Source of the DNA: Draconibacterium aestuarii | GTDB taxonomy: Bacteria > Bacteroidota > Bacteroidia > Bacteroidales > Prolixibacteraceae | Direction: 5' to 3' | Assembly (NCBI GenBank): GCA_026671195.1 | Contig: JAPOHD010000002.1 | Span: 1 to 64,000 of the forward strand | Length of the DNA: 64,000 nt | Shown: positions 1-64,000 of the stretch, piece by piece | Layout of the letters: each line of letters opens with the position of its first letter | How positions within the stretch are numbered: position 1 is the first letter of the stretch | Notes under the pieces: generated by a model | What the model was told of the DNA's origin: nothing | Seen by the model: only the letters and a program-made list of their open reading frames with translations | The model's database searches: none | Program-made: the position numbers and the translations under genes

Positions 1-126
1 TAATTGCTTGTTTGCATGCAAAAATCCGTATTTTCAATTCAAATCGTCACGCTATCAAAAATCGCTACAAGTACGACTAACAAAGAATTTCAAAGAACGC
101 TTATTAATTTTTAATACCCACTAGTG

Positions 127-726
127 ATGATTTTACTGAAAAAAAAGAAGGCATACTTTTTTGAGTATTACGGAGTTGTCGTTGCTTTTATTTTAATACT
201 ATCGTGTACTCCTGTTCACCTAGATGACGGAGGACGGGTTTGCCGCATAAATACTCCAAAATTGTTACAGGAGTTGGGTTTGCTTGAAACCTTAAAATAC
301 CGGGATAAAATATACTGTTTAAATGATTCTCCATGGGGATATGGTATGATTCATCAACCTCAACTTCCTTTATCTGTGGATAGAATTAATTCAGAGAAGG
401 TCGAAATATTTATCGGCGACGATACGCGAAAAATAGTTCCCGAAGAAGTAATTCTGTTTTTCCGCCTCAACCATTCTGTCGATTTTCAGATTTCAATAAA
501 TGGAAATAATATTAATGATGAAATATCAGATTATGTCTTGCTATATGACAAGGCGCGTGGGCTGTCGGAGTATGAGCGTGAATATGCGTTCAGTGTGCCT
601 GTTGAAAGCATAAGGCAAGGGAACAATACTGTTCCGTTTTTTGGAGGGGATTCATCATTTGTGGTTAAACGACTCGAAATTGCACTTAAATATGGAGAAG
701 CTGAAACTCATGGATATTTCTCATGA
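127..726 (+). CDS. Small lipoprotein of unknown function
   Basis: About 199 residues. I do not recognise a family. The N-terminus is lysine-rich followed by a hydrophobic stretch ending in I-L-S-C (around residue 27), a good lipobox, so the mature protein is probably a lipid-anchored surface or periplasmic protein. The rest alternates short beta-type segments (for example 'FFRLNHSVDFQISINGNNI' and 'SFVVKRLEIAL'), which resembles the C-terminal beta-sandwich seen after catalytic domains in some Bacteroidota glycosidases; that comparison is impressionistic. GTG at 124 lies immediately before the ATG at 127; ATG is preferred, and an in-frame TAA at 112 limits any further extension. It is 52 bp upstream of the GH106 gene on the same strand, so it may be the first visible gene of that operon. 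Confidence 0.6.
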   Translation: MILLKKKKAYFFEYYGVVVAFILILSCTPVHLDDGGRVCRINTPKLLQELGLLETLKYRDKIYCLNDSPWGYGMIHQPQLPLSVDRINSEKVEIFIGDDTRKIVPEEVILFFRLNHSVDFQISINGNNINDEISDYVLLYDKARGLSEYEREYAFSVPVESIRQGNNTVPFFGGDSSFVVKRLEIALKYGEAETHGYFS

Positions 727-778
727 GTAGTTTATTCTGAAAGGTTATAATATTTTGAAATAACAGAAAATAATTTAG

Positions 779-3646
779 ATGAAAAGAAGAACCTTTATAA
801 TTCGGAGTGCTACTTTTTCTGTTGGATGTGTGGCAACCGGAAGTATTCCTGTATTGGGGGCAGATTTGTTTATGTCCGGACAAGGTGAACGAAATGCAAA
901 TTTATATACCACGTTTAAAAATCCGGATTCAAAATACCATCCTTTTGTACGCTGGTGGTGGAACGGCGATAAAATTGAAAAAGAGGAAATCATCCGCGAG
1001 TTGCATTTGCTTAAAGAAGCGGGAATTGGAGGTGTGGAAATCAATCCCATTGAGTTTCCGTCAAGCGGCGATGATATAGGAAAAAAATCATTAACCTGGC
1101 TCAGCGACGAATGGCTCGACATGTTGCAGCTTACCTTCGACGAAGCCAAAAAACTGGATATCACCTGCGATCTGATCGTCGGTTCAGGCTGGCCTTTCGG
1201 AGCCGAAACCCTGCCACGCGACGAACGTGCCCAGGTTGCTATAATTTATGCTGAAACACTGGAAGGTCCTACCACATTTGAAACCTCGCAGTTCAATATT
1301 TTCGATCATGTTGATCCGGGAGTAACAGTCCCCTGCCCTTCGCGAACATTTGAGATCCTTTCGCTGAAACTCGTTCCGGAACCTATGGCAGGGTTGGAAC
1401 AGGTGATTGACATTTCTGAAAAAAAGGATGATGAAATTATAACCCTTGATATTCCGGAAGGCAAACACGTGTTTTATGCACTGGTAAAAGTAGATTCATT
1501 CGCCACCGTGATTAACGGGGCACCCGGAGCTGCCGGCCCTATCCTCGACCACATGAACAAGGCTGCAGTTCGGAAATACCTCGACCACATGTCCGATACT
1601 ATTCAAAAACGTACTGGTCCGCTTTCCAATCACCTTCGGGCATTTTTTACCGATTCCATGGAACTGGAAGGATGCAACTGGTCAGGTGATTTGGCAGAAG
1701 AATTCAAAAAACGTCGGGGTTACGACTTAATGCCTTACCTCCCGTTTACCATGTTTAAAGTGGGCAGGTTGGGTGCAACAGTAGATGCAAATTACGGCGT
1801 TGAAAAAACACCTGAATTCAAAAAAATAATAACCCGGGTTCGATTCGATTTTGAACTCACCAAAGCCGAACTACTACACGAACGATTCACACAAACCTAC
1901 CTGGAATGGTGTAAAGATCAGAATGTAAAATCACGTGCACAAGCCTACGGACGCGGATTCTTCCCCCTGGAAACAAGCCTGGGATACGATATCCCTGAAG
2001 GCGAGTCGTGGACAACCAACTGGCTGAAACACCGCATCGGCGAAGAAATGTCGGACGATGATTACCGGCGCGGGCGCGGTTATACCATGATCAACAAATA
2101 CGTTTCTTCTGCAGCACATTTAACCAGTAATCGCATGGTTAGCTGCGAAGAAATGACCAACACGTACAACGTATTCAACATCACCCTCGAACAACTCAAA
2201 ATTGGTTCTGACATGAGTATTATGTCGGGAATTACACACTCGGTTTGGCACGGATTTAATTATTCGCCGCCAGATGCGCCGTTCCCCGGCTGGGTTCAGT
2301 ACGGATCGTACTACAACGAATACAACAACTGGTGGCCCTACTTTAAATACCTGAACGAATACAAAGCCCGACTTTCATCAATATTACAAAATGTGGACAT
2401 GTTCACCGACATGGCCATTCTTCCTGCCAATTACGACATGTGGGGAGAAATGGGCCTGCAAACCGATCCGTTTCCTGAAAAACTGAATGTTCCTTACACT
2501 TCAATTATTTGGGAATCAATCAATAAGATAGGTGGTGCAGCCGATTATGTTACTGAAATAATAATCAACGAAGCTGAAGTTAAAAAAGGAAAACTTTGTT
2601 ACGGACCAAAAGAATACGATACGCTTTTCCTGCCGGAAGTGAAAAGTATGTATCCTTCAACAGTTAAAAAACTGCTTGACTTTGTTTCCACAGGAGGTCG
2701 TATTTTCTGCATTGAAAAATACCCTGAAAAATCGCTGGGTCTCAACAACTGGGAGCAAAACGATAAGGAAGTCAGCGAACTGGTTGAAAAAATGAAAGCT
2801 TACCCAGACCGTTTCGTTCTTATTAAAAAGCCGGAAGATAACCGCTTCCTGGAATGGTACGAACAACTCATTCCCGAATACAATTTATCACATTACCTGA
2901 GCATCGAAAAAACAAATCGCTTTTTCATGCAAACCCGTTTTCGAGACGATGATAAAAATGAATATTTCTTTTTCCAGAACGTTCATAAACACGAGCCTTT
3001 CGGCACCTTTGTTTCTTTTTCAGAGGAAATTACAAAAGGACGATATCCGTGGATCTGGAATCCTGAAAACGGCGAACGTTATCGCATTCAGTTGAGTAAT
3101 AATCGTTTTGAGATCGATCTTGGTCCTGCCGAAAGCTGCATCATCGTATTCAACAAAGAGAAAAACGGACCTGCCTGGAATCCACTTCCAAAAACAGGAG
3201 AACATGTAAGTACCTTGAATAACAGCTGGGAAGTGGAACTTCAGCACAGCCGCGAAAATTGGAAAAAATCGTTCACAATGAGCGAACTTACCGATCTCAA
3301 AGACACCGAATTTGTGAACTTCACCGGCACCGCAGTTTATCGAAAAAAACTGAATGTGGGAGATAAAAAACCATGTTACATCAACCTCGGAAAAGTTTGG
3401 GGAGTGGCAGAGTTGTTTGTAAAAGGCCAATCGTGTGGTGTAAAATGGTACGGTAACCGGATTTACGATTTAACGGATCTTTTAAAAGAAGGGCTGAACG
3501 AAATTGAAGTGCATGTTACCACATCGATGGGAAACTATATGAAAACCCTTACAGATAACGAAACAGCACAGAAATTTATCGTGAATGGAAATAAAAACCA
3601 ACCCATCCAGTCGATGGGACTGATTGGACCCGTAACTCTTTATTAA
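779..3646 (+). CDS. GH106-type alpha-L-rhamnosidase-like glycoside hydrolase
   Basis: 955 residues, exported. It begins with a twin-arginine-like leader (K-R-R-T-F-I, hydrophobic core, A-x-A-type end near residue 28). The segment 'HPFVRWWWNGDKIEKEEI' followed by 'LKEAGIGGVEINPIEF' is the characteristic start of the GH106 catalytic barrel. Further family signatures are 'FFTDSMELEG' with 'EEFKKRRGYDLMPYLP' near residues 287-322 and 'VSCEEMTNTYNVFNIT' in the middle, followed by a long C-terminal beta-rich part. GH106 enzymes release L-rhamnose from rhamnogalacturonans or related rhamnose-containing polymers by an inverting mechanism. The next gene starts 2-23 bp downstream, so this is clearly an operon with the GH28 genes. 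The family call is strong; the exact linkage cut cannot be read from the sequence. Confidence 0.88.
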   Translation: MKRRTFIIRSATFSVGCVATGSIPVLGADLFMSGQGERNANLYTTFKNPDSKYHPFVRWWWNGDKIEKEEIIRELHLLKEAGIGGVEINPIEFPSSGDDIGKKSLTWLSDEWLDMLQLTFDEAKKLDITCDLIVGSGWPFGAETLPRDERAQVAIIYAETLEGPTTFETSQFNIFDHVDPGVTVPCPSRTFEILSLKLVPEPMAGLEQVIDISEKKDDEIITLDIPEGKHVFYALVKVDSFATVINGAPGAAGPILDHMNKAAVRKYLDHMSDTIQKRTGPLSNHLRAFFTDSMELEGCNWSGDLAEEFKKRRGYDLMPYLPFTMFKVGRLGATVDANYGVEKTPEFKKIITRVRFDFELTKAELLHERFTQTYLEWCKDQNVKSRAQAYGRGFFPLETSLGYDIPEGESWTTNWLKHRIGEEMSDDDYRRGRGYTMINKYVSSAAHLTSNRMVSCEEMTNTYNVFNITLEQLKIGSDMSIMSGITHSVWHGFNYSPPDAPFPGWVQYGSYYNEYNNWWPYFKYLNEYKARLSSILQNVDMFTDMAILPANYDMWGEMGLQTDPFPEKLNVPYTSIIWESINKIGGAADYVTEIIINEAEVKKGKLCYGPKEYDTLFLPEVKSMYPSTVKKLLDFVSTGGRIFCIEKYPEKSLGLNNWEQNDKEVSELVEKMKAYPDRFVLIKKPEDNRFLEWYEQLIPEYNLSHYLSIEKTNRFFMQTRFRDDDKNEYFFFQNVHKHEPFGTFVSFSEEITKGRYPWIWNPENGERYRIQLSNNRFEIDLGPAESCIIVFNKEKNGPAWNPLPKTGEHVSTLNNSWEVELQHSRENWKKSFTMSELTDLKDTEFVNFTGTAVYRKKLNVGDKKPCYINLGKVWGVAELFVKGQSCGVKWYGNRIYDLTDLLKEGLNEIEVHVTTSMGNYMKTLTDNETAQKFIVNGNKNQPIQSMGLIGPVTLY

Positions 3647-3669
3647 TAATGAATAAAATTCCAACTAAT

Positions 3670-5142
3670 ATGAATAAACTAAAATCAATTATTTTACTGT
3701 TCGTTTTGTTTTGTTTCCTGAATGGATCTGCAAAGGATTACAACGCATCCATCTTCGGAATCAAATCAAACGGAACGACTTTAAATACGACAGCAATTCA
3801 AAAAGCCATCGATTATATACACGAAGAAGGTGGCGGACATCTTAATTTTTATGTGGGTAGATATTTGACCGGAACCATCGAGTTAAAATCGGATGTGCAA
3901 ATTATTCTGCACGAAGGCGCAATTCTGGTAGGATCGACCAATATTTACGATTACAATATTGAAATGCCCAACACTGCTTTAGTGTATGCAAAAAATGCCG
4001 ACAATATTTCCATCACAGGTTTGGGTGTTATCGACGGGCAGGGTCGCGATGTTGCGTACAGTCTGATCGATCAGGTTCACAAGGGAATTATTCAGGATGA
4101 ATTAAAATACGACCGGCCTGCCAGAAGGCGTCCAAAAGGAATTTATTTGCGCGAATGCAAAAATGTTGAGATCAGTGGAATAACGATTAAAAATACGGCC
4201 GAATGGGTACAAATGTACGATCAGTGTGAAAATTTGAAAATCGACAAAATTACAGTTGACAGCAAAGCTTTCTGGAATAACGACGGCTTGGATATTGTCG
4301 ACTGCAAAAATGTACTGGTTACGAATTCGTTTATCGACTCATCAGACGACGCCATTTGTTTTAAATCGCACGACGCCACTAAAATGTGTGAAAACGTTGA
4401 GGTTCGTAATTGTGTGGCCCGCTCAAGTGCCAGCGGCATCAAATTTGGTACCGTAACCAGGGGCGGTTATAAAAACTTCAAAATAATCAACAACAAAGTT
4501 TACGACACCTACCGTTCGGCAATTACTATTGCCACTCCCGATGGGGGGGAAATTGAAAATATCCTGGTTGACAGCCTTAACGCTTATAATACCGGCAATG
4601 CCGTTTATCTGCGCATCGGACAACGAAATACCCAAAACGGAACCGGATCAATGAACAACATCACCATTCAAAATTTATATGCTGAAATTCCGGCAACAAA
4701 ACCCGACGAAGGTTACGAATACGAAGGCCCCATTGAAGACCTGCCTCGTAATATTTCTCCGGCCAGCATTGTCGGGCTTCCCGGATATGATATTTCCAAC
4801 GTAACCTTACGAAATATTGAAATTGTTTATCCGGGCGGAAGTAATCCGAAATATGCGTATTGCGGAACAAAACCTGCCGATCTGGACGGAATCCCGGAAA
4901 TGGCTGAAAAATACCCCGAATTCTCGCAATTTAAGGAACTTCCGGCCTGGGGATTTTATGTGCGCCATGTCAAAAACCTCACTTTCGAAAATGTTAAGCT
5001 CACTGCAAAAGACAGTGAATACCGCCCTGCCATTGTTTTCGACGATGTAAAAGGAGCAAACTTGTCGGGCATGCAATACAGCATTCCGGGCAAATTGAAA
5101 AAGCTTATCAAATACAAATCAACAGGTATTATTCTGAAATAA
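3670..5142 (+). CDS. GH28-type polygalacturonase-like beta-helix hydrolase (copy 1)
   Basis: About 490 residues, secreted. The leader ends in G-S-A before K-D-Y; the two paralogs downstream have 20-21-residue leaders ending at the same A-K-D-Y, which favours the ATG at 3670 over the in-frame ATG at 3649. The parallel beta-helix region carries the GH28 acidic centre: N-N-D-G-L-D (D205, D208) and S-S-D-D (D226, D227). The usual G-H-G motif is replaced by S-A-S-G (about 253-256), followed by R-G-G rather than R-I-K, as in divergent Bacteroidota GH28 enzymes. The family hydrolyses alpha-1,4-galacturonosyl bonds in homo- or rhamnogalacturonan. It lies between GH106 and two paralogs, which supports a pectin-type substrate; exo or endo action is not determinable. 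Confidence 0.85.
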   Translation: MNKLKSIILLFVLFCFLNGSAKDYNASIFGIKSNGTTLNTTAIQKAIDYIHEEGGGHLNFYVGRYLTGTIELKSDVQIILHEGAILVGSTNIYDYNIEMPNTALVYAKNADNISITGLGVIDGQGRDVAYSLIDQVHKGIIQDELKYDRPARRRPKGIYLRECKNVEISGITIKNTAEWVQMYDQCENLKIDKITVDSKAFWNNDGLDIVDCKNVLVTNSFIDSSDDAICFKSHDATKMCENVEVRNCVARSSASGIKFGTVTRGGYKNFKIINNKVYDTYRSAITIATPDGGEIENILVDSLNAYNTGNAVYLRIGQRNTQNGTGSMNNITIQNLYAEIPATKPDEGYEYEGPIEDLPRNISPASIVGLPGYDISNVTLRNIEIVYPGGSNPKYAYCGTKPADLDGIPEMAEKYPEFSQFKELPAWGFYVRHVKNLTFENVKLTAKDSEYRPAIVFDDVKGANLSGMQYSIPGKLKKLIKYKSTGIILK

Positions 5143-5183
5143 CAGAAACCATGGCATTTTACAAAACCGAAAAAACAAGAAAA

Positions 5184-6671
5184 ATGAGTAATACAAAACT
5201 TTTAATAGCTGCCATTTTGATGCTGTTTGTTTTTCAAGTGTCGGCAAAAGATTACAATATTTCCGATTTTGGCGCAAAAGCCGATGGTATTACAGTCAAT
5301 ACACGAACAATACAAAGAGCAATCGATTATATCAGCGAACATGAGGGAGGTCGTTTGGTTTTTGCCCCGGGAAATTATGTGACTGGAAGTATTTATGTGA
5401 AATCGGATGTTACCCTTCATCTTGAATATGGGGCAACTATTTTAGGATCAACGAATCCGTTTGATTATGTGAAAGATCCAAAAGTAAAATGGATGTCGAT
5501 GATTTTTGCTATCAACCAGGAAAATATTGGGATAACAGGAAAAGGAACAATTAACGGACGTGGTTTTATAACAGCTAATAACATGGTTAACTACATACAC
5601 CGGGGCATATATAAAGATGATTTAAAATATGACAGACCTCGAGAAACTAACCGCCCTGAAAACATCTATTTTCGTGAGTGTACAAATGTGATAATTACAG
5701 ATATTACGCTGCGCGATCCGGCCAGCTGGAACCAAACTTACGACCAGTGTAAAAATCTTTATGTAGATGGTATTTATGTGGACAGCAAATCGTATTGGAA
5801 CAACGACGGGATTGACATTGTGGACTGTGACGGTGTTGTCCTGAAAAATTCGTATTTCGATGCTGCCGACGATGTGCTTTGTTTTAAATCGCACGATGCC
5901 AACAGCATTTGCCAGAATGTGGTTGTTGAGAATTGCGTAGGCCGTTCTAGTGCCAACGGGCTGAAATTTGGTACCGTTTCTCGAGGTGGTTTCCGTAATT
6001 TCAAAATAAAAAATATTACCATTTTCGATACTTTTCGATCTGCTATCACTTTTGCTGCAGTTGACGGTGGTTTAATTGAAAACATTGAAGTAGACAGTGT
6101 TCGTTCTATAAATACCGGAAATGTAATTTTTCTGCGTATCGGCGATCGCTGGAGTAAAGGCAAAAAACCAAGCATGAAAAACATTACCATTTCGAATGTG
6201 TATGCTGAAGTACCAATAGGAAAACCAGATATTGGGTACAATTACGAAGGACCGATCGAAGACAATCCGCGTAATATCTCGCCTGCCAGTATTGTTGGGC
6301 TTCCTGGATATAGAATTGAAAATGTAAAACTGAAAAACATCGAGATTGTGTATCCCGGCGCCGGAAATCCACTGTACGCTTACCGCGGAACCAGCACAGA
6401 AGAATTGGACAGCATTCCGGAAATGCGTGACCGGTACCCGGAATTTTCTCAGTGGAAAGAGTTGCCTGCGTGGGGATTTTATGTTCGCCATGCTGATGGA
6501 GTTGAATTTGAAAATGTGAAACTCGTTGCTGATAAGAAAGACTACCGCCCGTCCATTGTTATCGACGATGTAAAAGGCACCACTTTTAAAGATGTAATTT
6601 TTGATGAACCTGAAAGCGAAGGAAAAGAACAAATCATTCATAGCCGGTCGAGCGATGTGACAATTAAATAG
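5184..6671 (+). CDS. GH28-type polygalacturonase-like beta-helix hydrolase (copy 2)
   Basis: About 495 residues, secreted, and clearly a tandem duplicate of the gene upstream: the same order of motifs and long identical blocks such as 'YEGPIED', 'RNISPASIVGLPGY' and 'ELPAWGFYVRH'. Acidic residues are preserved: N-N-D-G-I-D (D208, D211) and A-A-D-D (D229, D230); S-A-N-G replaces G-H-G. ATG at 5184 gives a compact leader (M-S-N-T-K, hydrophobic core, V-S-A) in register with its paralogs; the in-frame ATG at 5151 would add 11 polar residues. It lies 41 bp downstream of copy 1 and 41 bp upstream of the degenerate copy 3. The two intact copies have diverged enough to have different subsite preferences, which is inference only. 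Confidence 0.85.
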   Translation: MSNTKLLIAAILMLFVFQVSAKDYNISDFGAKADGITVNTRTIQRAIDYISEHEGGRLVFAPGNYVTGSIYVKSDVTLHLEYGATILGSTNPFDYVKDPKVKWMSMIFAINQENIGITGKGTINGRGFITANNMVNYIHRGIYKDDLKYDRPRETNRPENIYFRECTNVIITDITLRDPASWNQTYDQCKNLYVDGIYVDSKSYWNNDGIDIVDCDGVVLKNSYFDAADDVLCFKSHDANSICQNVVVENCVGRSSANGLKFGTVSRGGFRNFKIKNITIFDTFRSAITFAAVDGGLIENIEVDSVRSINTGNVIFLRIGDRWSKGKKPSMKNITISNVYAEVPIGKPDIGYNYEGPIEDNPRNISPASIVGLPGYRIENVKLKNIEIVYPGAGNPLYAYRGTSTEELDSIPEMRDRYPEFSQWKELPAWGFYVRHADGVEFENVKLVADKKDYRPSIVIDDVKGTTFKDVIFDEPESEGKEQIIHSRSSDVTIK

Positions 6672-6712
6672 ATGCCGGTTTTTCAAAATTTAAACGACAA
6701 AAAAGAGACAAA

Positions 6713-7465
6713 ATGACGAAATATAAATTATTCATATTCAGCCTGTTTTTCATATTAACACTGAATCTTTCAGCTAAAGATTATAAAGCTTCCCTGTTCG
6801 GAGTAAAGTCCGACGGAGTAACACTGAACACAGGTTCCATTCAGTATGCCATCGATTATATCAGCGAAAATGGTGGCGGTCGCCTGATATTTTACGTAGG
6901 ACGATATCTCACTGGAAGTTTTTACCTCAAGCCAAATGTTACCATTCAGCTGGAAGAAGGCGCCGTTTTGGTGGGTTTTCACTCTGTTTACGATTATTTT
7001 AAACTGAACGACACCAACGCCCTGATTCTTGCCGACAAGGCAGAGAACATTGGCATTACAGGGAAAGGAGTGATTGAAGGAAATGGAAAAGCTGTTTTAA
7101 AAAGCATCAAAGAACAAATCCAGAAAGGATATCTCGAAGAAAACGAAACGCAGGCAAAACCGGCATTAATTTATTTCGATGGATGTAAAAATGTAACCTT
7201 GAATGGCGTTATTATGCGCAACGCTTGTAGTGATGTTCAGGTTTACACCGGATGCAGTAATCTGAAAATTAATAAAATAACTGTTAAAAGTTCGGTACTT
7301 CCTGAAAGCAAAGGACTTGTTCTTTCCGATTGTGATGGATTTTCACTAAGCGACTCTTTCTTCGAGGCTTCTGGGGAAGAGCTAAGTTCAGCAGGAAATT
7401 CAAAAAATGTTTCAGTTACAAATACCATTAATTCAAAAGGTAATAAGTTAAACGCGACAAAATAA
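6713..7465 (+). CDS. Truncated, catalytic-residue-less GH28 paralog (copy 3)
   Basis: 250 residues with an intact signal peptide (ending L-S-A before K-D-Y) and a readable coding frame. It aligns with the N-terminal half of copies 1 and 2 up to the active-site coils and then stops. Where the paralogs have N-N-D-G-x-D it has E-S-K-G-L-V (residues 198-203), and where they have D-D it has G-E (221-222), so all the acidic residues are gone and the second half of the helix is missing. It therefore cannot be a GH28 hydrolase; it could be a glycan-binding beta-helix or a decaying duplicate. The start lies 41 bp after copy 2 and the stop 1 bp before the GH29 start, so reading is still coupled to the operon. 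No stop or frameshift is visible inside. Confidence 0.8.
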   Translation: MTKYKLFIFSLFFILTLNLSAKDYKASLFGVKSDGVTLNTGSIQYAIDYISENGGGRLIFYVGRYLTGSFYLKPNVTIQLEEGAVLVGFHSVYDYFKLNDTNALILADKAENIGITGKGVIEGNGKAVLKSIKEQIQKGYLEENETQAKPALIYFDGCKNVTLNGVIMRNACSDVQVYTGCSNLKINKITVKSSVLPESKGLVLSDCDGFSLSDSFFEASGEELSSAGNSKNVSVTNTINSKGNKLNATK

Positions 7466-7466
7466 T

Positions 7467-8903
7467 ATGATCCGAAAAATAGTAACACTTCTCCTCTTGA
7501 CCATTTTTATTCAAACAGTTGGTGCACAGGAACGACCTCCGGCAGAAGAGCGTCTTGAATGGTGGCACGAAGCCAAGTTCGGAATGTTTATCCATTGGGG
7601 TGTATATTCTATGTATGGAGGAGTTTATAACGGACACCATCAGGCATATGGTGATGCAGCATGGATAGAGAACCGTTGCAAAATACCAGTGGCAGAATAC
7701 CGCGAACATGCCAGAGATTTCAACCCGACAAACTACGATCCTGAAGCATGGGTAAAACTGGCCAAAGAGGCCGGAATGAAATACCTGATTGTCGGAGCTA
7801 AACACCACGACGGTTTTGCCTTGTTTGAAAGCAAAGCCAGCGACTGGAATGTGGTGGATGCAACGAAATACGGCAAAGATCTGTTAAAACCTTTGGTAGA
7901 AGCCTGTAAAGAAAATGGAATAAAACTCGGCTTTTATTATTCGCAGGCCAACGACTGGACTAACCCCGGAGGGACGGTTGCCCGTCGCCCCATGTGGCAG
8001 GGCTGGCCCAGTCCTGATTCTGCCCGCATCGATCAATACACACTGGAGCACAACGGAAGCTGGGATCCGATTCAGGAAACATCAACCTTTGATGAATATG
8101 TGGATCGCGTTGCCGTTCCCCAGGTAAAAGAATTACTTACAAATTACGGTGAAGTTTCTGTGTTGTGGTGGGATTATGCCACCCAGATGAAAAGCTACGA
8201 AGGGGCCGTAAAACTGGAGAAACTTCTGAATATACAGCCCAATATTATCACCAACGACCGCCTGCATCCAGACTTCCCCGGCGACACAAAAACACCGGAG
8301 CAGGGAATACCCAAATGGGAAGCAATTGACGAAAGCGAAAGCTGGGAAAATTGTATGACCATGAATAATTCGTGGGGTTACAAAAGCTTTGATGACAAGT
8401 GGAAATCATCAGAAAAATTAATCCAAAACCTGATCAAAAATGTGTCGCGGGGAGGAAATTACCTGCTGAATGTAGGTCCCAAAGCTGACGGAACGATTCC
8501 GGAAGAAAGTGTACAACGGCTAAAAGATGTTGGAAAGTGGATGGATGTGAACAGCGAAGCCATTTACGGAACTCAGATTAGTCCGTTCGGAGAAATTCCC
8601 TGGGGAGAGTGTACCTGCAAAGAGGAAAAGAATAAAACAACTTTGTACTTTTTTGTTTTCGACTGGCCCGAAAACGGCGAGCTTCAAATTAAAGGGCTAA
8701 CAAATAAAATTATATCTGCTAAACTGTTGGCAAACGGAGAAAAACTGAAAACTCAAAAAACTTCATCTGAAACAAAAATCCTGATTCCTGAAAAAGCACT
8801 TGATCCGGCCGCCACAGTTATTAAAGTTCAGGTAAAAGGAAAAGTGGAAAGGCAGTGGTCTTCGAAGAATAAAAAAAAAATACACACCGGGGCACAGGAT
8901 TAA
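7467..8903 (+). CDS. GH29 alpha-L-fucosidase
   Basis: 478 residues with a Sec signal ending V-G-A-Q near residue 21. The catalytic barrel opens with 'WWHEAKFGMFIHWGVYS', continues with 'YDPEAWVKLAKEAGMKYL' and 'AKHHDGFALFESKASDWNV', and contains L-W-W-D, where D236 is the expected retaining nucleophile of GH29. 'GGNYLLNVGPKADGTIP' is the usual end of the barrel, followed by a small C-terminal beta domain. The family releases alpha-L-fucose from glycan side chains, probably in the periplasm or at the surface. The gene starts 1 bp after the degenerate GH28 stop. The last 20 residues are lysine-rich and include an A-run in the DNA near 8871-8880, a possible slippage site. Confidence 0.92.
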   Translation: MIRKIVTLLLLTIFIQTVGAQERPPAEERLEWWHEAKFGMFIHWGVYSMYGGVYNGHHQAYGDAAWIENRCKIPVAEYREHARDFNPTNYDPEAWVKLAKEAGMKYLIVGAKHHDGFALFESKASDWNVVDATKYGKDLLKPLVEACKENGIKLGFYYSQANDWTNPGGTVARRPMWQGWPSPDSARIDQYTLEHNGSWDPIQETSTFDEYVDRVAVPQVKELLTNYGEVSVLWWDYATQMKSYEGAVKLEKLLNIQPNIITNDRLHPDFPGDTKTPEQGIPKWEAIDESESWENCMTMNNSWGYKSFDDKWKSSEKLIQNLIKNVSRGGNYLLNVGPKADGTIPEESVQRLKDVGKWMDVNSEAIYGTQISPFGEIPWGECTCKEEKNKTTLYFFVFDWPENGELQIKGLTNKIISAKLLANGEKLKTQKTSSETKILIPEKALDPAATVIKVQVKGKVERQWSSKNKKKIHTGAQD

Positions 8904-8930
8904 AAACCGGCAAAGAAAAGCACAACAACG

Positions 8931-11012
8931 ATGACAAAATATTTAAGTTATTTTCTATTACTGTTTTATGTTGCACTCATTTCGTGTTCCGACGACATCA
9001 ATATTTTTGTATCAACTCAGGGAAACGAAGAAGGAAATGGCACTTTTAAAAAACCTTTCTCCAGTATTGAAAGAGCCAAAAACTTCATTCACTTACAAAG
9101 AGCCAAAGGCAATAGTGAACCTTTTTGCATTTTAGTTCGTGGAGGTGATTATTATTTTACACAGACCCTAAAATTTACTGATGCCGACAGCAATCTGATC
9201 ATCAAACCATACGGGCAGGAAAAGGTACGGTTTACCGGAGGTTTATCGGTTGATCCGGCCAATGCCTTGCCTGTATCCGGAACGGAAAATGAAAAATTGT
9301 TCCCTTCTGAAAATCGTGCGAATATTTTAATGGTTCATTTAAAAAAGCTGGGAATAACCGATTATGGGGAACTGCACCCCAACGGATTTAGTCGCCCAAA
9401 AATACCGGTCTGGATGGAACTTTTTGTAAATGATGTGCCGGGGCATCTGGCCCGATGGCCCAACGATTCATCCATTGTAATTGGCAAGATTTTACAGGAA
9501 GGTTCTGTGGCTTCCAATGGCGACGATGGAAATATTGGCGGGAAATTTACATACGATGTGAGCCGCCCTTCGAAATGGAAAATCCCGGATGATATCTGGA
9601 TATTCGGATTCTTTAATTATGGCTGGGCTGACGATGCGGTAAAGCTGACTTCGATTGATACGATCAATAAAACTTTTACAACAGCACAACCCCACCGTTA
9701 CGGTTTTGATTCAGGAAAACCTTACAATAAATGGTATGCCTATAATATTGCCGAAGAAATTGACATGCCCGGCGAATATTATATCGACAGAAAAGAAGGA
9801 ATCCTGTATTTCTACAATCCCGGAAAAATCGAAAGCATCGAACTTTCTGTTTTCGAAGATCCTTTTATAACCATCAACGGTTCGTCAAACATTACGGTTG
9901 AAGGAATTACATTTGACTGTACTAGGGGAATAGCAGCAGAAATGTTCAAAACGGAAAATTGCATTTTTCAGGATTGCACCTTTAACAATATGGGTATGTA
10001 TGCCGTAAACATAAACTACGAGGAGAATGCTGTTCTTAATAGTGATCCTGTTCTCAGTAAAAACAATGGATTAAAAAATTGTACAGTTTGTCAGACCGGC
10101 TCGGGTGGAATTTTACTGTACGGCGGAAACCGAAAAACACTTGAAGCTTCAGGAAATTATGTTGAAAACTGCGCCATTCACGATTTTAACCGCATCTCAA
10201 AAACCTATTGTGCGGGCATCAAAATTTCGGGCGTAGGAAACCGGATTTCACACAACGAACTTTATAACTCACCACACGCAGCCATCCTGCTTTCAGGAAA
10301 CGACCACCTGATTGAATACAACGAAATTCATAGTGTTTGTATGGTTACCGATGACGTTGGGGCGCTTTATTACGGTCGCAATCCTTCAGAAAGAGGAAAT
10401 GAGGTCAAGTACAATTATTTCCATCATCTGGGAGATAAGCACCGGACTACCGCTGTTTACCACGACGACGGAGCCTGCGGAATGACGGTTCACGGAAATA
10501 TTTTCTACAAAGCAGGCATTTTTCCTTCTCTTATTGGGGGCGGAAGCGATAATATATACACCAATAATATGTTTTTCGATTGCCCCGTCGGGATTAAAGT
10601 TGATAACCGTATGGAAGCATTCGAATGGGCCAAACCCATGATTGCCAAAGGTGGTGTGATTGAACAAAGACTAAATGAGATACATTACGATCAACCACCT
10701 TACAGCACGAAATATCCTGAATTAACAAAATACTGGGACGAAAATCCGGCATTCCCGAAACGAAACAAGATTGACGGAAATATATTTGTGAATGTTGATC
10801 AAATTATTTTGAAAGTTGATGACGGCGTAAACTCGGACAAACAGTTTCTGGATTTCAGCGATAACAATTTAATCACAGACAAAGATCCCGGTTTTGTTGA
10901 TTTCGAGAATCAGAACTTCAAGCTGAAAGAATCATCTGAAGTTTTTAAGATATTACCGGTTTTTGAACAAATACCTTTCGAAAAAATTGGTTCTCTTAAA
11001 AGTAGAAAATAA
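8931..11012 (+). CDS. Right-handed beta-helix lipoprotein, GH141-like
   Basis: 693 residues. The leader ends in A-L-I-S-C (about residue 19), a lipobox, so it is a lipoprotein. It opens with the 'VSTQGNEEGNGTFKKPFSSI' style start of pectate-lyase-like helices, then 'GHLARWPN' and 'YYIDRKEGILYFYNP', a signature I associate with GH141-type proteins, then many N-rich helix rungs. GH141 includes an alpha-L-fucosidase of rhamnogalacturonan-II breakdown and xylanases, so a deoxysugar- or pectin-directed role fits the neighbours. I cannot identify the catalytic residues of this family by eye. It is 27 bp from the GH29 gene. Alternative: a non-catalytic carbohydrate-binding beta-helix. The fold call is firm; the GH141 label is moderate. 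Confidence 0.72.
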   Translation: MTKYLSYFLLLFYVALISCSDDINIFVSTQGNEEGNGTFKKPFSSIERAKNFIHLQRAKGNSEPFCILVRGGDYYFTQTLKFTDADSNLIIKPYGQEKVRFTGGLSVDPANALPVSGTENEKLFPSENRANILMVHLKKLGITDYGELHPNGFSRPKIPVWMELFVNDVPGHLARWPNDSSIVIGKILQEGSVASNGDDGNIGGKFTYDVSRPSKWKIPDDIWIFGFFNYGWADDAVKLTSIDTINKTFTTAQPHRYGFDSGKPYNKWYAYNIAEEIDMPGEYYIDRKEGILYFYNPGKIESIELSVFEDPFITINGSSNITVEGITFDCTRGIAAEMFKTENCIFQDCTFNNMGMYAVNINYEENAVLNSDPVLSKNNGLKNCTVCQTGSGGILLYGGNRKTLEASGNYVENCAIHDFNRISKTYCAGIKISGVGNRISHNELYNSPHAAILLSGNDHLIEYNEIHSVCMVTDDVGALYYGRNPSERGNEVKYNYFHHLGDKHRTTAVYHDDGACGMTVHGNIFYKAGIFPSLIGGGSDNIYTNNMFFDCPVGIKVDNRMEAFEWAKPMIAKGGVIEQRLNEIHYDQPPYSTKYPELTKYWDENPAFPKRNKIDGNIFVNVDQIILKVDDGVNSDKQFLDFSDNNLITDKDPGFVDFENQNFKLKESSEVFKILPVFEQIPFEKIGSLKSRK

Positions 11013-11046
11013 TATAGTGGAGATATAAATTACAAATCAAATTAAC

Positions 11047-12324
11047 ATGAAAAAATTAGTTTTACTATTCATAATTATCACTTCTTGTTTTGGGTTATCG
11101 GCACAAGATTTAAATGATGCAAAAGAAATAGTTAAAACACTTTCTTCGCCTGAATTTAAAGGAAGAGGTTATGTTGGCAATGGGCATAAAATTGCTGCAA
11201 AATACATCAGTAAACAATACGCTGAAATTGGCTTAAAATCATTTGGCAAAAACTATTTTCAACCTTTTGAAATAAATGCCAACACCTTCCCTTCAAAAAT
11301 GGAACTTCTGTTTAACGGAGAAGAACTCATTCCCGGAGAAAATTATATTATCGATCCAAAATCTGCATCTTTAAAGGGGGAATTTCCAACTGTTGTAATC
11401 CGTGAACAAGACTTAATGGATAAAACAAAGTTTGCTGATGTGGTTGAAAATTCTTTGGGAAAAGTTTTAATTATTGATGAAATTAAATCTGATATTAAGG
11501 ACAAAGAAGATAAAAAGAAGATAAAAAAGTTAATCGACTATTTAAAATACAATCCTGACGTGCCTTCAGTAGCAACTATTATTTATACCGATAAAAAACT
11601 CACATGGGGTGGCTCTACAATCCAAAAACAGAAAACATCTTTTATTGTAAATAAAGAACTTAACCCGGAAAGTATAAATGAAGTAAGCATAAATGTAAAA
11701 GCCAAATTTATTAAATGTGAAACGCAAAATGTTGTTGGTTATATTGAAGGAACCGAAAAACCTGATTCTTTTTTAGTCATGTTGGGGCATTACGATCATT
11801 TAGGAAAAATGGGCTCAAAAATGTATATCCCCGGGGCAAACGACAATGCCAGTGGAATTTCAATGTTGCTTAGTTTGGCAAAATACTACAAAGAAAATCC
11901 GCACAAATATTCCATTGTTTTTATCTCTTTAGCAGCTGAAGAAATGGGAATACTTGGAGCAAAACATTATGTGGCAAATCCTTTGTTTGATCTTAATCAA
12001 ATTCGTTTTCTGGTTAATTTTGATATGGCAGGAACAGGAGATGAAGGAATTAAAGTTGTAAATGGAACTGTTTTCAGAAAAGAATATGACTTGTTGAACG
12101 AGATAAATAAAGAAAACAATTACATCCCTTCGGTAAATATTAGAGGAGAGTCGTGTAACAGCGATCATTGTATGTTCCATCAGCAAGGAGTACCAAGTTT
12201 CTTTATTTATACAATGGGTGGAATTCAGGCCTATCATGATATATACGACAGGTTTGAAACCTTACCATTTACTGCATTTAAAGGTTATTCAGAGCTAATG
12301 ATTAACTTCTTTGATACTTTATAG
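11047..12324 (+). CDS. M28-family zinc aminopeptidase-like protein
   Basis: 425 residues, exported (leader ending G-L-S-A-Q). The M28 metal centre is complete: H248 and D250 in G-H-Y-D-H, D266 in G-A-N-D-N-A-S-G, the E298/E299 pair in A-A-E-E-M-G, D326 in N-F-D-M-A-G and H397 in A-Y-H-D. The N-terminal 230 residues hold an inserted PA-like domain. M28 enzymes are co-catalytic zinc exopeptidases. A peptidase inside a glycan cluster may remove peptides from glycoconjugates, or it may be a passenger. The gene is visibly more A+T-rich than its neighbours (one line near 11461 is only about 20% G+C), which suggests a different origin. Spacing to neighbours is 34 and 26 bp on the same strand. Confidence 0.88.
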   Translation: MKKLVLLFIIITSCFGLSAQDLNDAKEIVKTLSSPEFKGRGYVGNGHKIAAKYISKQYAEIGLKSFGKNYFQPFEINANTFPSKMELLFNGEELIPGENYIIDPKSASLKGEFPTVVIREQDLMDKTKFADVVENSLGKVLIIDEIKSDIKDKEDKKKIKKLIDYLKYNPDVPSVATIIYTDKKLTWGGSTIQKQKTSFIVNKELNPESINEVSINVKAKFIKCETQNVVGYIEGTEKPDSFLVMLGHYDHLGKMGSKMYIPGANDNASGISMLLSLAKYYKENPHKYSIVFISLAAEEMGILGAKHYVANPLFDLNQIRFLVNFDMAGTGDEGIKVVNGTVFRKEYDLLNEINKENNYIPSVNIRGESCNSDHCMFHQQGVPSFFIYTMGGIQAYHDIYDRFETLPFTAFKGYSELMINFFDTL

Positions 12325-12350
12325 TAATACAATTCTTTAACTAAATATCT

Positions 12351-13454
12351 ATGAAACCGCGCGAAAGAGTTCTTAAAGCATTTAAACGTATTCCCGGTCT
12401 TCCCGACAGAGTTCCTGTCCAGTTTGATTTGTGCCGCCAACTAGCGGATCATTTCGGTAAGGAATTGGGCATTCCTGTAATCTATACTGAAAATTTGTAC
12501 GAGGATGTAACTTATCGTATTAGTGCCAACGAGTTGCGGGTGGCTATGGGAAGTGATGTGGTTGTTACCGGGGCTTCTGTTTCCGACGATTTTAAAATTG
12601 TAAAAGATGAAAAGGGGCACTGGTTAAACGAATATAATATGAAAATGCGCCAGGGAGATATTTATGTCGAAGTGCTGGAACATCCACTTGCCCATGCTGA
12701 AACCCGGGCTGATATTGATGCTTTCAGCTTTCCTGATCCGCTGGCGTCTGGGCGTTACCGTGACGCAGAAAATCTCGTAAAAAAATACAAAGACGATTAC
12801 TTAATATTTGGCGATATTGAAGTAACTGTTTTTTCGTTGGGCCATCAGCTGGTGGGAATGGAAAAGTTACTCATCGATATGATGATGGAAACGGAATATG
12901 TCATTCCCTTATTTGAAGCCTGTGCCGAATTTCAGACACGAATAGGTTTACAATTGATTGAACGGGGAGTAGATGCCATTTGGTTTGGCGATGATTTTGG
13001 GACCCAGACCAGCCTGATTATTCCTCCTGGAATTTTTCAGACACAATTAAAGCCCATCTATAAAAAAATGGTAGATCGTTTCAAAGAGGCCAATCCCGAT
13101 ATTATTCCAATCCTGCATTGCGACGGAGCGGTTGCTGATCTGCTGGACGATATCCGTGAAATCGGTTTTGAAGTTTTTAACCCGGTCCAACCCGGTGTTT
13201 CCGGTCATCTTCCGCAGGATATGAAAACAAATTTTGGGAGTAAGTTTGTTTTTTGGGGTGCCATCGATCAGCAGGATTTGTTACCCCACGGAACCGATGA
13301 AGAACTGGAAAATGATATCATCGAAAAGATAAATATTCTGGGAAAAAATGGTGGATACATGATTGCTCCTGCACATATTCTGCAGAGCGATGTATCACCC
13401 GTACGTGTACTGAAATTTATTGAACTTTGTAAAAAACACGGGAATGTGTATTAA
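12351..13454 (+). CDS. Uroporphyrinogen decarboxylase-fold (URO-D/MtaA-like) protein
   Basis: 367 residues without a signal peptide, so cytoplasmic. 'PRERVLKAFKRIPGLPDRVPVQFD' is the typical start of the URO-D-like barrel family; 'LHCDG' near residue 262 resembles the H-x-C zinc-ligand pair of cobamide:coenzyme M methyltransferases (MtaA/MtbA). It is unlikely to be a true HemE, because the arginine-rich substrate motif of HemE is absent and the context is a sugar cluster. URO-D-fold genes of unknown role are often found near glycoside hydrolases in Bacteroidota and Planctomycetota; what they act on is not known to me. It lies 26 bp after the M28 gene and 109 bp before GH92. Confidence 0.75.
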   Translation: MKPRERVLKAFKRIPGLPDRVPVQFDLCRQLADHFGKELGIPVIYTENLYEDVTYRISANELRVAMGSDVVVTGASVSDDFKIVKDEKGHWLNEYNMKMRQGDIYVEVLEHPLAHAETRADIDAFSFPDPLASGRYRDAENLVKKYKDDYLIFGDIEVTVFSLGHQLVGMEKLLIDMMMETEYVIPLFEACAEFQTRIGLQLIERGVDAIWFGDDFGTQTSLIIPPGIFQTQLKPIYKKMVDRFKEANPDIIPILHCDGAVADLLDDIREIGFEVFNPVQPGVSGHLPQDMKTNFGSKFVFWGAIDQQDLLPHGTDEELENDIIEKINILGKNGGYMIAPAHILQSDVSPVRVLKFIELCKKHGNVY

Positions 13455-13563
13455 TCGCTAATTTCTTGAAAATTCATTTCAATAAAATCGGGATTATTAA
13501 CAACTTTAGGCTGGAAGAATCAAAATAACTTAAATCAAAATCATTCAATCAATTCATCCATAT

Positions 13564-15876
13564 ATGTATTTAAGAAAAATAATTTCTCTTTTTGTTTCGG
13601 TTTGGATTGCCGGAACTTCGTTGGCACAAAACAAAACTGAAGACTTGACCCAGTATGTTAATCCCCTCATCGGGACACAGGAAATGGGACATGTTTTCCC
13701 CGGTGCATGTGTTCCTTTCGGAATGGTTCAATTGAGTCCTGATACTGACACCATTCCGTACGATTTTGAGGGAAAATACACCGGAACCGTTTATCGCTAC
13801 TGTGCCGGGTATCAGCACAACGACCCAACTATAGTTGGATTTAGCCACACCCATTTCAGCGGGACTGGACATTCCGATCTGGGTGACTTTTTAATTATGC
13901 CTACCACGGGGAAATTACAACTGAACCCGGGAACAGCCGATAACCCGGAAAGCGGTTATCGCTCGCGTTTTAGTCACGATGAAGAAACTACAGTTCCCGG
14001 ATATTACACTGTTCAGCTGAAAGACTACGATATAAAAGCCGAATTAACAACCAGCGAGCATGTTGGTTTTCATCAGTACACTTTCCCTGAAAACGATGAT
14101 TCTCACATCATTCTCGATTTGACACACGGCATTTACAATTACGACGGAAAAGTACTTTGGTCGCAGGTTTGGGTACAAAATGATACGCTGGTAACCGGCT
14201 ACCGGATAACAAGCGGCTGGGCGCGTACCAACTACCTTTATTTTGCCATGGTGTTTTCGAAACCCATTGAAAACTTTGGCTGCGAAAACCACGAAGACCA
14301 GGTTTACAAAGGATTCTGGCGCAAAATCGACCAGGAACACAACTTCCCGGAAATGGGTGGAAGAAACCTGAAAACCCACTTCGATTTTAAAACCAAAGAC
14401 GGAGAAAAAATAAAAGTGAAGTTTGCCATCTCAGCTGTTAGTACCGAAGGTGCACTTAAAAATCTGAAAGCAGAAGTACCACATTTCGATTTTGAAAAGG
14501 TGAAAACCGAAGCGCACCAAAAATGGCAGAACGAACTGGGAAAAATTACCATCAATGCTTCTCCCGAGAAAAAAACAGCCTTTTACACTTCGCTTTACCA
14601 CACTTTTATCAATCCGGTGGAATACATGGATGTTGACGGCCAGTACCGCGGAATCGACCATCAAATTCATAAGGCCGAAGGTTTTGTCAACTACTCCATC
14701 TTTTCATTGTGGGACACCTACCGGGCACTGCACCCGCTTTTAACGCTCATTCAGCCAAAGCGCACTTCTGATATGATTAATTCAATGCTGGCTCACTACG
14801 ACCAGAGTGTGTTAGGTATGCTGCCGGTTTGGAGTCACTTTGGAAACGAAAACTGGTGTATGATCGGTAATCACGCAGTTCCGGTAATTGTTGATGCATG
14901 GATAAATGGAATTCGTGGTTTTGATTCGCAGCACGCTTTGGATGCCTGCGTTTCGTCGGCCACAAATAAATACTACGGGAATATCCCAGATTACATGAAA
15001 CTGGGTTATGTCCCTTATGAAAAAAATGCCACCGGCTCGTCGATGACACTGGAATATGCTTATGATGACTGGACCATCGCACAGCTGGCAAAATCCATTG
15101 GCAAAAACGATGTTGCAGCCACCTTCGAAAAACGGGCAGAAAACTGGGAAATACTGTTTAACGACAAAACAGGTTTTGTGGGAGCCAAAGACAGCAAAGG
15201 AAACTGGAAAACTCCATTCGATCCATTGCAGACTCACGATGAAGGTTTTATTGAAGGAAATGCATGGAATTACTCACTTTATGTTCCACAAGACATTACT
15301 TCTCTAATTCAGAAAATGGGTGGAAATCGATGCTTTTCGGATCATTTGGATTCTTTATTTACGATGTATCTACCAGACAAGTATTTTGCCGAAACGGAAG
15401 ATATTACACGTGAAGGTTTAATGGGGTGTTATGTACATGGCAATGAGCCCAGTCATCATGTTGCATATATGTATAATTGGGCCGGGAAACCATGGAAAAC
15501 ACAGGAACGAATTCACGAAATTATTACCACCAAGTACCTGAATAAACCTGACGGGTTGTGTGGTAACGATGATTGTGGGCAAATGTCAGCCTGGTACATC
15601 TTTTCTTCTCTAGGTTTCTACCCGGTTTGCCCCGGATCGGGAGAATATGCTATTGGTTCACCTTCTGTAAAACAAGGAGTTATTGATCTTGGAGATGGAA
15701 AGAAGCTGCATGTTAACGCAAATAATCTTTCGGATAAAAACATTTATGTAAAATCGCTAAAACTTAACGGAAAGCCAATAAACAGAAGTATTATAACTAA
15801 TAGAGAGATCAGAAACGGGGGAGAGCTTGTTTTTGAAATGAGTGCTAAACCCAATAAAAAATGGGCCACAAAATAA
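13564..15876 (+). CDS. GH92 alpha-mannosidase
   Basis: 770 residues with a Sec signal (A-G-T-S-L-A-Q). It has the full GH92 layout: 'YVNPLIGTQEMGHVFPGACVP' at the start of the beta-sandwich, 'FSHTHFSGTGHSDLGD', then the (alpha/alpha)6 domain with 'GNEPSHH' (acid E at about residue 627) and 'GNDDCGQMSAWYIFSSLGFYP' (base aspartates at about 669-671). GH92 enzymes are calcium-dependent inverting exo-alpha-mannosidases acting on N-glycans, yeast mannan or other mannosides. The 109-bp gap upstream could hold its own promoter, though I see no clear TAnnTTTG box. It suggests the target contains mannose, or that the cluster also handles glycoproteins. Full length for the family. Confidence 0.94.
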   Translation: MYLRKIISLFVSVWIAGTSLAQNKTEDLTQYVNPLIGTQEMGHVFPGACVPFGMVQLSPDTDTIPYDFEGKYTGTVYRYCAGYQHNDPTIVGFSHTHFSGTGHSDLGDFLIMPTTGKLQLNPGTADNPESGYRSRFSHDEETTVPGYYTVQLKDYDIKAELTTSEHVGFHQYTFPENDDSHIILDLTHGIYNYDGKVLWSQVWVQNDTLVTGYRITSGWARTNYLYFAMVFSKPIENFGCENHEDQVYKGFWRKIDQEHNFPEMGGRNLKTHFDFKTKDGEKIKVKFAISAVSTEGALKNLKAEVPHFDFEKVKTEAHQKWQNELGKITINASPEKKTAFYTSLYHTFINPVEYMDVDGQYRGIDHQIHKAEGFVNYSIFSLWDTYRALHPLLTLIQPKRTSDMINSMLAHYDQSVLGMLPVWSHFGNENWCMIGNHAVPVIVDAWINGIRGFDSQHALDACVSSATNKYYGNIPDYMKLGYVPYEKNATGSSMTLEYAYDDWTIAQLAKSIGKNDVAATFEKRAENWEILFNDKTGFVGAKDSKGNWKTPFDPLQTHDEGFIEGNAWNYSLYVPQDITSLIQKMGGNRCFSDHLDSLFTMYLPDKYFAETEDITREGLMGCYVHGNEPSHHVAYMYNWAGKPWKTQERIHEIITTKYLNKPDGLCGNDDCGQMSAWYIFSSLGFYPVCPGSGEYAIGSPSVKQGVIDLGDGKKLHVNANNLSDKNIYVKSLKLNGKPINRSIITNREIRNGGELVFEMSAKPNKKWATK

Positions 15877-15915
15877 GGGCATAAAAATCTTGTAAAAAGT
15901 ATAAGTCGGCAGGTT

Positions 15916-15960
15916 TTCCCGGCTTTAAAATGCTAAAGTAAAAACGAAAACGGCCGGGAA
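15916..15960. repeat. Inverted repeat between GH92 and DUF1080 genes
   Basis: TTCCCGGC at 15916-15923 pairs exactly with GCCGGGAA at 15953-15960 around a 29-base A-rich interval. No T-run follows closely, so it is a weak terminator candidate; it could equally be an operator or an mRNA-stability hairpin between two operon genes. Confidence 0.35.
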
Positions 15961-16030
15961 GTAGAATTCGGGTTTAAGAAAATCTTTTACCTTTATAATT
16001 CGAAAATCTAAATCAATTAAAATTTCAAAA

Positions 16031-16861
16031 ATGAGAACATTTTTAACTACTTCAAAAATCATTGTTTTTGCTTTAGCTTTGTTATTATCGGCGTGTAATT
16101 CTAAACCAAAAGGTCAGGATTCCTCAGAAACTGAGGCGAATAAATCGGGCGAAAACTGGATACAGCTCTTTAACGGAAAAGATTTAAACGACTGGGATAT
16201 TAAGTTTAAGGGAGAAGAAATGGGAGTAAATTACAATACTACCTTTCGGGTGGAAGATGGATTGTTGCGTGTTTCGTACGAAAACTGGGATGAATGGAAC
16301 GGCAAATTCGGGCATATTTTTTATAAGGGTGAGTTCTCGCATTACAAATTACATGTAGAATATCGTTTTATAGGAAAACAGGCCAAAAAAGGTCCGGGCT
16401 GGGCTTTCAGAAACAACGGTTTAATGATACACGGACAAAGTGCTGAATCGATGGCATTGGATCAGGATTTTCCAACCTCAATAGAAGTGCAGTTGTTGGG
16501 CGGAATTACAGGCAAAGGAGAACGTTCGACAATGAATTTGTGCACTCCCGGAACGAATGTAGTAATGAATGATTCGCTGATAGAACAGCACTGTATCAAC
16601 TCGACTTCTGAAACACAGCTGGATGACAAGTGGGTTGATGTGATGGTTGAAGTGCATGGAGGTGAAGTTATTAGGCATTTTGTTGACGGTGTGGAAGTGA
16701 TGCATTACGAAAAGCCACAGCTCGATCCGCGCGATCAGTATTACGAAAAAATGTTACCGCTTTATGGCGATAAAATGATAAGTAAAGGAACAATCTCGCT
16801 TCAGGCAGAAAGTCACGGTACCGATTTCAGAAAAGTAGAGTTGTTGGTATTGGAAGAATAG
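16031..16861 (+). CDS. DUF1080 (3-keto-disaccharide hydrolase-type) lipoprotein
   Basis: 276 residues. The lipobox L-S-A-C lies near residue 22. 'WIQLFNGKDLNDWDIKFKG' is the standard opening of the DUF1080 concanavalin-like fold, followed by 'FRVEDGLLRV' and, near the end, 'GTISLQAESHGTDFRKVELL'. Members of the family have been linked to 3-keto-glycoside hydrolysis, so a role late in oligosaccharide breakdown at the cell surface or periplasm is plausible. A near-consensus -7 box, TACCTTTA, lies at 15988-15995, 35 bp upstream of the ATG, so this gene may have its own promoter. It is the last + strand gene of the first glycan cluster; a bidirectional terminator follows. Confidence 0.85.
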   Translation: MRTFLTTSKIIVFALALLLSACNSKPKGQDSSETEANKSGENWIQLFNGKDLNDWDIKFKGEEMGVNYNTTFRVEDGLLRVSYENWDEWNGKFGHIFYKGEFSHYKLHVEYRFIGKQAKKGPGWAFRNNGLMIHGQSAESMALDQDFPTSIEVQLLGGITGKGERSTMNLCTPGTNVVMNDSLIEQHCINSTSETQLDDKWVDVMVEVHGGEVIRHFVDGVEVMHYEKPQLDPRDQYYEKMLPLYGDKMISKGTISLQAESHGTDFRKVELLVLEE

Positions 16862-16882
16862 ATGACTGTATTTCAGGTTCTC

Positions 16883-16924
16883 AAAAGCCAAATCTCAGGT
16901 TAATTTATTTGTGATTTGGCTTTT
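16883..16924. terminator. Bidirectional rho-independent terminator
   Basis: AAAAGCCAAATC (16883-16894) pairs perfectly with GATTTGGCTTTT (16913-16924), with A-runs and T-runs on the two sides. It ends both the + strand glycan operon and the convergent EamA gene, whose last five codons lie in the right arm. Confidence 0.8.
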
Positions 16925-17846
16925 GTTCGTTGGCAGCATTCTGTTTTAGTTCCCGGCGATTGGCGTAGTTTAAAGCAAGCAGAGAAGTGGCAATTATTGC
17001 CATTCCGAAGATGGAAATAAAATCAGGTTTCTCGTTTTTCATAATCATCCAGCTTAACGCAGCTCCTGAAACAGGAATTAAAAATTTCCAGATATTCAAA
17101 ATCGATACTTTTACTCCCGGACGTTTTAGCAACGAATACCATATAGTAATTGCTGCCGCCGATAAGAAACTTAACCATGCCAGTGCGTACCAGTATTTTG
17201 GCGGGAATGGGCCCAAATGGATGCCTTCAACCGGAATAGAAACAACCGAGAGCATTACTCCTCCAATTATTAATGACGTTGAACTTAATACTACGGGTGA
17301 AACTGTTTTAGAGCTTTTGGCAATTATTACATTGGAATACCCTGAAACAAGGTTGTTTATTAAAAGTAAGGCAATTCCAAGCAGTTCCAGTTCTCCTTTG
17401 ATTTCAACCTGGGCTCTGCCGAGTGTAATTATTGCAATTCCAACAACACCGATTAATATACTGCCGGTTTTTAGTGGTGTCATTTTATCGTTATGAAACG
17501 AAAAGTGTGCAACTACTGCAATAAATAGCGGTTGCGAACCAATTATCATGGCTGCCAGCGCACTGGGAACCAGGTTTATTCCGCTATAGAAAAGTGCATA
17601 CTGAGCAAATATTTGCACAACCGAGAGCAGGAGAATAAATTTTATATTGGCTTTTAATTCAGCAAAATACCGTTTGGGTTTTCCGAAATAGAAAAATATG
17701 AGTACTCCTGAAATAAAAAAGCGGATTCCGGCAAATTGCAGCGGTGTGTGGTGTTCCAGTCCGATTTTTACGCCAACAAATGCCGTCGACCAAAGCCAAC
17801 AGGCAACAATTGCCAAAAATGTAGTGCCTTTTAAAATGTTCTTCAT
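16905..17846 (-). CDS. EamA/DMT-family transporter
   Basis: About 313 residues from the ATG at 17846 (M-K-N-I-L-K-G); an in-frame ATG at 17876 would add ten less typical residues. There are about ten hydrophobic segments arranged as two EamA repeats, starting 'IVACWLWSTAFVGVKIGLE', with the typical 'LVPSALAAMIIGSQPLFIAVVAHF' in the first repeat, and an asparagine- and lysine-rich polar tail. The family exports or imports small metabolites such as amino acids and nucleosides; the substrate cannot be told. It is transcribed toward the glycan cluster and ends inside a bidirectional terminator, so it is independent of that cluster. Confidence 0.88.
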   Translation of the reverse strand: MKNILKGTTFLAIVACWLWSTAFVGVKIGLEHHTPLQFAGIRFFISGVLIFFYFGKPKRYFAELKANIKFILLLSVVQIFAQYALFYSGINLVPSALAAMIIGSQPLFIAVVAHFSFHNDKMTPLKTGSILIGVVGIAIITLGRAQVEIKGELELLGIALLLINNLVSGYSNVIIAKSSKTVSPVVLSSTSLIIGGVMLSVVSIPVEGIHLGPFPPKYWYALAWLSFLSAAAITIWYSLLKRPGVKVSILNIWKFLIPVSGAALSWMIMKNEKPDFISIFGMAIIATSLLALNYANRRELKQNAANEQKPNHK

Positions 17847-18170
17847 ATAAATTTTGATAGATGCAAAGGTGAGCAAATTATTGTTAAGAAACGTTTTGGG
17901 GTTCGGAATTGTTTTTAATTACCCTGTCTTTTAAAGCGGGGCTAACAAAACCGAAATATCTTAAGAACCATGTGTACTATTTCAGACTGGTGGATAGATA
18001 AAAAAATATAAGTAAGGCTCCGCTGTCTTCTAAAATTAGAACATGTTGTATAAAAATTCAGGAAGTATTTGTAAAAGCTTTCTACTTTGGGGCAATTCAT
18101 TGCTTCATTCTCGGTAGATACTTGGTAAAAAGGCTTAAATTGGCACTTCAATTTTCAAGAAAAAAACCTT
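17847..18170. other. Intergenic region between divergent genes, nothing identified
   Basis: 324 bp between the divergent EamA and MaoC genes. It is A+T-rich, and I see no repeat, no RNA gene and no exact TAnnTTTG box. It must contain promoters for both flanking genes, but I cannot place them. Confidence 0.5.
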
Positions 18171-18635
18171 ATGGGAAAAAGAACTATAAACAACTACAAC
18201 GAATTTGAAGCTCTTTTGGGGCAAGTAATTGGCGTTTCAGATTATATACAAATCACGCAAGAACAAATCAACAAATTTGCCGATGCTACTCTCGATTTTC
18301 AATGGATTCATACCGATCCGGAGCGGGCAGCAAAAGAGTCGCCGTTTAAAACCACCATTGCACACGGTTATTTATCGCTTTCGATGTTGACCTATTTATG
18401 GTACAATGTGGTTGAGGTAAACAATGTAAAAATGATTGTAAACTACGGTATTGAGAATTTACGTTTTCAGCAACCGGTAAAAGTGAATGATAAAATACGT
18501 GCAACTGTTTCGTTAAACGACATTAAAAACCTTCGGGGAATCGCCAAGGTTCAGGTGAAAATTGTTGTAGATATTGAAGGCGAGAAAAAACCGGCCTACG
18601 ACTGCCTGGTAAATTTTCTCTATCACTTTGAATAG
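18171..18635 (+). CDS. MaoC-family (R)-specific enoyl-CoA hydratase-like protein
   Basis: 154 residues, one hot-dog domain. The hydratase-2 motif is present: 'FADATLDFQWIHTDPERA', with D42 and H47 as the expected catalytic pair, followed by 'TIAHGYLSLSM'. Enzymes of this size add water to trans-2-enoyl-CoA or act as dehydratases in fatty-acid or polyester metabolism. There is no signal peptide, so it is cytoplasmic. It is a single gene with its own terminator (18658-18698) shared with the convergent phosphatase. The physiological acyl substrate is unknown. Confidence 0.88.
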   Translation: MGKRTINNYNEFEALLGQVIGVSDYIQITQEQINKFADATLDFQWIHTDPERAAKESPFKTTIAHGYLSLSMLTYLWYNVVEVNNVKMIVNYGIENLRFQQPVKVNDKIRATVSLNDIKNLRGIAKVQVKIVVDIEGEKKPAYDCLVNFLYHFE

Positions 18636-18657
18636 AAGACATTTCAGATAAATGAAT

Positions 18658-18698
18658 AAAGCAATAAGACCTGAGTTAAGATCAGGTCTTATTGCTTT
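18658..18698. terminator. Bidirectional rho-independent terminator with 17-bp stem
   Basis: AAAGCAATAAGACCTGA (18658-18674) pairs perfectly with TCAGGTCTTATTGCTTT (18682-18698) around a seven-base loop. It serves the MaoC gene on + and the phosphatase on -; the right arm contains the phosphatase stop codon (18689-18691). Confidence 0.9.
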
Positions 18699-19165
18699 TG
18701 CACATGTTCCAATAATCCCTGGCACGAGTCTTCCAATAAATCCAGTACCAATTCAAAACCGGCATCGCCGCCATAGTATGGATCCGGAACTTCTGAGTAT
18801 TTCATTTCAAGACTGAAATCAGTCATTTTGTAAAGCTTTTTCAAATCGGCATCGTTGCGTGCCATTTGTTTTAACGCATGCATATTTTCGTCGTCCATGC
18901 CTATGATCATATCGAAATAATCAAAATCGGTATCCGGATTAACTGCCCTCGAGATGCTGGTTAAATTATAGCCACGTTTTGTGGCATGAGTCTGCATTCT
19001 TCGGTCGGCAGATTCCCCGGCGTGGTAGCCGATCGTTCCGGCCGAATCAATTTCAAACTTTTTGGCAAAACCATTGTTTTTTACCAAACCTGTAAAAACG
19101 GCTTCGGCACTTGGCGAACGACAAATGTTGCCCATGCATACAAAAAGTATTTTTGTCTTGTCCAT
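18689..19165 (-). CDS. Low-molecular-weight protein tyrosine phosphatase
   Basis: 158 residues. The P-loop C-M-G-N-I-C-R-S is at residues 10-17 (nucleophile C10, R16), and V-P-D-P-Y-Y-G-G near residue 122 supplies the general acid. This is the full length of the family. It dephosphorylates tyrosine on proteins, often on kinases that control polysaccharide export, or small phosphoesters. It is the second gene of a two-gene unit: aroE ends 5 bp upstream on the same strand. No capsule genes lie nearby, so the partner is unknown. Confidence 0.93.
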   Translation of the reverse strand: MDKTKILFVCMGNICRSPSAEAVFTGLVKNNGFAKKFEIDSAGTIGYHAGESADRRMQTHATKRGYNLTSISRAVNPDTDFDYFDMIIGMDDENMHALKQMARNDADLKKLYKMTDFSLEMKYSEVPDPYYGGDAGFELVLDLLEDSCQGLLEHVQKQ

Positions 19166-19170
19166 TTTGA

Positions 19171-19920
19171 TTATTCTTTCGAATTCCAGACTTCGTATGA
19201 TTTATTGGCCTGCCCCAAAAGCATGTCGTAACCATTCTTGGCTGTGGCTCCGTTTGCCATCCCTTTTGCCATAAACTGCGTAACTTCAGGATTGTAAACC
19301 AGGTCGAAGAGTAAATGTTTCTCGCCGATAAATTCATATGGGATATTGGGGAACGTGTCTACCTTCGGATAAGTTCCAAGCGGCGTTGCATTAATGATTA
19401 GTAATTGCTCTGTCATCACCTGCCTGTCAATATCTTCATACCTGATTTCGTTTTCTTTTAATTCTTCTATCGATGCTGAAATGTATTCAATTCCCAGTTT
19501 TTTGAGTACATATTTTAAGGCTTTCGATGCTCCCCCTGTTCCTAAAATCAACGCTTTCTTATGGTGTTCTTTAAGCAGCGGTGTTAATGTCGATTCGAAA
19601 CCAAAAGTATCGGTATTAAATCCTTTCAAGTGAACACCTGATTCGGTGCGTGTTATACGAATTGTATTTACGGCTTTAATTTCACGAGCTGAGTCATTTA
19701 ATTCATCCAAATACGGAATAACCTGCTCTTTGTAAGGAATAGTAACGTTTAACCCAATAATTTCAGGATTGTTTTTAATTACTTCGGGGAATTTTGTAAT
19801 TGAGTCAATTTCAAAATTCTGATAAGTTGATTCGATATTCTCGGTTTCAAATTTTTCGGTAAAATACCGTTTCGAAAACGAGTGGGTAAGTGGATATCCT
19901 AATAGTCCGTATCTTTTCAT
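19171..19920 (-). CDS. aroE: Shikimate dehydrogenase
   Basis: 249 residues. 'GLLGYPLTHSFSK' binds shikimate, K64 in N-V-T-I-P-Y-K-E and D103 in N-T-D-T-F-G are the catalytic pair, and 'LILGTGGASKAL' is the NADP-binding turn. The enzyme reduces 3-dehydroshikimate to shikimate with NADPH in aromatic amino-acid synthesis. The short length (about 250 residues) is usual for Bacteroidota AroE. It is probably co-transcribed with the phosphatase gene 5 bp downstream. Confidence 0.95.
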   Translation of the reverse strand: MKRYGLLGYPLTHSFSKRYFTEKFETENIESTYQNFEIDSITKFPEVIKNNPEIIGLNVTIPYKEQVIPYLDELNDSAREIKAVNTIRITRTESGVHLKGFNTDTFGFESTLTPLLKEHHKKALILGTGGASKALKYVLKKLGIEYISASIEELKENEIRYEDIDRQVMTEQLLIINATPLGTYPKVDTFPNIPYEFIGEKHLLFDLVYNPEVTQFMAKGMANGATAKNGYDMLLGQANKSYEVWNSKE

Positions 19921-20072
19921 GTTCTTATGCTTTAATTTTCAATAAAGAATATTCAATTTTCAATATCCAAATAATAATGTTTCGTTTCATTGTTGGCTAT
20001 CCATTAGTGAACATTGGATATTGGTTATTGTTTGTCTACTTAATTTTTCTGTTACCTGTAAACAACAACTGT

Positions 20073-21008
20073 TTACTTCTTAAGTTTTTTACCAATTCCT
20101 TCAACAACAAAAATAAGAGCAAATCCGGCAATAACCAGAAGCACTGCTCCCAGTAATAAAGCTTCATTACCGGTAATTTGTTCGTAAGTTGAAGGTAAAA
20201 TATTTCGTTCTGCAATTGGTTTTAGCTCGCCATGACGATCGATGATGGTTTCAGTAACTTCTTTCCAGGGCCAGACTTTGTTTAATGAGCCCACCATAAA
20301 GCCTGCCAGAACAGCAATTGTGAGGTTGTGGTATTTTTTTAATAACCACGACAATACATTTGAAAAAGCAATAATTCCAACGGCTGCACCAACCATAAAC
20401 GTAAGAATAACCGCAATGTTCATATTGCCAACCGCTTCAAGTATGAACTTGTACATTCCCAGCAGAACCAGTATGAAACTTCCGGAGATGCCCGGTAATA
20501 TCATTGCGCAAATGGCAATGGAACCCGATAAGAATATAAACCAGTAACCGGTGTTGGCTTCAGCCGGCGAAATTACGGTAATCATATAAGCAACGGCAAT
20601 TCCAAGTATTCCGGCAGTGATGGTTCCGGCCTTCCATTGTTTTATCGACTGCGCAACATAAATGGCAGAGGCAACGATCAGACCAAAAAAGAACGACCAA
20701 ACCAAAATCGGGTAATTGTTTAAAAGGTACTCCAATCCTTTTGCCAGCGAAACAATACTGATACCAATTCCAATAAAAACACTGAGTAAAAATGTACCGT
20801 TTATGGCTTTCCAAAATTCAGAGAATTTACCAGTGAGAAATAGTTTTACGGCATTCAGGTTAATCGATTTTATCGAATCAATTAATTCTTCGTATATACC
20901 GGTGATAAATGCAATTGTTCCACCAGAAACTCCTGGTACAACATCGGCTGCACCCATTCCCATTCCTTTTAACGCCAGTGTAAAGTAGTCTTTATATGTT
21001 CTGTTCAT
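20073..21008 (-). CDS. DUF368 (PopT-type) membrane protein
   Basis: 311 residues and about eight or nine hydrophobic segments. The family signature 'KGMGMGAADVVPGVSGGTIA' is at residues 14-33 and is repeated as 'MILPGISGSFILVLLGMY' near residue 170, showing the internal duplication. DUF368 proteins have been linked to flipping undecaprenyl phosphate back across the cytoplasmic membrane for cell-wall and surface-polymer synthesis. That role is from the family, not from this sequence. It is separated from aroE by 152 bp and from the TPR gene by 190 bp, so it is probably monocistronic. Confidence 0.9.
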   Translation of the reverse strand: MNRTYKDYFTLALKGMGMGAADVVPGVSGGTIAFITGIYEELIDSIKSINLNAVKLFLTGKFSEFWKAINGTFLLSVFIGIGISIVSLAKGLEYLLNNYPILVWSFFFGLIVASAIYVAQSIKQWKAGTITAGILGIAVAYMITVISPAEANTGYWFIFLSGSIAICAMILPGISGSFILVLLGMYKFILEAVGNMNIAVILTFMVGAAVGIIAFSNVLSWLLKKYHNLTIAVLAGFMVGSLNKVWPWKEVTETIIDRHGELKPIAERNILPSTYEQITGNEALLLGAVLLVIAGFALIFVVEGIGKKLKK

Positions 21009-21198
21009 TTTGAAAAGTTGATTTTTCTGTTTCTGAATATCAGAGTTTAAGAATTTTAATCGTTACGATTAACTATTCCGTTTTCAATTTTGGCTCGCCA
21101 AAATACAAAAACAAATTGTAAATTAATTGTGATGGAGTAGTCGAAAAAGAATTAGAGATGAAACTTTGATGTAGAATAATCTTATTCCTTTTGGTATT

Positions 21199-22611
21199 TT
21201 ACTTTGCGCTTATGCGGAATTCGTCGATAATCTTTTTAATCCTTTTGCTTTTTAACGATCTGGGGTAAATGTCGAATAGATAATTAATGTTCTCAAAGTC
21301 TTGCTTCATGGCTTTTTTGAGCCATTCGTGAGCTTCTTTTTGTTTTCTGTTTTCCAAAAGAAAAGCTACCAAACGGTATTTTAACATCGAATCGTTGTTG
21401 TTTTTTATTCCCCGTTTCAAAATTCGAATGGCATTTCCCGGCTCACCATATTTTTTTAGAACTTCTGCCCATGTTAACCATATTTCAGTATTCTCAGCAT
21501 CAATTTTTGCTCCTTGTTTAAAAGCTTTAACTGCGTCATCCCTGAAATCACCATCGTTATTCACTTTCCCCAAAGTTAACCAGTATTCCGAGTTGGTTTT
21601 GTCGAACTTGATGGCTTTTTTTATGTGTTCCAAACTGTCATCAAACTTTTGCTGAATCCAGTACAACAAACCGATTCCAAACCAGGCTGTATCATTCTCA
21701 TCGTTTATTGCAAGTGCTTTACGATAGTTTTCTTCCGAGTTCAGATTGTCTTCTAAATTAAGAAAACACTCACCAATGTAACAGTAGGCATCGTCGTTAT
21801 CGGGATCAAATTCCAGATATTCCTCGTATTTTTTTATGGCCTCTTCAAATTTTGAGGAATTTGCCAAAGCATTGGCTATATTGAACAATGCCATATGGAA
21901 ATTCTCGTTTATGGCAAGTGCGTATTCGTAGGCCTGAATGGCTTTTTTATGTTTTTCGGCTTTATTGAAAACAATTCCAAGGTTAAACCATGCCGTATAA
22001 TTGTAGGTATCGTTGTCAATAAACCGATTGTAGTATTCAATGCTTTTTTTATAGTTGCCCATCTGGTCGTAGAAAAAAGCCAGATCGTAAAGTACCAAAT
22101 CGTTATCCGGATTAAATTTCAGGGCTCGCACAAAATAAGGAATGGCTTTTTTTATTTCTCCTACCTGAACAAAAGCGGATGCAATGTGATAAAGAATGTC
22201 GTCTTCTTCGCCATTGGCATTTTTAACGGCGTTCCCAAACGACGCTTTTGCTTCCTGTTCGTTTCCCATAATCAGCCATGCCGAACCTTTTAAAAGGTGT
22301 ACGTCGGGATTGGCAGTTTCTACTCTTTCAGCAAAATTCAGGTATTTATGTGCCTGGTCGTATTTTCCCTTGCTAATGAGGATTTGGGCATATTTTAGTT
22401 GAAGAGGAATGGCGTTGGGATGAATCTGAATCCCCTGTTTCGCTGCAATTTCCGACGATTGCAGATCGCCCTCTTCCATCAGCTGCTCTACAATTCCTTC
22501 GAATTCCATCACATCGAAGTACTTTTTTCTTCCTGATATTAAAGAGCGTTTAAACTTGTTAACTGCCTCACTTAAATCGTCTTCCCTAAAATTATTTCTT
22601 TCCTCGTCCAT
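21199..22611 (-). CDS. Tetratricopeptide repeat protein
   Basis: 470 residues, no signal peptide. Almost the whole protein is consecutive 34-residue TPR units, about eleven, with typical spacing ('AWFNLGIVFNKAEKHKKAIQAYEYALAIN', 'YCYIGECFLNLEDNLNSEENYRKALAIN'). The N-terminal 35 residues are charged. It is presumably a cytoplasmic scaffold for protein-protein contacts; the partner is not known. It lies 54 bp downstream of the DUF4301 gene on the same strand and could be co-transcribed with it. Confidence 0.88.
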   Translation of the reverse strand: MDEERNNFREDDLSEAVNKFKRSLISGRKKYFDVMEFEGIVEQLMEEGDLQSSEIAAKQGIQIHPNAIPLQLKYAQILISKGKYDQAHKYLNFAERVETANPDVHLLKGSAWLIMGNEQEAKASFGNAVKNANGEEDDILYHIASAFVQVGEIKKAIPYFVRALKFNPDNDLVLYDLAFFYDQMGNYKKSIEYYNRFIDNDTYNYTAWFNLGIVFNKAEKHKKAIQAYEYALAINENFHMALFNIANALANSSKFEEAIKKYEEYLEFDPDNDDAYCYIGECFLNLEDNLNSEENYRKALAINDENDTAWFGIGLLYWIQQKFDDSLEHIKKAIKFDKTNSEYWLTLGKVNNDGDFRDDAVKAFKQGAKIDAENTEIWLTWAEVLKKYGEPGNAIRILKRGIKNNNDSMLKYRLVAFLLENRKQKEAHEWLKKAMKQDFENINYLFDIYPRSLKSKRIKKIIDEFRISAK

Positions 22612-22665
22612 TGTCTATAATGAGTTCGCGAAATTAATAATAAACCCGTAAATACGAAATACTCT

Positions 22666-24189
22666 TTACAGATGTTGTTCGCGCAACAAATCGTTTACCG
22701 TTTTTACGGGATTGAATGTTTCAATTGGTACTTCTACAAACAGGGTATTCCAGTTGCTCATCGCACCATTCCAAAGACCTGGTAGTTCCTGTGCTTTTAG
22801 CTCTTTTCCGTCTTTCGATTTTGTTGAGATAAAACCCGTAGCCGGATCGGTGTATTGGGTTAAGTCGTATTTCTCGCCTCTGTAATTTTTAACAGCGCAT
22901 ACCAAATCAACCGGGTTAAAGTGGGTAGCATGCTGTGCTATTTTTTGTTGTTGAACACTGTTGGGATCAATTTGTGAGCTTTCAACTACCTGCAATGACA
23001 CCGTTCCATCGGAATTTGTTGCCCAAAAAGGCCCGCCTCCGGGTTCGCCTTCGTTTTTAACCATACCGCACACGCGCAATGGGCGGTTGTATTTTTCTTT
23101 TAAATAATGGTACAACTCCTCTTTTTCGGTATAATACTGGTTTTCGGCCGGTTTGGTATTTAAGGTATTTTCAAGGAAATTGGCAGCCTCGGCTAAAAAG
23201 CCACTGGCGAGTGCAACAGGATGTTTTTCGTTTAGCTCTTTCTGATAATAGAACAATTTTTCCTGGTGTTTTAACAGCACTCCGGCAAGTCCTTTTTTAT
23301 AATCAATTGTGACCTGTTTTAATCGATCGGGCACCACATTGTCGATGTTCTTAATAAATATAATATCAGCGTTTAAGTCGTTCAGATTCTCGATTAATGC
23401 ACCGTGCCCTCCCGGACGGAACAATAAACTGCCATCCGGATTCCGGAATGGTTCGTTATTTAAATCAACTGCAATTGTATCGGTCGATGGTTTTTGCTGG
23501 CTAAACGAAACTTCAAATTCAACATTCAGTTCAGCTTCGTATCTGGCCTGAACTTCAGCCAGTAATTTCTCAAATACAGGCTGGTGCTCGGGAGAAACGG
23601 TAAAATGGAGTTTCGCTTTATTTTTCCCGTTTTTAGCATATCTGGCACCTTCTACCAAATGTTCTTCAAAAGGTGTTCGTGCGTCACTTTTATACGAGTG
23701 GAACTTTAACAACCCTTTAGGTAAAGAGCCGTAGTTTAAACCTTTATCGTTTAATAAATAGTCGAGCTGGCTGTTTAATGTGTTTGTATCGCCACCATTT
23801 TTAATAGCTTCTTTTAGTTCATCGGCAAAAGCAAATTTATCTATCTGGTCGCTATATTCTTTAACTGCCTTATTTTTTAAAACTTCCGATTCGTCGTTTG
23901 TTTCCAACTCTTCCAATGCTTCAAACAATGCTTTAAACATTCGGCTGGCTGCACCCGAAGCCGGAACAAATTTCAGTGGACGTGTTCCCGAGGCAACCTT
24001 TTTATCGTATAAAGCTCCTCTTTTTTCAAGGTCTTCGGTGTTTAAGCGGATGATGCCGTTGCCAACTGCCGCAGCATCTTCTATTTGAAGAAATGGAAAT
24101 CCGGTTTTAAAATTTTCGATTTGTGAAAGCACGGTTTGTAAGTTGCTTCCACGTTGTTGTATTTGTTGTTTATCTTTATCAGAGAACAT
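22666..24189 (-). CDS. DUF4301 family protein
   Basis: 507 residues, cytoplasmic. 'FVPASGAASRMFKALFEAL' near residue 74 and 'LLFRPGGHGALIENLNDL' near residue 257 are the hallmarks of DUF4301, a nucleotidyltransferase-like family largely confined to Bacteroidota; 'VCGMVKNEGEPGGGPFWA' is a further conserved block. The fold suggests a sugar-nucleotide or NTP-using enzyme, but no reaction is established as far as I know. It is 54 bp upstream of the TPR gene. Confidence 0.82.
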   Translation of the reverse strand: MFSDKDKQQIQQRGSNLQTVLSQIENFKTGFPFLQIEDAAAVGNGIIRLNTEDLEKRGALYDKKVASGTRPLKFVPASGAASRMFKALFEALEELETNDESEVLKNKAVKEYSDQIDKFAFADELKEAIKNGGDTNTLNSQLDYLLNDKGLNYGSLPKGLLKFHSYKSDARTPFEEHLVEGARYAKNGKNKAKLHFTVSPEHQPVFEKLLAEVQARYEAELNVEFEVSFSQQKPSTDTIAVDLNNEPFRNPDGSLLFRPGGHGALIENLNDLNADIIFIKNIDNVVPDRLKQVTIDYKKGLAGVLLKHQEKLFYYQKELNEKHPVALASGFLAEAANFLENTLNTKPAENQYYTEKEELYHYLKEKYNRPLRVCGMVKNEGEPGGGPFWATNSDGTVSLQVVESSQIDPNSVQQQKIAQHATHFNPVDLVCAVKNYRGEKYDLTQYTDPATGFISTKSKDGKELKAQELPGLWNGAMSNWNTLFVEVPIETFNPVKTVNDLLREQHL

Positions 24190-24384
24190 AAGCTGCGGTT
24201 TTATATCTACTAAATTAGTTATTTGCTTTTTGAAACAAAACGCATAAGGGGCAAGAAAAGATTAAAGTTTTCAAGATTTGTTGATAAGTTTTGGTTCTTA
24301 TGGATTAAATGATTAATAATCAACTTGCTTGTTGATAAAGAGTGATGCAAAATTGAAACAAAAAAAGAAATGCTGAATTTTGTG

Positions 24385-24392
24385 TAGTTTTG
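24385..24392 (+). promoter_or_regulatory. Bacteroidota -7 box for the TIGR01212 gene
   Basis: TAGTTTTG matches TAnnTTTG. Transcription would start near 24399, which supports translation from the ATG at 24414 and excludes the upstream in-frame TTG at 24390. Confidence 0.55.
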
Positions 24393-24413
24393 CGCCTTCA
24401 AGATTTCAATTGT

Positions 24414-25358
24414 ATGGGGCAAATAATATACAGCTGGGGACACAAACGACGCTACAACGATTTTCCAACTTATTTCAGGAACCTGTTTTCGGAACGCGTG
24501 CAAAAGGTTTCGGTTGATGCCGGTTTTACCTGTCCTAACCGCGATGGATCAAAAGGAGTTGGAGGTTGTACATACTGCAACAATAAAACCTTTAAACCTA
24601 CTTATTGTAATCTGGAAAACAGCGTGACCAATCAAGTTGAGAAAGGCATTGAGTTTTTTGCAAAGAAGTACAAATCGATGCGGTTTCTGGCCTATTTTCA
24701 AGCTTACACCAATACCTATGCGCCGCTCGCCGATTTAAAAACACTTTACGAAGAAGCCTTACAGCATCCCAAAATTGATGGTCTTGTTATTTCAACCCGT
24801 CCTGATGCGGTAAATGCCGAATTGCTGGATTACCTGGCGGAACTTAGCAAAAAGGTTTATGTGATGGTGGAGTTTGGTTTGGAATCGCACCTGGATCGGA
24901 CCTTGGAAAGCATTAACCGGGGGCATACTTTTGCCGAATCGGTTTGGGCGCTGCAGGAAACTGCCAAACGAGGTATTAACAACTGTGCGCATATGATATT
25001 GGGGCTGCCGGGTGAAAGCCGCGATGAATTGCTGGAGCAGGCGCGGGCAATTTCGCAATTGCCGGTAAAAAACCTGAAATTACACCAACTACAAATTCAC
25101 AAACAAACACTTTTAGAAAAACAGTTTGCCGAACATCCCGAACGATTTACACTTTACACCGCAGAAGAATACATCGATTTGGTAGTGGATTACCTGGAAT
25201 TGCTACATCCTGACATTATTGTGGAACGTTTTATCAGTCAGGCCCCCATTGATATGCTGATTGCCCCAAAGTGGGGATTAAAAAACTTTGAATTTGTTGC
25301 CAAAGTCGAAAAACGTTTAAAGGAACGCGATACCTGGCAGGGAAGATTATATGAATGA
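24414..25358 (+). CDS. TIGR01212/YhcC-type radical SAM protein
   Basis: About 314 residues beginning M-G-Q-I-I-Y-S-W-G. The cluster-binding cysteines are in 'CPNRDGSKGVGGCTYCNN' near residues 40-57. 'RTLESINRGH' and 'LPGESRDELLEQARAI' are typical of this radical-SAM subfamily, and the C-terminal 'IAPKWGLKN' is also conserved. The product is cytoplasmic and oxygen-sensitive; the modification it catalyses is not established as far as I know. The true start is set by the promoter box at 24385. Confidence 0.9.
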   Translation: MGQIIYSWGHKRRYNDFPTYFRNLFSERVQKVSVDAGFTCPNRDGSKGVGGCTYCNNKTFKPTYCNLENSVTNQVEKGIEFFAKKYKSMRFLAYFQAYTNTYAPLADLKTLYEEALQHPKIDGLVISTRPDAVNAELLDYLAELSKKVYVMVEFGLESHLDRTLESINRGHTFAESVWALQETAKRGINNCAHMILGLPGESRDELLEQARAISQLPVKNLKLHQLQIHKQTLLEKQFAEHPERFTLYTAEEYIDLVVDYLELLHPDIIVERFISQAPIDMLIAPKWGLKNFEFVAKVEKRLKERDTWQGRLYE

Positions 25359-25390
25359 TTGGTCTTCAGCTTTGTTTTATCTTACTCGTT

Positions 25391-25546
25391 GTCATTTCGA
25401 AGGAGGTACGACTGAAAAATCTGTTCTATCTGAGAGCTATTCTCCTCATGCTACGTTGAAATGACAATAAATCATGGTTTTAAATTGAGCTATTTCGTGA
25501 AACTGTCATTAGAGGTGTATTAAAATGAAGCGAAAGAATCTGTTCC
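25391..25546. repeat. Dispersed palindromic intergenic repeat, copy A
   Basis: GTCATTTCGA (25391-25400) and TTGAAATGAC (25456-25465) form inverted ends. A tail at 25503-25546 starts CTGTCATTAG and contains AATGAAGCGAAA. The same end sequences and tail recur at 29148-29308. Confidence 0.6.
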
Positions 25547-25586
25547 AATATTGTTTTTTTTGCCAGACATTATAGATCAATAATAA

Positions 25587-25619
25587 AAAAAGCTCCAGGA
25601 TCAAGTCTCAGAGCTTTTT
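25587..25619 (-). terminator. Rho-independent terminator of the PAS gene
   Basis: AAAAAGCTC (25587-25595) pairs with GAGCTTTTT (25611-25619), placed 8 bp past the stop of the - strand PAS gene. On the - strand the stem is followed by a T-rich stretch. Confidence 0.7.
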
Positions 25620-25626
25620 GTCAATT

Positions 25627-26055
25627 CTATTTTATCGTTTTGCTGGTTCGGTCGTCAATAACAACCAGCCGGTATTTGCGTCCGTTCATAACTACCCGGT
25701 GGGTGTCGATGTGCAGATGTTTTGTTTTTACTTTGTTGTTGATAACAAAATCTCGTATAAGAACCATTTCCGAAAGATTGGATCCCGAGAGTAAATCGCG
25801 AAGCTGGCAGCGTTTACAAAAACCATTTTCTCTGTCTTGCGGTGTAATTTTCTCGCGCTGCGTGCATCCCATAATTTCGCAAAATTCATGGTCAATTATG
25901 TCGCCCTTGTCGCTTTTCGTTAATTGCTGAAACGATTTGTTGTAAAATTTCACTTTAAAATCGTGGTCAGTTAAAAAAATAGCTTGTGGATGGTGTTCTA
26001 TCAGTTGGTTTACCAAATCGTTGGCTTCCTCTACTCGTGCAAAATCTAATCTCAT
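25627..26055 (-). CDS. Single PAS-domain protein with cysteine pairs
   Basis: 142 residues, one PAS fold: 'HHPQAIFLTDHDFKVKFYNKSFQQLT' is the typical strand-turn-helix entry. There is no kinase or other output domain. Four cysteines in the loop region (F-C-E-I-M-G-C, then G-F-C-K-R-C) could bind metal or act as a redox switch; similar Cys-rich PAS domains occur in anaerobes. It may act as a small sensor or adaptor in the cytoplasm. It is monocistronic with its own terminator. Confidence 0.75.
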   Translation of the reverse strand: MRLDFARVEEANDLVNQLIEHHPQAIFLTDHDFKVKFYNKSFQQLTKSDKGDIIDHEFCEIMGCTQREKITPQDRENGFCKRCQLRDLLSGSNLSEMVLIRDFVINNKVKTKHLHIDTHRVVMNGRKYRLVVIDDRTSKTIK

Positions 26056-26196
26056 GGCGCTTAATTTTAACAGGTTCGTAAAAGGCCTTTAATGATTTCA
26101 TGTTGTTTATTCATCTTGGGCTAAATGAAATTATGAAATAAAGTGCAATAATTCAATGAAACATGTTTTAGAATCTAAAAAAAGTTTGATTGTCGT

Positions 26197-26955
26197 TTAA
26201 CTGTCCAAAGAACCAAACACTTTTTTTAATAAACCTGTAACGCGTGCAACAGGATCTTTTCTTATTTGCTTTTCTTCTTCAGCAATTTTCAGAAATAACC
26301 CATTCAGGGCTTTTTCGGTAAGATAATCTTCCAGTTGGGTGTCAACCGGTTTAAAACCTGCCATCTGTCCGATAGCGTTGTTCGAAAGCTTGTTCCATTT
26401 GCCAATCAGGCTATCCCAGCTTTCTTTTGTTGAAATTCCTGCCGCGATATCTTTTTCTACCGACGCCTTAATTTTGGGGCGGTACAACTGAAAAAGCTGG
26501 TCGTAAGTTGTTTTGTGCAAGTATTCGGTGGCAGCATTGTTATCGCCTTTTAAAATACCAATTCCATCGCTGATGGTCATGTTGGTAATGCTTTTTATAA
26601 AAATGGGTTTGGCTTCGGAAACCGCATCTTCGGCCGCCCGGTTAATATGCAGCAACACATCGTCCAGTAATTTCTGTCCGCCGGGGATCCTGCCTGCATT
26701 TTCAACAATAATATTGGCTTCGGGTGGGAGTACTATTTTTACAAGTTCGTCTTTGTAATAACCGTCGGTGGCACCTAAAATATTGGCCGAATTGTTTGTT
26801 CCGGTAACCAGCGCTTCTTTTAATCCTGCAATAATTTCGTTTTGTGTAAGTGGCGCATCCGTGTCTAAATATTGCTGCGAAAGTTGCATTACTTCGGCAC
26901 AGCCGGCTAAAAGTATCACTAGTGTTGTTGATAGAAATAGATTTTTGATTTTCAT
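26197..26955 (-). CDS. DUF4197 lipoprotein
   Basis: 252 residues. Lipobox L-L-A-G-C at about residue 19. 'GLKEALVTGTNNSANILGATDGYYKD' and 'GRIPGGQKLLDDVLLHINRAAEDA' match DUF4197, an all-helical periplasmic family of unknown function found across Gram-negatives. Full length for the family. No functional partner is visible: the YgiQ gene upstream is 142 bp away on the same strand. Confidence 0.85.
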   Translation of the reverse strand: MKIKNLFLSTTLVILLAGCAEVMQLSQQYLDTDAPLTQNEIIAGLKEALVTGTNNSANILGATDGYYKDELVKIVLPPEANIIVENAGRIPGGQKLLDDVLLHINRAAEDAVSEAKPIFIKSITNMTISDGIGILKGDNNAATEYLHKTTYDQLFQLYRPKIKASVEKDIAAGISTKESWDSLIGKWNKLSNNAIGQMAGFKPVDTQLEDYLTEKALNGLFLKIAEEEKQIRKDPVARVTGLLKKVFGSLDS

Positions 26956-27097
26956 CCGTTTAAAATTTTTAAGTATTCAATTATTTACTTTAAAATTTGA
27001 GAACGGATGGAAACGCTCCGCTCTCACATGTACTTTTAAAATCATTCTTGTTTTTATTTATGATTAGAAAAGTTCATGTTCGTTTCATTGTAAGTTG

Positions 27098-28963
27098 TTA
27101 TTTGTTGTCTTTCTTTTTAAAAAGTTTGTCAACCAGATCGTCTCTCCCTTTGGCTTTTAAATCGCGAATAATTTGGTTGCGGTATTCTTTTTTGTACCAG
27201 AAAAAAAACTGGCGTTGTTTTTCTTTGGCATTTTTGTTTCGGGCCGTATAAATTTCTTCCATGGTATACGGATGGTAGCCCGAATAATAAACCACCGTTG
27301 CCAGTGTCATCGGTGTTGGTGTAAAATCCTGCACCTGTTCCAGCCTGAAATTCATGTTTTTGGTTTGAATGGCAAGGTTGGCCATGTCTTCCGATTTGCT
27401 GCCCGGGTGGCTCGAAATAAAATACGGAATCAGCTGTTGATTCAGTTTTTCCTCCTGGTTAATTTTGATGAATTCGCGGTTTAATTCTTCAAAAAGTTTA
27501 AACGACGGTTTGCGCATAAATTTCAAAACCTCGTCCGACGAGTGCTCGGGAGCCACTTTTAAACGCCCCGAAACATGGTGTTTTATTACATCGCGCAAAT
27601 ACTGACGGTTGGTTTCGTTTACTTCTTCGTTGTTGGTTTTCTCCAAAATCATATCGTAACGAATGCCACTGCCAATAAATGCCTTTTTAATTTTCGGGTT
27701 ATTCCGAACTTTCTCGTAAAGCTCGCGCATGGCTGTGTGATCGATATTCAGATTCTTGCAAACCGAAGGGAAAATACACGACGGGCGTTTACACTTTTTG
27801 CAAATCTCTTCGTGAATGCCTTTCATTTTATACATGTTGGCAGAAGGACCGCCAAGATCGGAAATGTAACCTTTAAAATCGGGCATTTCGGTTACTTTCT
27901 CCACTTCCTTTAAAACCGATTTCTCAGAGCGACTGGCAATAAATTTTCCCTGGTGTGCCGAGATAGTACAGAAAGTACAACCGCCAAAGCAGCCCCGGTG
28001 AATATTTATGGAGTGCCGGATCATTTCGTATGCCGGAATAGTTCCTTTGTTGTTGTAGCGTGGGTGTGGCAACCGGGTGTATGGCAAATCGTACACCTTG
28101 TCGATTTCTTTTTCTTTAAACGTGGGCCAGGGCGGATTTACCACTATCTTTTTATCACCAAGTCGCTGTACCAGCTTTTTCGCCTCCATTTTATTCGACT
28201 CCTCTTCGATGTGCATAAAATTTCGGGCAAATTCCTTTTTGTTTACCAAACAGGTGTCGTGCGAGGCAAGTTCCAACTCATCCCAGTTCTTTTTGGTAGC
28301 GTAATCTGTATCGGCATCCAGCATAAAAACAGTTTGCGGAATACTGGTTAAACTTTCAACCGGGATGCCACGTTTTACCAGCCGGGCAAAGTCAACAATC
28401 GATTTCTCGCCCATTCCGTAAAACAACAAATCGGCCTGGCTGTCTGCCAAAATCGATGGCATAAGTTTATCCGACCAATAATCGTAATGTGTTAACCGTC
28501 GCAACGAAGCTTCAATCCCTCCAATTACGATTGGAACATCGGGATATAATTCTTTTAGAATTTTAGAATATGTAATGGTTGCATAATCGGGGCGGTATCC
28601 AAAACGTCCGCCGGGTGTGTACGAATCGTTGGTACGTTTGCGTTTTCCTGCCGTGTAATGGTTTACCATCGAATCCATGTTCCCGGCCGAAACTGCGAAA
28701 AATAAATTGGGTTTCCCCAGTTTTTTAAAATCGCGTAAGTCGTCTTTCCAATTGGGTTGCGGAACAATGGCAACACGCAAGCCTTCATTTTCCAAAACCC
28801 TCCCGATAACCGCCGATCCAAACGACGGGTGGTCGATGTAAGCGTCGCCCGTAAAAAGGATGACGTCTATTTCGTCCCAACCATGCTGTTGAACTTCTTT
28901 TTTTGAAGTGGGGAGCCAGTTTGTAATATCCATATTCTCTGCCATAGCATTGTTTTCAACCAT
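27098..28963 (-). CDS. YgiQ-family radical SAM protein
   Basis: 621 residues, cytoplasmic. The N-terminal domain 'ILFTGDAYIDHPSFGSAVIGRVLE' is diagnostic of YgiQ; 'HRGCFGGCTFCTIS' in the middle carries the C-x3-C-x2-C cluster motif. A Cys-rich loop (C-K-K-C-K-R-P-S-C) follows. The C-terminus is lysine-rich. The function is not established; the fold resembles B12-less radical methylthiotransferase relatives. ATG at 28963 is used; in-frame ATGs at 28945 and 28933 are possible. The sequence CATCTTTG about 17 bp upstream is one base from the -7 consensus. Confidence 0.92.
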   Translation of the reverse strand: MVENNAMAENMDITNWLPTSKKEVQQHGWDEIDVILFTGDAYIDHPSFGSAVIGRVLENEGLRVAIVPQPNWKDDLRDFKKLGKPNLFFAVSAGNMDSMVNHYTAGKRKRTNDSYTPGGRFGYRPDYATITYSKILKELYPDVPIVIGGIEASLRRLTHYDYWSDKLMPSILADSQADLLFYGMGEKSIVDFARLVKRGIPVESLTSIPQTVFMLDADTDYATKKNWDELELASHDTCLVNKKEFARNFMHIEEESNKMEAKKLVQRLGDKKIVVNPPWPTFKEKEIDKVYDLPYTRLPHPRYNNKGTIPAYEMIRHSINIHRGCFGGCTFCTISAHQGKFIASRSEKSVLKEVEKVTEMPDFKGYISDLGGPSANMYKMKGIHEEICKKCKRPSCIFPSVCKNLNIDHTAMRELYEKVRNNPKIKKAFIGSGIRYDMILEKTNNEEVNETNRQYLRDVIKHHVSGRLKVAPEHSSDEVLKFMRKPSFKLFEELNREFIKINQEEKLNQQLIPYFISSHPGSKSEDMANLAIQTKNMNFRLEQVQDFTPTPMTLATVVYYSGYHPYTMEEIYTARNKNAKEKQRQFFFWYKKEYRNQIIRDLKAKGRDDLVDKLFKKKDNK

Positions 28964-29116
28964 TAGAACAATTTAAAGTTCAAAGATGATTAAAAAAAGA
29001 ATGGGGAAGGTGCATCTAAATATAAATACCTCATTTGTTATCTGAAAATATTACATATTGTTTAACATTTTTAATTCATTACGGGCATTGGTAGATGTTA
29101 CCCAAAAATATTGGGG

Positions 29117-29308
29117 CATAATGAGGCAATGACAGAACTCTGAAGTTGTCATTTCGATTTGTCGGCTGACGGAGAGAAATTTGTTTGAGTTTAAGATTTC
29201 TCCTCATTCTTCGTCGAAATGACATTTAATGGCGATTTTTGTTCATATTAAATGCTTTAATGAAATCTGTCATTAGTATCGTAACGCAATGAAGCGAAAC
29301 CTGTCTGC
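29117..29308. repeat. Dispersed palindromic intergenic repeat, copy B
   Basis: GTCATTTCGA (29148-29157) pairs perfectly with TCGAAATGAC (29214-29223). It is preceded by GCATAATGAGGCAATGACAG (29117), also seen with one change near 33549, and followed by the CTGTCATTAG...AATGAAGCGAAA tail (29267-29308) shared with copy A. Confidence 0.65.
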
Positions 29309-29396
29309 CGAAAAGCAGGGAATATCTTTTTTAATTTTAAGAGATTTAACCGGCAGTGGTGTTTTTAATTCTGAAAGAATTATTTAAAAAACATTT

Positions 29397-29404
29397 TATT
29401 TTTG
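29397..29404 (+). promoter_or_regulatory. Bacteroidota -7 box
   Basis: TATTTTTG matches TAnnTTTG, 40 bp upstream of the ATG at 29444, giving a leader of about 33 bases. Confidence 0.5.
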
Positions 29405-29443
29405 TAGGTATCGTATTTTGTTTTTTCTCGTAAACAATCGAAT

Positions 29444-31234
29444 ATGGAATTACTAAAACCTAAGGATATTTTTCGCGACCGAATTGCCTTCCTTTCAAGT
29501 GGCGATTATTTTGCCAAATTTCTAATACACATTCTGCGGTTCAATAAATTGAACAAAATATATAAACAAATTGCTGAAAAACAAGGCGTTGAATTTGTCG
29601 ATGAATTGATTAAAACATTGGAGTTTACAATCGAATTCGATGAAAATGAACTAAAAAAAATTCCAAGCGAGGGGCCGTTTATCGTAGTTTCCAATTTCCC
29701 ATTGGGAGATTTTGAAAGTTTTTTGCTGATAAAATATCTGACTCTGGTGAGAAGTGATATAAAAGTACTGGCCAACTTTTTATTGAAAAAGATTGAGCCG
29801 GTAACTGACTATTTTTTTTCTGAAAACCCGTTTGGAAATACCGAAGAGGGGGAGGAGAACGTAGGCGGATTAAAAGAGGCTGTTTCGCATTTGAAAAACA
29901 ATGGTGTTTTATGTTTTTTCCCTGCAATTGACGTAAGCAAAAAGGATTCTTTCGATAAGTTAACGGACAAGGTTTGGCAATTCCCGGTTGTAAATTTCAT
30001 TAAAGAATCGCGGGTGCCGGTGGTTCCTGTTTTGTTTCAGGGGAGTAATAGCCGCTTGCTGCATTTAATTGCAAAATTTCATCCTTCGCTTAAAGATGCC
30101 CGGTTACCGTCGGAGATATTAAATAAAAAGCATAAACATATTAAACTACGTTTTGGCAGCCCTATAACAGTTGAAGAGCAAGACAAATTTTCCGATGTAT
30201 ACCAGTTTGGGCGCTTTCTCAGGGCAAAAACGTATAGCATGGAATCGGATATTGAGGTAAAACGGTTCTTTAATTATTCGCTAAAGCCGAATGTGAAACC
30301 CGAAGTTATTGTTGATCCTGTTTCGAAAGAAAAAATTCTGAAAGAAATTCAATTTCTAAACACCAATTATACGCTCTTTAAATTAAAAAATTACACAGCG
30401 TATTGTGCCCCGTCATCGCTTATGCCAAATATTTTAAATGAAATTGGACGTTTGCGTGAGATTACTTTCCGCGAAGTGGGCGAGGGAACCAACCAAAGTA
30501 TTGATATTGACGAGTTTGATCTGTATTATCACCAGATGTTTATCTGGGATGAGGACGAGCATCGAATTGTTGGTGCATATCGTTTGGGCAAAGGAAAAGA
30601 CATTATGGAACAATATGGGCGGCGCGGATTTTATTTGCATTCCTTGTTCCGTATTGACGAAAAATTTAAGCCGGTATTATACGAGAGCATCGAACTTGGA
30701 CGTTCGTTCGTAATTAAGGAATACCAGCGCAAACCCATGCCTTTGTTTTTATTGTGGAAAGGTATTTTGTACTTTCTGTTGAAAAATCCGGAGTACCGTT
30801 ATTTGATCGGGCCGGTAAGTATAAGTAACAATTATTCGAAGGTTTCGAAAGATTTGATCATACGGTTTATTATGCAAAACCATTTAAACTGGAAAATGGC
30901 ACAATATATCAAACCCCGAAACCGCTATCAATTTAAAAGCGATGATGCCGATTTAAATGTGTTGATGGAAAATATGGAACACGATATCAACCGTCTCGAT
31001 AAAACCATTGCCGATTTAGATGAGTTAAACTCGGGATTACCAGTGTTGCTTAAAAAATACATAAAACTAAATGCAAAGATTATCGGGTTTAATGTTGATC
31101 CGAAATTTAATAACTGCCTCGACGGACTTATTGTTCTGGATGTATATGATGTGCCTAAAAATACCATCGAATCGCTTTCTAAAGAGGCCAACGACGGTTC
31201 TATTCTGGATCGTTTTTATGGTAGCCGCGAATAG
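29444..31234 (+). CDS. PlsC-like acyltransferase fused to a GNAT/OlsB-like acyltransferase domain
   Basis: 596 residues, cytoplasmic or membrane-associated. Residues about 60-270 look like a lysophospholipid acyltransferase and about 300-480 like the long GNAT domain of ornithine- or glycine-lipid N-acyltransferases ('LREITFREVGEGTNQSIDIDEFD', 'YHQMFIWDEDEHRIVGAYRLGKG'). This is the layout of bifunctional OlsF-type aminolipid synthases. However, the usual N-H-P-L-G-G-L-D is N-F-P-L-G-D-F-E here (84-91), losing the catalytic histidine, and the F-P-A-G-E motif is F-P-A-I-D (159-163). The N-terminal domain is therefore probably inactive, while the GNAT half looks intact. The 3' end overlaps the convergent QueG-like gene by 19 bp. 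Confidence 0.75.
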   Translation: MELLKPKDIFRDRIAFLSSGDYFAKFLIHILRFNKLNKIYKQIAEKQGVEFVDELIKTLEFTIEFDENELKKIPSEGPFIVVSNFPLGDFESFLLIKYLTLVRSDIKVLANFLLKKIEPVTDYFFSENPFGNTEEGEENVGGLKEAVSHLKNNGVLCFFPAIDVSKKDSFDKLTDKVWQFPVVNFIKESRVPVVPVLFQGSNSRLLHLIAKFHPSLKDARLPSEILNKKHKHIKLRFGSPITVEEQDKFSDVYQFGRFLRAKTYSMESDIEVKRFFNYSLKPNVKPEVIVDPVSKEKILKEIQFLNTNYTLFKLKNYTAYCAPSSLMPNILNEIGRLREITFREVGEGTNQSIDIDEFDLYYHQMFIWDEDEHRIVGAYRLGKGKDIMEQYGRRGFYLHSLFRIDEKFKPVLYESIELGRSFVIKEYQRKPMPLFLLWKGILYFLLKNPEYRYLIGPVSISNNYSKVSKDLIIRFIMQNHLNWKMAQYIKPRNRYQFKSDDADLNVLMENMEHDINRLDKTIADLDELNSGLPVLLKKYIKLNAKIIGFNVDPKFNNCLDGLIVLDVYDVPKNTIESLSKEANDGSILDRFYGSRE

Positions 31235-31920
31235 TTGCGTTGCGCATATTTTTGAGTCCACGGGCAATAAATCATACATTCAAGGCAGGTAGTACATCTT
31301 TTATAATCGAGCAAATTATCTCTCGAAGTTTCTGCATTCCAGCTATTTCCGCTTAGTGCTTTTGTTGGGCAAATAGCAACGCACTCCTGGCAGGTTCCGC
31401 ATAACGATTTTAATGGTTGTTCTGAAACGGTTTTCAGAGGAGCATTTGTTAAGACGCTACACATGCTAACGGCACTTCCAAATTCGGGAGTTACAAGCAG
31501 GTTGTGTTTTCCAATCCAACCCAATCCTGCTAATCCTGCTATGGTTTTATGGGGCAGTGGCGTGCGGTTGTGGTGCTTGTCGTAAAAACCACCGGCTTCA
31601 ATAGTTGCCTCCGACTGCGAGCAGGCGTCGTATCCTTTTTTGTGCAGGAATGTGGCCAGATCATCCGCCATTTGGTCGGTTTTTAGTTCGGTTAAGTGAA
31701 ACTCGTCGTGTTGAATTTGCCGGGTTTGTTTCATTTTTTCAACGTAGCTAGGCGTGTTCCTGACTTTCCTGATATACTCTGGCAATAAAACAACTCCGAA
31801 CAAAATCGCACCGGAGTAATTTTTGTTTTGCTCTTTGGTTAAAAACGAAATGTTCACAAAACGGATAAAATTGGCTCCTTGTTTTCTAAGTTGATATTCT
31901 ATGTCGTGTTCTATTGACAT
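31216..31920 (-). CDS. Double [4Fe-4S] protein related to epoxyqueuosine reductase
   Basis: 234 residues. 'AGLGWIGKHNLLVTPEFGS' is the conserved QueG-type block, followed by two ferredoxin motifs C-G-T-C-Q-E-C-V-A-I-C-P and C-T-T-C-L-E-C-M-I-Y-C-P. It is shorter than true QueG (over 300 residues) and lacks its C-terminal repeats, so it is better called a QueG-related redox protein; queA itself lies 17 kb away. A queuosine-pathway role cannot be assumed. The stop lies inside the end of the acyltransferase gene on the other strand. Confidence 0.78.
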   Translation of the reverse strand: MSIEHDIEYQLRKQGANFIRFVNISFLTKEQNKNYSGAILFGVVLLPEYIRKVRNTPSYVEKMKQTRQIQHDEFHLTELKTDQMADDLATFLHKKGYDACSQSEATIEAGGFYDKHHNRTPLPHKTIAGLAGLGWIGKHNLLVTPEFGSAVSMCSVLTNAPLKTVSEQPLKSLCGTCQECVAICPTKALSGNSWNAETSRDNLLDYKRCTTCLECMIYCPWTQKYAQRNYSRLP

Positions 31921-32113
31921 TGGTTCGACGAGAATTTGCAGATTTCGTGTTGCTTAAGCAGTAAAAATAGTAAAATAGCTTGAATAATCTGAACACCGGT
32001 TAGGATCGGTATTTTTTACTGTTTTGAAAAAAAATATTCGTAAAATTAACGGTAAAACTTAGGGGTAAATGTACTTGTGATTGTGAAAGTTATGGTGATT
32101 TAGCGGTAAAAAC

Positions 32114-32121
32114 TACCTTTG
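32114..32121 (+). promoter_or_regulatory. Bacteroidota -7 box abutting a start codon
   Basis: TACCTTTG matches TAnnTTTG and ends 5 bp before the ATG at 32127. With the usual spacing, transcription would start on or next to the ATG, implying an almost leaderless mRNA. Confidence 0.5.
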
Positions 32122-32126
32122 CAGCA

Positions 32127-33371
32127 ATGAATAAATTCGATGTAATTGTAGTTGGTGCCGGACCCGCCGGATTGCTGGCAGCAGGGCGGGCAGCCGAACT
32201 GGGAGCCAAAGTTTTGATTTTGGAGAAAATGCGAACCGAGGGCCGAAAATTGCTCATTACCGGTAAAGGACGTTGCAACGTTACCAACAGCGCAACCATC
32301 CGCGAATTTATTCCTCATGTTTTTCCCAACGGGCGTTTTCTGAAGAATGCCTTTTCTCAATATTTTTCAAAAGACATAATTGAATTGCTCGAAAAATACA
32401 AGGTTGATTTAACCCTCGAACGGGGTGGACGCTATTTTCCCACCAGCCAAAAATCGATGGATATTCTGCAGGCACTGCTAAAATGGGTGAACGAACTGGG
32501 CGTTGAAATCCGTTGCGGCCAGCGGGTTGAAAAACTGCTGGTTGAGAACGACAGTATAACGGGAGTTCGTTCAAACGGTGAAGAATTTTTTGCAACCAAA
32601 GTGATTCTGGCAACCGGTGGGAAATCGTACCCGGCAACGGGTTCAACCGGCGATGGCTACGAGCTGGCCCGGCAGATGGGGCATAAAATAGAAAAACCAA
32701 TTCCGGCATTGGTTCCCGTGGAAACCAAAGGAGGTGTGGCTCAGAAACTACAGGGGCTGAACCTAAAAAATGTAAATGCCGTGGTTTGGGTAGATGGCAA
32801 AAAGGCCGGCGAAGCTTTTGGAGAAATGTTGTTTACGCATTTTGGTTTGTCGGGGCCTATAATTTTAACGCTAAGCCGGATTATGGTAAAAGCTTTGCAA
32901 GCCAATCAGAAAGTGGAAGTCACAGTCGACTTAAAACCTGCCCTCGACGAACAAAAGCTCGATACTCGTTTGCAACGCGATTTAAACGAACACGGTAAAA
33001 AACAACTGGTAAATATTTTCAGAAACTGGTTGCCTGCGTCGATGATTCCGGTTTTTATTGAAGAACTGGGTTTGGATGGCGAAAAAGAATGCCACCAGGT
33101 TTCGGGGAAAGAGCGCAAACAAATCCGGCATATGATGAAAAATATGCGTTTTGAGGTTTCGCATAACCGATCGTTTAAAGAAGCAATTATAACGGCAGGT
33201 GGAGTGGTAACCTCCGAAATCAAACCCAAAACCATGGAATCGAAATTGGTTTCAGGACTGTATTTTGCCGGCGAAATCATCGACCTCGATGCCGAAACCG
33301 GAGGTTATAATTTACAAATTGCATATTCTACCGGATGGGTTGCCGGCAACAGCTCCACCGCCAAATCATAG
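32127..33371 (+). CDS. HI0933/YhiN-family FAD-dependent oxidoreductase
   Basis: 414 residues. The N-terminal dinucleotide fold 'DVIVVGAGPAGLLAAGRAAELG' is followed by 'GRKLLITGKGRCNVTNS', diagnostic of the HI0933/BaiN family, and the C-terminal 'FAGEIIDLDAETGGYNLQIAYSTGWVAG' returns to the flavin site. The family reduces small unsaturated substrates (BaiN acts on bile acids), but most members have no known substrate. Cytoplasmic, single gene. A -7 box directly abuts the start. Confidence 0.92.
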   Translation: MNKFDVIVVGAGPAGLLAAGRAAELGAKVLILEKMRTEGRKLLITGKGRCNVTNSATIREFIPHVFPNGRFLKNAFSQYFSKDIIELLEKYKVDLTLERGGRYFPTSQKSMDILQALLKWVNELGVEIRCGQRVEKLLVENDSITGVRSNGEEFFATKVILATGGKSYPATGSTGDGYELARQMGHKIEKPIPALVPVETKGGVAQKLQGLNLKNVNAVVWVDGKKAGEAFGEMLFTHFGLSGPIILTLSRIMVKALQANQKVEVTVDLKPALDEQKLDTRLQRDLNEHGKKQLVNIFRNWLPASMIPVFIEELGLDGEKECHQVSGKERKQIRHMMKNMRFEVSHNRSFKEAIITAGGVVTSEIKPKTMESKLVSGLYFAGEIIDLDAETGGYNLQIAYSTGWVAGNSSTAKS

Positions 33372-33724
33372 TGTCAGTGATTAGTATTCAATTGAACTTT
33401 TAAAAAGAAATCTGTTAAGTGTCCGCTAAACCTGAACGGATTCCTCTCCGTTAGCCGATGGATCAGAATGATAAGTTTTTCAATGTGTTTACTTTTGGTA
33501 AAAGCTAATTCGCTGTCATTTTGAGAGTCCTCCCATTTTTTTGATTGTGCATAATGAGGAAATGACAGAGATGCAAAACTTTATCAGAATCGGCTTCCCG
33601 TGTAAGCTCCCCTTCTACGTAAACAAATCTTTCACTAACTATTTTTTCAACATGCTTTTGCTTTGCGGCGCATAAAACAACAATTCTCCGAACTGCGGGA
33701 AGATTGCGCCTGTCCTCGTTTGCG

Positions 33725-33783
33725 ATCATTACCCCGGGGCGCACTCTCAGTCAGCTGACTGATCGTTTACCCGGGGTTATGAT
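33725..33783. repeat. Long near-palindrome with a perfect 16-bp core
   Basis: The core TCAGTCAGCTGACTGA (33747-33762) is a perfect palindrome. The arms extend about 29 bases each way with few mismatches and include ACCCCGGGG on the left and ACCCGGGG on the right. The GTTTACCCGG segment recurs in the hairpin at 37231-37270. Confidence 0.7.
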
Positions 33784-33841
33784 TGTTTCACCCTTACAGG
33801 ATGTGGATAATATTAACACTGAAAGTGTCGAACAACAATAG

Positions 33842-33860
33842 CCCGGTGCGAAGCGCCGGG
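33842..33860. repeat. GC-rich hairpin
   Basis: CCCGGTGC (33842-33849) and GCGCCGGG (33853-33860) form an 8-bp stem with one T-G wobble and a GAA loop. No T-run follows, so it is not a classical terminator. Confidence 0.5.
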
Positions 33861-34212
33861 TGATGCAACCTGCTGCATCTCGTCCGGCGAAGAAAGTTGT
33901 TCAATGATTGTAAGTTGTTCCGGGCGAAACACCAAAGTCAAATTTTGAAATAAGATAAATCTGTCATTAGTAACCTATCTGTCGACTGGCGGGGGCCTGA
34001 CTGCCGTGGGGGAATCGGTTTCTTATTAAAAAATCTACTTGGATATCCGTTTTGTTGACTATCGCTGCTTGCTGCTCGATGTCTGATGTTCTTGTATGTA
34101 CGAATCGCCGAAAATTATTTTTAACAAAAAACCATGTAACCGACAAAGATTCTGTGCGTCTTAAAAATGTCTGGGTTATCAATTCCGGGTATCATACAAA
34201 ACCTACTGTAAT

Positions 34213-36636
34213 ATGGTTAAGAACTTATTAAAACACAGCCTGCGGGCTTTAAAAAAGCAAAAAGGATACGTTGCCATCAACATATTTGGTCTGTCCATAG
34301 GGATAGCCTGCAGTTTAATTATCACACTTTTTATCATTCACGAGTTAAGTTATGATCAGTATCACCAAAACAAAGACCGGATTTACCGTTTAACATTAGA
34401 CGGAAAAATTGGCGAACAAGAAGTAAATGCCTCGTATACGGCAGCCATTATTGGGCCAACTATGGCAATCGATTTCCCTGAAGTGGAACAATTTTGTCGT
34501 TTAAATACATGGGGAGAAACCATTGTAAAAAAAGAAGATATCGCTTTTATTATCGAAGATTTCGCGGAAGTGGATTCTTCCTTTTTTGAATTCTTCTCCA
34601 TACCACTTCTGAAAGGCGATAGTAAAACGGTGTTGAATGAACCAAACACCATGGTTTTATCGGTATCGGCAGCAAAAAAGATTTTTGGCAGCGATGACCC
34701 CATAAATAAACTGTTGCGCCTTAATACCGGGCAGGAACCTTACCGGGTAACCGGTGTTATGGCCGACTTTCCTGAAGAAACACATTTTAATGCCAACATC
34801 CTCACGTCGTTTATGACCAACGGAAGAGCCAACGACCCCGAATGGACAAATAACAGTTTCTCTACTTATGTGCTGTTAAAACCAAATACTTCGCCTGATA
34901 ATGTAGAAGCAAAGTTTCCGGGAATGATTGAAAAATACATAGGTCCACGGGTGCAACAATTGTTTGGCGTTTCGTTGAGCGATTTTATTTCGCAGGGCAA
35001 CCGATACAATTTTCACCTTCAGCCCGTAACGAAAATACACCTCAGCCCGGAAATTGAACACGAAGTAAAACCCGCAACCGATCCTAAATACCTGATCATC
35101 TTCAGCAGCGTAGCTATTTTAATTATAGTTATTGCCTCTATTAATTTTATGAATCTTTCAACTGCGCAGGCCACAAAACGGGCCAAAGAAATTGGGGTAA
35201 AAAAAGTCAGTGGTTCGTCAAAGGGCATGCTTATTTTTCAGTTTCTCGCCGATTCTACGCTCATTTCATTTATTGCATTGATTCTGGCTGTAGTTATTGT
35301 TTTTGTATCGCTTCCGTTCTTTAATGACATTTTCGATACCCGCGTAAGTTTTAACCTCATCGAACATTTCTACTATGTACCTTTACTAATCGCATTTGCC
35401 CTTTTTGTGGGTTTTATAGCCGGCGCTTACCCGGCCTTTTATCTCTCATCGTTTAATCCCAATACGGTATTACGAGGGAAGATCAGAGACGGGGTAAAAA
35501 ACGGGAAATTACGCCTGATTCTGGTGTCGGTTCAGTTTCTTATTTCCATTGTTCTTGTTGTAGGTACCATCATCATGTACCGCCAATTAACCTATATGGT
35601 AAATAAAGATGTCGGCTTCGACAAAGATCGTTTGCTTGTAATCGAAAGTGCCGGTTCCATTGGCAACCAGGTCGATGCATTCAAACAGGAAGTGCTAAAA
35701 ATACCCGGTGTTGAGCATGTTGCTGCTTCTACGGCTGTTCCCGGACACAACAACAACAACAACGGTTATATGCTGGAAGGTCGCGACGGACAGACTTACC
35801 TGATGCAAACCGCCTATGTGGATTACGATTTTCTGGAAACCTACAACCTACAACTAATCAATGGCCGCTTTTTCGACCGTTCGTTTGGTGCCGACCGCGA
35901 AGCTTGTATCGTAAATCAGAAAACCATTGAAGAGTTTGGAATTGAAGATTATACCCGGACAAGGTTTATTGCTGTATTTAACGAAGAGGGGGAGAAAACG
36001 TTTATGCCAATTATCGGTGTGTGTAACAATTTTCATTTTAAATCGCTGCACAGCCGCATAAACCCGTACATCATGCGGTTTAAAGCCGAAGACAATAACT
36101 GGGGCTATATATCGGTAAAATTCAACTCCGAAGTATCGGCCCAGGCCATTAACCAGATCGAAGACAGCTGGAAACGTTTTGCATCGAATAATCCGTTGCG
36201 CTACTTTTTTATGAACGACGACTTTTCGCACATGTATAAAGCCGAACGGCAAAACGCAAAATTATCGGTTGTGTTTGCCATCCTGGGTATTTTTATTGCA
36301 GCGCTCGGCCTGTTCGGATTGACTTCGTTTACTGTCGAACAGCGAACAAAAGAAGTTGGTGTGCGCAAAGCACTGGGAGCTTCGGGATATAGTATCTTTT
36401 ACCTGATATCGAAAGAGATCGTAATCCTGGTTTGTGTGGCAACTCTTGTTGCCTGGCCGCTTATTTACTGGGGTGCCACCAATTGGCTGCATAATTATTA
36501 CTACCGCATTAACCTCAGTTTATTTGAATTTATTATTGGCTTTATCGTTGCCATTTCCATAGCACTGCTTACAATCAGTTATAAAACGCTACAATCCATT
36601 AAAGTTAATCCGGCCCATACCTTGCGTTACGAGTAG
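34213..36636 (+). CDS. MacB/FtsX-type ABC transporter permease
   Basis: 807 residues. The N-terminal 'HSLRALKKQKGYVAINIFGLSIGIACSLIIT' holds the first membrane helix, followed by a large periplasmic MacB-PCD-like domain. Three helices follow near residues 290-410 ('NLSTAQATKRAKEIGVKKVSGSS'), then a second half with a new helix, a second periplasmic domain and the final three helices ('RTKEVGVRKALGASGYSIFYLISKEIV'). This double-FtsX layout of about 800 residues is common in Bacteroidota. The matching ATPase is not adjacent; the ABC-F gene downstream is not a transport ATPase. The substrate (lipid, peptide or lipoprotein) is unknown. It stands alone. Confidence 0.92.
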   Translation: MVKNLLKHSLRALKKQKGYVAINIFGLSIGIACSLIITLFIIHELSYDQYHQNKDRIYRLTLDGKIGEQEVNASYTAAIIGPTMAIDFPEVEQFCRLNTWGETIVKKEDIAFIIEDFAEVDSSFFEFFSIPLLKGDSKTVLNEPNTMVLSVSAAKKIFGSDDPINKLLRLNTGQEPYRVTGVMADFPEETHFNANILTSFMTNGRANDPEWTNNSFSTYVLLKPNTSPDNVEAKFPGMIEKYIGPRVQQLFGVSLSDFISQGNRYNFHLQPVTKIHLSPEIEHEVKPATDPKYLIIFSSVAILIIVIASINFMNLSTAQATKRAKEIGVKKVSGSSKGMLIFQFLADSTLISFIALILAVVIVFVSLPFFNDIFDTRVSFNLIEHFYYVPLLIAFALFVGFIAGAYPAFYLSSFNPNTVLRGKIRDGVKNGKLRLILVSVQFLISIVLVVGTIIMYRQLTYMVNKDVGFDKDRLLVIESAGSIGNQVDAFKQEVLKIPGVEHVAASTAVPGHNNNNNGYMLEGRDGQTYLMQTAYVDYDFLETYNLQLINGRFFDRSFGADREACIVNQKTIEEFGIEDYTRTRFIAVFNEEGEKTFMPIIGVCNNFHFKSLHSRINPYIMRFKAEDNNWGYISVKFNSEVSAQAINQIEDSWKRFASNNPLRYFFMNDDFSHMYKAERQNAKLSVVFAILGIFIAALGLFGLTSFTVEQRTKEVGVRKALGASGYSIFYLISKEIVILVCVATLVAWPLIYWGATNWLHNYYYRINLSLFEFIIGFIVAISIALLTISYKTLQSIKVNPAHTLRYE

Positions 36637-37338
36637 TTATGCAAATCGAAATTTAGCAATACACTACTTGATTCTTAATCATTGATCATTTAATATTCAT
36701 TATTGGTTATTGGTTTTACGTTGTTGATGATTTAGAAGGTAATACTCCGTCCTTCAGCTGACAGCCACCTCCTTTTCAAAAACGAGGACGCGCTTCGAGG
36801 TGCCGTCCCCCTTGGCGAAGGGCGACTAAGGGGGATTGGCTGAGATTGCCGCGGTCGTTCCTTCTACCATTGACAGATTTTGCCAATGCGTTAACTTTGT
36901 GCACGTTACTACGTGATAAATTATTGTTGTTTCTCGAGCGATAAGGTGAATTGAAAATCGACCGAGCTATTTCTGTATACCCTAAAAATCAGGTAAAGTA
37001 AAGTGAGTATCTGATTTTCCTAAAGTACATTTTTCGTGCCTCCGGCACGAGAGAAAGTATCGCTTCAAAATAATTAAATAAAATTATAGCTAGTGCCCTG
37101 AAGAGTAGCGAAAATATTTAGTTGAAAAATAGAAATTCACCAGATTTTACAGGTGATCCAAAATAACTGCGGGTGTAACCTGTGGTAAAAAAGCAGATAA
37201 ACAAGTCTGCAGGGCTTGGAGTATAGTATTCCGGGTAAATGCTTCGTCAACCGACGGAGCGTTTACCCGGACATGAAAGAACGAAATAACAAAGGCACAT
37301 TTATATGAGCAGATCAAAGCTATGCGCCTAATCACCGG
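36637..37338. other. 702-bp intergenic region with several hairpins
   Basis: No supported gene. It contains TCCCCCTT/AAGGGGGA (36806-36813 with 36828-36835), a TCGTGCC/GGCACGA hairpin (37034-37050) and the 18-bp stem at 37231-37270. The sequence has the look of mobile intergenic repeats found in Bacteroidota genomes. Confidence 0.55.
37231..37270. repeat. 18-bp-stem hairpin
   Basis: 37231-37248 pairs with 37253-37270 over 18 bp with two G-T wobbles and a four-base AACC loop. There is no T-run on either strand. It shares CCGGGTAAA/GTTTACCCGG with the near-palindrome at 33725. Confidence 0.7.
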
Positions 37339-37539
37339 CTACTCTTCCGGTATTAAATTCTTTACGCGTCCCACTTCGCCGGTTTCCAACATTACCTTAA
37401 TCCCGTGTGGATGTATGGTCGATTTGGTAAGGATTTTCTGTACAAATCCATGCGTAAGTTCGCCACTTCGCTGATTGTGCTTTTCAACAATCTCTACTTC
37501 ATCACCAATATGAATATTTTTTCTTTGTTGTCCTGGCAT
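37339..37539 (-). CDS. ywbE: YwbE family protein
   Basis: 66 residues, the usual length for this family (DUF2196). 'IHIGDEVEIVEKHNQRSGELTHGFVQKILTKS' and 'HPHGIKVMLETGEVGRVKNL' are the conserved core, a small SH3-like barrel. Its function is unknown; the fold suggests nucleic-acid binding. Single gene, 167 bp from the ABC-F gene. The ATG at 37539 is preceded by AGAAAAAGAAAG, an A-rich stretch typical before Bacteroidota starts. Confidence 0.88.
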   Translation of the reverse strand: MPGQQRKNIHIGDEVEIVEKHNQRSGELTHGFVQKILTKSTIHPHGIKVMLETGEVGRVKNLIPEE

Positions 37540-37706
37540 TCTTTTTCTTTTTCTAAAATTTAATTTTTATTGCACTCACTTTCAGAGCATGTATGTTAAA
37601 TCCCATACGAATGAACCTCCGATATTGTTCATGCAATAGTAGGATAAAATTGGATTGGGAATGTAAATTATTTCTTATCTTCTTGTTAAGCGAACTTTTC
37701 TACTGT

Positions 37707-39323
<1,617 letters not shown>

Positions 39324-39358
39324 CTAAACCATTTTATTACCCTTATTTTAAGGGGGTG

Positions 39359-39366
39359 CAAACGTA
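39359..39366 (-). promoter_or_regulatory. Bacteroidota -7 box for the ABC-F gene
   Basis: On the - strand this reads TACGTTTG, matching TAnnTTTG, 39 bp before the ATG at 39320. Confidence 0.5.
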
Positions 39367-39435
39367 GTTATTTATTTTTAGTAATGTGTTAAATAAATGC
39401 AAAACAAGCTTTTGGGGGCCAAAACTTAATATAAA

Positions 39436-39467
39436 AAAAGACCCGTTTTTATAGAAACAGGTCTTTT
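39436..39467 (-). terminator. Rho-independent terminator after trpB
   Basis: AAAAGACC (39436-39443) pairs with GGTCTTTT (39460-39467); after one mismatch GTTT pairs with AAAC. On the - strand a T-run follows, 26 bp beyond the trpB stop. Confidence 0.8.
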
Positions 39468-39492
39468 GATTATTTTGGAGTAAAAACGTTTT

Positions 39493-40698
39493 TTAGTTGT
39501 CTTCGGGTAAACCGTATTTTTCAATCACAAAGTCGATGTCTTTGTCGCCTCGTCCGCTTAAATTTATTAAAATTGATTTTTGCGGATTTGCTTTTGCAAG
39601 TTTTAAACCATAAGCTACGGCATGCGCACTTTCAAGTGCCGGAATAATTCCTTCCAAACGACTCAATTCGTAAAAAGCATCAATGGTTTCAGCATCGTTT
39701 GCTACGCCATAAGTTACTTTCCCCATATCTTTTAGCATACTGTGTTCGGGTCCAACTCCCGGATAATCCAACCCACTGGCGACCGAATAAACCGGTGCAG
39801 GCTCGCCTTTTTCGTCTTGCAGCATGTAACATTTAAAACCGTGGATCATACCCGGAGTTCCAAACGTAATGGTACTGGCATGGTCGCCCACTTTATCAGA
39901 AATGCCACCCGGCTCTACTCCGTGTAAAGCCACATCTTCGTTATCCATAAATCCCGAGAAAATACCCATGGCATTACTTCCGCCGCCCACACAGGCTACT
40001 ACGTGATCCGGATTTTCTCCTGTCATTTCAAAAAACTGATCTTGTGCTTCAATACCAACCACACGTTGGAAATCGCGTACCATCATCGGAAACGGGTGTG
40101 GCCCAACTACCGAACCAATACAATAGATCGTATTTATAGGGTCTTTCAGGTAACTCTGGAAAGCTGAGTCAACCGCTTCTTTTAAGGTTTTTAATCCGTG
40201 AGTAACCGGCACCACTTCGGCACCCAGAATTCTCATTCTAACTACATTGGGGTGTTCTTTGGCAATGTCAACCTCGCCCATGTGAATTTCGCATTCCAAA
40301 CCGAAATATGCAGCTGCTGTTGCCAGTGCCACACCATGTTGTCCGGCGCCGGTTTCGGCAATTAAACGTTTTTTACCCAGGTGCTTTGCCAGCAACGCTT
40401 CGCCCATACAGTGGTTAAGCTTGTGCGCTCCCGAGTGGTTCAAATCTTCGCGTTTCAGGTAAATGCGGCCACCGTATTTTGCCGATAAATTCTGGCAGAA
40501 ATAAACCGGGGTTGGTCTTCCCTGGAAGTGTTTGCGTATGCTACGTAACTCTGATATGAAATTATGTGATTTGCTTATTGAGTGATAAGCATCGGTAATT
40601 TTGTTCATTTCTACCTGAAGATCGGGTGGTATAAATGAACCACCGTACTCGTTAAAAAAACCTTCGCTGTTTGGGTATTGTTTAAAATAATCTGACAT
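39493..40698 (-). CDS. trpB: Tryptophan synthase beta chain (stand-alone)
   Basis: 401 residues. PLP lysine K93 in '[16 protein letters not shown]'; '[20 protein letters not shown]' and '[10 protein letters not shown]' bind the cofactor phosphate. The enzyme joins indole and serine to tryptophan. No trpA or other trp gene is next to it, and it has its own terminator. The canonical N-H-T-G-A-H-K-I-N-N is [10 protein letters not shown] here. It may be an indole-salvaging second copy; whether a full trp operon exists elsewhere cannot be seen. Confidence 0.93.
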
Positions 40699-40793
40699 GT
40701 ATTTATAAAATTTAAATTCGGGTTTCTAAAATAGAATTTTTATGGTATTAAAACGCGATACAAAAAACGAATTTATGTCTTTTGTTCAATTAA

Positions 40794-42458
40794 TTAATGG
40801 TACAAATACCGTTTGATTTTTTGTGTGGCTGTTTTAATAAATGGGGTAGGGTGAGAAACAAAGTCCTGAATTTTGGAAAATTTATTTACACGGGCGTTTA
40901 TGTAATGTTGTAATTCCACTTTTAGCTCTTCAATGTTTTCATCTACTTTGTGCGAAATCTCTTCAATTTTATCGCCAAATTCGGTACGCATTTCTTTTAT
41001 CTTATGCTCCAGCTCTTCGCGGTTAAAATGAACCATGGCAACCAGTTTCCCCTTTTTTTCAATCACCAGCGATTCAGCAACGTACCTGAAATTATTAATC
41101 ATCGACTCAATTTCTTCAGGGTAAATATTTTCGCCGTTAGCACCAACAATCATGTTTTTAAGGCGGCCTTTGTGGGTAAGCCAGCCTTGTTTATCGTACA
41201 CCCCCAGGTCGCCGGTTTTAAACCAGCCGTCTTTGGTAAGTACCTTATTGGTTTCTTCCTCATTTTTGTAGTATCCCAACATTACATTGGGGCCTTTTGC
41301 CCAAATTTCTCCTTCGCCGGTTACCGGATTGGGTTCGTGAATAATTACTTCGCAGTTGATTACTTTTGGTCCAATGGCCTGGTATTTTGTGTATGTAGGA
41401 TTCGATCCGGCCAGCAAAGGTGCCGTTTCGGTTAAACCATAACCAATGGCATACGGAAAATTGGCGTCGCGTAAAAAACGTTCAACCGTAGGATCGAGTT
41501 TTGCACCTCCAATTCCAAAAAACTGCAGCCGGCCACCAAATGTTTCGTACAGTTTTTTGCCAGCGATACGGTGTACCAGTTTGCGGGTGGGTTTAAAGGC
41601 GTGTAAAGCACGGGTAAATGCTTTCTTTTTTATGGTGGGCAGAATACTGCTTTTGTATACTTTTTCTATAATCAGCGGTACGGTAAGCATTATTGTAGGG
41701 CGTATTTTCTTTAACGCCGGCAACAAAACACTTGCTGTTGGTGGTTTACGTAAATAAGTAACACAGGCTCCGTGGTATATGGCCAGTAAAAATCCAATGG
41801 TGTTTTCGTAGGTGTGCGACAAAGGCAAAACCGACAGGAATTGAAAGTCTTCGGTAATGGTTTGTACGGCCCCCGATTGAATTACATTGCTGATTATGTT
41901 TTTTTGCGAAAGCATAACTCCTTTTGAGTTACCCGTTGTTCCCGAGGTATAGATTAAAACCGACATCTCATTTTCTTCGGGTACATACGAAATGTCGCTT
42001 GTTGCATTTTTATCAAACGTAACATCCTTTTTTACTGAGCGGATCAATTCAAACTTTTCAATGCTGACAATTGTGTCGAGTGTTGATGCGTCGCATTCAT
42101 CCAGTTTATATTTTAAACTGTCGGAAATAAAAATCGCTTTCGACTCCGAATGTTTGATAACGTTCTCCAGTTCTGAAGGACCAAAATCGGGGAGCACCGG
42201 AACAGCGACAATTCCGGAACATTGTAAGGCAAAATACACCACTCCCCAGTTGGGCGAGTTTTGGCTGTAAATAATTACTTTATCGCCCTGCGAAATGCCA
42301 AGGTTCGAAAGAAATGCCTGTACTGCAGCTATTTGCTGCCCCATTTCAGCATATGTAATGTATCCTTCGTCAAGAAATCCAAGCGCGTTGTTATTGGCGT
42401 AATTTTTAACTGAGTTGGAAATGAAGGAGGAAAAACTGTATGAATTGTCTTTTGTCAT
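40794..42458 (-). CDS. AMP-forming long-chain fatty-acid--CoA ligase-like protein
   Basis: 554 residues, cytoplasmic or membrane-associated. The ATP-binding motif 'LIYTSGTTGNSKGVMLS' lies near residue 168, 'GYGLTETAPLL' is the A5 motif, and 'GWFKTGDLGVYDKQGWLTHKGRLKNMI' carries the adenylate-binding aspartate and hinge. The C-terminal 100 residues are rich in E and K and probably helical. It activates fatty acids as acyl-AMP and then CoA thioesters. Such an enzyme could feed the OleA pathway encoded 9 kb away, but this is inference. Transcribed from its own -7 box at 42477. Confidence 0.87.
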   Translation of the reverse strand: MTKDNSYSFSSFISNSVKNYANNNALGFLDEGYITYAEMGQQIAAVQAFLSNLGISQGDKVIIYSQNSPNWGVVYFALQCSGIVAVPVLPDFGPSELENVIKHSESKAIFISDSLKYKLDECDASTLDTIVSIEKFELIRSVKKDVTFDKNATSDISYVPEENEMSVLIYTSGTTGNSKGVMLSQKNIISNVIQSGAVQTITEDFQFLSVLPLSHTYENTIGFLLAIYHGACVTYLRKPPTASVLLPALKKIRPTIMLTVPLIIEKVYKSSILPTIKKKAFTRALHAFKPTRKLVHRIAGKKLYETFGGRLQFFGIGGAKLDPTVERFLRDANFPYAIGYGLTETAPLLAGSNPTYTKYQAIGPKVINCEVIIHEPNPVTGEGEIWAKGPNVMLGYYKNEEETNKVLTKDGWFKTGDLGVYDKQGWLTHKGRLKNMIVGANGENIYPEEIESMINNFRYVAESLVIEKKGKLVAMVHFNREELEHKIKEMRTEFGDKIEEISHKVDENIEELKVELQHYINARVNKFSKIQDFVSHPTPFIKTATQKIKRYLYH

Positions 42459-42476
42459 ATTGCCTTAATTGAGGAG

Positions 42477-42484
42477 CAAATATA
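42477..42484 (-). promoter_or_regulatory. Bacteroidota -7 box for the acyl-CoA ligase gene
   Basis: On the - strand it reads TATATTTG, matching TAnnTTTG, 18 bp before the ATG at 42458. It separates the ligase from the sulfatase operon upstream. Confidence 0.5.
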
Positions 42485-42509
42485 AATTTAAAAATGAAAA
42501 AATGACGGT

Positions 42510-44270
42510 TTAGTCCAGTTTTTCCAACTCAACCCAAAATGGAAAGATCCTCTTTCCTCCGGTTGAATAGAAAGGTATTAATTCGCCATCCATTTTATTC
42601 AGGTGTATATTTTTCATCTCAATAATATCGGTATTAGTGGTATGGTTTTGTATCTGATTAATAACGGAACCCATTTCCAAATACATCCGCCCGGCGGTTT
42701 CAAGTGGTTTAATAAATTTAAACTTCGCGTTGTAAGTTCCTTCTTCGATACTTACATCCCATTTGCCATATATTTCTTCCTGCGACCAGATTCCACGGTC
42801 ACCTCCGGCATCGTTTCTGTTCAGAACTACTGGATTTTCGTTTTTGTTTCCCACCCATATCGCTTGCGAATTATTCAGGTTTTCTGACCCAATTAACTCG
42901 TAATAGAATTTTTCAAGTTCACTTTTTAATTCTTTTGCCAGGTCCTTATTGTTCTGAACAATATTGTTTTGTTCAAATCCATCCGTTTCAATATCAAATA
43001 ATTCAAACGCTTCAATATTGGCATTGTAATCCGTGTGACCAACCAATTTAAATTTCCCTTTTTGAAGAGCCATGCCATAATATAATTCGGGGTAACGGCG
43101 GGTCCAGTAGAAAAACAGCGGACGGTTAGCCCAGTCTATTTTTTTATCCAGAATAAGGGGCAACAAACTTTTCCCGTCAATTTTTTTGTCTTTTGGTAGA
43201 TCTACCTTACAAATGTCAGCCAGTGTGGGTAAAATGTCAATATGGGCTGTGGTTGTTTCAATCGATTTACTTCCATGCGCTGCACCTGGTAGTCTTATAA
43301 AAAACGGAACTCTTACACCACCGCGGTAAACGGTACCTTTTTTGCCCCGCATGCCGGCTACATATCTTCGTTGCTGAGGACCGTTGTCAGTCATAAAAAC
43401 TACCACCGTATTTTCTGCAACATTTAATTCGTCCAGTTTTTTTAACAGTTTGCCAACATTATCGTCGATGTTTGTTACCATGGCATATACTTTCCTGGCA
43501 TCTTCTTTGTCCTTTTCTGTCATTTCCGGGAACGGGCGATTATCCGCTTCAAAACCTGAAGTCGGATCAATGTCTTTATACATTTCGTAATACTTTTCGG
43601 GAACCTGTAAAGGAGTGTGAGGAGCATTAAATGCCAGGTAACAGAAAAACGGATGTTGCTTATTTTTTTCAATAAACTGAATGGCCTGATCTGTAAAAAT
43701 ATCAGAACAATATCCCTGATATTGTTCGGTTTGTCCGTTGTGCCAGAGCACCGGATCGAAATAGCTTTTGTCGAATTTAAAATAGTTGGTAAAATCGCCA
43801 ACCTGCCCCATTCCTCCTGCAAGGTGAATAACCGATTCATCGAACCCCTGGTCGTTAGGACGCGACGGGAAATTATCTCCCAAATGCCATTTCCCAAAAG
43901 CCCCTGATGTGTAATTGGCTTGTTTGAGCATTTCGGCAATGGTTACTTCGTTGCCGGCCATTGTTGCTCCTCCATTGTAGGTGTCTCTAACTCCTGTTCG
44001 TAACGAATAGCGCCCTGTCATTAAACTTGAGCGTGTTGGCGCACAAACCGGCGAAACATAAAATTTGTTGAAGCGAATATTCTCGCTGGCAAATTTGTCG
44101 ATTACCGGTGTTTTTACATGTGGATTGCCGGTTATGCCCAGGTCTCCATACCCCTGATCATCGGTAATAATTAGAATGACATTAGGATGCGTATTACTTT
44201 GACTAAAACCGAATGCCGACGACAACAGCAGTAGCAGAATTAGCAATGTTTTATTCGTTTTTAAGTTCAT
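42510..44270 (-). CDS. S1-family sulfatase with C-terminal extension
   Basis: 586 residues with a Sec signal (F-G-F-S-Q). Metal-binding 'LIITDDQGYGDLG' near residue 33, formylglycine site C76 in C-A-P-T-R, 'FGKWHLGD' with the catalytic K and H, and 'VFMTDNGPQ' for the second metal-binding D-N pair. After about residue 470 there is an extra domain of about 110 residues, beta-rich, not part of the S1 core and possibly carbohydrate-binding. It removes sulfate esters from a glycan in the periplasm and needs a formylglycine-generating or anSME enzyme, not visible here. It is the last gene of a four-gene unit with the SGNH esterase, barrel protein and lipoprotein. Confidence 0.9.
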   Translation of the reverse strand: MNLKTNKTLLILLLLLSSAFGFSQSNTHPNVILIITDDQGYGDLGITGNPHVKTPVIDKFASENIRFNKFYVSPVCAPTRSSLMTGRYSLRTGVRDTYNGGATMAGNEVTIAEMLKQANYTSGAFGKWHLGDNFPSRPNDQGFDESVIHLAGGMGQVGDFTNYFKFDKSYFDPVLWHNGQTEQYQGYCSDIFTDQAIQFIEKNKQHPFFCYLAFNAPHTPLQVPEKYYEMYKDIDPTSGFEADNRPFPEMTEKDKEDARKVYAMVTNIDDNVGKLLKKLDELNVAENTVVVFMTDNGPQQRRYVAGMRGKKGTVYRGGVRVPFFIRLPGAAHGSKSIETTTAHIDILPTLADICKVDLPKDKKIDGKSLLPLILDKKIDWANRPLFFYWTRRYPELYYGMALQKGKFKLVGHTDYNANIEAFELFDIETDGFEQNNIVQNNKDLAKELKSELEKFYYELIGSENLNNSQAIWVGNKNENPVVLNRNDAGGDRGIWSQEEIYGKWDVSIEEGTYNAKFKFIKPLETAGRMYLEMGSVINQIQNHTTNTDIIEMKNIHLNKMDGELIPFYSTGGKRIFPFWVELEKLD

Positions 44271-44288
44271 GGTTTAGTTTTTTGCTTG

Positions 44289-46064
44289 TTATTTTGTTAG
44301 TTGAGCCCTTATTTTTGGTGCTAATCTGGAATAACCTTTTTCGTTCGGATGGAGGCCATCATTGAAACAGGTTTCATTTATTTTACCGTCTTCCTGCAGA
44401 AGGACACCGCCAATATCGATATAATCAACATTTTGAATGCCTGCCAGCTGCGAAATTTTCAGGTTGATTTCGGCTACACGTTCTTCATAATCTCTACGCG
44501 GGTAAATTCCAATAAACAGAATTTTTGCGTGAGGCTGACGTGTTTTAACTGCCTGAATGGTTAACGCGAGTCCTTCTACAATTTCTTCATCGGTATTTAA
44601 ATGAAGGTTGTTTGTACCCAGCATAAAAAGTACTTGCTCGGCAGAAAAACCATCCAGTTCGTCGTGGTAAATGCGCCAAAGCACATTTTCAACGCGGTCC
44701 CAGCCAAAGCCAAAGTTCTGTACTTCTATATCGCCCAGATATTTGTTCCATGATTCTGGTCCGTTTACCCGCGGTGCTTTTGGTTCTCCGGCCCAGTAGT
44801 GGGTTATTGAATTTCCGAAAAAACAGATTTTGGGAGGATTAGTTTTATTCATTTCCAGCAATTGATTATGACGGGCTTCCCAGTTGTAAACCCCTGGCTC
44901 GCGAGCCTGTGTAACCGGTTGTGTGGTTACGGTTTTACCGATGGGTTCGTTTAAAATTTGGCGAAGCTTCTTTTCGTAGGCCACAGCATATTTATGCATT
45001 CCCAAATCGGTGGGGTGGGTGCCGTCAACAAAATCTTCAAAAGAAAGTCCCAGCTCTTTTTGCTTAAGCAGGTAGATATTTTTAATTCCGTTCGATTTTA
45101 GCTGAGCAAAGACTTTTTGCATGGTTTTATTCAGTCGGTCCGTATTTGCCTTGGTGTTATTATTTGATGAGGCGTCGCCATATCCGGCGTGTTCAACCAA
45201 AAGAATTGGCGTTTCTGAATTTTTCCGAAGTGTTTTTACCGAGTTTCGAATACGTTGTTTTACTTCTTCGGAGGAGTAAACTTTTTCTTGCGTCAGGTTG
45301 GGGAGACAATCAAGGATATAAATTTTTGCATCGATCTCGGTCAGCAATTTAACCACTTCATTTTCCAAACGTCCGTTTCCTGAGAACGCCAGGTTAATTA
45401 GTGGGCGGTCCATTTTACGTTGCAGAATGTTTGTCCAGGCCATTCCCGGACGCGACGCACAACCGCCTTGTGCAATCGAAGTTCCGTAAACTACAATGGG
45501 TTTTTCTTTTCTTGTTGGAAGCGGTTCAAAAAGTGCATCTTCCGGCACGCCAACTTCCATCCAGGCCACCGAATTGTATAGCGGCAAATACAAATGGTAT
45601 TCCTGCCCTTTGTTGTGTCCGTATTTATTGTCGGGTGTTATGCCGGTAAAATTATAAGTTATGGTATCGCCAAAGCTGTATTTTCCTTTGCACCACTGCC
45701 AGTCACCGTCGCTGTTTTTTGCGTACAGATCTACCCCGCTAACTCCGGTTGTGGGCATGTGCGGCATATTTAAGTTGCCTTTCACCTTATACCGTATTTT
45801 TATTTCGGTGGCGTTACTTCTGAACCTGATTTTTACGCCGGCCGAATTTTTTGATAAATTCCAGACTGCCTCGCGAACCTCGGATTTTGCCTTTAACGGT
45901 AATCTGTCGTAATCCGACTCTGTTTCTCCCGACCAGGCTTGTCCGTCAATAACATTCAACTCATTTTGGGCCGGATTCCACCATTTGATTTTGGTTTGTT
46001 GCGAAAAGGAAGTAAAGGCAAAAAATAGAGCCGGTAGTAGCAGCAGGAGTATTTTGGTTCTCAT
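44289..46064 (-). CDS. Two-domain SGNH/GDSL esterase
   Basis: 591 residues, secreted (leader ends F-S-Q). There are three parts: an N-terminal beta domain with the G-V-D-L-Y motif (GxDLY type) near residue 112, a first SGNH hydrolase with 'YGTSIAQGG' (nucleophile Ser) and D-G-T-H-P (Asp/His), and a second SGNH hydrolase with 'FFGNSITHYW' and 'NDGLHPNEKGY'. Both triads look complete. Tandem esterases of this type remove acetyl or other acyl groups from polysaccharides. The gene lies 18 bp upstream of a sulfatase gene, so the target glycan is probably both acylated and sulfated. This is inference; the acyl group is unknown. Confidence 0.85.
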   Translation of the reverse strand: MRTKILLLLLPALFFAFTSFSQQTKIKWWNPAQNELNVIDGQAWSGETESDYDRLPLKAKSEVREAVWNLSKNSAGVKIRFRSNATEIKIRYKVKGNLNMPHMPTTGVSGVDLYAKNSDGDWQWCKGKYSFGDTITYNFTGITPDNKYGHNKGQEYHLYLPLYNSVAWMEVGVPEDALFEPLPTRKEKPIVVYGTSIAQGGCASRPGMAWTNILQRKMDRPLINLAFSGNGRLENEVVKLLTEIDAKIYILDCLPNLTQEKVYSSEEVKQRIRNSVKTLRKNSETPILLVEHAGYGDASSNNNTKANTDRLNKTMQKVFAQLKSNGIKNIYLLKQKELGLSFEDFVDGTHPTDLGMHKYAVAYEKKLRQILNEPIGKTVTTQPVTQAREPGVYNWEARHNQLLEMNKTNPPKICFFGNSITHYWAGEPKAPRVNGPESWNKYLGDIEVQNFGFGWDRVENVLWRIYHDELDGFSAEQVLFMLGTNNLHLNTDEEIVEGLALTIQAVKTRQPHAKILFIGIYPRRDYEERVAEINLKISQLAGIQNVDYIDIGGVLLQEDGKINETCFNDGLHPNEKGYSRLAPKIRAQLTK

Positions 46065-46103
46065 TGTGTTAGCTATTTATTTATAATACATATTTTGGTA
46101 AGA

Positions 46104-46820
46104 TCAGTTCTTTTTGTTCAGGCGAATGGTAAGCGATAACCCAATTCTTAAGCCGTTCCATCCGCTTTTTAGTTTATTTCCGTTTGGAAGGTATAAAAAA
46201 TCACCCGACTTATCATCTTTAAATCCCTTTCCTGAAACGGGAATCCAATACCCCAGGTGAAAGCCGGGTTCTATTATTTTTAACGGATAAGCCAGCCGAA
46301 TTCCGGGTTCGGCAAAATAACTGGTTTCTTTTGCAAAGTTGTCGTTTGTAAATTCGTCATCTACATCCGTTAGTTCGAGGTGCTGCGTAAACTGCATTTT
46401 CGAGAAATTCATTCCGCCGTCGAGATAAGCGCCCCACTTTAGATTTGTGCCGGTTGTTCGTAAATATTCAAACGATAATCCAACAGAATGGGCCTGCACC
46501 AGGTTATCGAAATAATACTTGCCTGAATAGTCAGCCAGTGAGTGCCTCGAACCTGTTGAATGAAAAGCATACATGGGGCCAAAGCTTAGTTCGTTGTTTA
46601 TTTCGACAAGCAGGGAGCCCTGATAAAACCAGTATGCCGGGAAATTCTCGGTTTGTTTCAGTGGTATCGTTATCTGGTTTAACATGTAACTGTCAAATAA
46701 CTTCATATCGGTCATGGCGTAAGTTCCAAGTCCTCCTTGCAACTGAAGTTTTATTCCTTTTGAAAACGCAAAAAAAGGTGTGAGTAGTAGTACTATAAAA
46801 ACGTAAATTATCTTGTTCAT
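46104..46820 (-). CDS. Outer-membrane beta-barrel-like protein, function unknown
   Basis: About 238 residues from the ATG at 46820 (M-N-K-I-I-Y-V), a typical Sec leader ending A-F-S-K; a longer in-frame start at 46859 would overlap the upstream gene. The mature part alternates amphipathic strands with aromatic ends ('AHSVGLSFEYLRTTG', 'LKWGAYLDGGMNF', 'LRIGLSLTIRLNK'), and ends in a hydrophobic strand as many 8-strand barrels do. I recognise no specific family. It sits 7 bp after the lipoprotein gene, so it is co-expressed with it and with the esterase and sulfatase. Confidence 0.65.
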   Translation of the reverse strand: MNKIIYVFIVLLLTPFFAFSKGIKLQLQGGLGTYAMTDMKLFDSYMLNQITIPLKQTENFPAYWFYQGSLLVEINNELSFGPMYAFHSTGSRHSLADYSGKYYFDNLVQAHSVGLSFEYLRTTGTNLKWGAYLDGGMNFSKMQFTQHLELTDVDDEFTNDNFAKETSYFAEPGIRLAYPLKIIEPGFHLGYWIPVSGKGFKDDKSGDFLYLPNGNKLKSGWNGLRIGLSLTIRLNKKN

Positions 46821-46827
46821 CCGGGAT

Positions 46828-48681
46828 TTAGTTAGTTGGTAATTGAATAGAAATTCCATCTTTGAGATAGATTTTGTTTGATATCAGTGTGCAATGATGC
46901 TGGTCTCTGGCAACCCTCGGATTGACTTGTATCCGGTGTAACAATTCACCTGTGTCGATTGAATAAACCGATAAATAATCTTCAGAATAAGCCAGAAGTT
47001 TACGGCTCGGGAAATCGATATTCAAAATGAGTTCCTCCTTCAAAGCAAAACTTTTTAGTGTGGTAAAGTCGGCGGCATTTTTATGATACAGCGATTCTCC
47101 ATCGTGAAGGATAATATTCTCCGGATTTTGCGGATCATATTTAAAAAAGGAATAAATGTAGTTATAGGCAGGAGGGGATTGCCAAACACTTTCAAGGGTG
47201 TTGTTTGCAATCTTGTAAAAATCGAGTTGGCTGGTTTGTACATAGAAGTAGTTCCCGTTTGAAGAGATTCCCAAACCTCCAATGTATGCATTCGATTCAT
47301 ACGAAGCAATCACATTGTCGTTTAACACATCGTAAACCGAAACCCGTTCGTAATCTTTAACTACTACAATACCGTTATCGGAAACTGGCATACTTGAAAA
47401 TTGCATCCCGCCGGTTAAAACATGGCTGACCGGATAGGATTGATAGCTTTTCAGATTGCCCGGATTCATTAAAACCAGGTTGTTGTTGCACGACTCATGT
47501 GTGGTGAAATATATCCCTTGCGGCGAAAGAGTAAATCCACTGTAAGCTACGTGGCAATTCTCCCAGTTGTAGGTTAGCGAGTCGAGCGCATTTTCGGTGT
47601 TAATTGAATAGCGGTAGATGTAGTTGTCTTTGCGCACCAGCATTTCATCTGCATCGATCGATGAAACCTGATTGTAGCTAAATGTTTGTTCTCCAATCAA
47701 TCCGTCGTATGATTTTGAATGATAGTAAACTTCATCGTTATTAAAAGGATTTTCAGGATGTTTGGGAACCACAACAAGTTTGTAATTTATTTCGTCGGCA
47801 AAAAGCCCGTTGGCGATCAAATAGCTGTTGTTTTCGTTGGGCAAACTTTCCTGTAAAGTAACTGTGTCGGCAGGTGTCACCAAATTTATAAGCCGATAAT
47901 TTTTAATTGCTTCAACAAAGTTGTTGTTCGTCCAGTAAATTTCAAATTGGCCGGTTGCGGTAGTTCTTATTTTTATCTCCGGTAAGGTGTTTTCAATATC
48001 AAACATTGCCCATTGAAAATAATAATCATCCGACGAATAATATTCAGTGTAAACATCGTAATGAGCTTTTTCGCCCACATACGCTTCATCAATAAAATAA
48101 GGTTCTGTGGTGTAATACTCTTTTATCGCCCCACTGTAATCATTTCTTCTTTTGGTAATTCGATAGCGTTTAAAATTAACTTTTTCGTGCGGTTCCCAGC
48201 TTAGCTCTAACTTTCCATTCTTTGTTTCCAGTTTTGAAAAATTGGCCATTCTGTCGTTTTTTAAACAAACCAGTGTCCATTCATTCGAAATAAACTGAAA
48301 CCCTTCGTATCCGAGTAAATCAGCAATACTTCCCGAATTGGAATTGGTAATAACAGAAAACGAAAGTTTATGAATTCCTTCATCAAGATCGGCTGCCAGT
48401 ACCGTAAACATATCCTTGTAATTCGAACGGGTATATTTTTCTTCTCCGTCGATTAAAATACCCACCTGAATCACATTGTGCTGTCCGGCGCTAAAATGAA
48501 ATTGGATATCCTGGTAGTAAGTAAGAAAAATGGTGTCACGGTCAAGACTAAGTTCAACGATTTCTAGTTCCGGTTCTTCTGGTTTTTCCAGCTCTACAAA
48601 ATCAATGTCGCCTGGGGTAAACCTACATCCTGAAAACAGGAAAATAACACAACAAAGTGCAATGGTTAATCTCAAATACAT
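46828..48681 (-). CDS. Large lipoprotein with beta-propeller-like repeats
   Basis: 617 residues. Lipobox L-F-S-G-C near residue 19. Residues about 30-125 form an immunoglobulin-like beta domain, about 140-290 have fibronectin type III-like strands ('KLELSWEPHEKVNFKRYRIT'), and the last 270 contain repeated 'V..KDYERVSVYDVLND' and 'GGLGISSNGNYFYVQ' blade-like units of a beta-propeller. No enzymatic motif is seen. As the first gene of the unit, it may bind or present the glycan for the downstream esterase and sulfatase, but this is a guess. No promoter box is obvious upstream. Confidence 0.65.
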   Translation of the reverse strand: MYLRLTIALCCVIFLFSGCRFTPGDIDFVELEKPEEPELEIVELSLDRDTIFLTYYQDIQFHFSAGQHNVIQVGILIDGEEKYTRSNYKDMFTVLAADLDEGIHKLSFSVITNSNSGSIADLLGYEGFQFISNEWTLVCLKNDRMANFSKLETKNGKLELSWEPHEKVNFKRYRITKRRNDYSGAIKEYYTTEPYFIDEAYVGEKAHYDVYTEYYSSDDYYFQWAMFDIENTLPEIKIRTTATGQFEIYWTNNNFVEAIKNYRLINLVTPADTVTLQESLPNENNSYLIANGLFADEINYKLVVVPKHPENPFNNDEVYYHSKSYDGLIGEQTFSYNQVSSIDADEMLVRKDNYIYRYSINTENALDSLTYNWENCHVAYSGFTLSPQGIYFTTHESCNNNLVLMNPGNLKSYQSYPVSHVLTGGMQFSSMPVSDNGIVVVKDYERVSVYDVLNDNVIASYESNAYIGGLGISSNGNYFYVQTSQLDFYKIANNTLESVWQSPPAYNYIYSFFKYDPQNPENIILHDGESLYHKNAADFTTLKSFALKEELILNIDFPSRKLLAYSEDYLSVYSIDTGELLHRIQVNPRVARDQHHCTLISNKIYLKDGISIQLPTN

Positions 48682-48763
48682 AATTAGATTTAGTGTTTAC
48701 TATGAGTGTAAAACTAAATTATTTTTATGAGATTTTCGAACTTATGTACCCAAATTAGCAGGC

Positions 48764-49978
48764 TTATTTTTTTAAATACAAGTTACTGTCGCCATAGCTC
48801 AAAAAGCGGAAGTTGTTCTCCAGCGCATAGTTGTACACTGCTTTCCATTTTGTTCCCAAAAATGCACTTATTAAAAGTAACAGTGTACTTTGCGGCTGAT
48901 GAAAATTGGTAAACATTCCGTTGATTATTTTAAAATCGTACCCCGGCAGAATAATAATTTGTGTTGAAAATTGAATCGCTTCAAGATTTTGGGATTCCAG
49001 GGACACAACAATGTTTTGCAATGCCTTTTTTGTGCTGATCCTTGCCTTATTTTCATAAGGTTCCCATTGTTGTACTTCGGGATCGTTTGAGTTAAACGTT
49101 CCGTTTTCAAGCTGCACACCGATCCAGTATAAACTTTCCAGCGAGCGCACTGATGTGGTGCCAACTGCAATAATATTTCCCGGATTCAGAATAAAGCCCT
49201 CAATAATATTCTTCGGAATAATCACCTGTTCGTGGTGCATGGTGTGCCCTTCAATGGTCTCCGATTTTACGGGCTGAAAAGTACCGGCTCCCACGTGAAG
49301 TGTAATTTCTTTGGTTGAAATATTTTTTGCCGCCAGCTGACCCAGAACGGCATCGGTAAAATGTAACCCGGCGGTTGGTGCGGCCACCGAACCGTCTATT
49401 TTTGCGTATACGGTTTGGTAGGTTTCTTCGTCAGAATCTTCTGTGTCACGGTTTAAATACGGAGGAATCGGCAGTTGCCCCGCCTGTTCAATAATCTCTG
49501 AAAAATGAAATCCGCCTGTCCAGGTGAATTCAATTTCAAAAGAATTTCCTTGCTGGCCCATTTTTTCGGCAGATAAAACTACCGGCTTTCCGTCGATCGC
49601 AAATTCATTTTTTAAAATGCCTTCTTTCCATTTTTTGGAGTTGCCTACCATACATTTCCAGCTTACCTTTTGGGTTTCCTGAAAAGAGATCTGGTAATCG
49701 GCAGGTTGAACAGGCTCCAGACAAAAAATCTCGATTTTCGCGCCGGTTTTTTTCCTGAAAAACAAACGGGCATGAATTACCCGGGTGTTGTTAAAAACCA
49801 ACTGCGCATTTTCGGGTAAATACGAGGCACAGTTGTTAAAATTGTCTTCTCCTATTTCTCCGTTCTTCCAGGTTAGTAATTTCGATTTGTCTCTTTCCGA
49901 AAGCGGATATTTTGCAATCCGTTCGTCGGGTAGGTCGTAGGTAAAATCGCTGATTTTTATGTCTTTGTGTGAGCTCAA
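48764..49978 (-). CDS. queA: S-adenosylmethionine:tRNA ribosyltransferase-isomerase
   Basis: About 404 residues. 'KISDFTYDLPDERIAKYPLSERDKSKLL' is the QueA N-terminus, 'PPYLNRDTEDSDEETYQTVYAK' and 'SVAAPTAGLHFT' the substrate-binding core, and 'FLGTKWKAVYNYALENNFRFLSYGDSNL' the C-terminus. It transfers the ribosyl part of SAM to preQ1 in tRNA to give epoxyqueuosine. The frame is open much further upstream (to 50317), but that part overlaps the divergent gene and its promoter. The TTG at 49978, after AAAAGAAAAAAG and 25 bp past a -7 box, is the likely start and gives the usual Bacteroidota length. Confidence 0.9.
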   Translation of the reverse strand: MSSHKDIKISDFTYDLPDERIAKYPLSERDKSKLLTWKNGEIGEDNFNNCASYLPENAQLVFNNTRVIHARLFFRKKTGAKIEIFCLEPVQPADYQISFQETQKVSWKCMVGNSKKWKEGILKNEFAIDGKPVVLSAEKMGQQGNSFEIEFTWTGGFHFSEIIEQAGQLPIPPYLNRDTEDSDEETYQTVYAKIDGSVAAPTAGLHFTDAVLGQLAAKNISTKEITLHVGAGTFQPVKSETIEGHTMHHEQVIIPKNIIEGFILNPGNIIAVGTTSVRSLESLYWIGVQLENGTFNSNDPEVQQWEPYENKARISTKKALQNIVVSLESQNLEAIQFSTQIIILPGYDFKIINGMFTNFHQPQSTLLLLISAFLGTKWKAVYNYALENNFRFLSYGDSNLYLKK

Positions 49979-50002
49979 ATTCTTTTTTCTTTTAAATCGG
50001 TG

Positions 50003-50010
50003 CAAAAGTA
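50003..50010 (-). promoter_or_regulatory. Bacteroidota -7 box for queA
   Basis: On the - strand TACTTTTG, matching TAnnTTTG. It lies 24 bp before the proposed TTG start and supports the shortened queA frame. Confidence 0.6.
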
Positions 50011-50090
50011 ATATTTTTCTTTGTGTAACAGCTGTATCATAAAGTTTCAGAAACAGAATGCTCAGGTTCTGAAAGCCATTTATAAAATTG

Positions 50091-50098
50091 TACTTTTG
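50091..50098 (+). promoter_or_regulatory. Bacteroidota -7 box for the DUF2027/Smr gene
   Basis: TACTTTTG, the same octamer as the divergent queA box, 16 bp before the ATG at 50115. It rules out the in-frame upstream start at 50088. Confidence 0.6.
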
Positions 50099-50114
50099 CA
50101 GAAAATTAGGAAAG

Positions 50115-51152
50115 ATGATAAAAGTAGGCGACAAGGTAAAATTTTTGAATGATGTTGGTGGCGGTGTAGTAACCGGTTTTATAAATAAAAATACGGTGAA
50201 TGTTGAAGGTGATGATGGATTTGAGGTGCCATGTCTTATTTCGGAGTTGGTAAATGTTAGCGCTCCGGAATTGAATACAAGAACAACACCGCAGGTTGAA
50301 GAATCAGTAGAACTCAAGCCAGCCTATAAACCGGAGTTTATTGAAACCACCGGTGAAATTATCAATGGTAAAAATTCGCCCGACTTTTATTTCTGTTTTG
50401 TTCCCAACGACCCGAAAAATCCTTTGGCCGGCGAAATTGAAATGTACCTGGTAAACGACAGTAATTTTACCGTGCTTTTTAGTTATTCGCACATCAGCAC
50501 CGACAAGGTGGAAATCGTGGAACACGGAACTGTTAAATCAAATGCAAGAACAAAAGTGGATGCTTTGGTTCAGAATGATTTGAGCGATATTCCTGATTAT
50601 GGGTTTCAACTGATCTATTTCAAGAATGCTGAAAGTGAATGGAATCAACCGGTGGTGAAAAAGTTCAGGGTGAATCCGGTGAAGTTTTATAAAGAATCTA
50701 CATTTCAGCCAAATTCGTACTTCCGCAAAAATGCAATGATTTTGCAGATCACTCCGGATCTCTTAAAAACCGAACTTGACAAGTTGACTCAGGCTGATTT
50801 TAAGAAAGTAGTAAAATCGAAAGAGGTTCAGCAAAAACCCAAAAAACAGCTGCATAAAAGAACTACCGACGAGGTTGTGATCGACCTGCATATAAATGAA
50901 TTGCTGGACAATTCTGAAGGTTTGAGCAATCGCGAAATCCTTGAAATACAAATGGAGAATGTGGAGGTAGAAATGAACACAGCCATTAAAAACCATACCA
51001 AACGAATTGTGTTTATTCATGGCGTGGGGCAGGGCGTTTTAAAGCAGGAAGTGGCCAATTTACTTAAACGAAAATTCAAAAAATACTATTTTCAGGATGC
51101 ATCGTTTAAAGAATACGGTTACGGCGCAACAATGGTGATACTTCGTAAATAG
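50115..51152 (+). CDS. DUF2027 and Smr-domain protein
   Basis: About 345 residues, starting M-I-K-V-G-D-K-V. The N-terminal 60 residues form a small beta-barrel typical of DUF2027, followed by a beta-rich middle domain and a lysine-rich linker ('KEVQQKPKKQLHKRT'). The C-terminal Smr domain has 'VIDLHI' and 'IVFIHGVGQGVLKQEV' and ends 'EYGYGATMVI'. Smr domains are DNA or RNA endonuclease modules of the MutS2 type; this Bacteroidota architecture lacks the MutS ATPase. The role is probably in ribosome rescue or DNA structure processing. It lies 91 bp upstream of oleB and could be read through into it. Confidence 0.85.
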   Translation: MIKVGDKVKFLNDVGGGVVTGFINKNTVNVEGDDGFEVPCLISELVNVSAPELNTRTTPQVEESVELKPAYKPEFIETTGEIINGKNSPDFYFCFVPNDPKNPLAGEIEMYLVNDSNFTVLFSYSHISTDKVEIVEHGTVKSNARTKVDALVQNDLSDIPDYGFQLIYFKNAESEWNQPVVKKFRVNPVKFYKESTFQPNSYFRKNAMILQITPDLLKTELDKLTQADFKKVVKSKEVQQKPKKQLHKRTTDEVVIDLHINELLDNSEGLSNREILEIQMENVEVEMNTAIKNHTKRIVFIHGVGQGVLKQEVANLLKRKFKKYYFQDASFKEYGYGATMVILRK

Positions 51153-51243
51153 TTCCGTTTCTTCGTTTTGATTTTATCCAATAATCCCGTAACTTATATT
51201 TAAATCGGGGATGAACGTGTGTTGAAGATAAAATCCAGATTAC

Positions 51244-52134
51244 TTGACAGGGCAGGATCGAAATACCGAGATTGAAAACTCTCTTCCGGATTATCCGTTC
51301 CATGCCAACTATATTGAAATTGATCATTTAAAAATTCATTTTATTGATGAGGGAGACAAAACTGCACCTGCCATTTTATTTTTGCATGGTGTACCCACCT
51401 GGTCATTCACTTTCCGAAGAATATTTCACGTTTGCCTTAATGCCGGTTGCCGGGTAATTGCACCTGATCTGCCTGGTTTTGGGAGATCGGACAAACCGGA
51501 CGATCACAGTTTTTATACGATAACCAGGCTGGTGGAAATTGTTGATCAATTTGTTCAGCAAAAAATGTTACAATCCAGTTTCTTATTTGCCCAGGATTGG
51601 GGCGCCATTCTAGGAATGATACTGGCAGCAAAACATCCTGAGTTTTTCTCCGGTATTATTGCCTGTAACGGATATCTGCCCGATTTGAAAGCCAAATCAC
51701 CCCTTTCTTTTGTGGGTTGGAAGTTACTGTGTAAATATTCTCCGGTTTTGCCAGTGGGGAGGATTGTTGATATTGCCAGCGAACACAAGTTGTCGCCTGC
51801 CGAACGAAAAGCGTATGATCTTCCATTTAAAAATAAGAAGGACAAAATTGCCATCCATATTTTGCCTCAACTCATTCCTGTAAAAGATAATTCTGCAGAG
51901 TGTGAACTAATTCGTGAAAGTTGGGCGAAATTAAAAACTTACAAAAAACCATTTCTTACTGTTTTTAGCAGTGACGATAAAATAACAAGAGGTGGAGAAA
52001 AGCTTCTTCAACAAAGAATTCCCGGGGCCAAAAATCAAGAGCACAAAATTTTGAAGGGCAGGCATTTTTTACAAGAGGATGCACCAACTGAACTGGGTTT
52101 AATAGTTACTGAATTTGTAAGGAATAACAGATGA
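51244..52134 (+). CDS. oleB: OleB-type alpha/beta hydrolase (beta-lactone decarboxylase)
   Basis: 296 residues, cytoplasmic. It has the haloalkane-dehalogenase fold: 'FLHGVPTWSFTFR' (oxyanion site, H48-G49), 'APDLPGFGRSDKP', nucleophile D118 in Q-D-W-G, acid D244 or D245 and base H274 in 'GRHFLQEDAP'. OleB enzymes decarboxylate the beta-lactone to the olefin in the last step of head-to-head hydrocarbon synthesis. The identification rests on fold plus context: OleA, OleC and OleD-type genes follow directly. The start is a TTG at 51244, because an in-frame TAA at 51229 and the absence of an ATG leave no alternative. The stop overlaps the next start by four bases (ATGA). By itself it could be read as a dehalogenase; the operon argues otherwise. 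Confidence 0.85.
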   Translation: MTGQDRNTEIENSLPDYPFHANYIEIDHLKIHFIDEGDKTAPAILFLHGVPTWSFTFRRIFHVCLNAGCRVIAPDLPGFGRSDKPDDHSFYTITRLVEIVDQFVQQKMLQSSFLFAQDWGAILGMILAAKHPEFFSGIIACNGYLPDLKAKSPLSFVGWKLLCKYSPVLPVGRIVDIASEHKLSPAERKAYDLPFKNKKDKIAIHILPQLIPVKDNSAECELIRESWAKLKTYKKPFLTVFSSDDKITRGGEKLLQQRIPGAKNQEHKILKGRHFLQEDAPTELGLIVTEFVRNNR

Positions 52135-53180
52135 ATTACGGTTGCAACATAGAAAGTATTGGGATTAAGTTGCCTGACCGGAAACTGAGTACATCTGAAA
52201 TTGAAAGTAGGTTGAATATTGCAAATCCGTTAAAATTAGAGTTGTTAACCGGTATTTCGAATCGGAGAGTTTGTTGCGAAAATGAAGATTCACTGACACT
52301 GGCTGTTGATGCAGCGCTCGACTGTCTGAGCCACTCTGAACTTAAAGCCGAAGAGTTGGAAATGATCATCAGCTGTTCCATTTCGAAATATGTAAATGGA
52401 TTGAGTCATTGTTACGAGCCGGCCCTGTCTTTGTTGATTAAACAGGAAATTGGGAATTCAAAAGCACTTAATTTCGATGTTTCAAATGCTTGTGCCGGAA
52501 TGATTACCGGTGTACATATTGCCAATAATTTTATAAAGCAGGGAAGGATTAAAAATTGTTTGGTGGTTAGTGGCGAGTATATCTCGGGATTGATTGGGAA
52601 TGCCATAAAAACTGTCGATTCGTTATTCCATCCGGAGATGGCTTCATTAACGGTTGGCGATGCCGGTGCTGCAGTTATCCTTACCCAAACAAAGCGGGGT
52701 GAAGCAGGATTAAGTGTTTCCGAAATATCAACATTGGGTAGGTTTAGTCATTTGTGTACAGGCGTTCAGAGCAACAATTGTAAGGGAGGAATTATGAAAA
52801 CAAACATGAAAAAGATTCATGATTTATCGATAAAAAATGCCCCTTATGTTGTAGAAAATGCATTGCGGAGTGCCGGCTTGCGAATGAGTGAAATTGATTA
52901 CCTGATTCCACATCAAACGGCTAAAATATCAATTCAATCAGGTGCCCGGGTTTTATATCGATACTTTAACGAGGAGCCGGGCGAAATTGTTTATAATCTT
53001 TGTGAAACCGGTAACACCGCATCAACTACCCACTTTGCCACGTTGTATAAATACCTTTGCGAAAAGAGATTTAAAGCCGGTGATACTGTTATGCTTTTAA
53101 GTTTTGCATCGGGATTAACATTTGGAGCTATTGTTTTTTCAATGAATGGAATATCAGAGCGATATGGGAACAGTAATTAG
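52131..53180 (+). CDS. oleA: OleA-type thiolase (active condensing subunit)
   Basis: 349 residues, FabH/OleA-like thiolase fold. The triad is complete: C121 in D-V-S-N-A-C-A-G, H261 in I-P-H-Q and N295 in G-N-T-A-S. E96 in C-Y-E-P lies 25 residues before the cysteine, matching the OleA glutamate (E117 of the Xanthomonas enzyme, as I recall it) that reaches into the partner active site and acts as the base. OleA condenses two acyl-CoAs head to head to a beta-keto acid. C-terminal 'DTVMLLSFASGLTFGAIVF' closes the fold. It overlaps oleB by four bases and the next gene by up to 35. FabH would give a similar hit, but the operon with OleB, C and D-type genes supports OleA. Confidence 0.85.
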   Translation: MNYGCNIESIGIKLPDRKLSTSEIESRLNIANPLKLELLTGISNRRVCCENEDSLTLAVDAALDCLSHSELKAEELEMIISCSISKYVNGLSHCYEPALSLLIKQEIGNSKALNFDVSNACAGMITGVHIANNFIKQGRIKNCLVVSGEYISGLIGNAIKTVDSLFHPEMASLTVGDAGAAVILTQTKRGEAGLSVSEISTLGRFSHLCTGVQSNNCKGGIMKTNMKKIHDLSIKNAPYVVENALRSAGLRMSEIDYLIPHQTAKISIQSGARVLYRYFNEEPGEIVYNLCETGNTASTTHFATLYKYLCEKRFKAGDTVMLLSFASGLTFGAIVFSMNGISERYGNSN

Positions 53181-54048
53181 ATCAATAGCAATAAATAATG
53201 CCTCGGCAGAAAGTGGAGTTGCCACACTTATTGCCGAAACGGCCGACCGTTGTTTACAGAATGCCGGAGTGGACATTGGAGCGGTTGGGATGCTCATAAA
53301 TACGGGAGTTTATACTGAAAATCATTTGTTGGAACCAGCGTCGGCTACTTTAATTCACCGACGGCTTCTGGATAAAAACAAACAGGCAAAACGGAAATCC
53401 GGATCACTGGGAAATCTGCTGAGCTTTGATTTGCACAACGGAGGTGGCGGAATTGTAAATGCGCTTCAGGTGGTCGATGGATTTATCAGTTCTGGTGAGA
53501 TCGAATACGGATTGATCGTTTCGGGTGATGTGAAACCAAAAATTGGAAAGGTTGAGAATTATAAGTATTCTTCAAGTGCTGCCGCTGTTTTGGTTTCGAA
53601 AGAGAAAAGTAAACCAGGATTCATAAAATTCAAAACGGAGACATTTCCTGAGTTTAAAGAAAACATTACCAGTACAACACGATGGAAGGACGGGGGCTTG
53701 CATTTGGTAAATAAAAAAAGCAACGATTATCTTAAAAATGCGGTAGACTGTGCTGCAAAAACAATTCAGAATTTTTTTGACGAAGAACTTTTGGGGTGGA
53801 AAGATGTTGATTTGATATGTACTTCTCAAAATCCGTTAGGATTTGTTACTGAATTACAAAAAAAACTGAAAATCAAAAATAAAATTGTCTGTTTTCAGGG
53901 AGATATTGAAATTTATTCGTCAGGATTATTATATTCGATGAATCATATTATTGAAAAGGAAGAATTTAAGAATTGTGTATATGTACTGTTTTTAACCGTT
54001 GGCGCGGGTATTACAGTATCGCTTGCCTACTATAACAACAAATTATGA
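53146..54048 (+). CDS. OleA-like subunit lacking the catalytic triad
   Basis: 300 residues (294 if the ATG at 53164 is used). It is the same fold as the gene upstream ('LLSFDLHNGGGGIVNALQVVDGFISSGEIEYGLIVSGD' aligned with the OleA block), but the cysteine position is G100, the histidine position S227 and the asparagine position D253. It keeps L-E-P-A (E63), the glutamate that OleA dimers donate across the interface, and the N-terminus is about 40 residues shorter. The family precedent is active/inactive thiolase pairs such as PqsB-PqsC and ketosynthase/chain-length-factor. I infer a heterodimer with the upstream OleA. It overlaps both neighbours (35 bp upstream, 4 bp downstream), which favours equal synthesis. 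No stop or frameshift suggests decay. Confidence 0.8.
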   Translation: MEYQSDMGTVIRSIAINNASAESGVATLIAETADRCLQNAGVDIGAVGMLINTGVYTENHLLEPASATLIHRRLLDKNKQAKRKSGSLGNLLSFDLHNGGGGIVNALQVVDGFISSGEIEYGLIVSGDVKPKIGKVENYKYSSSAAAVLVSKEKSKPGFIKFKTETFPEFKENITSTTRWKDGGLHLVNKKSNDYLKNAVDCAAKTIQNFFDEELLGWKDVDLICTSQNPLGFVTELQKKLKIKNKIVCFQGDIEIYSSGLLYSMNHIIEKEEFKNCVYVLFLTVGAGITVSLAYYNNKL

Positions 54049-55667
54049 AAAGTAACGGGGTACAAAATATTTCCGATCATTTGTATCAGTCTGCCCTAAA
54101 ATTTCCCGATAAACCTATGTTGTTACATCCGGGAAAAGTATCGTACAAAGTTTTCTGTAAACTGGTTGATGCGTATGCAACGGGATTTATTAATTCCGGT
54201 ATTGTAAAAGGAACAAAGACCATTGTACTTCTTAAACCCGGTGTCGATTTCTTCGCTACAACATTTGCTCTTTTACGAATAGGTGCCATTCCGGTGATGA
54301 TCGATCCGGGCATGGGACGAAAAGCAATGATACAGGCTTTGGCCAATGCAAATGCCGGGGCTTTTATCGGCATTGCAAAATCAATGCTTCTAAAGTACAT
54401 CTCTCCAAAGAATTTTAAAAGTGTTTGTATCTGGATTTCGGGTGGGTGCTGTTGGGACATGCAAGTAAAACATTTATCAACCTTTCGTAAAAAGGGCGGT
54501 AAAAACTACGAAGTAGCCAAAACAAAACCCAACGATGAAACGGCCATCTTTTTTACAAGCGGAAGCACAGGGCCTGCAAAAGGGGTGGTTTACACAAAAC
54601 AAATGATGGAGGCACAAATTGCCGGTTTAAAAAATCATTTTAACTATAATCCGAAGGAAATTGATCTGTGTACTTTCCCTCTGATTGGATTGTTTTCAAT
54701 GTGTTTGGGACTTTCAGTTGTTTTGGCCGATATGGACATGGTACATCCGGCCCGTTTACAGCCTGAAAAATTAGTTCTGAACATATATTGGTACGGATGT
54801 ACATATTTGTTTTGTTCGCCTGTGGTTTTGCAAAAACTGGCCGAATTCTGCGTACAGGAAAATTTAAAGTTGAATTCATTAAAACGAATAATGACGGCCG
54901 GCGCGCCCGTTACTCCTGAATTGTTGAGCAATGTTGCACGAGTGATTTCCGACGAGGCTCAAATTCATACTCCGTACGGAGCAACGGAAGCTTTGCCCGT
55001 AACCGATATTAATCATAAAGAGTTGCTTCATTTATATGAGAACTCACCGAACTATTTAAATGGTATTTGTGTGGGGTATCCTCTCGAAGATATTAAATTA
55101 AAGGTAGTCCCGATTTCTGATGAGGCGATAAAAAAAATTGAAGATGTTGAGGAATGTGACAAAAGCGAAGTAGGTGAAATTGTAATACAGGGTGAAAATG
55201 TTTCGCAGGGGTATTTAAATGACCAGCTTGCTGATAAATTATCGAAAATTGCTGCAGAGTCTGGAAACCTGTTGTGGCACCGAACAGGCGATTTGGGCCG
55301 CATTGATGATAAAGGAAGAGTATGGTATTACGGAAGAAAATCGCAGCGAGTTCAAACTGAAACAAAAGTACTGTTTACGATTCCTGTAGAAGCTGTTTTT
55401 AACCGACATCCTCAGGTTGAGCGTTCTGCATTGGTTGGTGTCGTAGCTAATGGAAAAACAGAACCGGTAATTTGTATCCAGGCAAAAAAAGGAACACACA
55501 AGAGTGAAAAGTTGGTGGACGAGTTAAAAGAACTGGCTCTTCAGCAGGAATTGACCCATAACATTTCTGAATTCATCTTTGTGAAGAAATTCCCGGTTGA
55601 TGCGCGGCACAATGCCAAAATTCATCGTGAAAAGCTGGCCGAATGGGCACAGAAAATGCGAAAATAA
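54045..55667 (+). CDS. oleC: OleC-type beta-lactone synthetase (AMP-forming)
   Basis: 540 residues, ANL superfamily. Motifs: 'FFTSGSTGPAKGVVYT' (169-184), 'HTPYGATEALPVTD' (YGATE at 311-315), 'WHRTGDLGRIDDKGRVWYYGR' and the C-terminal 'FPVDARHNAKIHREKLAEWA', which I take as diagnostic of OleC. OleC uses ATP to close the beta-hydroxy acid into a beta-lactone. The four-base overlap ATGA with the upstream gene shows coupling. Alternative: a generic fatty-acid CoA ligase; the C-terminal motif and operon make OleC much more likely. Confidence 0.9.
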   Translation: MKSNGVQNISDHLYQSALKFPDKPMLLHPGKVSYKVFCKLVDAYATGFINSGIVKGTKTIVLLKPGVDFFATTFALLRIGAIPVMIDPGMGRKAMIQALANANAGAFIGIAKSMLLKYISPKNFKSVCIWISGGCCWDMQVKHLSTFRKKGGKNYEVAKTKPNDETAIFFTSGSTGPAKGVVYTKQMMEAQIAGLKNHFNYNPKEIDLCTFPLIGLFSMCLGLSVVLADMDMVHPARLQPEKLVLNIYWYGCTYLFCSPVVLQKLAEFCVQENLKLNSLKRIMTAGAPVTPELLSNVARVISDEAQIHTPYGATEALPVTDINHKELLHLYENSPNYLNGICVGYPLEDIKLKVVPISDEAIKKIEDVEECDKSEVGEIVIQGENVSQGYLNDQLADKLSKIAAESGNLLWHRTGDLGRIDDKGRVWYYGRKSQRVQTETKVLFTIPVEAVFNRHPQVERSALVGVVANGKTEPVICIQAKKGTHKSEKLVDELKELALQQELTHNISEFIFVKKFPVDARHNAKIHREKLAEWAQKMRK

Positions 55668-56659
55668 AAGTTCTTGTTACCGGTGGCGGAGGTTTTGTAG
55701 GAATGGCACTGGTGCGCCGATTGGTTCAGTCCGGTTATCAGGTGTCGTCTTTTTCAAGAAATATTTATAAAGAGCACAAGCAGATGGGTGTAAAATCCAT
55801 TCAGGGAGATATTACCGATGCCGATGCTTTAGAAATGGCTTGCGAAGGTGTTGAAGCTGTTTTTCATGTGGCCGCCAAAGTGGGAATTTGGGGCAACAAA
55901 AACGATTTTTACAAGGTAAATGTTGCTGGTACTGAAAAGGTAATTCGTGCCTGCCGGAAAAAGAACGTTAAAAAGTTGATATTTACGAGCTCGGCAAGTG
56001 TGGTTTTCGATGGATCCGATTTATTGGATGTGGATGAAGCTCTGGCGTATCCGCAAAAACCGGTTTCTTTTTATACTTCAACTAAAGCAGAAGCCGAGCA
56101 ACTGGTACTCGCTGCAAATTCAGAGGTTTTAAGAACGATATCACTTCGCCCGCATCTTATTTGGGGGCCGGGCGATACGCAGTTAATTCCTAAAATCATT
56201 CGCCGGGTGAAATCGGGCAGGTTCCGCAAAATCGGCAGAGAGGACGTACTGATTGATACGGTTTATATTGATAATTTAATAGATGCGCAGTTGCTTGCAT
56301 TGGAGAAAATGGAACTTGAGGAGGTGAATGGAAAAGCTTTTTTTATAACCAACGGAAAACCCATTTTTGTTTGGAGTTTTATTAATTCAATAACGGAAGT
56401 TTTTGGTTTGTTCCCGGTTGAAAAGCGCGTGCCCAAAGTGTTAGTATGGTTGCTTGCCTGGATGTTGGAACAAATCCACCGGCTTTTTCACATCGAAAAA
56501 GAGCCCTATATCACACGGTTTGTATTGCAACAACTTTGTACAAATCATTGGTTTGATATTTCAAGGGCGAAACGTTTGTTGGGCTATTCTCCCAAAGTTG
56601 GTTTTAAAGAGGGGATCAGGAATTTAAAAGATTCATTGAATAAGAATGAAGTACTTTGA
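55643..56659 (+). CDS. oleD: OleD-type 2-alkyl-3-oxoalkanoate reductase
   Basis: 338 residues, extended SDR. NADP-binding G-G-G-G-F-V-G (14-20), serine at S117-S119, Y144 and K148 in Y-T-S-T-K, and 'RPHLIWGPGDTQLIPKI', a block typical of OleD. The C-terminal 80 residues contain a hydrophobic segment 'KVLVWLLAWMLEQIHRLFHI' that may anchor it at the membrane or bind long acyl chains. OleD reduces the beta-keto acid made by OleA to the beta-hydroxy acid used by OleC. It overlaps oleC by 25 bases and is the last gene of the operon. Confidence 0.9.
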   Translation: MGTENAKIKVLVTGGGGFVGMALVRRLVQSGYQVSSFSRNIYKEHKQMGVKSIQGDITDADALEMACEGVEAVFHVAAKVGIWGNKNDFYKVNVAGTEKVIRACRKKNVKKLIFTSSASVVFDGSDLLDVDEALAYPQKPVSFYTSTKAEAEQLVLAANSEVLRTISLRPHLIWGPGDTQLIPKIIRRVKSGRFRKIGREDVLIDTVYIDNLIDAQLLALEKMELEEVNGKAFFITNGKPIFVWSFINSITEVFGLFPVEKRVPKVLVWLLAWMLEQIHRLFHIEKEPYITRFVLQQLCTNHWFDISRAKRLLGYSPKVGFKEGIRNLKDSLNKNEVL

Positions 56660-56972
56660 TAAAACTGTTTTTATTCAAAAAGTGCTATTAAGCAGTTTTT
56701 CTATCATTGACTTTTACTTTACATATGTTTAACTTGCATAACAAACACAAAAAATAATAATCCTTGCTGCCCGAACTTAGCAAATAACAAAAGCATAAAA
56801 TTAATAACCCGTAACGTACCACAAAATGCAAAGACCTTCGCGTACATATTACCGATAAATAAATAGCAATGTTAAAGAAATAAACCGGCAAGCTGTGGAA
56901 GAGCCTGCCGGTAAGAGATAAATAACGTCCCAGTGAAGGGACATAATATTAACAGTTCAAAAATAACATTTT
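56660..56972. other. 313-bp intergenic region with two small hairpins
   Basis: No gene supported. ACCGGCA (56884-56890) pairs with TGCCGGT (56906-56912), and GTCCC (56927-56931) with GGGAC (56938-56942). Neither is followed by a T-run. They lie in what should be the leader of the next gene and could form an mRNA structure. Confidence 0.5.
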
Positions 56973-57659
56973 ATGAGTTATCTTGAAGATTTTGAAGTAT
57001 GGAAGGATGCCATTGAGGGAGTCCTTCCGGGAAAAGTTAAGCCGCCCAACCAGCCGGTTGATGATTTTGTGGCAAAAACAGAAACACTGGCTGTTGATGC
57101 CGCCGAGGATCGGGAGGCATTAAAAAGCGCAGGAATGGATGAGAACCTAATTGATGAATTGACTCCTTTAAGCGGGACATTGCGTTATTGCCAGGCGAAA
57201 TGGATGAGTGAATACCGGGCACGCGCTGAAGCCCAAACGCAATGGAAAGAACAGGCGCCGCAGGCGTATGCTCTACGTGATGAATTGTTACATCATTTTT
57301 CGTTTGCTTACCGTAACCATGATGATATAATAAAAAAGGTAAGACGTATCCGAGAGGGAGCCAGTCATGCCGATATGATTCAGGATTTAATTGAACTGGC
57401 AGTGCTGGGAGAGAAATATCCGGAACCTTTAACTTCTGTTAATTTAGATCCGGATCTTCTTCCACAGGCACGAACTGTTTCGCATACAATGTCGGAATTG
57501 CTGGCTGCCGCCAATGGTGCCAACGGCGAAGGTAGTGCCAATAAGCTGTTACGCGACAAGGCCTTTACCTTGCTGTTTGAAAAAGACAGTACGATTCGTG
57601 AGTATGGCCGTTATGTATTCTGGAAAGACGAAGACAAACGGAGCAAATATTACAAGTAG
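56973..57659 (+). CDS. Hypothetical cytoplasmic helical protein
   Basis: 228 residues, not recognised. No signal peptide or membrane segment; predominantly charged and alanine-rich helix ('SEYRARAEAQTQWKEQAPQAYALRDELLHHF', 'MSELLAAANGANGEGSANKLLRDKAFTLLFEKDSTIREYGRYVFWKDEDKR'), with D, E and K alternating. The codon usage looks ordinary. It has a strong terminator at 57686 and is not part of the ole operon (313-bp gap), though it is the next gene on the same strand. No function can be offered. Confidence 0.65.
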   Translation: MSYLEDFEVWKDAIEGVLPGKVKPPNQPVDDFVAKTETLAVDAAEDREALKSAGMDENLIDELTPLSGTLRYCQAKWMSEYRARAEAQTQWKEQAPQAYALRDELLHHFSFAYRNHDDIIKKVRRIREGASHADMIQDLIELAVLGEKYPEPLTSVNLDPDLLPQARTVSHTMSELLAAANGANGEGSANKLLRDKAFTLLFEKDSTIREYGRYVFWKDEDKRSKYYK

Positions 57660-57685
57660 GTTTTTCTGAAAACCTTGATTTTACC

Positions 57686-57720
57686 AGCCTCGGGGCAGGT
57701 CTGATCCGTCCCCCGGGGCT
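57686..57720 (+). terminator. Strong GC-rich rho-independent terminator
   Basis: AGCCTCGGGG (57686-57695) pairs with CCCCGGGGCT (57711-57720) with one T-G wobble, followed by a six-base T-run. It lies 27 bp after the hypothetical gene. Confidence 0.85.
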
Positions 57721-57734
57721 TTTTTTATTCCAAC

Positions 57735-58006
57735 TGGCAGTTTCACCGTCCCATTGGCAATTTTTTTACGTCAACTGGCCCGGTTCACCAGCCCATTGGC
57801 ATTTTTTTTGATTTAATTGGCAATGGCAACCGTCCCCTTGGCAATTTTTCTGATTTAATTACACACAGTGACCATTCCCCTGGCAATTTTTCTGATTTAA
57901 TTGGGCCTGTAAAGCTTCCCCTTGACAATTTCTGTGAAATAATTGGCAAGCCGGAGTGTTCCTCTGGCAGTTTTTCCAATTCCCTTATCGGGTTGAATCG
58001 TTCACA
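57735..58006. repeat. Tandem repeat with 42-bp period (two 21-bp halves) and phased T-tracts
   Basis: Between 57735 and about 58006 the motif TTGGCA(A/G)T-run recurs at 57755, 57797, 57839, 57881, 57923 and 57965, each exactly 42 bp apart, with degenerate half-units at 57776 and 57818 (21 bp). Each unit carries a T4-T8 tract. On the - strand the units read as a 14-residue repeat of the I-K-S-E-K-L-P type in a 110-codon frame. The remaining 58007-58192 shows nothing I recognise. The units are about 60-80% alike, so the array is old. Confidence 0.8.
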
Positions 58007-58192
58007 GGCAGTTTCCAGTGGCGGATGCAATAAAACGAATTGCGCATTTTCCGCAACGACTAAAGGAATATTCGGGCCGATGCTGGAAAAAGCATATCCG
58101 GAAAAAGGATGACACACCAGGCGAAGTGACAGAATAACAGTATGCTTTTTAGGGATAGGATTTCCTGTTAAGGAACCTTCTCTTCTCTTGTT

Positions 58193-60469
58193 TTAGCGCA
58201 ACTCAAGCTCCTGCCCCGGATTCATTTCGAAGGTAATTATATCCCCGTCGAGTTTAAACTCAGTGCCTTCTATTTTAGGTTCTTTTCCGTTAAATGGATT
58301 GAGTATTTTAAATACTCCTCCTTTTTCCGATTTTACTTTCATATAAGCCACGGCACCTTCTTTCTTTTCCGCAGTAACCAGAAATGCTCCGTAGGTTCTC
58401 AGATTATCGAATGACACATTATCCCATGAAGCCGGAATTGCGGGAAACAGTTTTACAACTCCGGTATGGCTTTGAATCAGCATTTCCTGAAGGGCTGATG
58501 CAAAAGCAAAGTTTCCTTCCAATGTGAATGGACGGTAGGTGAATTTAGAATGACCTTCTTTACACTGATCGCCGTTTACATGAAACGAGTTCTTTAAGCA
58601 AAAACAGTTGGCAAAAATGCGTAAAACATCGGCAGCCTTTTCTCCCTGAAAAGCGCGGGCATACAAATTTCCCATCCAACTATAGGAATAACCTGTCCAA
58701 TAGTCGGGACCTTGTTTTTCAAGGTTTGTAATTGTATTTTCTATTATTTTCTGATCTGCTTTACCTTTTGAGAAGTCAAGCAACCCCAGGGGATGATAAG
58801 CCATTTGATGTGAAAAATGACGGTGCGACTCATTGTACGGGAACCCTGGCGCAAACTCCAGTCCTGTTTCTTCATCTACTGCCAGCGCAGGCCATTCTGC
58901 TAATATTTTATTCCAGTGAGCCGCTTCATCTTTCAATCCTAATTCTGAAGCCAGTTCAGCTGCTTTTTCAAAATTCCAGCGAATCAGTGCCAGATCGAAA
59001 TTGGTGGTTTCGGAAAACCATGCCTTTCTTGAGTTATTATAAATTTCAGGGCTTGAACTAATCTTCAGCTTTCGTTTGCCACTATCATCTATCACCGATA
59101 TTTCTTCCAGAAAAACCGCCACATCTTTTACCCAGGGATACGCTCTTGTTTCCAGAAAATTACGATCCATTGAGTATTTCCAATGCAAGTAAAAATGATG
59201 TCCGAGCCAGGCGCCCACACCTTGTCCGAACGCATATTGTATCCAGCCTCCCATGGGTTCACCTTCGAGGGTACTAACCCCGGGCACATTCAAGCCGTTT
59301 ACTCCAAAATAGTTTGTTGTGTAGTTTTTAAATGCAGGACGGCATTTCCACAACCAGTTAATAAACCCTTCTTCCAACTGAAGGTAATTGCCTGCATACG
59401 AAGGCCAGTAACTTAACTGTGTATTTAAATCGTGGTGAAAATCGCCTTTCCAGGGTGGAAGTTTACCATGATCGGCGGTCCAAACCGACTGCAATGATAT
59501 TGGAGGTGCATCGGCTCTTGCAGCTGAACCAAATTTATACATTTCAAGATAATATTGTCGCTGAAGTACAGAGTCGGGAACTGAAATCGCTGATTTTGCC
59601 CAGTAGTTTCCCCACCAAAGTTCATGTGTTTTCAAGGAAGCTTTAAATCCTGCTGCGATCTCGTTTTTTACAACTTCGCTTGCCAATTGTTTGTTCTCTG
59701 AGCTGTTATTGTCTGAAGATACAGACCAGCAACCTGTCAAACCGTTTTCCGACTCGTCCCACTGTGTGCTTATCTGGTACGAAAAGTCGCCCCATCCTTT
59801 TTGATTATATTGTAATGAATTTTCGCCCACAATAATTTCCCCTTGTTCGTACCCAAGCTTATTTAATGCAGTTCTCGATTGGTCGGTAATTCCCTCTTCG
59901 TTGGGTCTGTTATATGCCGGCGAAATCAATTCCACATTTACGGGCTTTTCCAGGTTTTCAAATTTATACCAGCCTACCGGATTTTTAGCATGAACAAAAG
60001 TGGTGAGTTTAGTCCCCGATTCCCATTCAACTATACAAACTGCCTTTTCGATATCTAAAACAACCGATTTTACTTTTCCCAGTTGAGAGATATCAAACTC
60101 CAGTGCACCCCCGGGTATCTTTGAAGGTGCAGGAAGTAGACCGTACGGCATGTCAAACTGATTTTGCACTTCTCTATACGTATCGTTTTTCCAATGACGG
60201 TAAACATCCTGAAACTTCCAGTTATCGAACTTGAGGTTTTCCATCGGGCGCAAATCCCAAAGGTCCGCCCTATCGAGCGAAAAGCGGAGTTTATCATTTT
60301 TTTGCCACACCAGGTTGCCTACCATTCCGTTTCCAAGTGGCATGGCTTCGTCCCAGGTAGTTGCAAGTTCGTTAAAAACCAGCGATTCTCCTTCAAATAG
60401 GTTGATTTCAGTTTTTTGGTTACAGGAAAAAAGGAGAAAAATGAATAGGGTTATTAAGGTCAGTCTCAT
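58193..60469 (-). CDS. GH95-type glycoside hydrolase (alpha-L-fucosidase/galactosidase-like)
   Basis: 758 residues, lipoprotein (F-S-C near residue 16). The GH95 architecture is clear: an N-terminal beta-sandwich with 'WDEAMPLGNGMVGNLVW', then an (alpha/alpha)6 barrel with 'PPWKGDFHHDLNTQLSYW', 'SSSPEIYNNS' (general acid E475), 'SHRHFSHQMAYHP' and C-terminal 'QEMLIQSHTGVVKLFPAIP'. The Asn pair that flanks the fucosidase water is D347 and N349 here, and the base aspartate position is E651 (L-E-G-N-F). This suggests changed specificity or mechanism. It is in the same direction as two sulfatases and the SusD gene, so it probably belongs to a sulfated-glycan locus. Confidence 0.82.
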   Translation of the reverse strand: MRLTLITLFIFLLFSCNQKTEINLFEGESLVFNELATTWDEAMPLGNGMVGNLVWQKNDKLRFSLDRADLWDLRPMENLKFDNWKFQDVYRHWKNDTYREVQNQFDMPYGLLPAPSKIPGGALEFDISQLGKVKSVVLDIEKAVCIVEWESGTKLTTFVHAKNPVGWYKFENLEKPVNVELISPAYNRPNEEGITDQSRTALNKLGYEQGEIIVGENSLQYNQKGWGDFSYQISTQWDESENGLTGCWSVSSDNNSSENKQLASEVVKNEIAAGFKASLKTHELWWGNYWAKSAISVPDSVLQRQYYLEMYKFGSAARADAPPISLQSVWTADHGKLPPWKGDFHHDLNTQLSYWPSYAGNYLQLEEGFINWLWKCRPAFKNYTTNYFGVNGLNVPGVSTLEGEPMGGWIQYAFGQGVGAWLGHHFYLHWKYSMDRNFLETRAYPWVKDVAVFLEEISVIDDSGKRKLKISSSPEIYNNSRKAWFSETTNFDLALIRWNFEKAAELASELGLKDEAAHWNKILAEWPALAVDEETGLEFAPGFPYNESHRHFSHQMAYHPLGLLDFSKGKADQKIIENTITNLEKQGPDYWTGYSYSWMGNLYARAFQGEKAADVLRIFANCFCLKNSFHVNGDQCKEGHSKFTYRPFTLEGNFAFASALQEMLIQSHTGVVKLFPAIPASWDNVSFDNLRTYGAFLVTAEKKEGAVAYMKVKSEKGGVFKILNPFNGKEPKIEGTEFKLDGDIITFEMNPGQELELR

Positions 60470-60558
60470 ATTTTAGTATTTACTATGTAAATTTCTTTTA
60501 CTAATTTTTGTAATGTGATAATTTGATCTTTCGACTATACATTTGTTGTAATCGACTT

Positions 60559-61974
60559 TTATTCAAGTGATTTATTATTATCAATAGCATGTTTTGCTTT
60601 TTCAGCTAAATCAAGAATTTCTTTTACTACATCCTTATGATCTGCGCTAACATCTGCCTTTTCGCCGGGATCGTTGCTAACATTATACAATACCGGATTA
60701 TCAATCTGCCCTGTCCAGTGTTTGCCAGGCAAAATCAACTTCCAGTTTTTATAACGTACACTCATTAATTTTCCATGAGCCGTAAATCCATAAACGGCTT
60801 TGTGTTGCGACTTTGCGCCATCTTCGCCCGTTAACAAAGGTTGGATGTCTTTTCCGTCGATTACTCTGTCGGTAGGAATTTCAGCCCCTGCCAAATGTGC
60901 AAAAGTGGTAAATAGGTCCATTGATGTAACCAGTTCGTTACAAGTACTTGCTGCCGGGATTTTTCCGGGCCATTTAGCAATACACGAAACTTTTATCCCA
61001 CCATCGTATCGTTCCTGGTATTTCCCTTCGCGAAGCAGATGTTCACGATCGGGATCGGTAAAACCGAACTTGCCATAACAATTTTCAAGTTCTTCGTCCT
61101 TATGCACAAGCGGCCCGTTATCTGACGAAAATACTATGATGGTATTGTCTTCTATGTTTAATCGTTTCAGGGTATTCAGAATAATCCCAACCGATCGGTC
61201 GAGATATTGAACTGCATCGCCATAAGCACCTGCTTTACTTGTACCTTCAAATCCTTTTGGCACAAAATAAGGCGTATGGGTTTCTATGTTGGCATACTGA
61301 AGATAAAACGGTTTTTCCTCCTGAACGGCACGATAAATAAACTTACAAGCCTCGCGGGTAAAGAGTGCCGGCAGTTCTGCAATATCATTGTTGTCGCATC
61401 GTTTAATCACCTGGGCTTGTTCGATAAGCGGAATCTGCGGATCACTGATTCCATTGGGACGCCAACCCGAGTTCCCAATTCGCTCGGGACCGTGATCGTT
61501 CGGGTAAGGTATTCCCAAATACTCATCGAAACCATGAACACACGGCAAATATTGCGGAAGGTGGCCCAAGTGCCATTTCCCATATAAACCGGTAGTGTAG
61601 CCCTGCTCTTTCAGCAGTTCGGTTATCGAAACTTCAAGTTCGTCTTCGAGACCATGTTTTGAATGTGGGAAAAGCACATATAAACCTTTCCCGTTATTAA
61701 CCCTTGGAGCATATCTTCCCGTAAGAGCAGAAGCCCTTGAAGGGGTACAGGTTCCGTGTGGTGCATAAAACTGAGTAAGTTTCATCCCTTGTTCTGCCAG
61801 TAAATCGAGGTTGGGTGTGTGAATATCTTTTGATCCAAAACAGCTTAGGTCATCATATCCTACATCATCGGCAATGATGTGAATAATATTGGGTTTTTGT
61901 TTTTCCTGCGCATTCAGCAGGTTTACTAAAAAGATAATCAGTACGACTAATACTCCTTTTAAGATCTTTCTCAT
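60559..61974 (-). CDS. S1-family sulfatase
   Basis: 471 residues, Sec signal (L-N-A-Q). 'IHIIADDVGYDDLS' (metal site), C76 in C-T-P-S-R (formylglycine site), 'YGKWHLGH' with the catalytic K and H, and 'VFSSDNGPL'. Compact length without extra domains. It acts on a sulfated sugar in the periplasm. Upstream lies another, divergent sulfatase (212 bp apart) and downstream the GH95 gene (90 bp); all three on the - strand suggest one locus. The sulfate position it attacks cannot be read from sequence alone. Confidence 0.93.
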   Translation of the reverse strand: MRKILKGVLVVLIIFLVNLLNAQEKQKPNIIHIIADDVGYDDLSCFGSKDIHTPNLDLLAEQGMKLTQFYAPHGTCTPSRASALTGRYAPRVNNGKGLYVLFPHSKHGLEDELEVSITELLKEQGYTTGLYGKWHLGHLPQYLPCVHGFDEYLGIPYPNDHGPERIGNSGWRPNGISDPQIPLIEQAQVIKRCDNNDIAELPALFTREACKFIYRAVQEEKPFYLQYANIETHTPYFVPKGFEGTSKAGAYGDAVQYLDRSVGIILNTLKRLNIEDNTIIVFSSDNGPLVHKDEELENCYGKFGFTDPDREHLLREGKYQERYDGGIKVSCIAKWPGKIPAASTCNELVTSMDLFTTFAHLAGAEIPTDRVIDGKDIQPLLTGEDGAKSQHKAVYGFTAHGKLMSVRYKNWKLILPGKHWTGQIDNPVLYNVSNDPGEKADVSADHKDVVKEILDLAEKAKHAIDNNKSLE

Positions 61975-62185
61975 TTCTATTTCCTTTTTATGATTTTCTG
62001 TTATTATGTCGCAATGTTCAAACAGAACTAGTTAAAGTTGAGCACAATATAGCATCAACTTGTTTTTAATACTTATGATAAGAGCTTAGATCATTAAGCA
62101 CCTTCTCCAACTTATATACTTGCCACAAAGAACATCTTACTATGTTACAATTTTTTATTAAGAGAAATAATTTCTAACCATAAAA

Positions 62186-63763
62186 TTAGGGTTGAACCTT
62201 TACACCTGGTAATATAAATTTCTGATAGGAAAAGTATCCATTTGCCAAATCTTCGTTGCACTCTTTCTTTAAAATAGCTTTTAACTCCTCAACTTTCTCA
62301 GGATATTTATCTGCCAGATCAAACTCTTCTTTGTAATCATCGGGCAAGTAATACAACTGGAAAATATTCTTTGAATAATAGTTACGTAGCTTCCATCCAT
62401 CTTTTGTTACAATTGCTCCGCCATACATCGATGCGTTAACGGTATAATCATGTTCAATAGCTGTATTTTCTCCGGTTATTAAAGGTAAAATTGAAAGGCC
62501 ATCTTTCTTTTTAGTTAGCTTTACGTTCAGTAGATCCGCAAAGGTTGGTAGTAAATCATAATTTGCGACCAGGTTGTCAAGTTCTTCATTCTCTGCAGTT
62601 ACTCCGGGCCACTTTACAATCAGAGGAACTCTGTATCCACCTTCCCAATTGTCGTATTTCAATCCTGCCATACCATCGTTCCCGTTAAAAACATCTCCTC
62701 CTAATTCTGAATAAAATTTTGTTGAGACATTATCAAATTTTTCGCCGGTTTGCATATTCCGAACCGGTTTTAGAATTCTTCCTTCCTGCGAATAGTAGAT
62801 CTCATGTCCATTATCTGAACTGAAAATAACTATAGTATTTTTCTCTAATCCTAATTTTTTTAGTTCTTTAAGGATGATTCCCACATGATCGTCAAGCATT
62901 TTTACCATAGAGGCATATTCTTTTTCAATCTGGGTCAATCGTTTGTCGTCTTTAAAATCAGGGTGTACCTCTGGTATAGCAACGGGTCCGTGTGGTAATT
63001 GTGTTGGGTGAAACAGAAAAAAGGGGCGGTCTTTGTTTTCCCGAATAAAAGCGAGCATTTTATCCAAAAACAAATTTTGGGAATATTCCTTTTTCCCCTC
63101 CATATTCCATCTATTTTTAAAGGTTTCGGGAGTTTCGCGTTCCAGTGTTTTACCACAATCTTGACGCGTATTTCCGGGAATCTCAATTTTATTACCGTTT
63201 TCAAACATGTAAGGAGGATAAAAGCCATGCGCCATTACATGGTCGAGATAACCATAATAATAATCCCAGCCATGTTGTTTCATCTCCTCGAATGAAACAG
63301 CAAAGCCCCACTCTAACTTTCCAACCTGACCGGTAGTATAGCCTGCTTTTTTGAATACTTCAGCCATCGTAATTGTTGAAGTATTCGAATTACCAACCTG
63401 TTTTTCCAAAGCTTGTGAAACGGCATCAGCTGTAACATTGCCAGTAAACACTTTCTTATAAACACCTGCACTTGTAATCTTCCATTTATCTGCATGGCAA
63501 TCGTGATAACCGGTTAACAGACTTGCTCTTGCCGGGGCACAAAACATACATCCGCGAACATTGCTAAAACGAACTCCCTCTGCTGCAAGGTGGTCAATGT
63601 TGGGTGTTTTTACAATTTGCTGTCCTTCATGTGACAGCATGCCACGTCCCAAATCATCGGCGTAAATAAAAACTACATTGGGCAACTTGTTTTGTACATC
63701 ATTCCTTGCCTGACATCCAACAAAAGCAAATAAAGCGACAAGGCCAATAAGAAATCTTTTCAT
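62186..63763 (-). CDS. Sulfatase-superfamily lipoprotein with altered active-site motif
   Basis: 525 residues. Lipobox F-V-G-C near residue 17. 'VFIYADDLGRGMLS' and C75 in C-A-P-A-R (formylglycine site) place it in S1. The usual G-K-W-H-L-G is G-K-L-E-W-G (149-152), so the conserved histidine is a glutamate. D-N-G-H (near 317) is intact. It could act on an unusual sulfate ester or be less active. It is the first visible gene after SusD, beyond the terminator at 63818, with no -7 box I can find. Confidence 0.85.
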   Translation of the reverse strand: MKRFLIGLVALFAFVGCQARNDVQNKLPNVVFIYADDLGRGMLSHEGQQIVKTPNIDHLAAEGVRFSNVRGCMFCAPARASLLTGYHDCHADKWKITSAGVYKKVFTGNVTADAVSQALEKQVGNSNTSTITMAEVFKKAGYTTGQVGKLEWGFAVSFEEMKQHGWDYYYGYLDHVMAHGFYPPYMFENGNKIEIPGNTRQDCGKTLERETPETFKNRWNMEGKKEYSQNLFLDKMLAFIRENKDRPFFLFHPTQLPHGPVAIPEVHPDFKDDKRLTQIEKEYASMVKMLDDHVGIILKELKKLGLEKNTIVIFSSDNGHEIYYSQEGRILKPVRNMQTGEKFDNVSTKFYSELGGDVFNGNDGMAGLKYDNWEGGYRVPLIVKWPGVTAENEELDNLVANYDLLPTFADLLNVKLTKKKDGLSILPLITGENTAIEHDYTVNASMYGGAIVTKDGWKLRNYYSKNIFQLYYLPDDYKEEFDLADKYPEKVEELKAILKKECNEDLANGYFSYQKFILPGVKVQP

Positions 63764-63817
63764 TATGTTAAAATTGATATTTTTTTAGAAATTATATGGA
63801 ATTTTGAACATAAAAAT

Positions 63818-63849
63818 AAGCTGCCCTTTAATGATTTAAAAGGCAGCTT
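63818..63849 (-). terminator. Rho-independent terminator after susD
   Basis: AAGCTGCC (63818-63825) pairs with GGCAGCTT (63842-63849); TTT and AAA extend the stem past one mismatch. On the - strand a T-rich tail follows, 19 bp past the SusD stop. It would partly insulate SusCD from the sulfatases. Confidence 0.8.
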
Positions 63850-63867
63850 AAATATTGTAATGCGTTA

Positions 63868-64000
63868 TTATTCCCAGCCTGAATTCTGTTCTAACGCTTC
63901 ATTAAGTATCAATTGGGTTTTTGGAATAGGATTCAGGTTATAATGATTCTGCCATCCCTTTCCTTGTTTTACAAAATCGCCAACACAAACTACACGGCCA
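63868..64000 (-). CDS. SusD/RagB-family glycan-binding lipoprotein, C-terminal end only
   Basis: About 43 residues are visible, running off the window edge. 'NHYNLNPIPKTQLILNEAL' followed by 'EQNSGWE' and a stop is the signature end of SusD proteins (N-P-I-P, then Q-N-x-G-W). SusD pairs with a SusC TonB-dependent porin to import oligosaccharides. The rest of the gene and the SusC partner should lie just beyond 64000. Confidence 0.88.
   Translation of the reverse strand, partial: GRVVCVGDFVKQGKGWQNHYNLNPIPKTQLILNEALEQNSGWE

Follow-up and report, generated by a model that had tools for sequence, protein, structure and literature searches.

A KAS-III gene pair of the LstAB kind in a hydrolase-A1-A2-OleC-OleD operon of Draconibacterium aestuarii (Bacteroidota)

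We report that the 64,000-nucleotide stretch of the Draconibacterium aestuarii genome analysed here (the window; assembly GCA_026671195.1, contig JAPOHD010000002.1, positions 1 to 64,000 of the forward strand) contains a compact run of five plus-strand genes, each overlapping the one that follows (Table 1). On the basis of the open reading frames and profile matches these encode an alpha/beta hydrolase, two proteins with KAS-III fold, here referred to as A1 and A2, and OleC- and OleD-like enzymes. The OleC-like protein passes the cut-off of NF006754 (589.5 vs 478 bits), a fatty acid CoA ligase family model reached by OleC-like proteins, and scores below the cut-offs of the olefin beta-lactone synthetase models NF045785 (468.5 vs 850 bits) and NF045786 (461.4 vs 900 bits), while the two OleD scores given in Table 1 are under cut-offs of 580 bits. 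Downstream of the operon, positions 56973-57659 encode a 228-amino-acid protein without a Pfam match. The 16S rRNA of the genome agrees with Bacteroidota, its eight top matches listed among plasmid records all coming from genera of this phylum (81.6-83.9% identity).

Table 1. Genes and selected codons of the five-gene operon (positions refer to the window).
Feature	Position	Strand	Remarks
Alpha/beta hydrolase, OleB position	51244..52134	+	Haloalkane-dehalogenase family, HLD-I-like; NF002043 match
A1, LstA-type KAS-III subunit, 349 aa	52131..53180	+	PF08541/PF08545; Cys121 codon 52491-52493, His261, Asn295, Glu96
A2, LstB-type subunit	53164..54048	+	294 aa from likely start; 300 aa from listed ATG at 53146
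A2 Glu63 codon	53332-53334	+	Glu57 counted from likely start
OleC-like beta-lactone synthetase	54045..55667	+	NF006754 589.5 bits
OleD-like 2-alkyl-3-oxoalkanoate reductase	55643..56659	+	NF042423 367.3 bits, NF042422 345.9 bits

Alignment confirmed the catalytic residues C121, H261 and N295 that had been proposed for A1 in the original prediction, and A1 has in addition a glutamate of its own, E96. The single-chain AlphaFold2 model of A1 (pLDDT 88.5) matches FabH and OleA structures. The A2 reading frame as listed (53146-54048) is also KAS-III-like, with a PF08545 score of 27.7 bits (cut-off 24) and a PF08541 score of 17.1 bits, which is under the cut-off of 26.6, and its single-chain model (pLDDT 89.9, pTM 0.90) resembles FabH and OleA structures (Foldseek E-values 3.9e-21 to 2.0e-17 among the 50 matches listed). 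Aligned with A1, A2 has G100 at the Cys position and S227 at the His position, as had been predicted; the D253 predicted opposite the Asn is less certain, since different alignments place D253, E255 or Y257 there, and residues 250-261 contain no Asn. The claim that A2 keeps the counterpart of the glutamate that OleA uses in trans also held, with E63 in the motif LEPASA aligned to LEPSTA of Xanthomonas OleA (PDB 3fk5) and to E60 of an LstB-like protein from Streptomyces globosus.

To place the pair among its relatives a species genome collection was scanned with an A1 alignment, giving at least 498 confirmed relatives. The best 80 of these were carried forward (loci are numbered L, genomes G); genome contigs searched with A2 alone gave no match. 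Among these best 80 of at least 498 relatives, all found by A1 alone, A2 lies directly downstream of A1 in 78 loci, the two exceptions being L048, where A2 is reduced to remnants, and L060, where A1 is a fragment at a contig start. In L048 (approximately 2003-2122) a long A1 frame is followed by what survives of A2, its first codons and a 3' remnant. Twelve of the 80 loci, 11 titled Bacteroidota and one KSB1, share the gene order of the window (in L039 OleD falls past the contig end). A2 is present in 12/12 loci other than the window that have the hydrolase, A1 and OleC, and the partner is thus not absent from related operons, an absence that the original prediction had named as evidence against itself. 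Three of the 12 sister operons have, as read, one KAS-III gene that is broken or short (A2 for L034 and L042, A1 for L047). In L047, from Carboxylicivirga linearis, the A1 gene (7896-9029) has an internal stop and the remainder of the operon is present. For the remaining 66 pairs, 58 of which are in loci that include at least 2 kb on each side of the pair, none of the three other operon genes was detected at ≥100 bits (OleC ≥90). Moreover, sampling of 396 genomes from the phylum of L054 (Actinomycetota by title) gave nine with A1, at least one of which (G705, the genome of L054) was already in the locus set, and A2 adjoins A1 in 9/9.

Residue conservation was counted for 76 of the loci plus the window. 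Excluded were L034, with a frame break in A2, L047, with one in A1, L048, where A2 is lost, and L060, which lies at the start of an apparently chimeric contig; the shortened A2 of L042 (219 amino acids) was kept as read. The A2 glutamate is present in 77/77 proteins, rows that are not independent observations because Mycobacteriaceae and Nocardiaceae dominate, and is invariant also in a smaller alignment of 38 rows, made up of the window and 37 of the 76 loci; since it is kept in all 77 we conclude from the alignments that an OleA-type Glu in A2 is not there by chance. The Cys column of A2 never holds Cys and the His column never His, while in A1 the counts are 77/77 for Cys, 77/77 for Asn and 76/77 for His, with one gap. 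These residues are retained at low overall similarity, the window A2 being 24-35% identical to the other 76 A2 proteins. Most A2 proteins have a Cys at column 101 (69/77), one residue past the old catalytic position, and a His at column 257 (68/77), near the old Asn position. A second active site built from this shifted Cys101 and His257 was considered and dropped for the window, whose A2 has neither residue.

The true start of A2 is probably M7 (position 53164) and not 53146, because M7 is invariant in the 38-row alignment and gives the 17-nucleotide overlap with A1 that is seen in 65/76 loci; E63 would therefore become E57. Counted from this start the window genes also overlap by 17 nucleotides, which bears out the overlap noted originally, and the other 11 loci overlap as well if the first possible A2 start is taken. 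In the models the first strand and first long helix span residues 8-18 and 25-40 of A2, and residues 4-13 and 54-67 of A1. Since the step from strand to helix is almost direct in A2 and long in A1, the A2 model lacks a segment of approximately 34 residues between these elements. In FabH the region matching the missing segment holds contacts to CoA, and its loss therefore suggests that the usual mode of acyl-CoA binding is absent from A2.

A pair of this kind is known from lipstatin biosynthesis in Streptomyces toxytricini, where LstA and LstB form a KAS-III heterodimer; the available part of a review (PMC12141560) states that the two are soluble only together, that LstA alone is insoluble, that LstA carries C128/H271/N305 and LstB E60, and that activity is abolished by LstA C128A, LstA H271A and LstB E60A. 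LstAB is likewise described as a KAS-III heterodimer with an essential LstB-E60 in the portion at hand of a second source (PMC7064751). The window cluster resembles this system in having adjacent genes for a triad subunit and a Glu-only subunit; it differs in that a dehalogenase-family hydrolase is present and an NRPS and a formyltransferase are absent. Since LstB counterparts are reported, in the same available part of PMC12141560, to be widespread and always clustered with LstA, the A1-A2 pairing as such is already known. The original prediction, which described known OleA as a homodimer, overlooked LstAB with its essential LstB-E60 (PMC12141560, PMC7064751, as far as the available text of both goes), and because LstAB is known A1-A2 is no new kind of enzyme.

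Protein searches of plasmid records also turned up A1 and A2 side by side in Rhodococcus and Streptomyces, and eight of these pairs were read. The order A1-A2-ligase-reductase-NRPS is seen in five of them, four from Streptomyces and one from Rhodococcus, in some cases interrupted by a small gene, and the Rhodococcus locus also has a formyltransferase; we take this order (with the formyltransferase) to be the lipstatin layout. The other three Rhodococcus pairs stand alone and overlap, while the five lst-like pairs of the eight are without overlap as annotated. The S. globosus pair, which sits in such an A1-A2-ligase-reductase-NRPS cluster, has C128/H271/N305 and E60, i.e. the published LstAB numbers; the published LstA numbers recur in two Streptomyces pairs, one of which has E60 as well. 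In trees and alignments the lst-like plasmid pairs stand in for S. toxytricini LstA and LstB. Identity between the window and the four Streptomyces pairs is 32-34% for A1 and 23-25% for A2. As judged by every testable feature of the sequences the window pair belongs to the already known LstAB kind, and there is a strong case for a trans glutamate in the pair. Among other KAS-III proteins, PqsC matches A1 by sequence, and PqsB-PqsC, named as a parallel in the original prediction, is a KAS-III heterodimer with one inactive subunit that uses other substrates than A1-A2. The FabH homodimer has the fold common to A1 and A2; FabH is decarboxylating, and in the alignments it has a Phe before the Pro where OleA and A2 have Glu.

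The phylogenetic tree resolves A1, A2 and OleA as three separate groups, and the A1 clade (support 97/98) and the A2 clade (support 99) both hold the lst-like pairs and the window proteins. Canonical OleA was placed next to A2, not A1, a deep order that was discarded because of long branches and the quick tree search. Branch lengths of A1 and A2 mirror each other (r 0.86, 32 pairs), and both this correlation and the gene overlap can come from shared operon inheritance alone. Moreover, the two halves occur as natural fusions, which make the A1-A2 heterodimer directly testable. In genome G445, which belongs to the class of the window, they form one chain of 666 amino acids (L143, 5137-7137) with the triad domain first and a second domain that retains the Glu. 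The G445 fusion and an OleB-OleC-OleD set are approximately 16 kb apart, and the intervening DNA holds polyketide synthase and further biosynthetic genes. Next to the fusion are P450 and phosphopantetheinyl transferase genes and a set of polyketide synthase, luciferase-like and AMP-ligase genes. In Mycolicibacterium hodleri (L144, 2684-8083) a 1799-amino-acid protein consists of condensation, adenylation and carrier domains followed by both KAS-III halves, the triad domain again preceding the A2-type domain. An interpretation as two independent fusions was dropped; the fused chains are sisters in the tree in both halves, and the fusions are therefore probably one event.

We consider it highly probable that A1 and A2 are the two subunits of a KAS-III heterodimer of LstAB type, in which the A2 glutamate acts at Cys121 of A1, and which feeds OleD, OleC and probably the hydrolase. 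Gene order, overlap, residue conservation, subunit folds, natural fusions and phylogeny are the direct observations on which this draws; the dimer itself and the placement of the glutamate at the cysteine we infer from LstAB and OleA, and the substrates are likewise putative. In the available part of PMC7064751, Glu 117 of one subunit of the OleA homodimer, followed by Pro, is the general base in the other subunit. By the scheme proposed for A1-A2, Cys121, with His261 and Asn295, would be acylated by one fatty acyl-CoA. The A2 glutamate (E63, which becomes E57 if counted from the likely start) would reach across the dimer interface into the A1 active site and take the alpha-carbon proton from a second acyl-CoA, and this would then attack the first in a Claisen condensation without decarboxylation. 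A2 would be without an active site of its own, because the triad and the segment of ~34 residues are both gone. The beta-keto acid would be reduced by OleD and then closed to a beta-lactone by OleC, and the upstream hydrolase would probably open the latter with loss of CO2 to give an internal olefin. The heterodimer with base and nucleophile on different subunits, as originally predicted, is the best reading of the pairing, the Glu in 77/77 and the fusions; the prediction had omitted that A1 also keeps a Glu.

The olefin as product can only be inferred because the hydrolase and canonical OleB belong to separate branches of the dehalogenases, and decarboxylation of the beta-lactone by this enzyme is deduced from gene order and shared chemistry. 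The window hydrolase scores 297.8 bits against the cut-off of 265 of the haloalkane dehalogenase model NF002043, which is also passed by 8/9 scanned sister-operon hydrolases. Its nearest PDB chains are the dehalogenases 5esr, 6f9o and 4mj3, which we take to be of HLD-I type. A tree separates 13 operon hydrolases by a branch with support 100 from a group of six OleB-type sequences, namely that of G445 and five that belong to canonical oleABCD sets. The family pentad is given as Asn-Asp-Trp-Asp-His in the accessible part of PMC10503415; numbered from the listed TTG, a start that is uncertain, the window hydrolase keeps D118, W119, D245 and H274 and has Val50 at the Asn position, so the pentad of OleB (HLD-III type) is incomplete. 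Val replaces Asn in 11/13 operon hydrolases, while the six OleB-type sequences have Asn. An operon that yields a beta-lactone, or the hydrolysed hydroxy acid, instead of an olefin is consequently a substantial possibility, if one we rate clearly below even; the hydrolase would then be no OleB, in line with its branch, its profile and structure matches and the Val, LstAB itself serves a beta-lactone pathway, and the heterodimer would be compatible with this outcome. What speaks for the olefin is that the hydrolase is the first gene in the window and in all 12 sister operons with oleC, and that four of the five pentad residues (PMC10503415, same part), the nucleophile Asp, Trp, the acid Asp and His, are kept in 13/13 operon hydrolases.

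It is improbable that A1 pairs with itself in the ordinary OleA manner, Glu96 of A1 serving as the trans base, and that A2 has an accessory or regulatory role. Such an active homodimer is compatible with the sequence, since A1 has the full set C121/H261/N295/E96 and the Glu96 column holds 75 E and 2 D (L054, L064) in 77 proteins, but A2 accompanies A1 in 78 of the best 80 of at least 498 relatives and in 9/9 Actinomycetota loci, it keeps precisely the Glu while the triad is lost, and the halves are fused in two genomes. In addition, the LstAB precedent, an insoluble LstA alone and an inactive LstB-E60A (PMC12141560, available part), argues against it. The lst-like A1 proteins likewise retain their own Glu; an expected loss of the Glu from the catalytic subunit does not discriminate, as A1 retains it, and its presence counts, at the level of sequence, against a strict division of roles between the subunits. 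That A2 is a decaying duplicate of A1 is hardly credible, for although it is short, has lost the triad, has a long branch and reads as broken or shortened in L034, L042 and L048, it forms its own clade (support 99), shows dN/dS of 0.09-0.22 in five close pairs from other loci (dS >1 in two of them) and combines the Glu in 77/77 with a well-formed predicted fold.

The LstAB-type heterodimer proposed here would operate in a setting that differs from canonical oleABCD clusters. Both have OleC- and OleD-like enzymes, a dehalogenase-family hydrolase and a Glu-Pro motif, but canonical clusters have one KAS-III gene, NACL and the order A-B-C-D (OleA-B-C-D in 5/5 neighbourhoods read), whereas the window has two KAS-III genes, NACA and the order B-A1-A2-C-D. 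The window A1 is below the NF006720 cut-off (141.5 vs 285 bits), which canonical OleA proteins exceed; OleA over this cut-off was found in 74/188 genomes from the phylum of L045 (Myxococcota by title). As a control, 20 of 75 canonical OleA matches were examined and a second KAS-III gene within 1.5 kb flanks was found in 0/20. A 2020 survey, in the part of it available (PMC7158056), reports no ole clusters in Bacteroidetes from a search with EPxx[AS]x(14,18)DxxNACL. This motif is matched by 20/20 canonical OleA and by 0/85 A1 proteins (77 plus eight from plasmids), 80/85 of which match once NACA and a spacer of 14-22 are allowed. Since the survey motif ends in NACL and A1 proteins have NACA, the survey may have overlooked these clusters (PMC7158056, same part).

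Within a partial literature search, what is new is the setting, a hydrolase-A1-A2-OleC-OleD operon in Bacteroidota, the phylum described as lacking ole clusters in the available survey text (PMC7158056). Tentatively, and with confidence just short of even, we suggest that some Bacteroidota own a branch of head-to-head hydrocarbon synthesis, which combines an LstAB-type synthase with A2 as Glu-lending scaffold, OleC and OleD, and a separately recruited HLD-I-type beta-lactone decarboxylase. The LstAB-type split active site would then have moved from beta-lactone natural products into an apparent hydrocarbon pathway, a second dehalogenase branch may have become a beta-lactone decarboxylase, and the unlike subunits could fix donor versus acceptor chain and so give unsymmetrical olefins.

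The five-gene cluster is patchily distributed, because OleC (at 1e-100) was not found in 36 other genomes of the genus (1/37, the window) and A1 (at 1e-30) not in a sample of 294 further genomes from the class of the window (1/295, the window). An A2 search of relatives of the window likewise gave 1/61, the window itself, and OleC exceeded its cut-off in 3/395 genomes of the phylum. A putative transfer of the cluster is likely. L057 holds a stand-alone pair; its short contig bears the title Candidatus Thermoplasmatota archaeon, which could be a binning error. Finally, A2 is fused to a wax ester synthase/DGAT domain in a Nocardiaceae MAG (L061, 9034-11298) and in Smaragdicoccus niigatensis (L065, 8875-11316), and these fusions hint at a role of stand-alone pairs in the supply of storage lipid esters.
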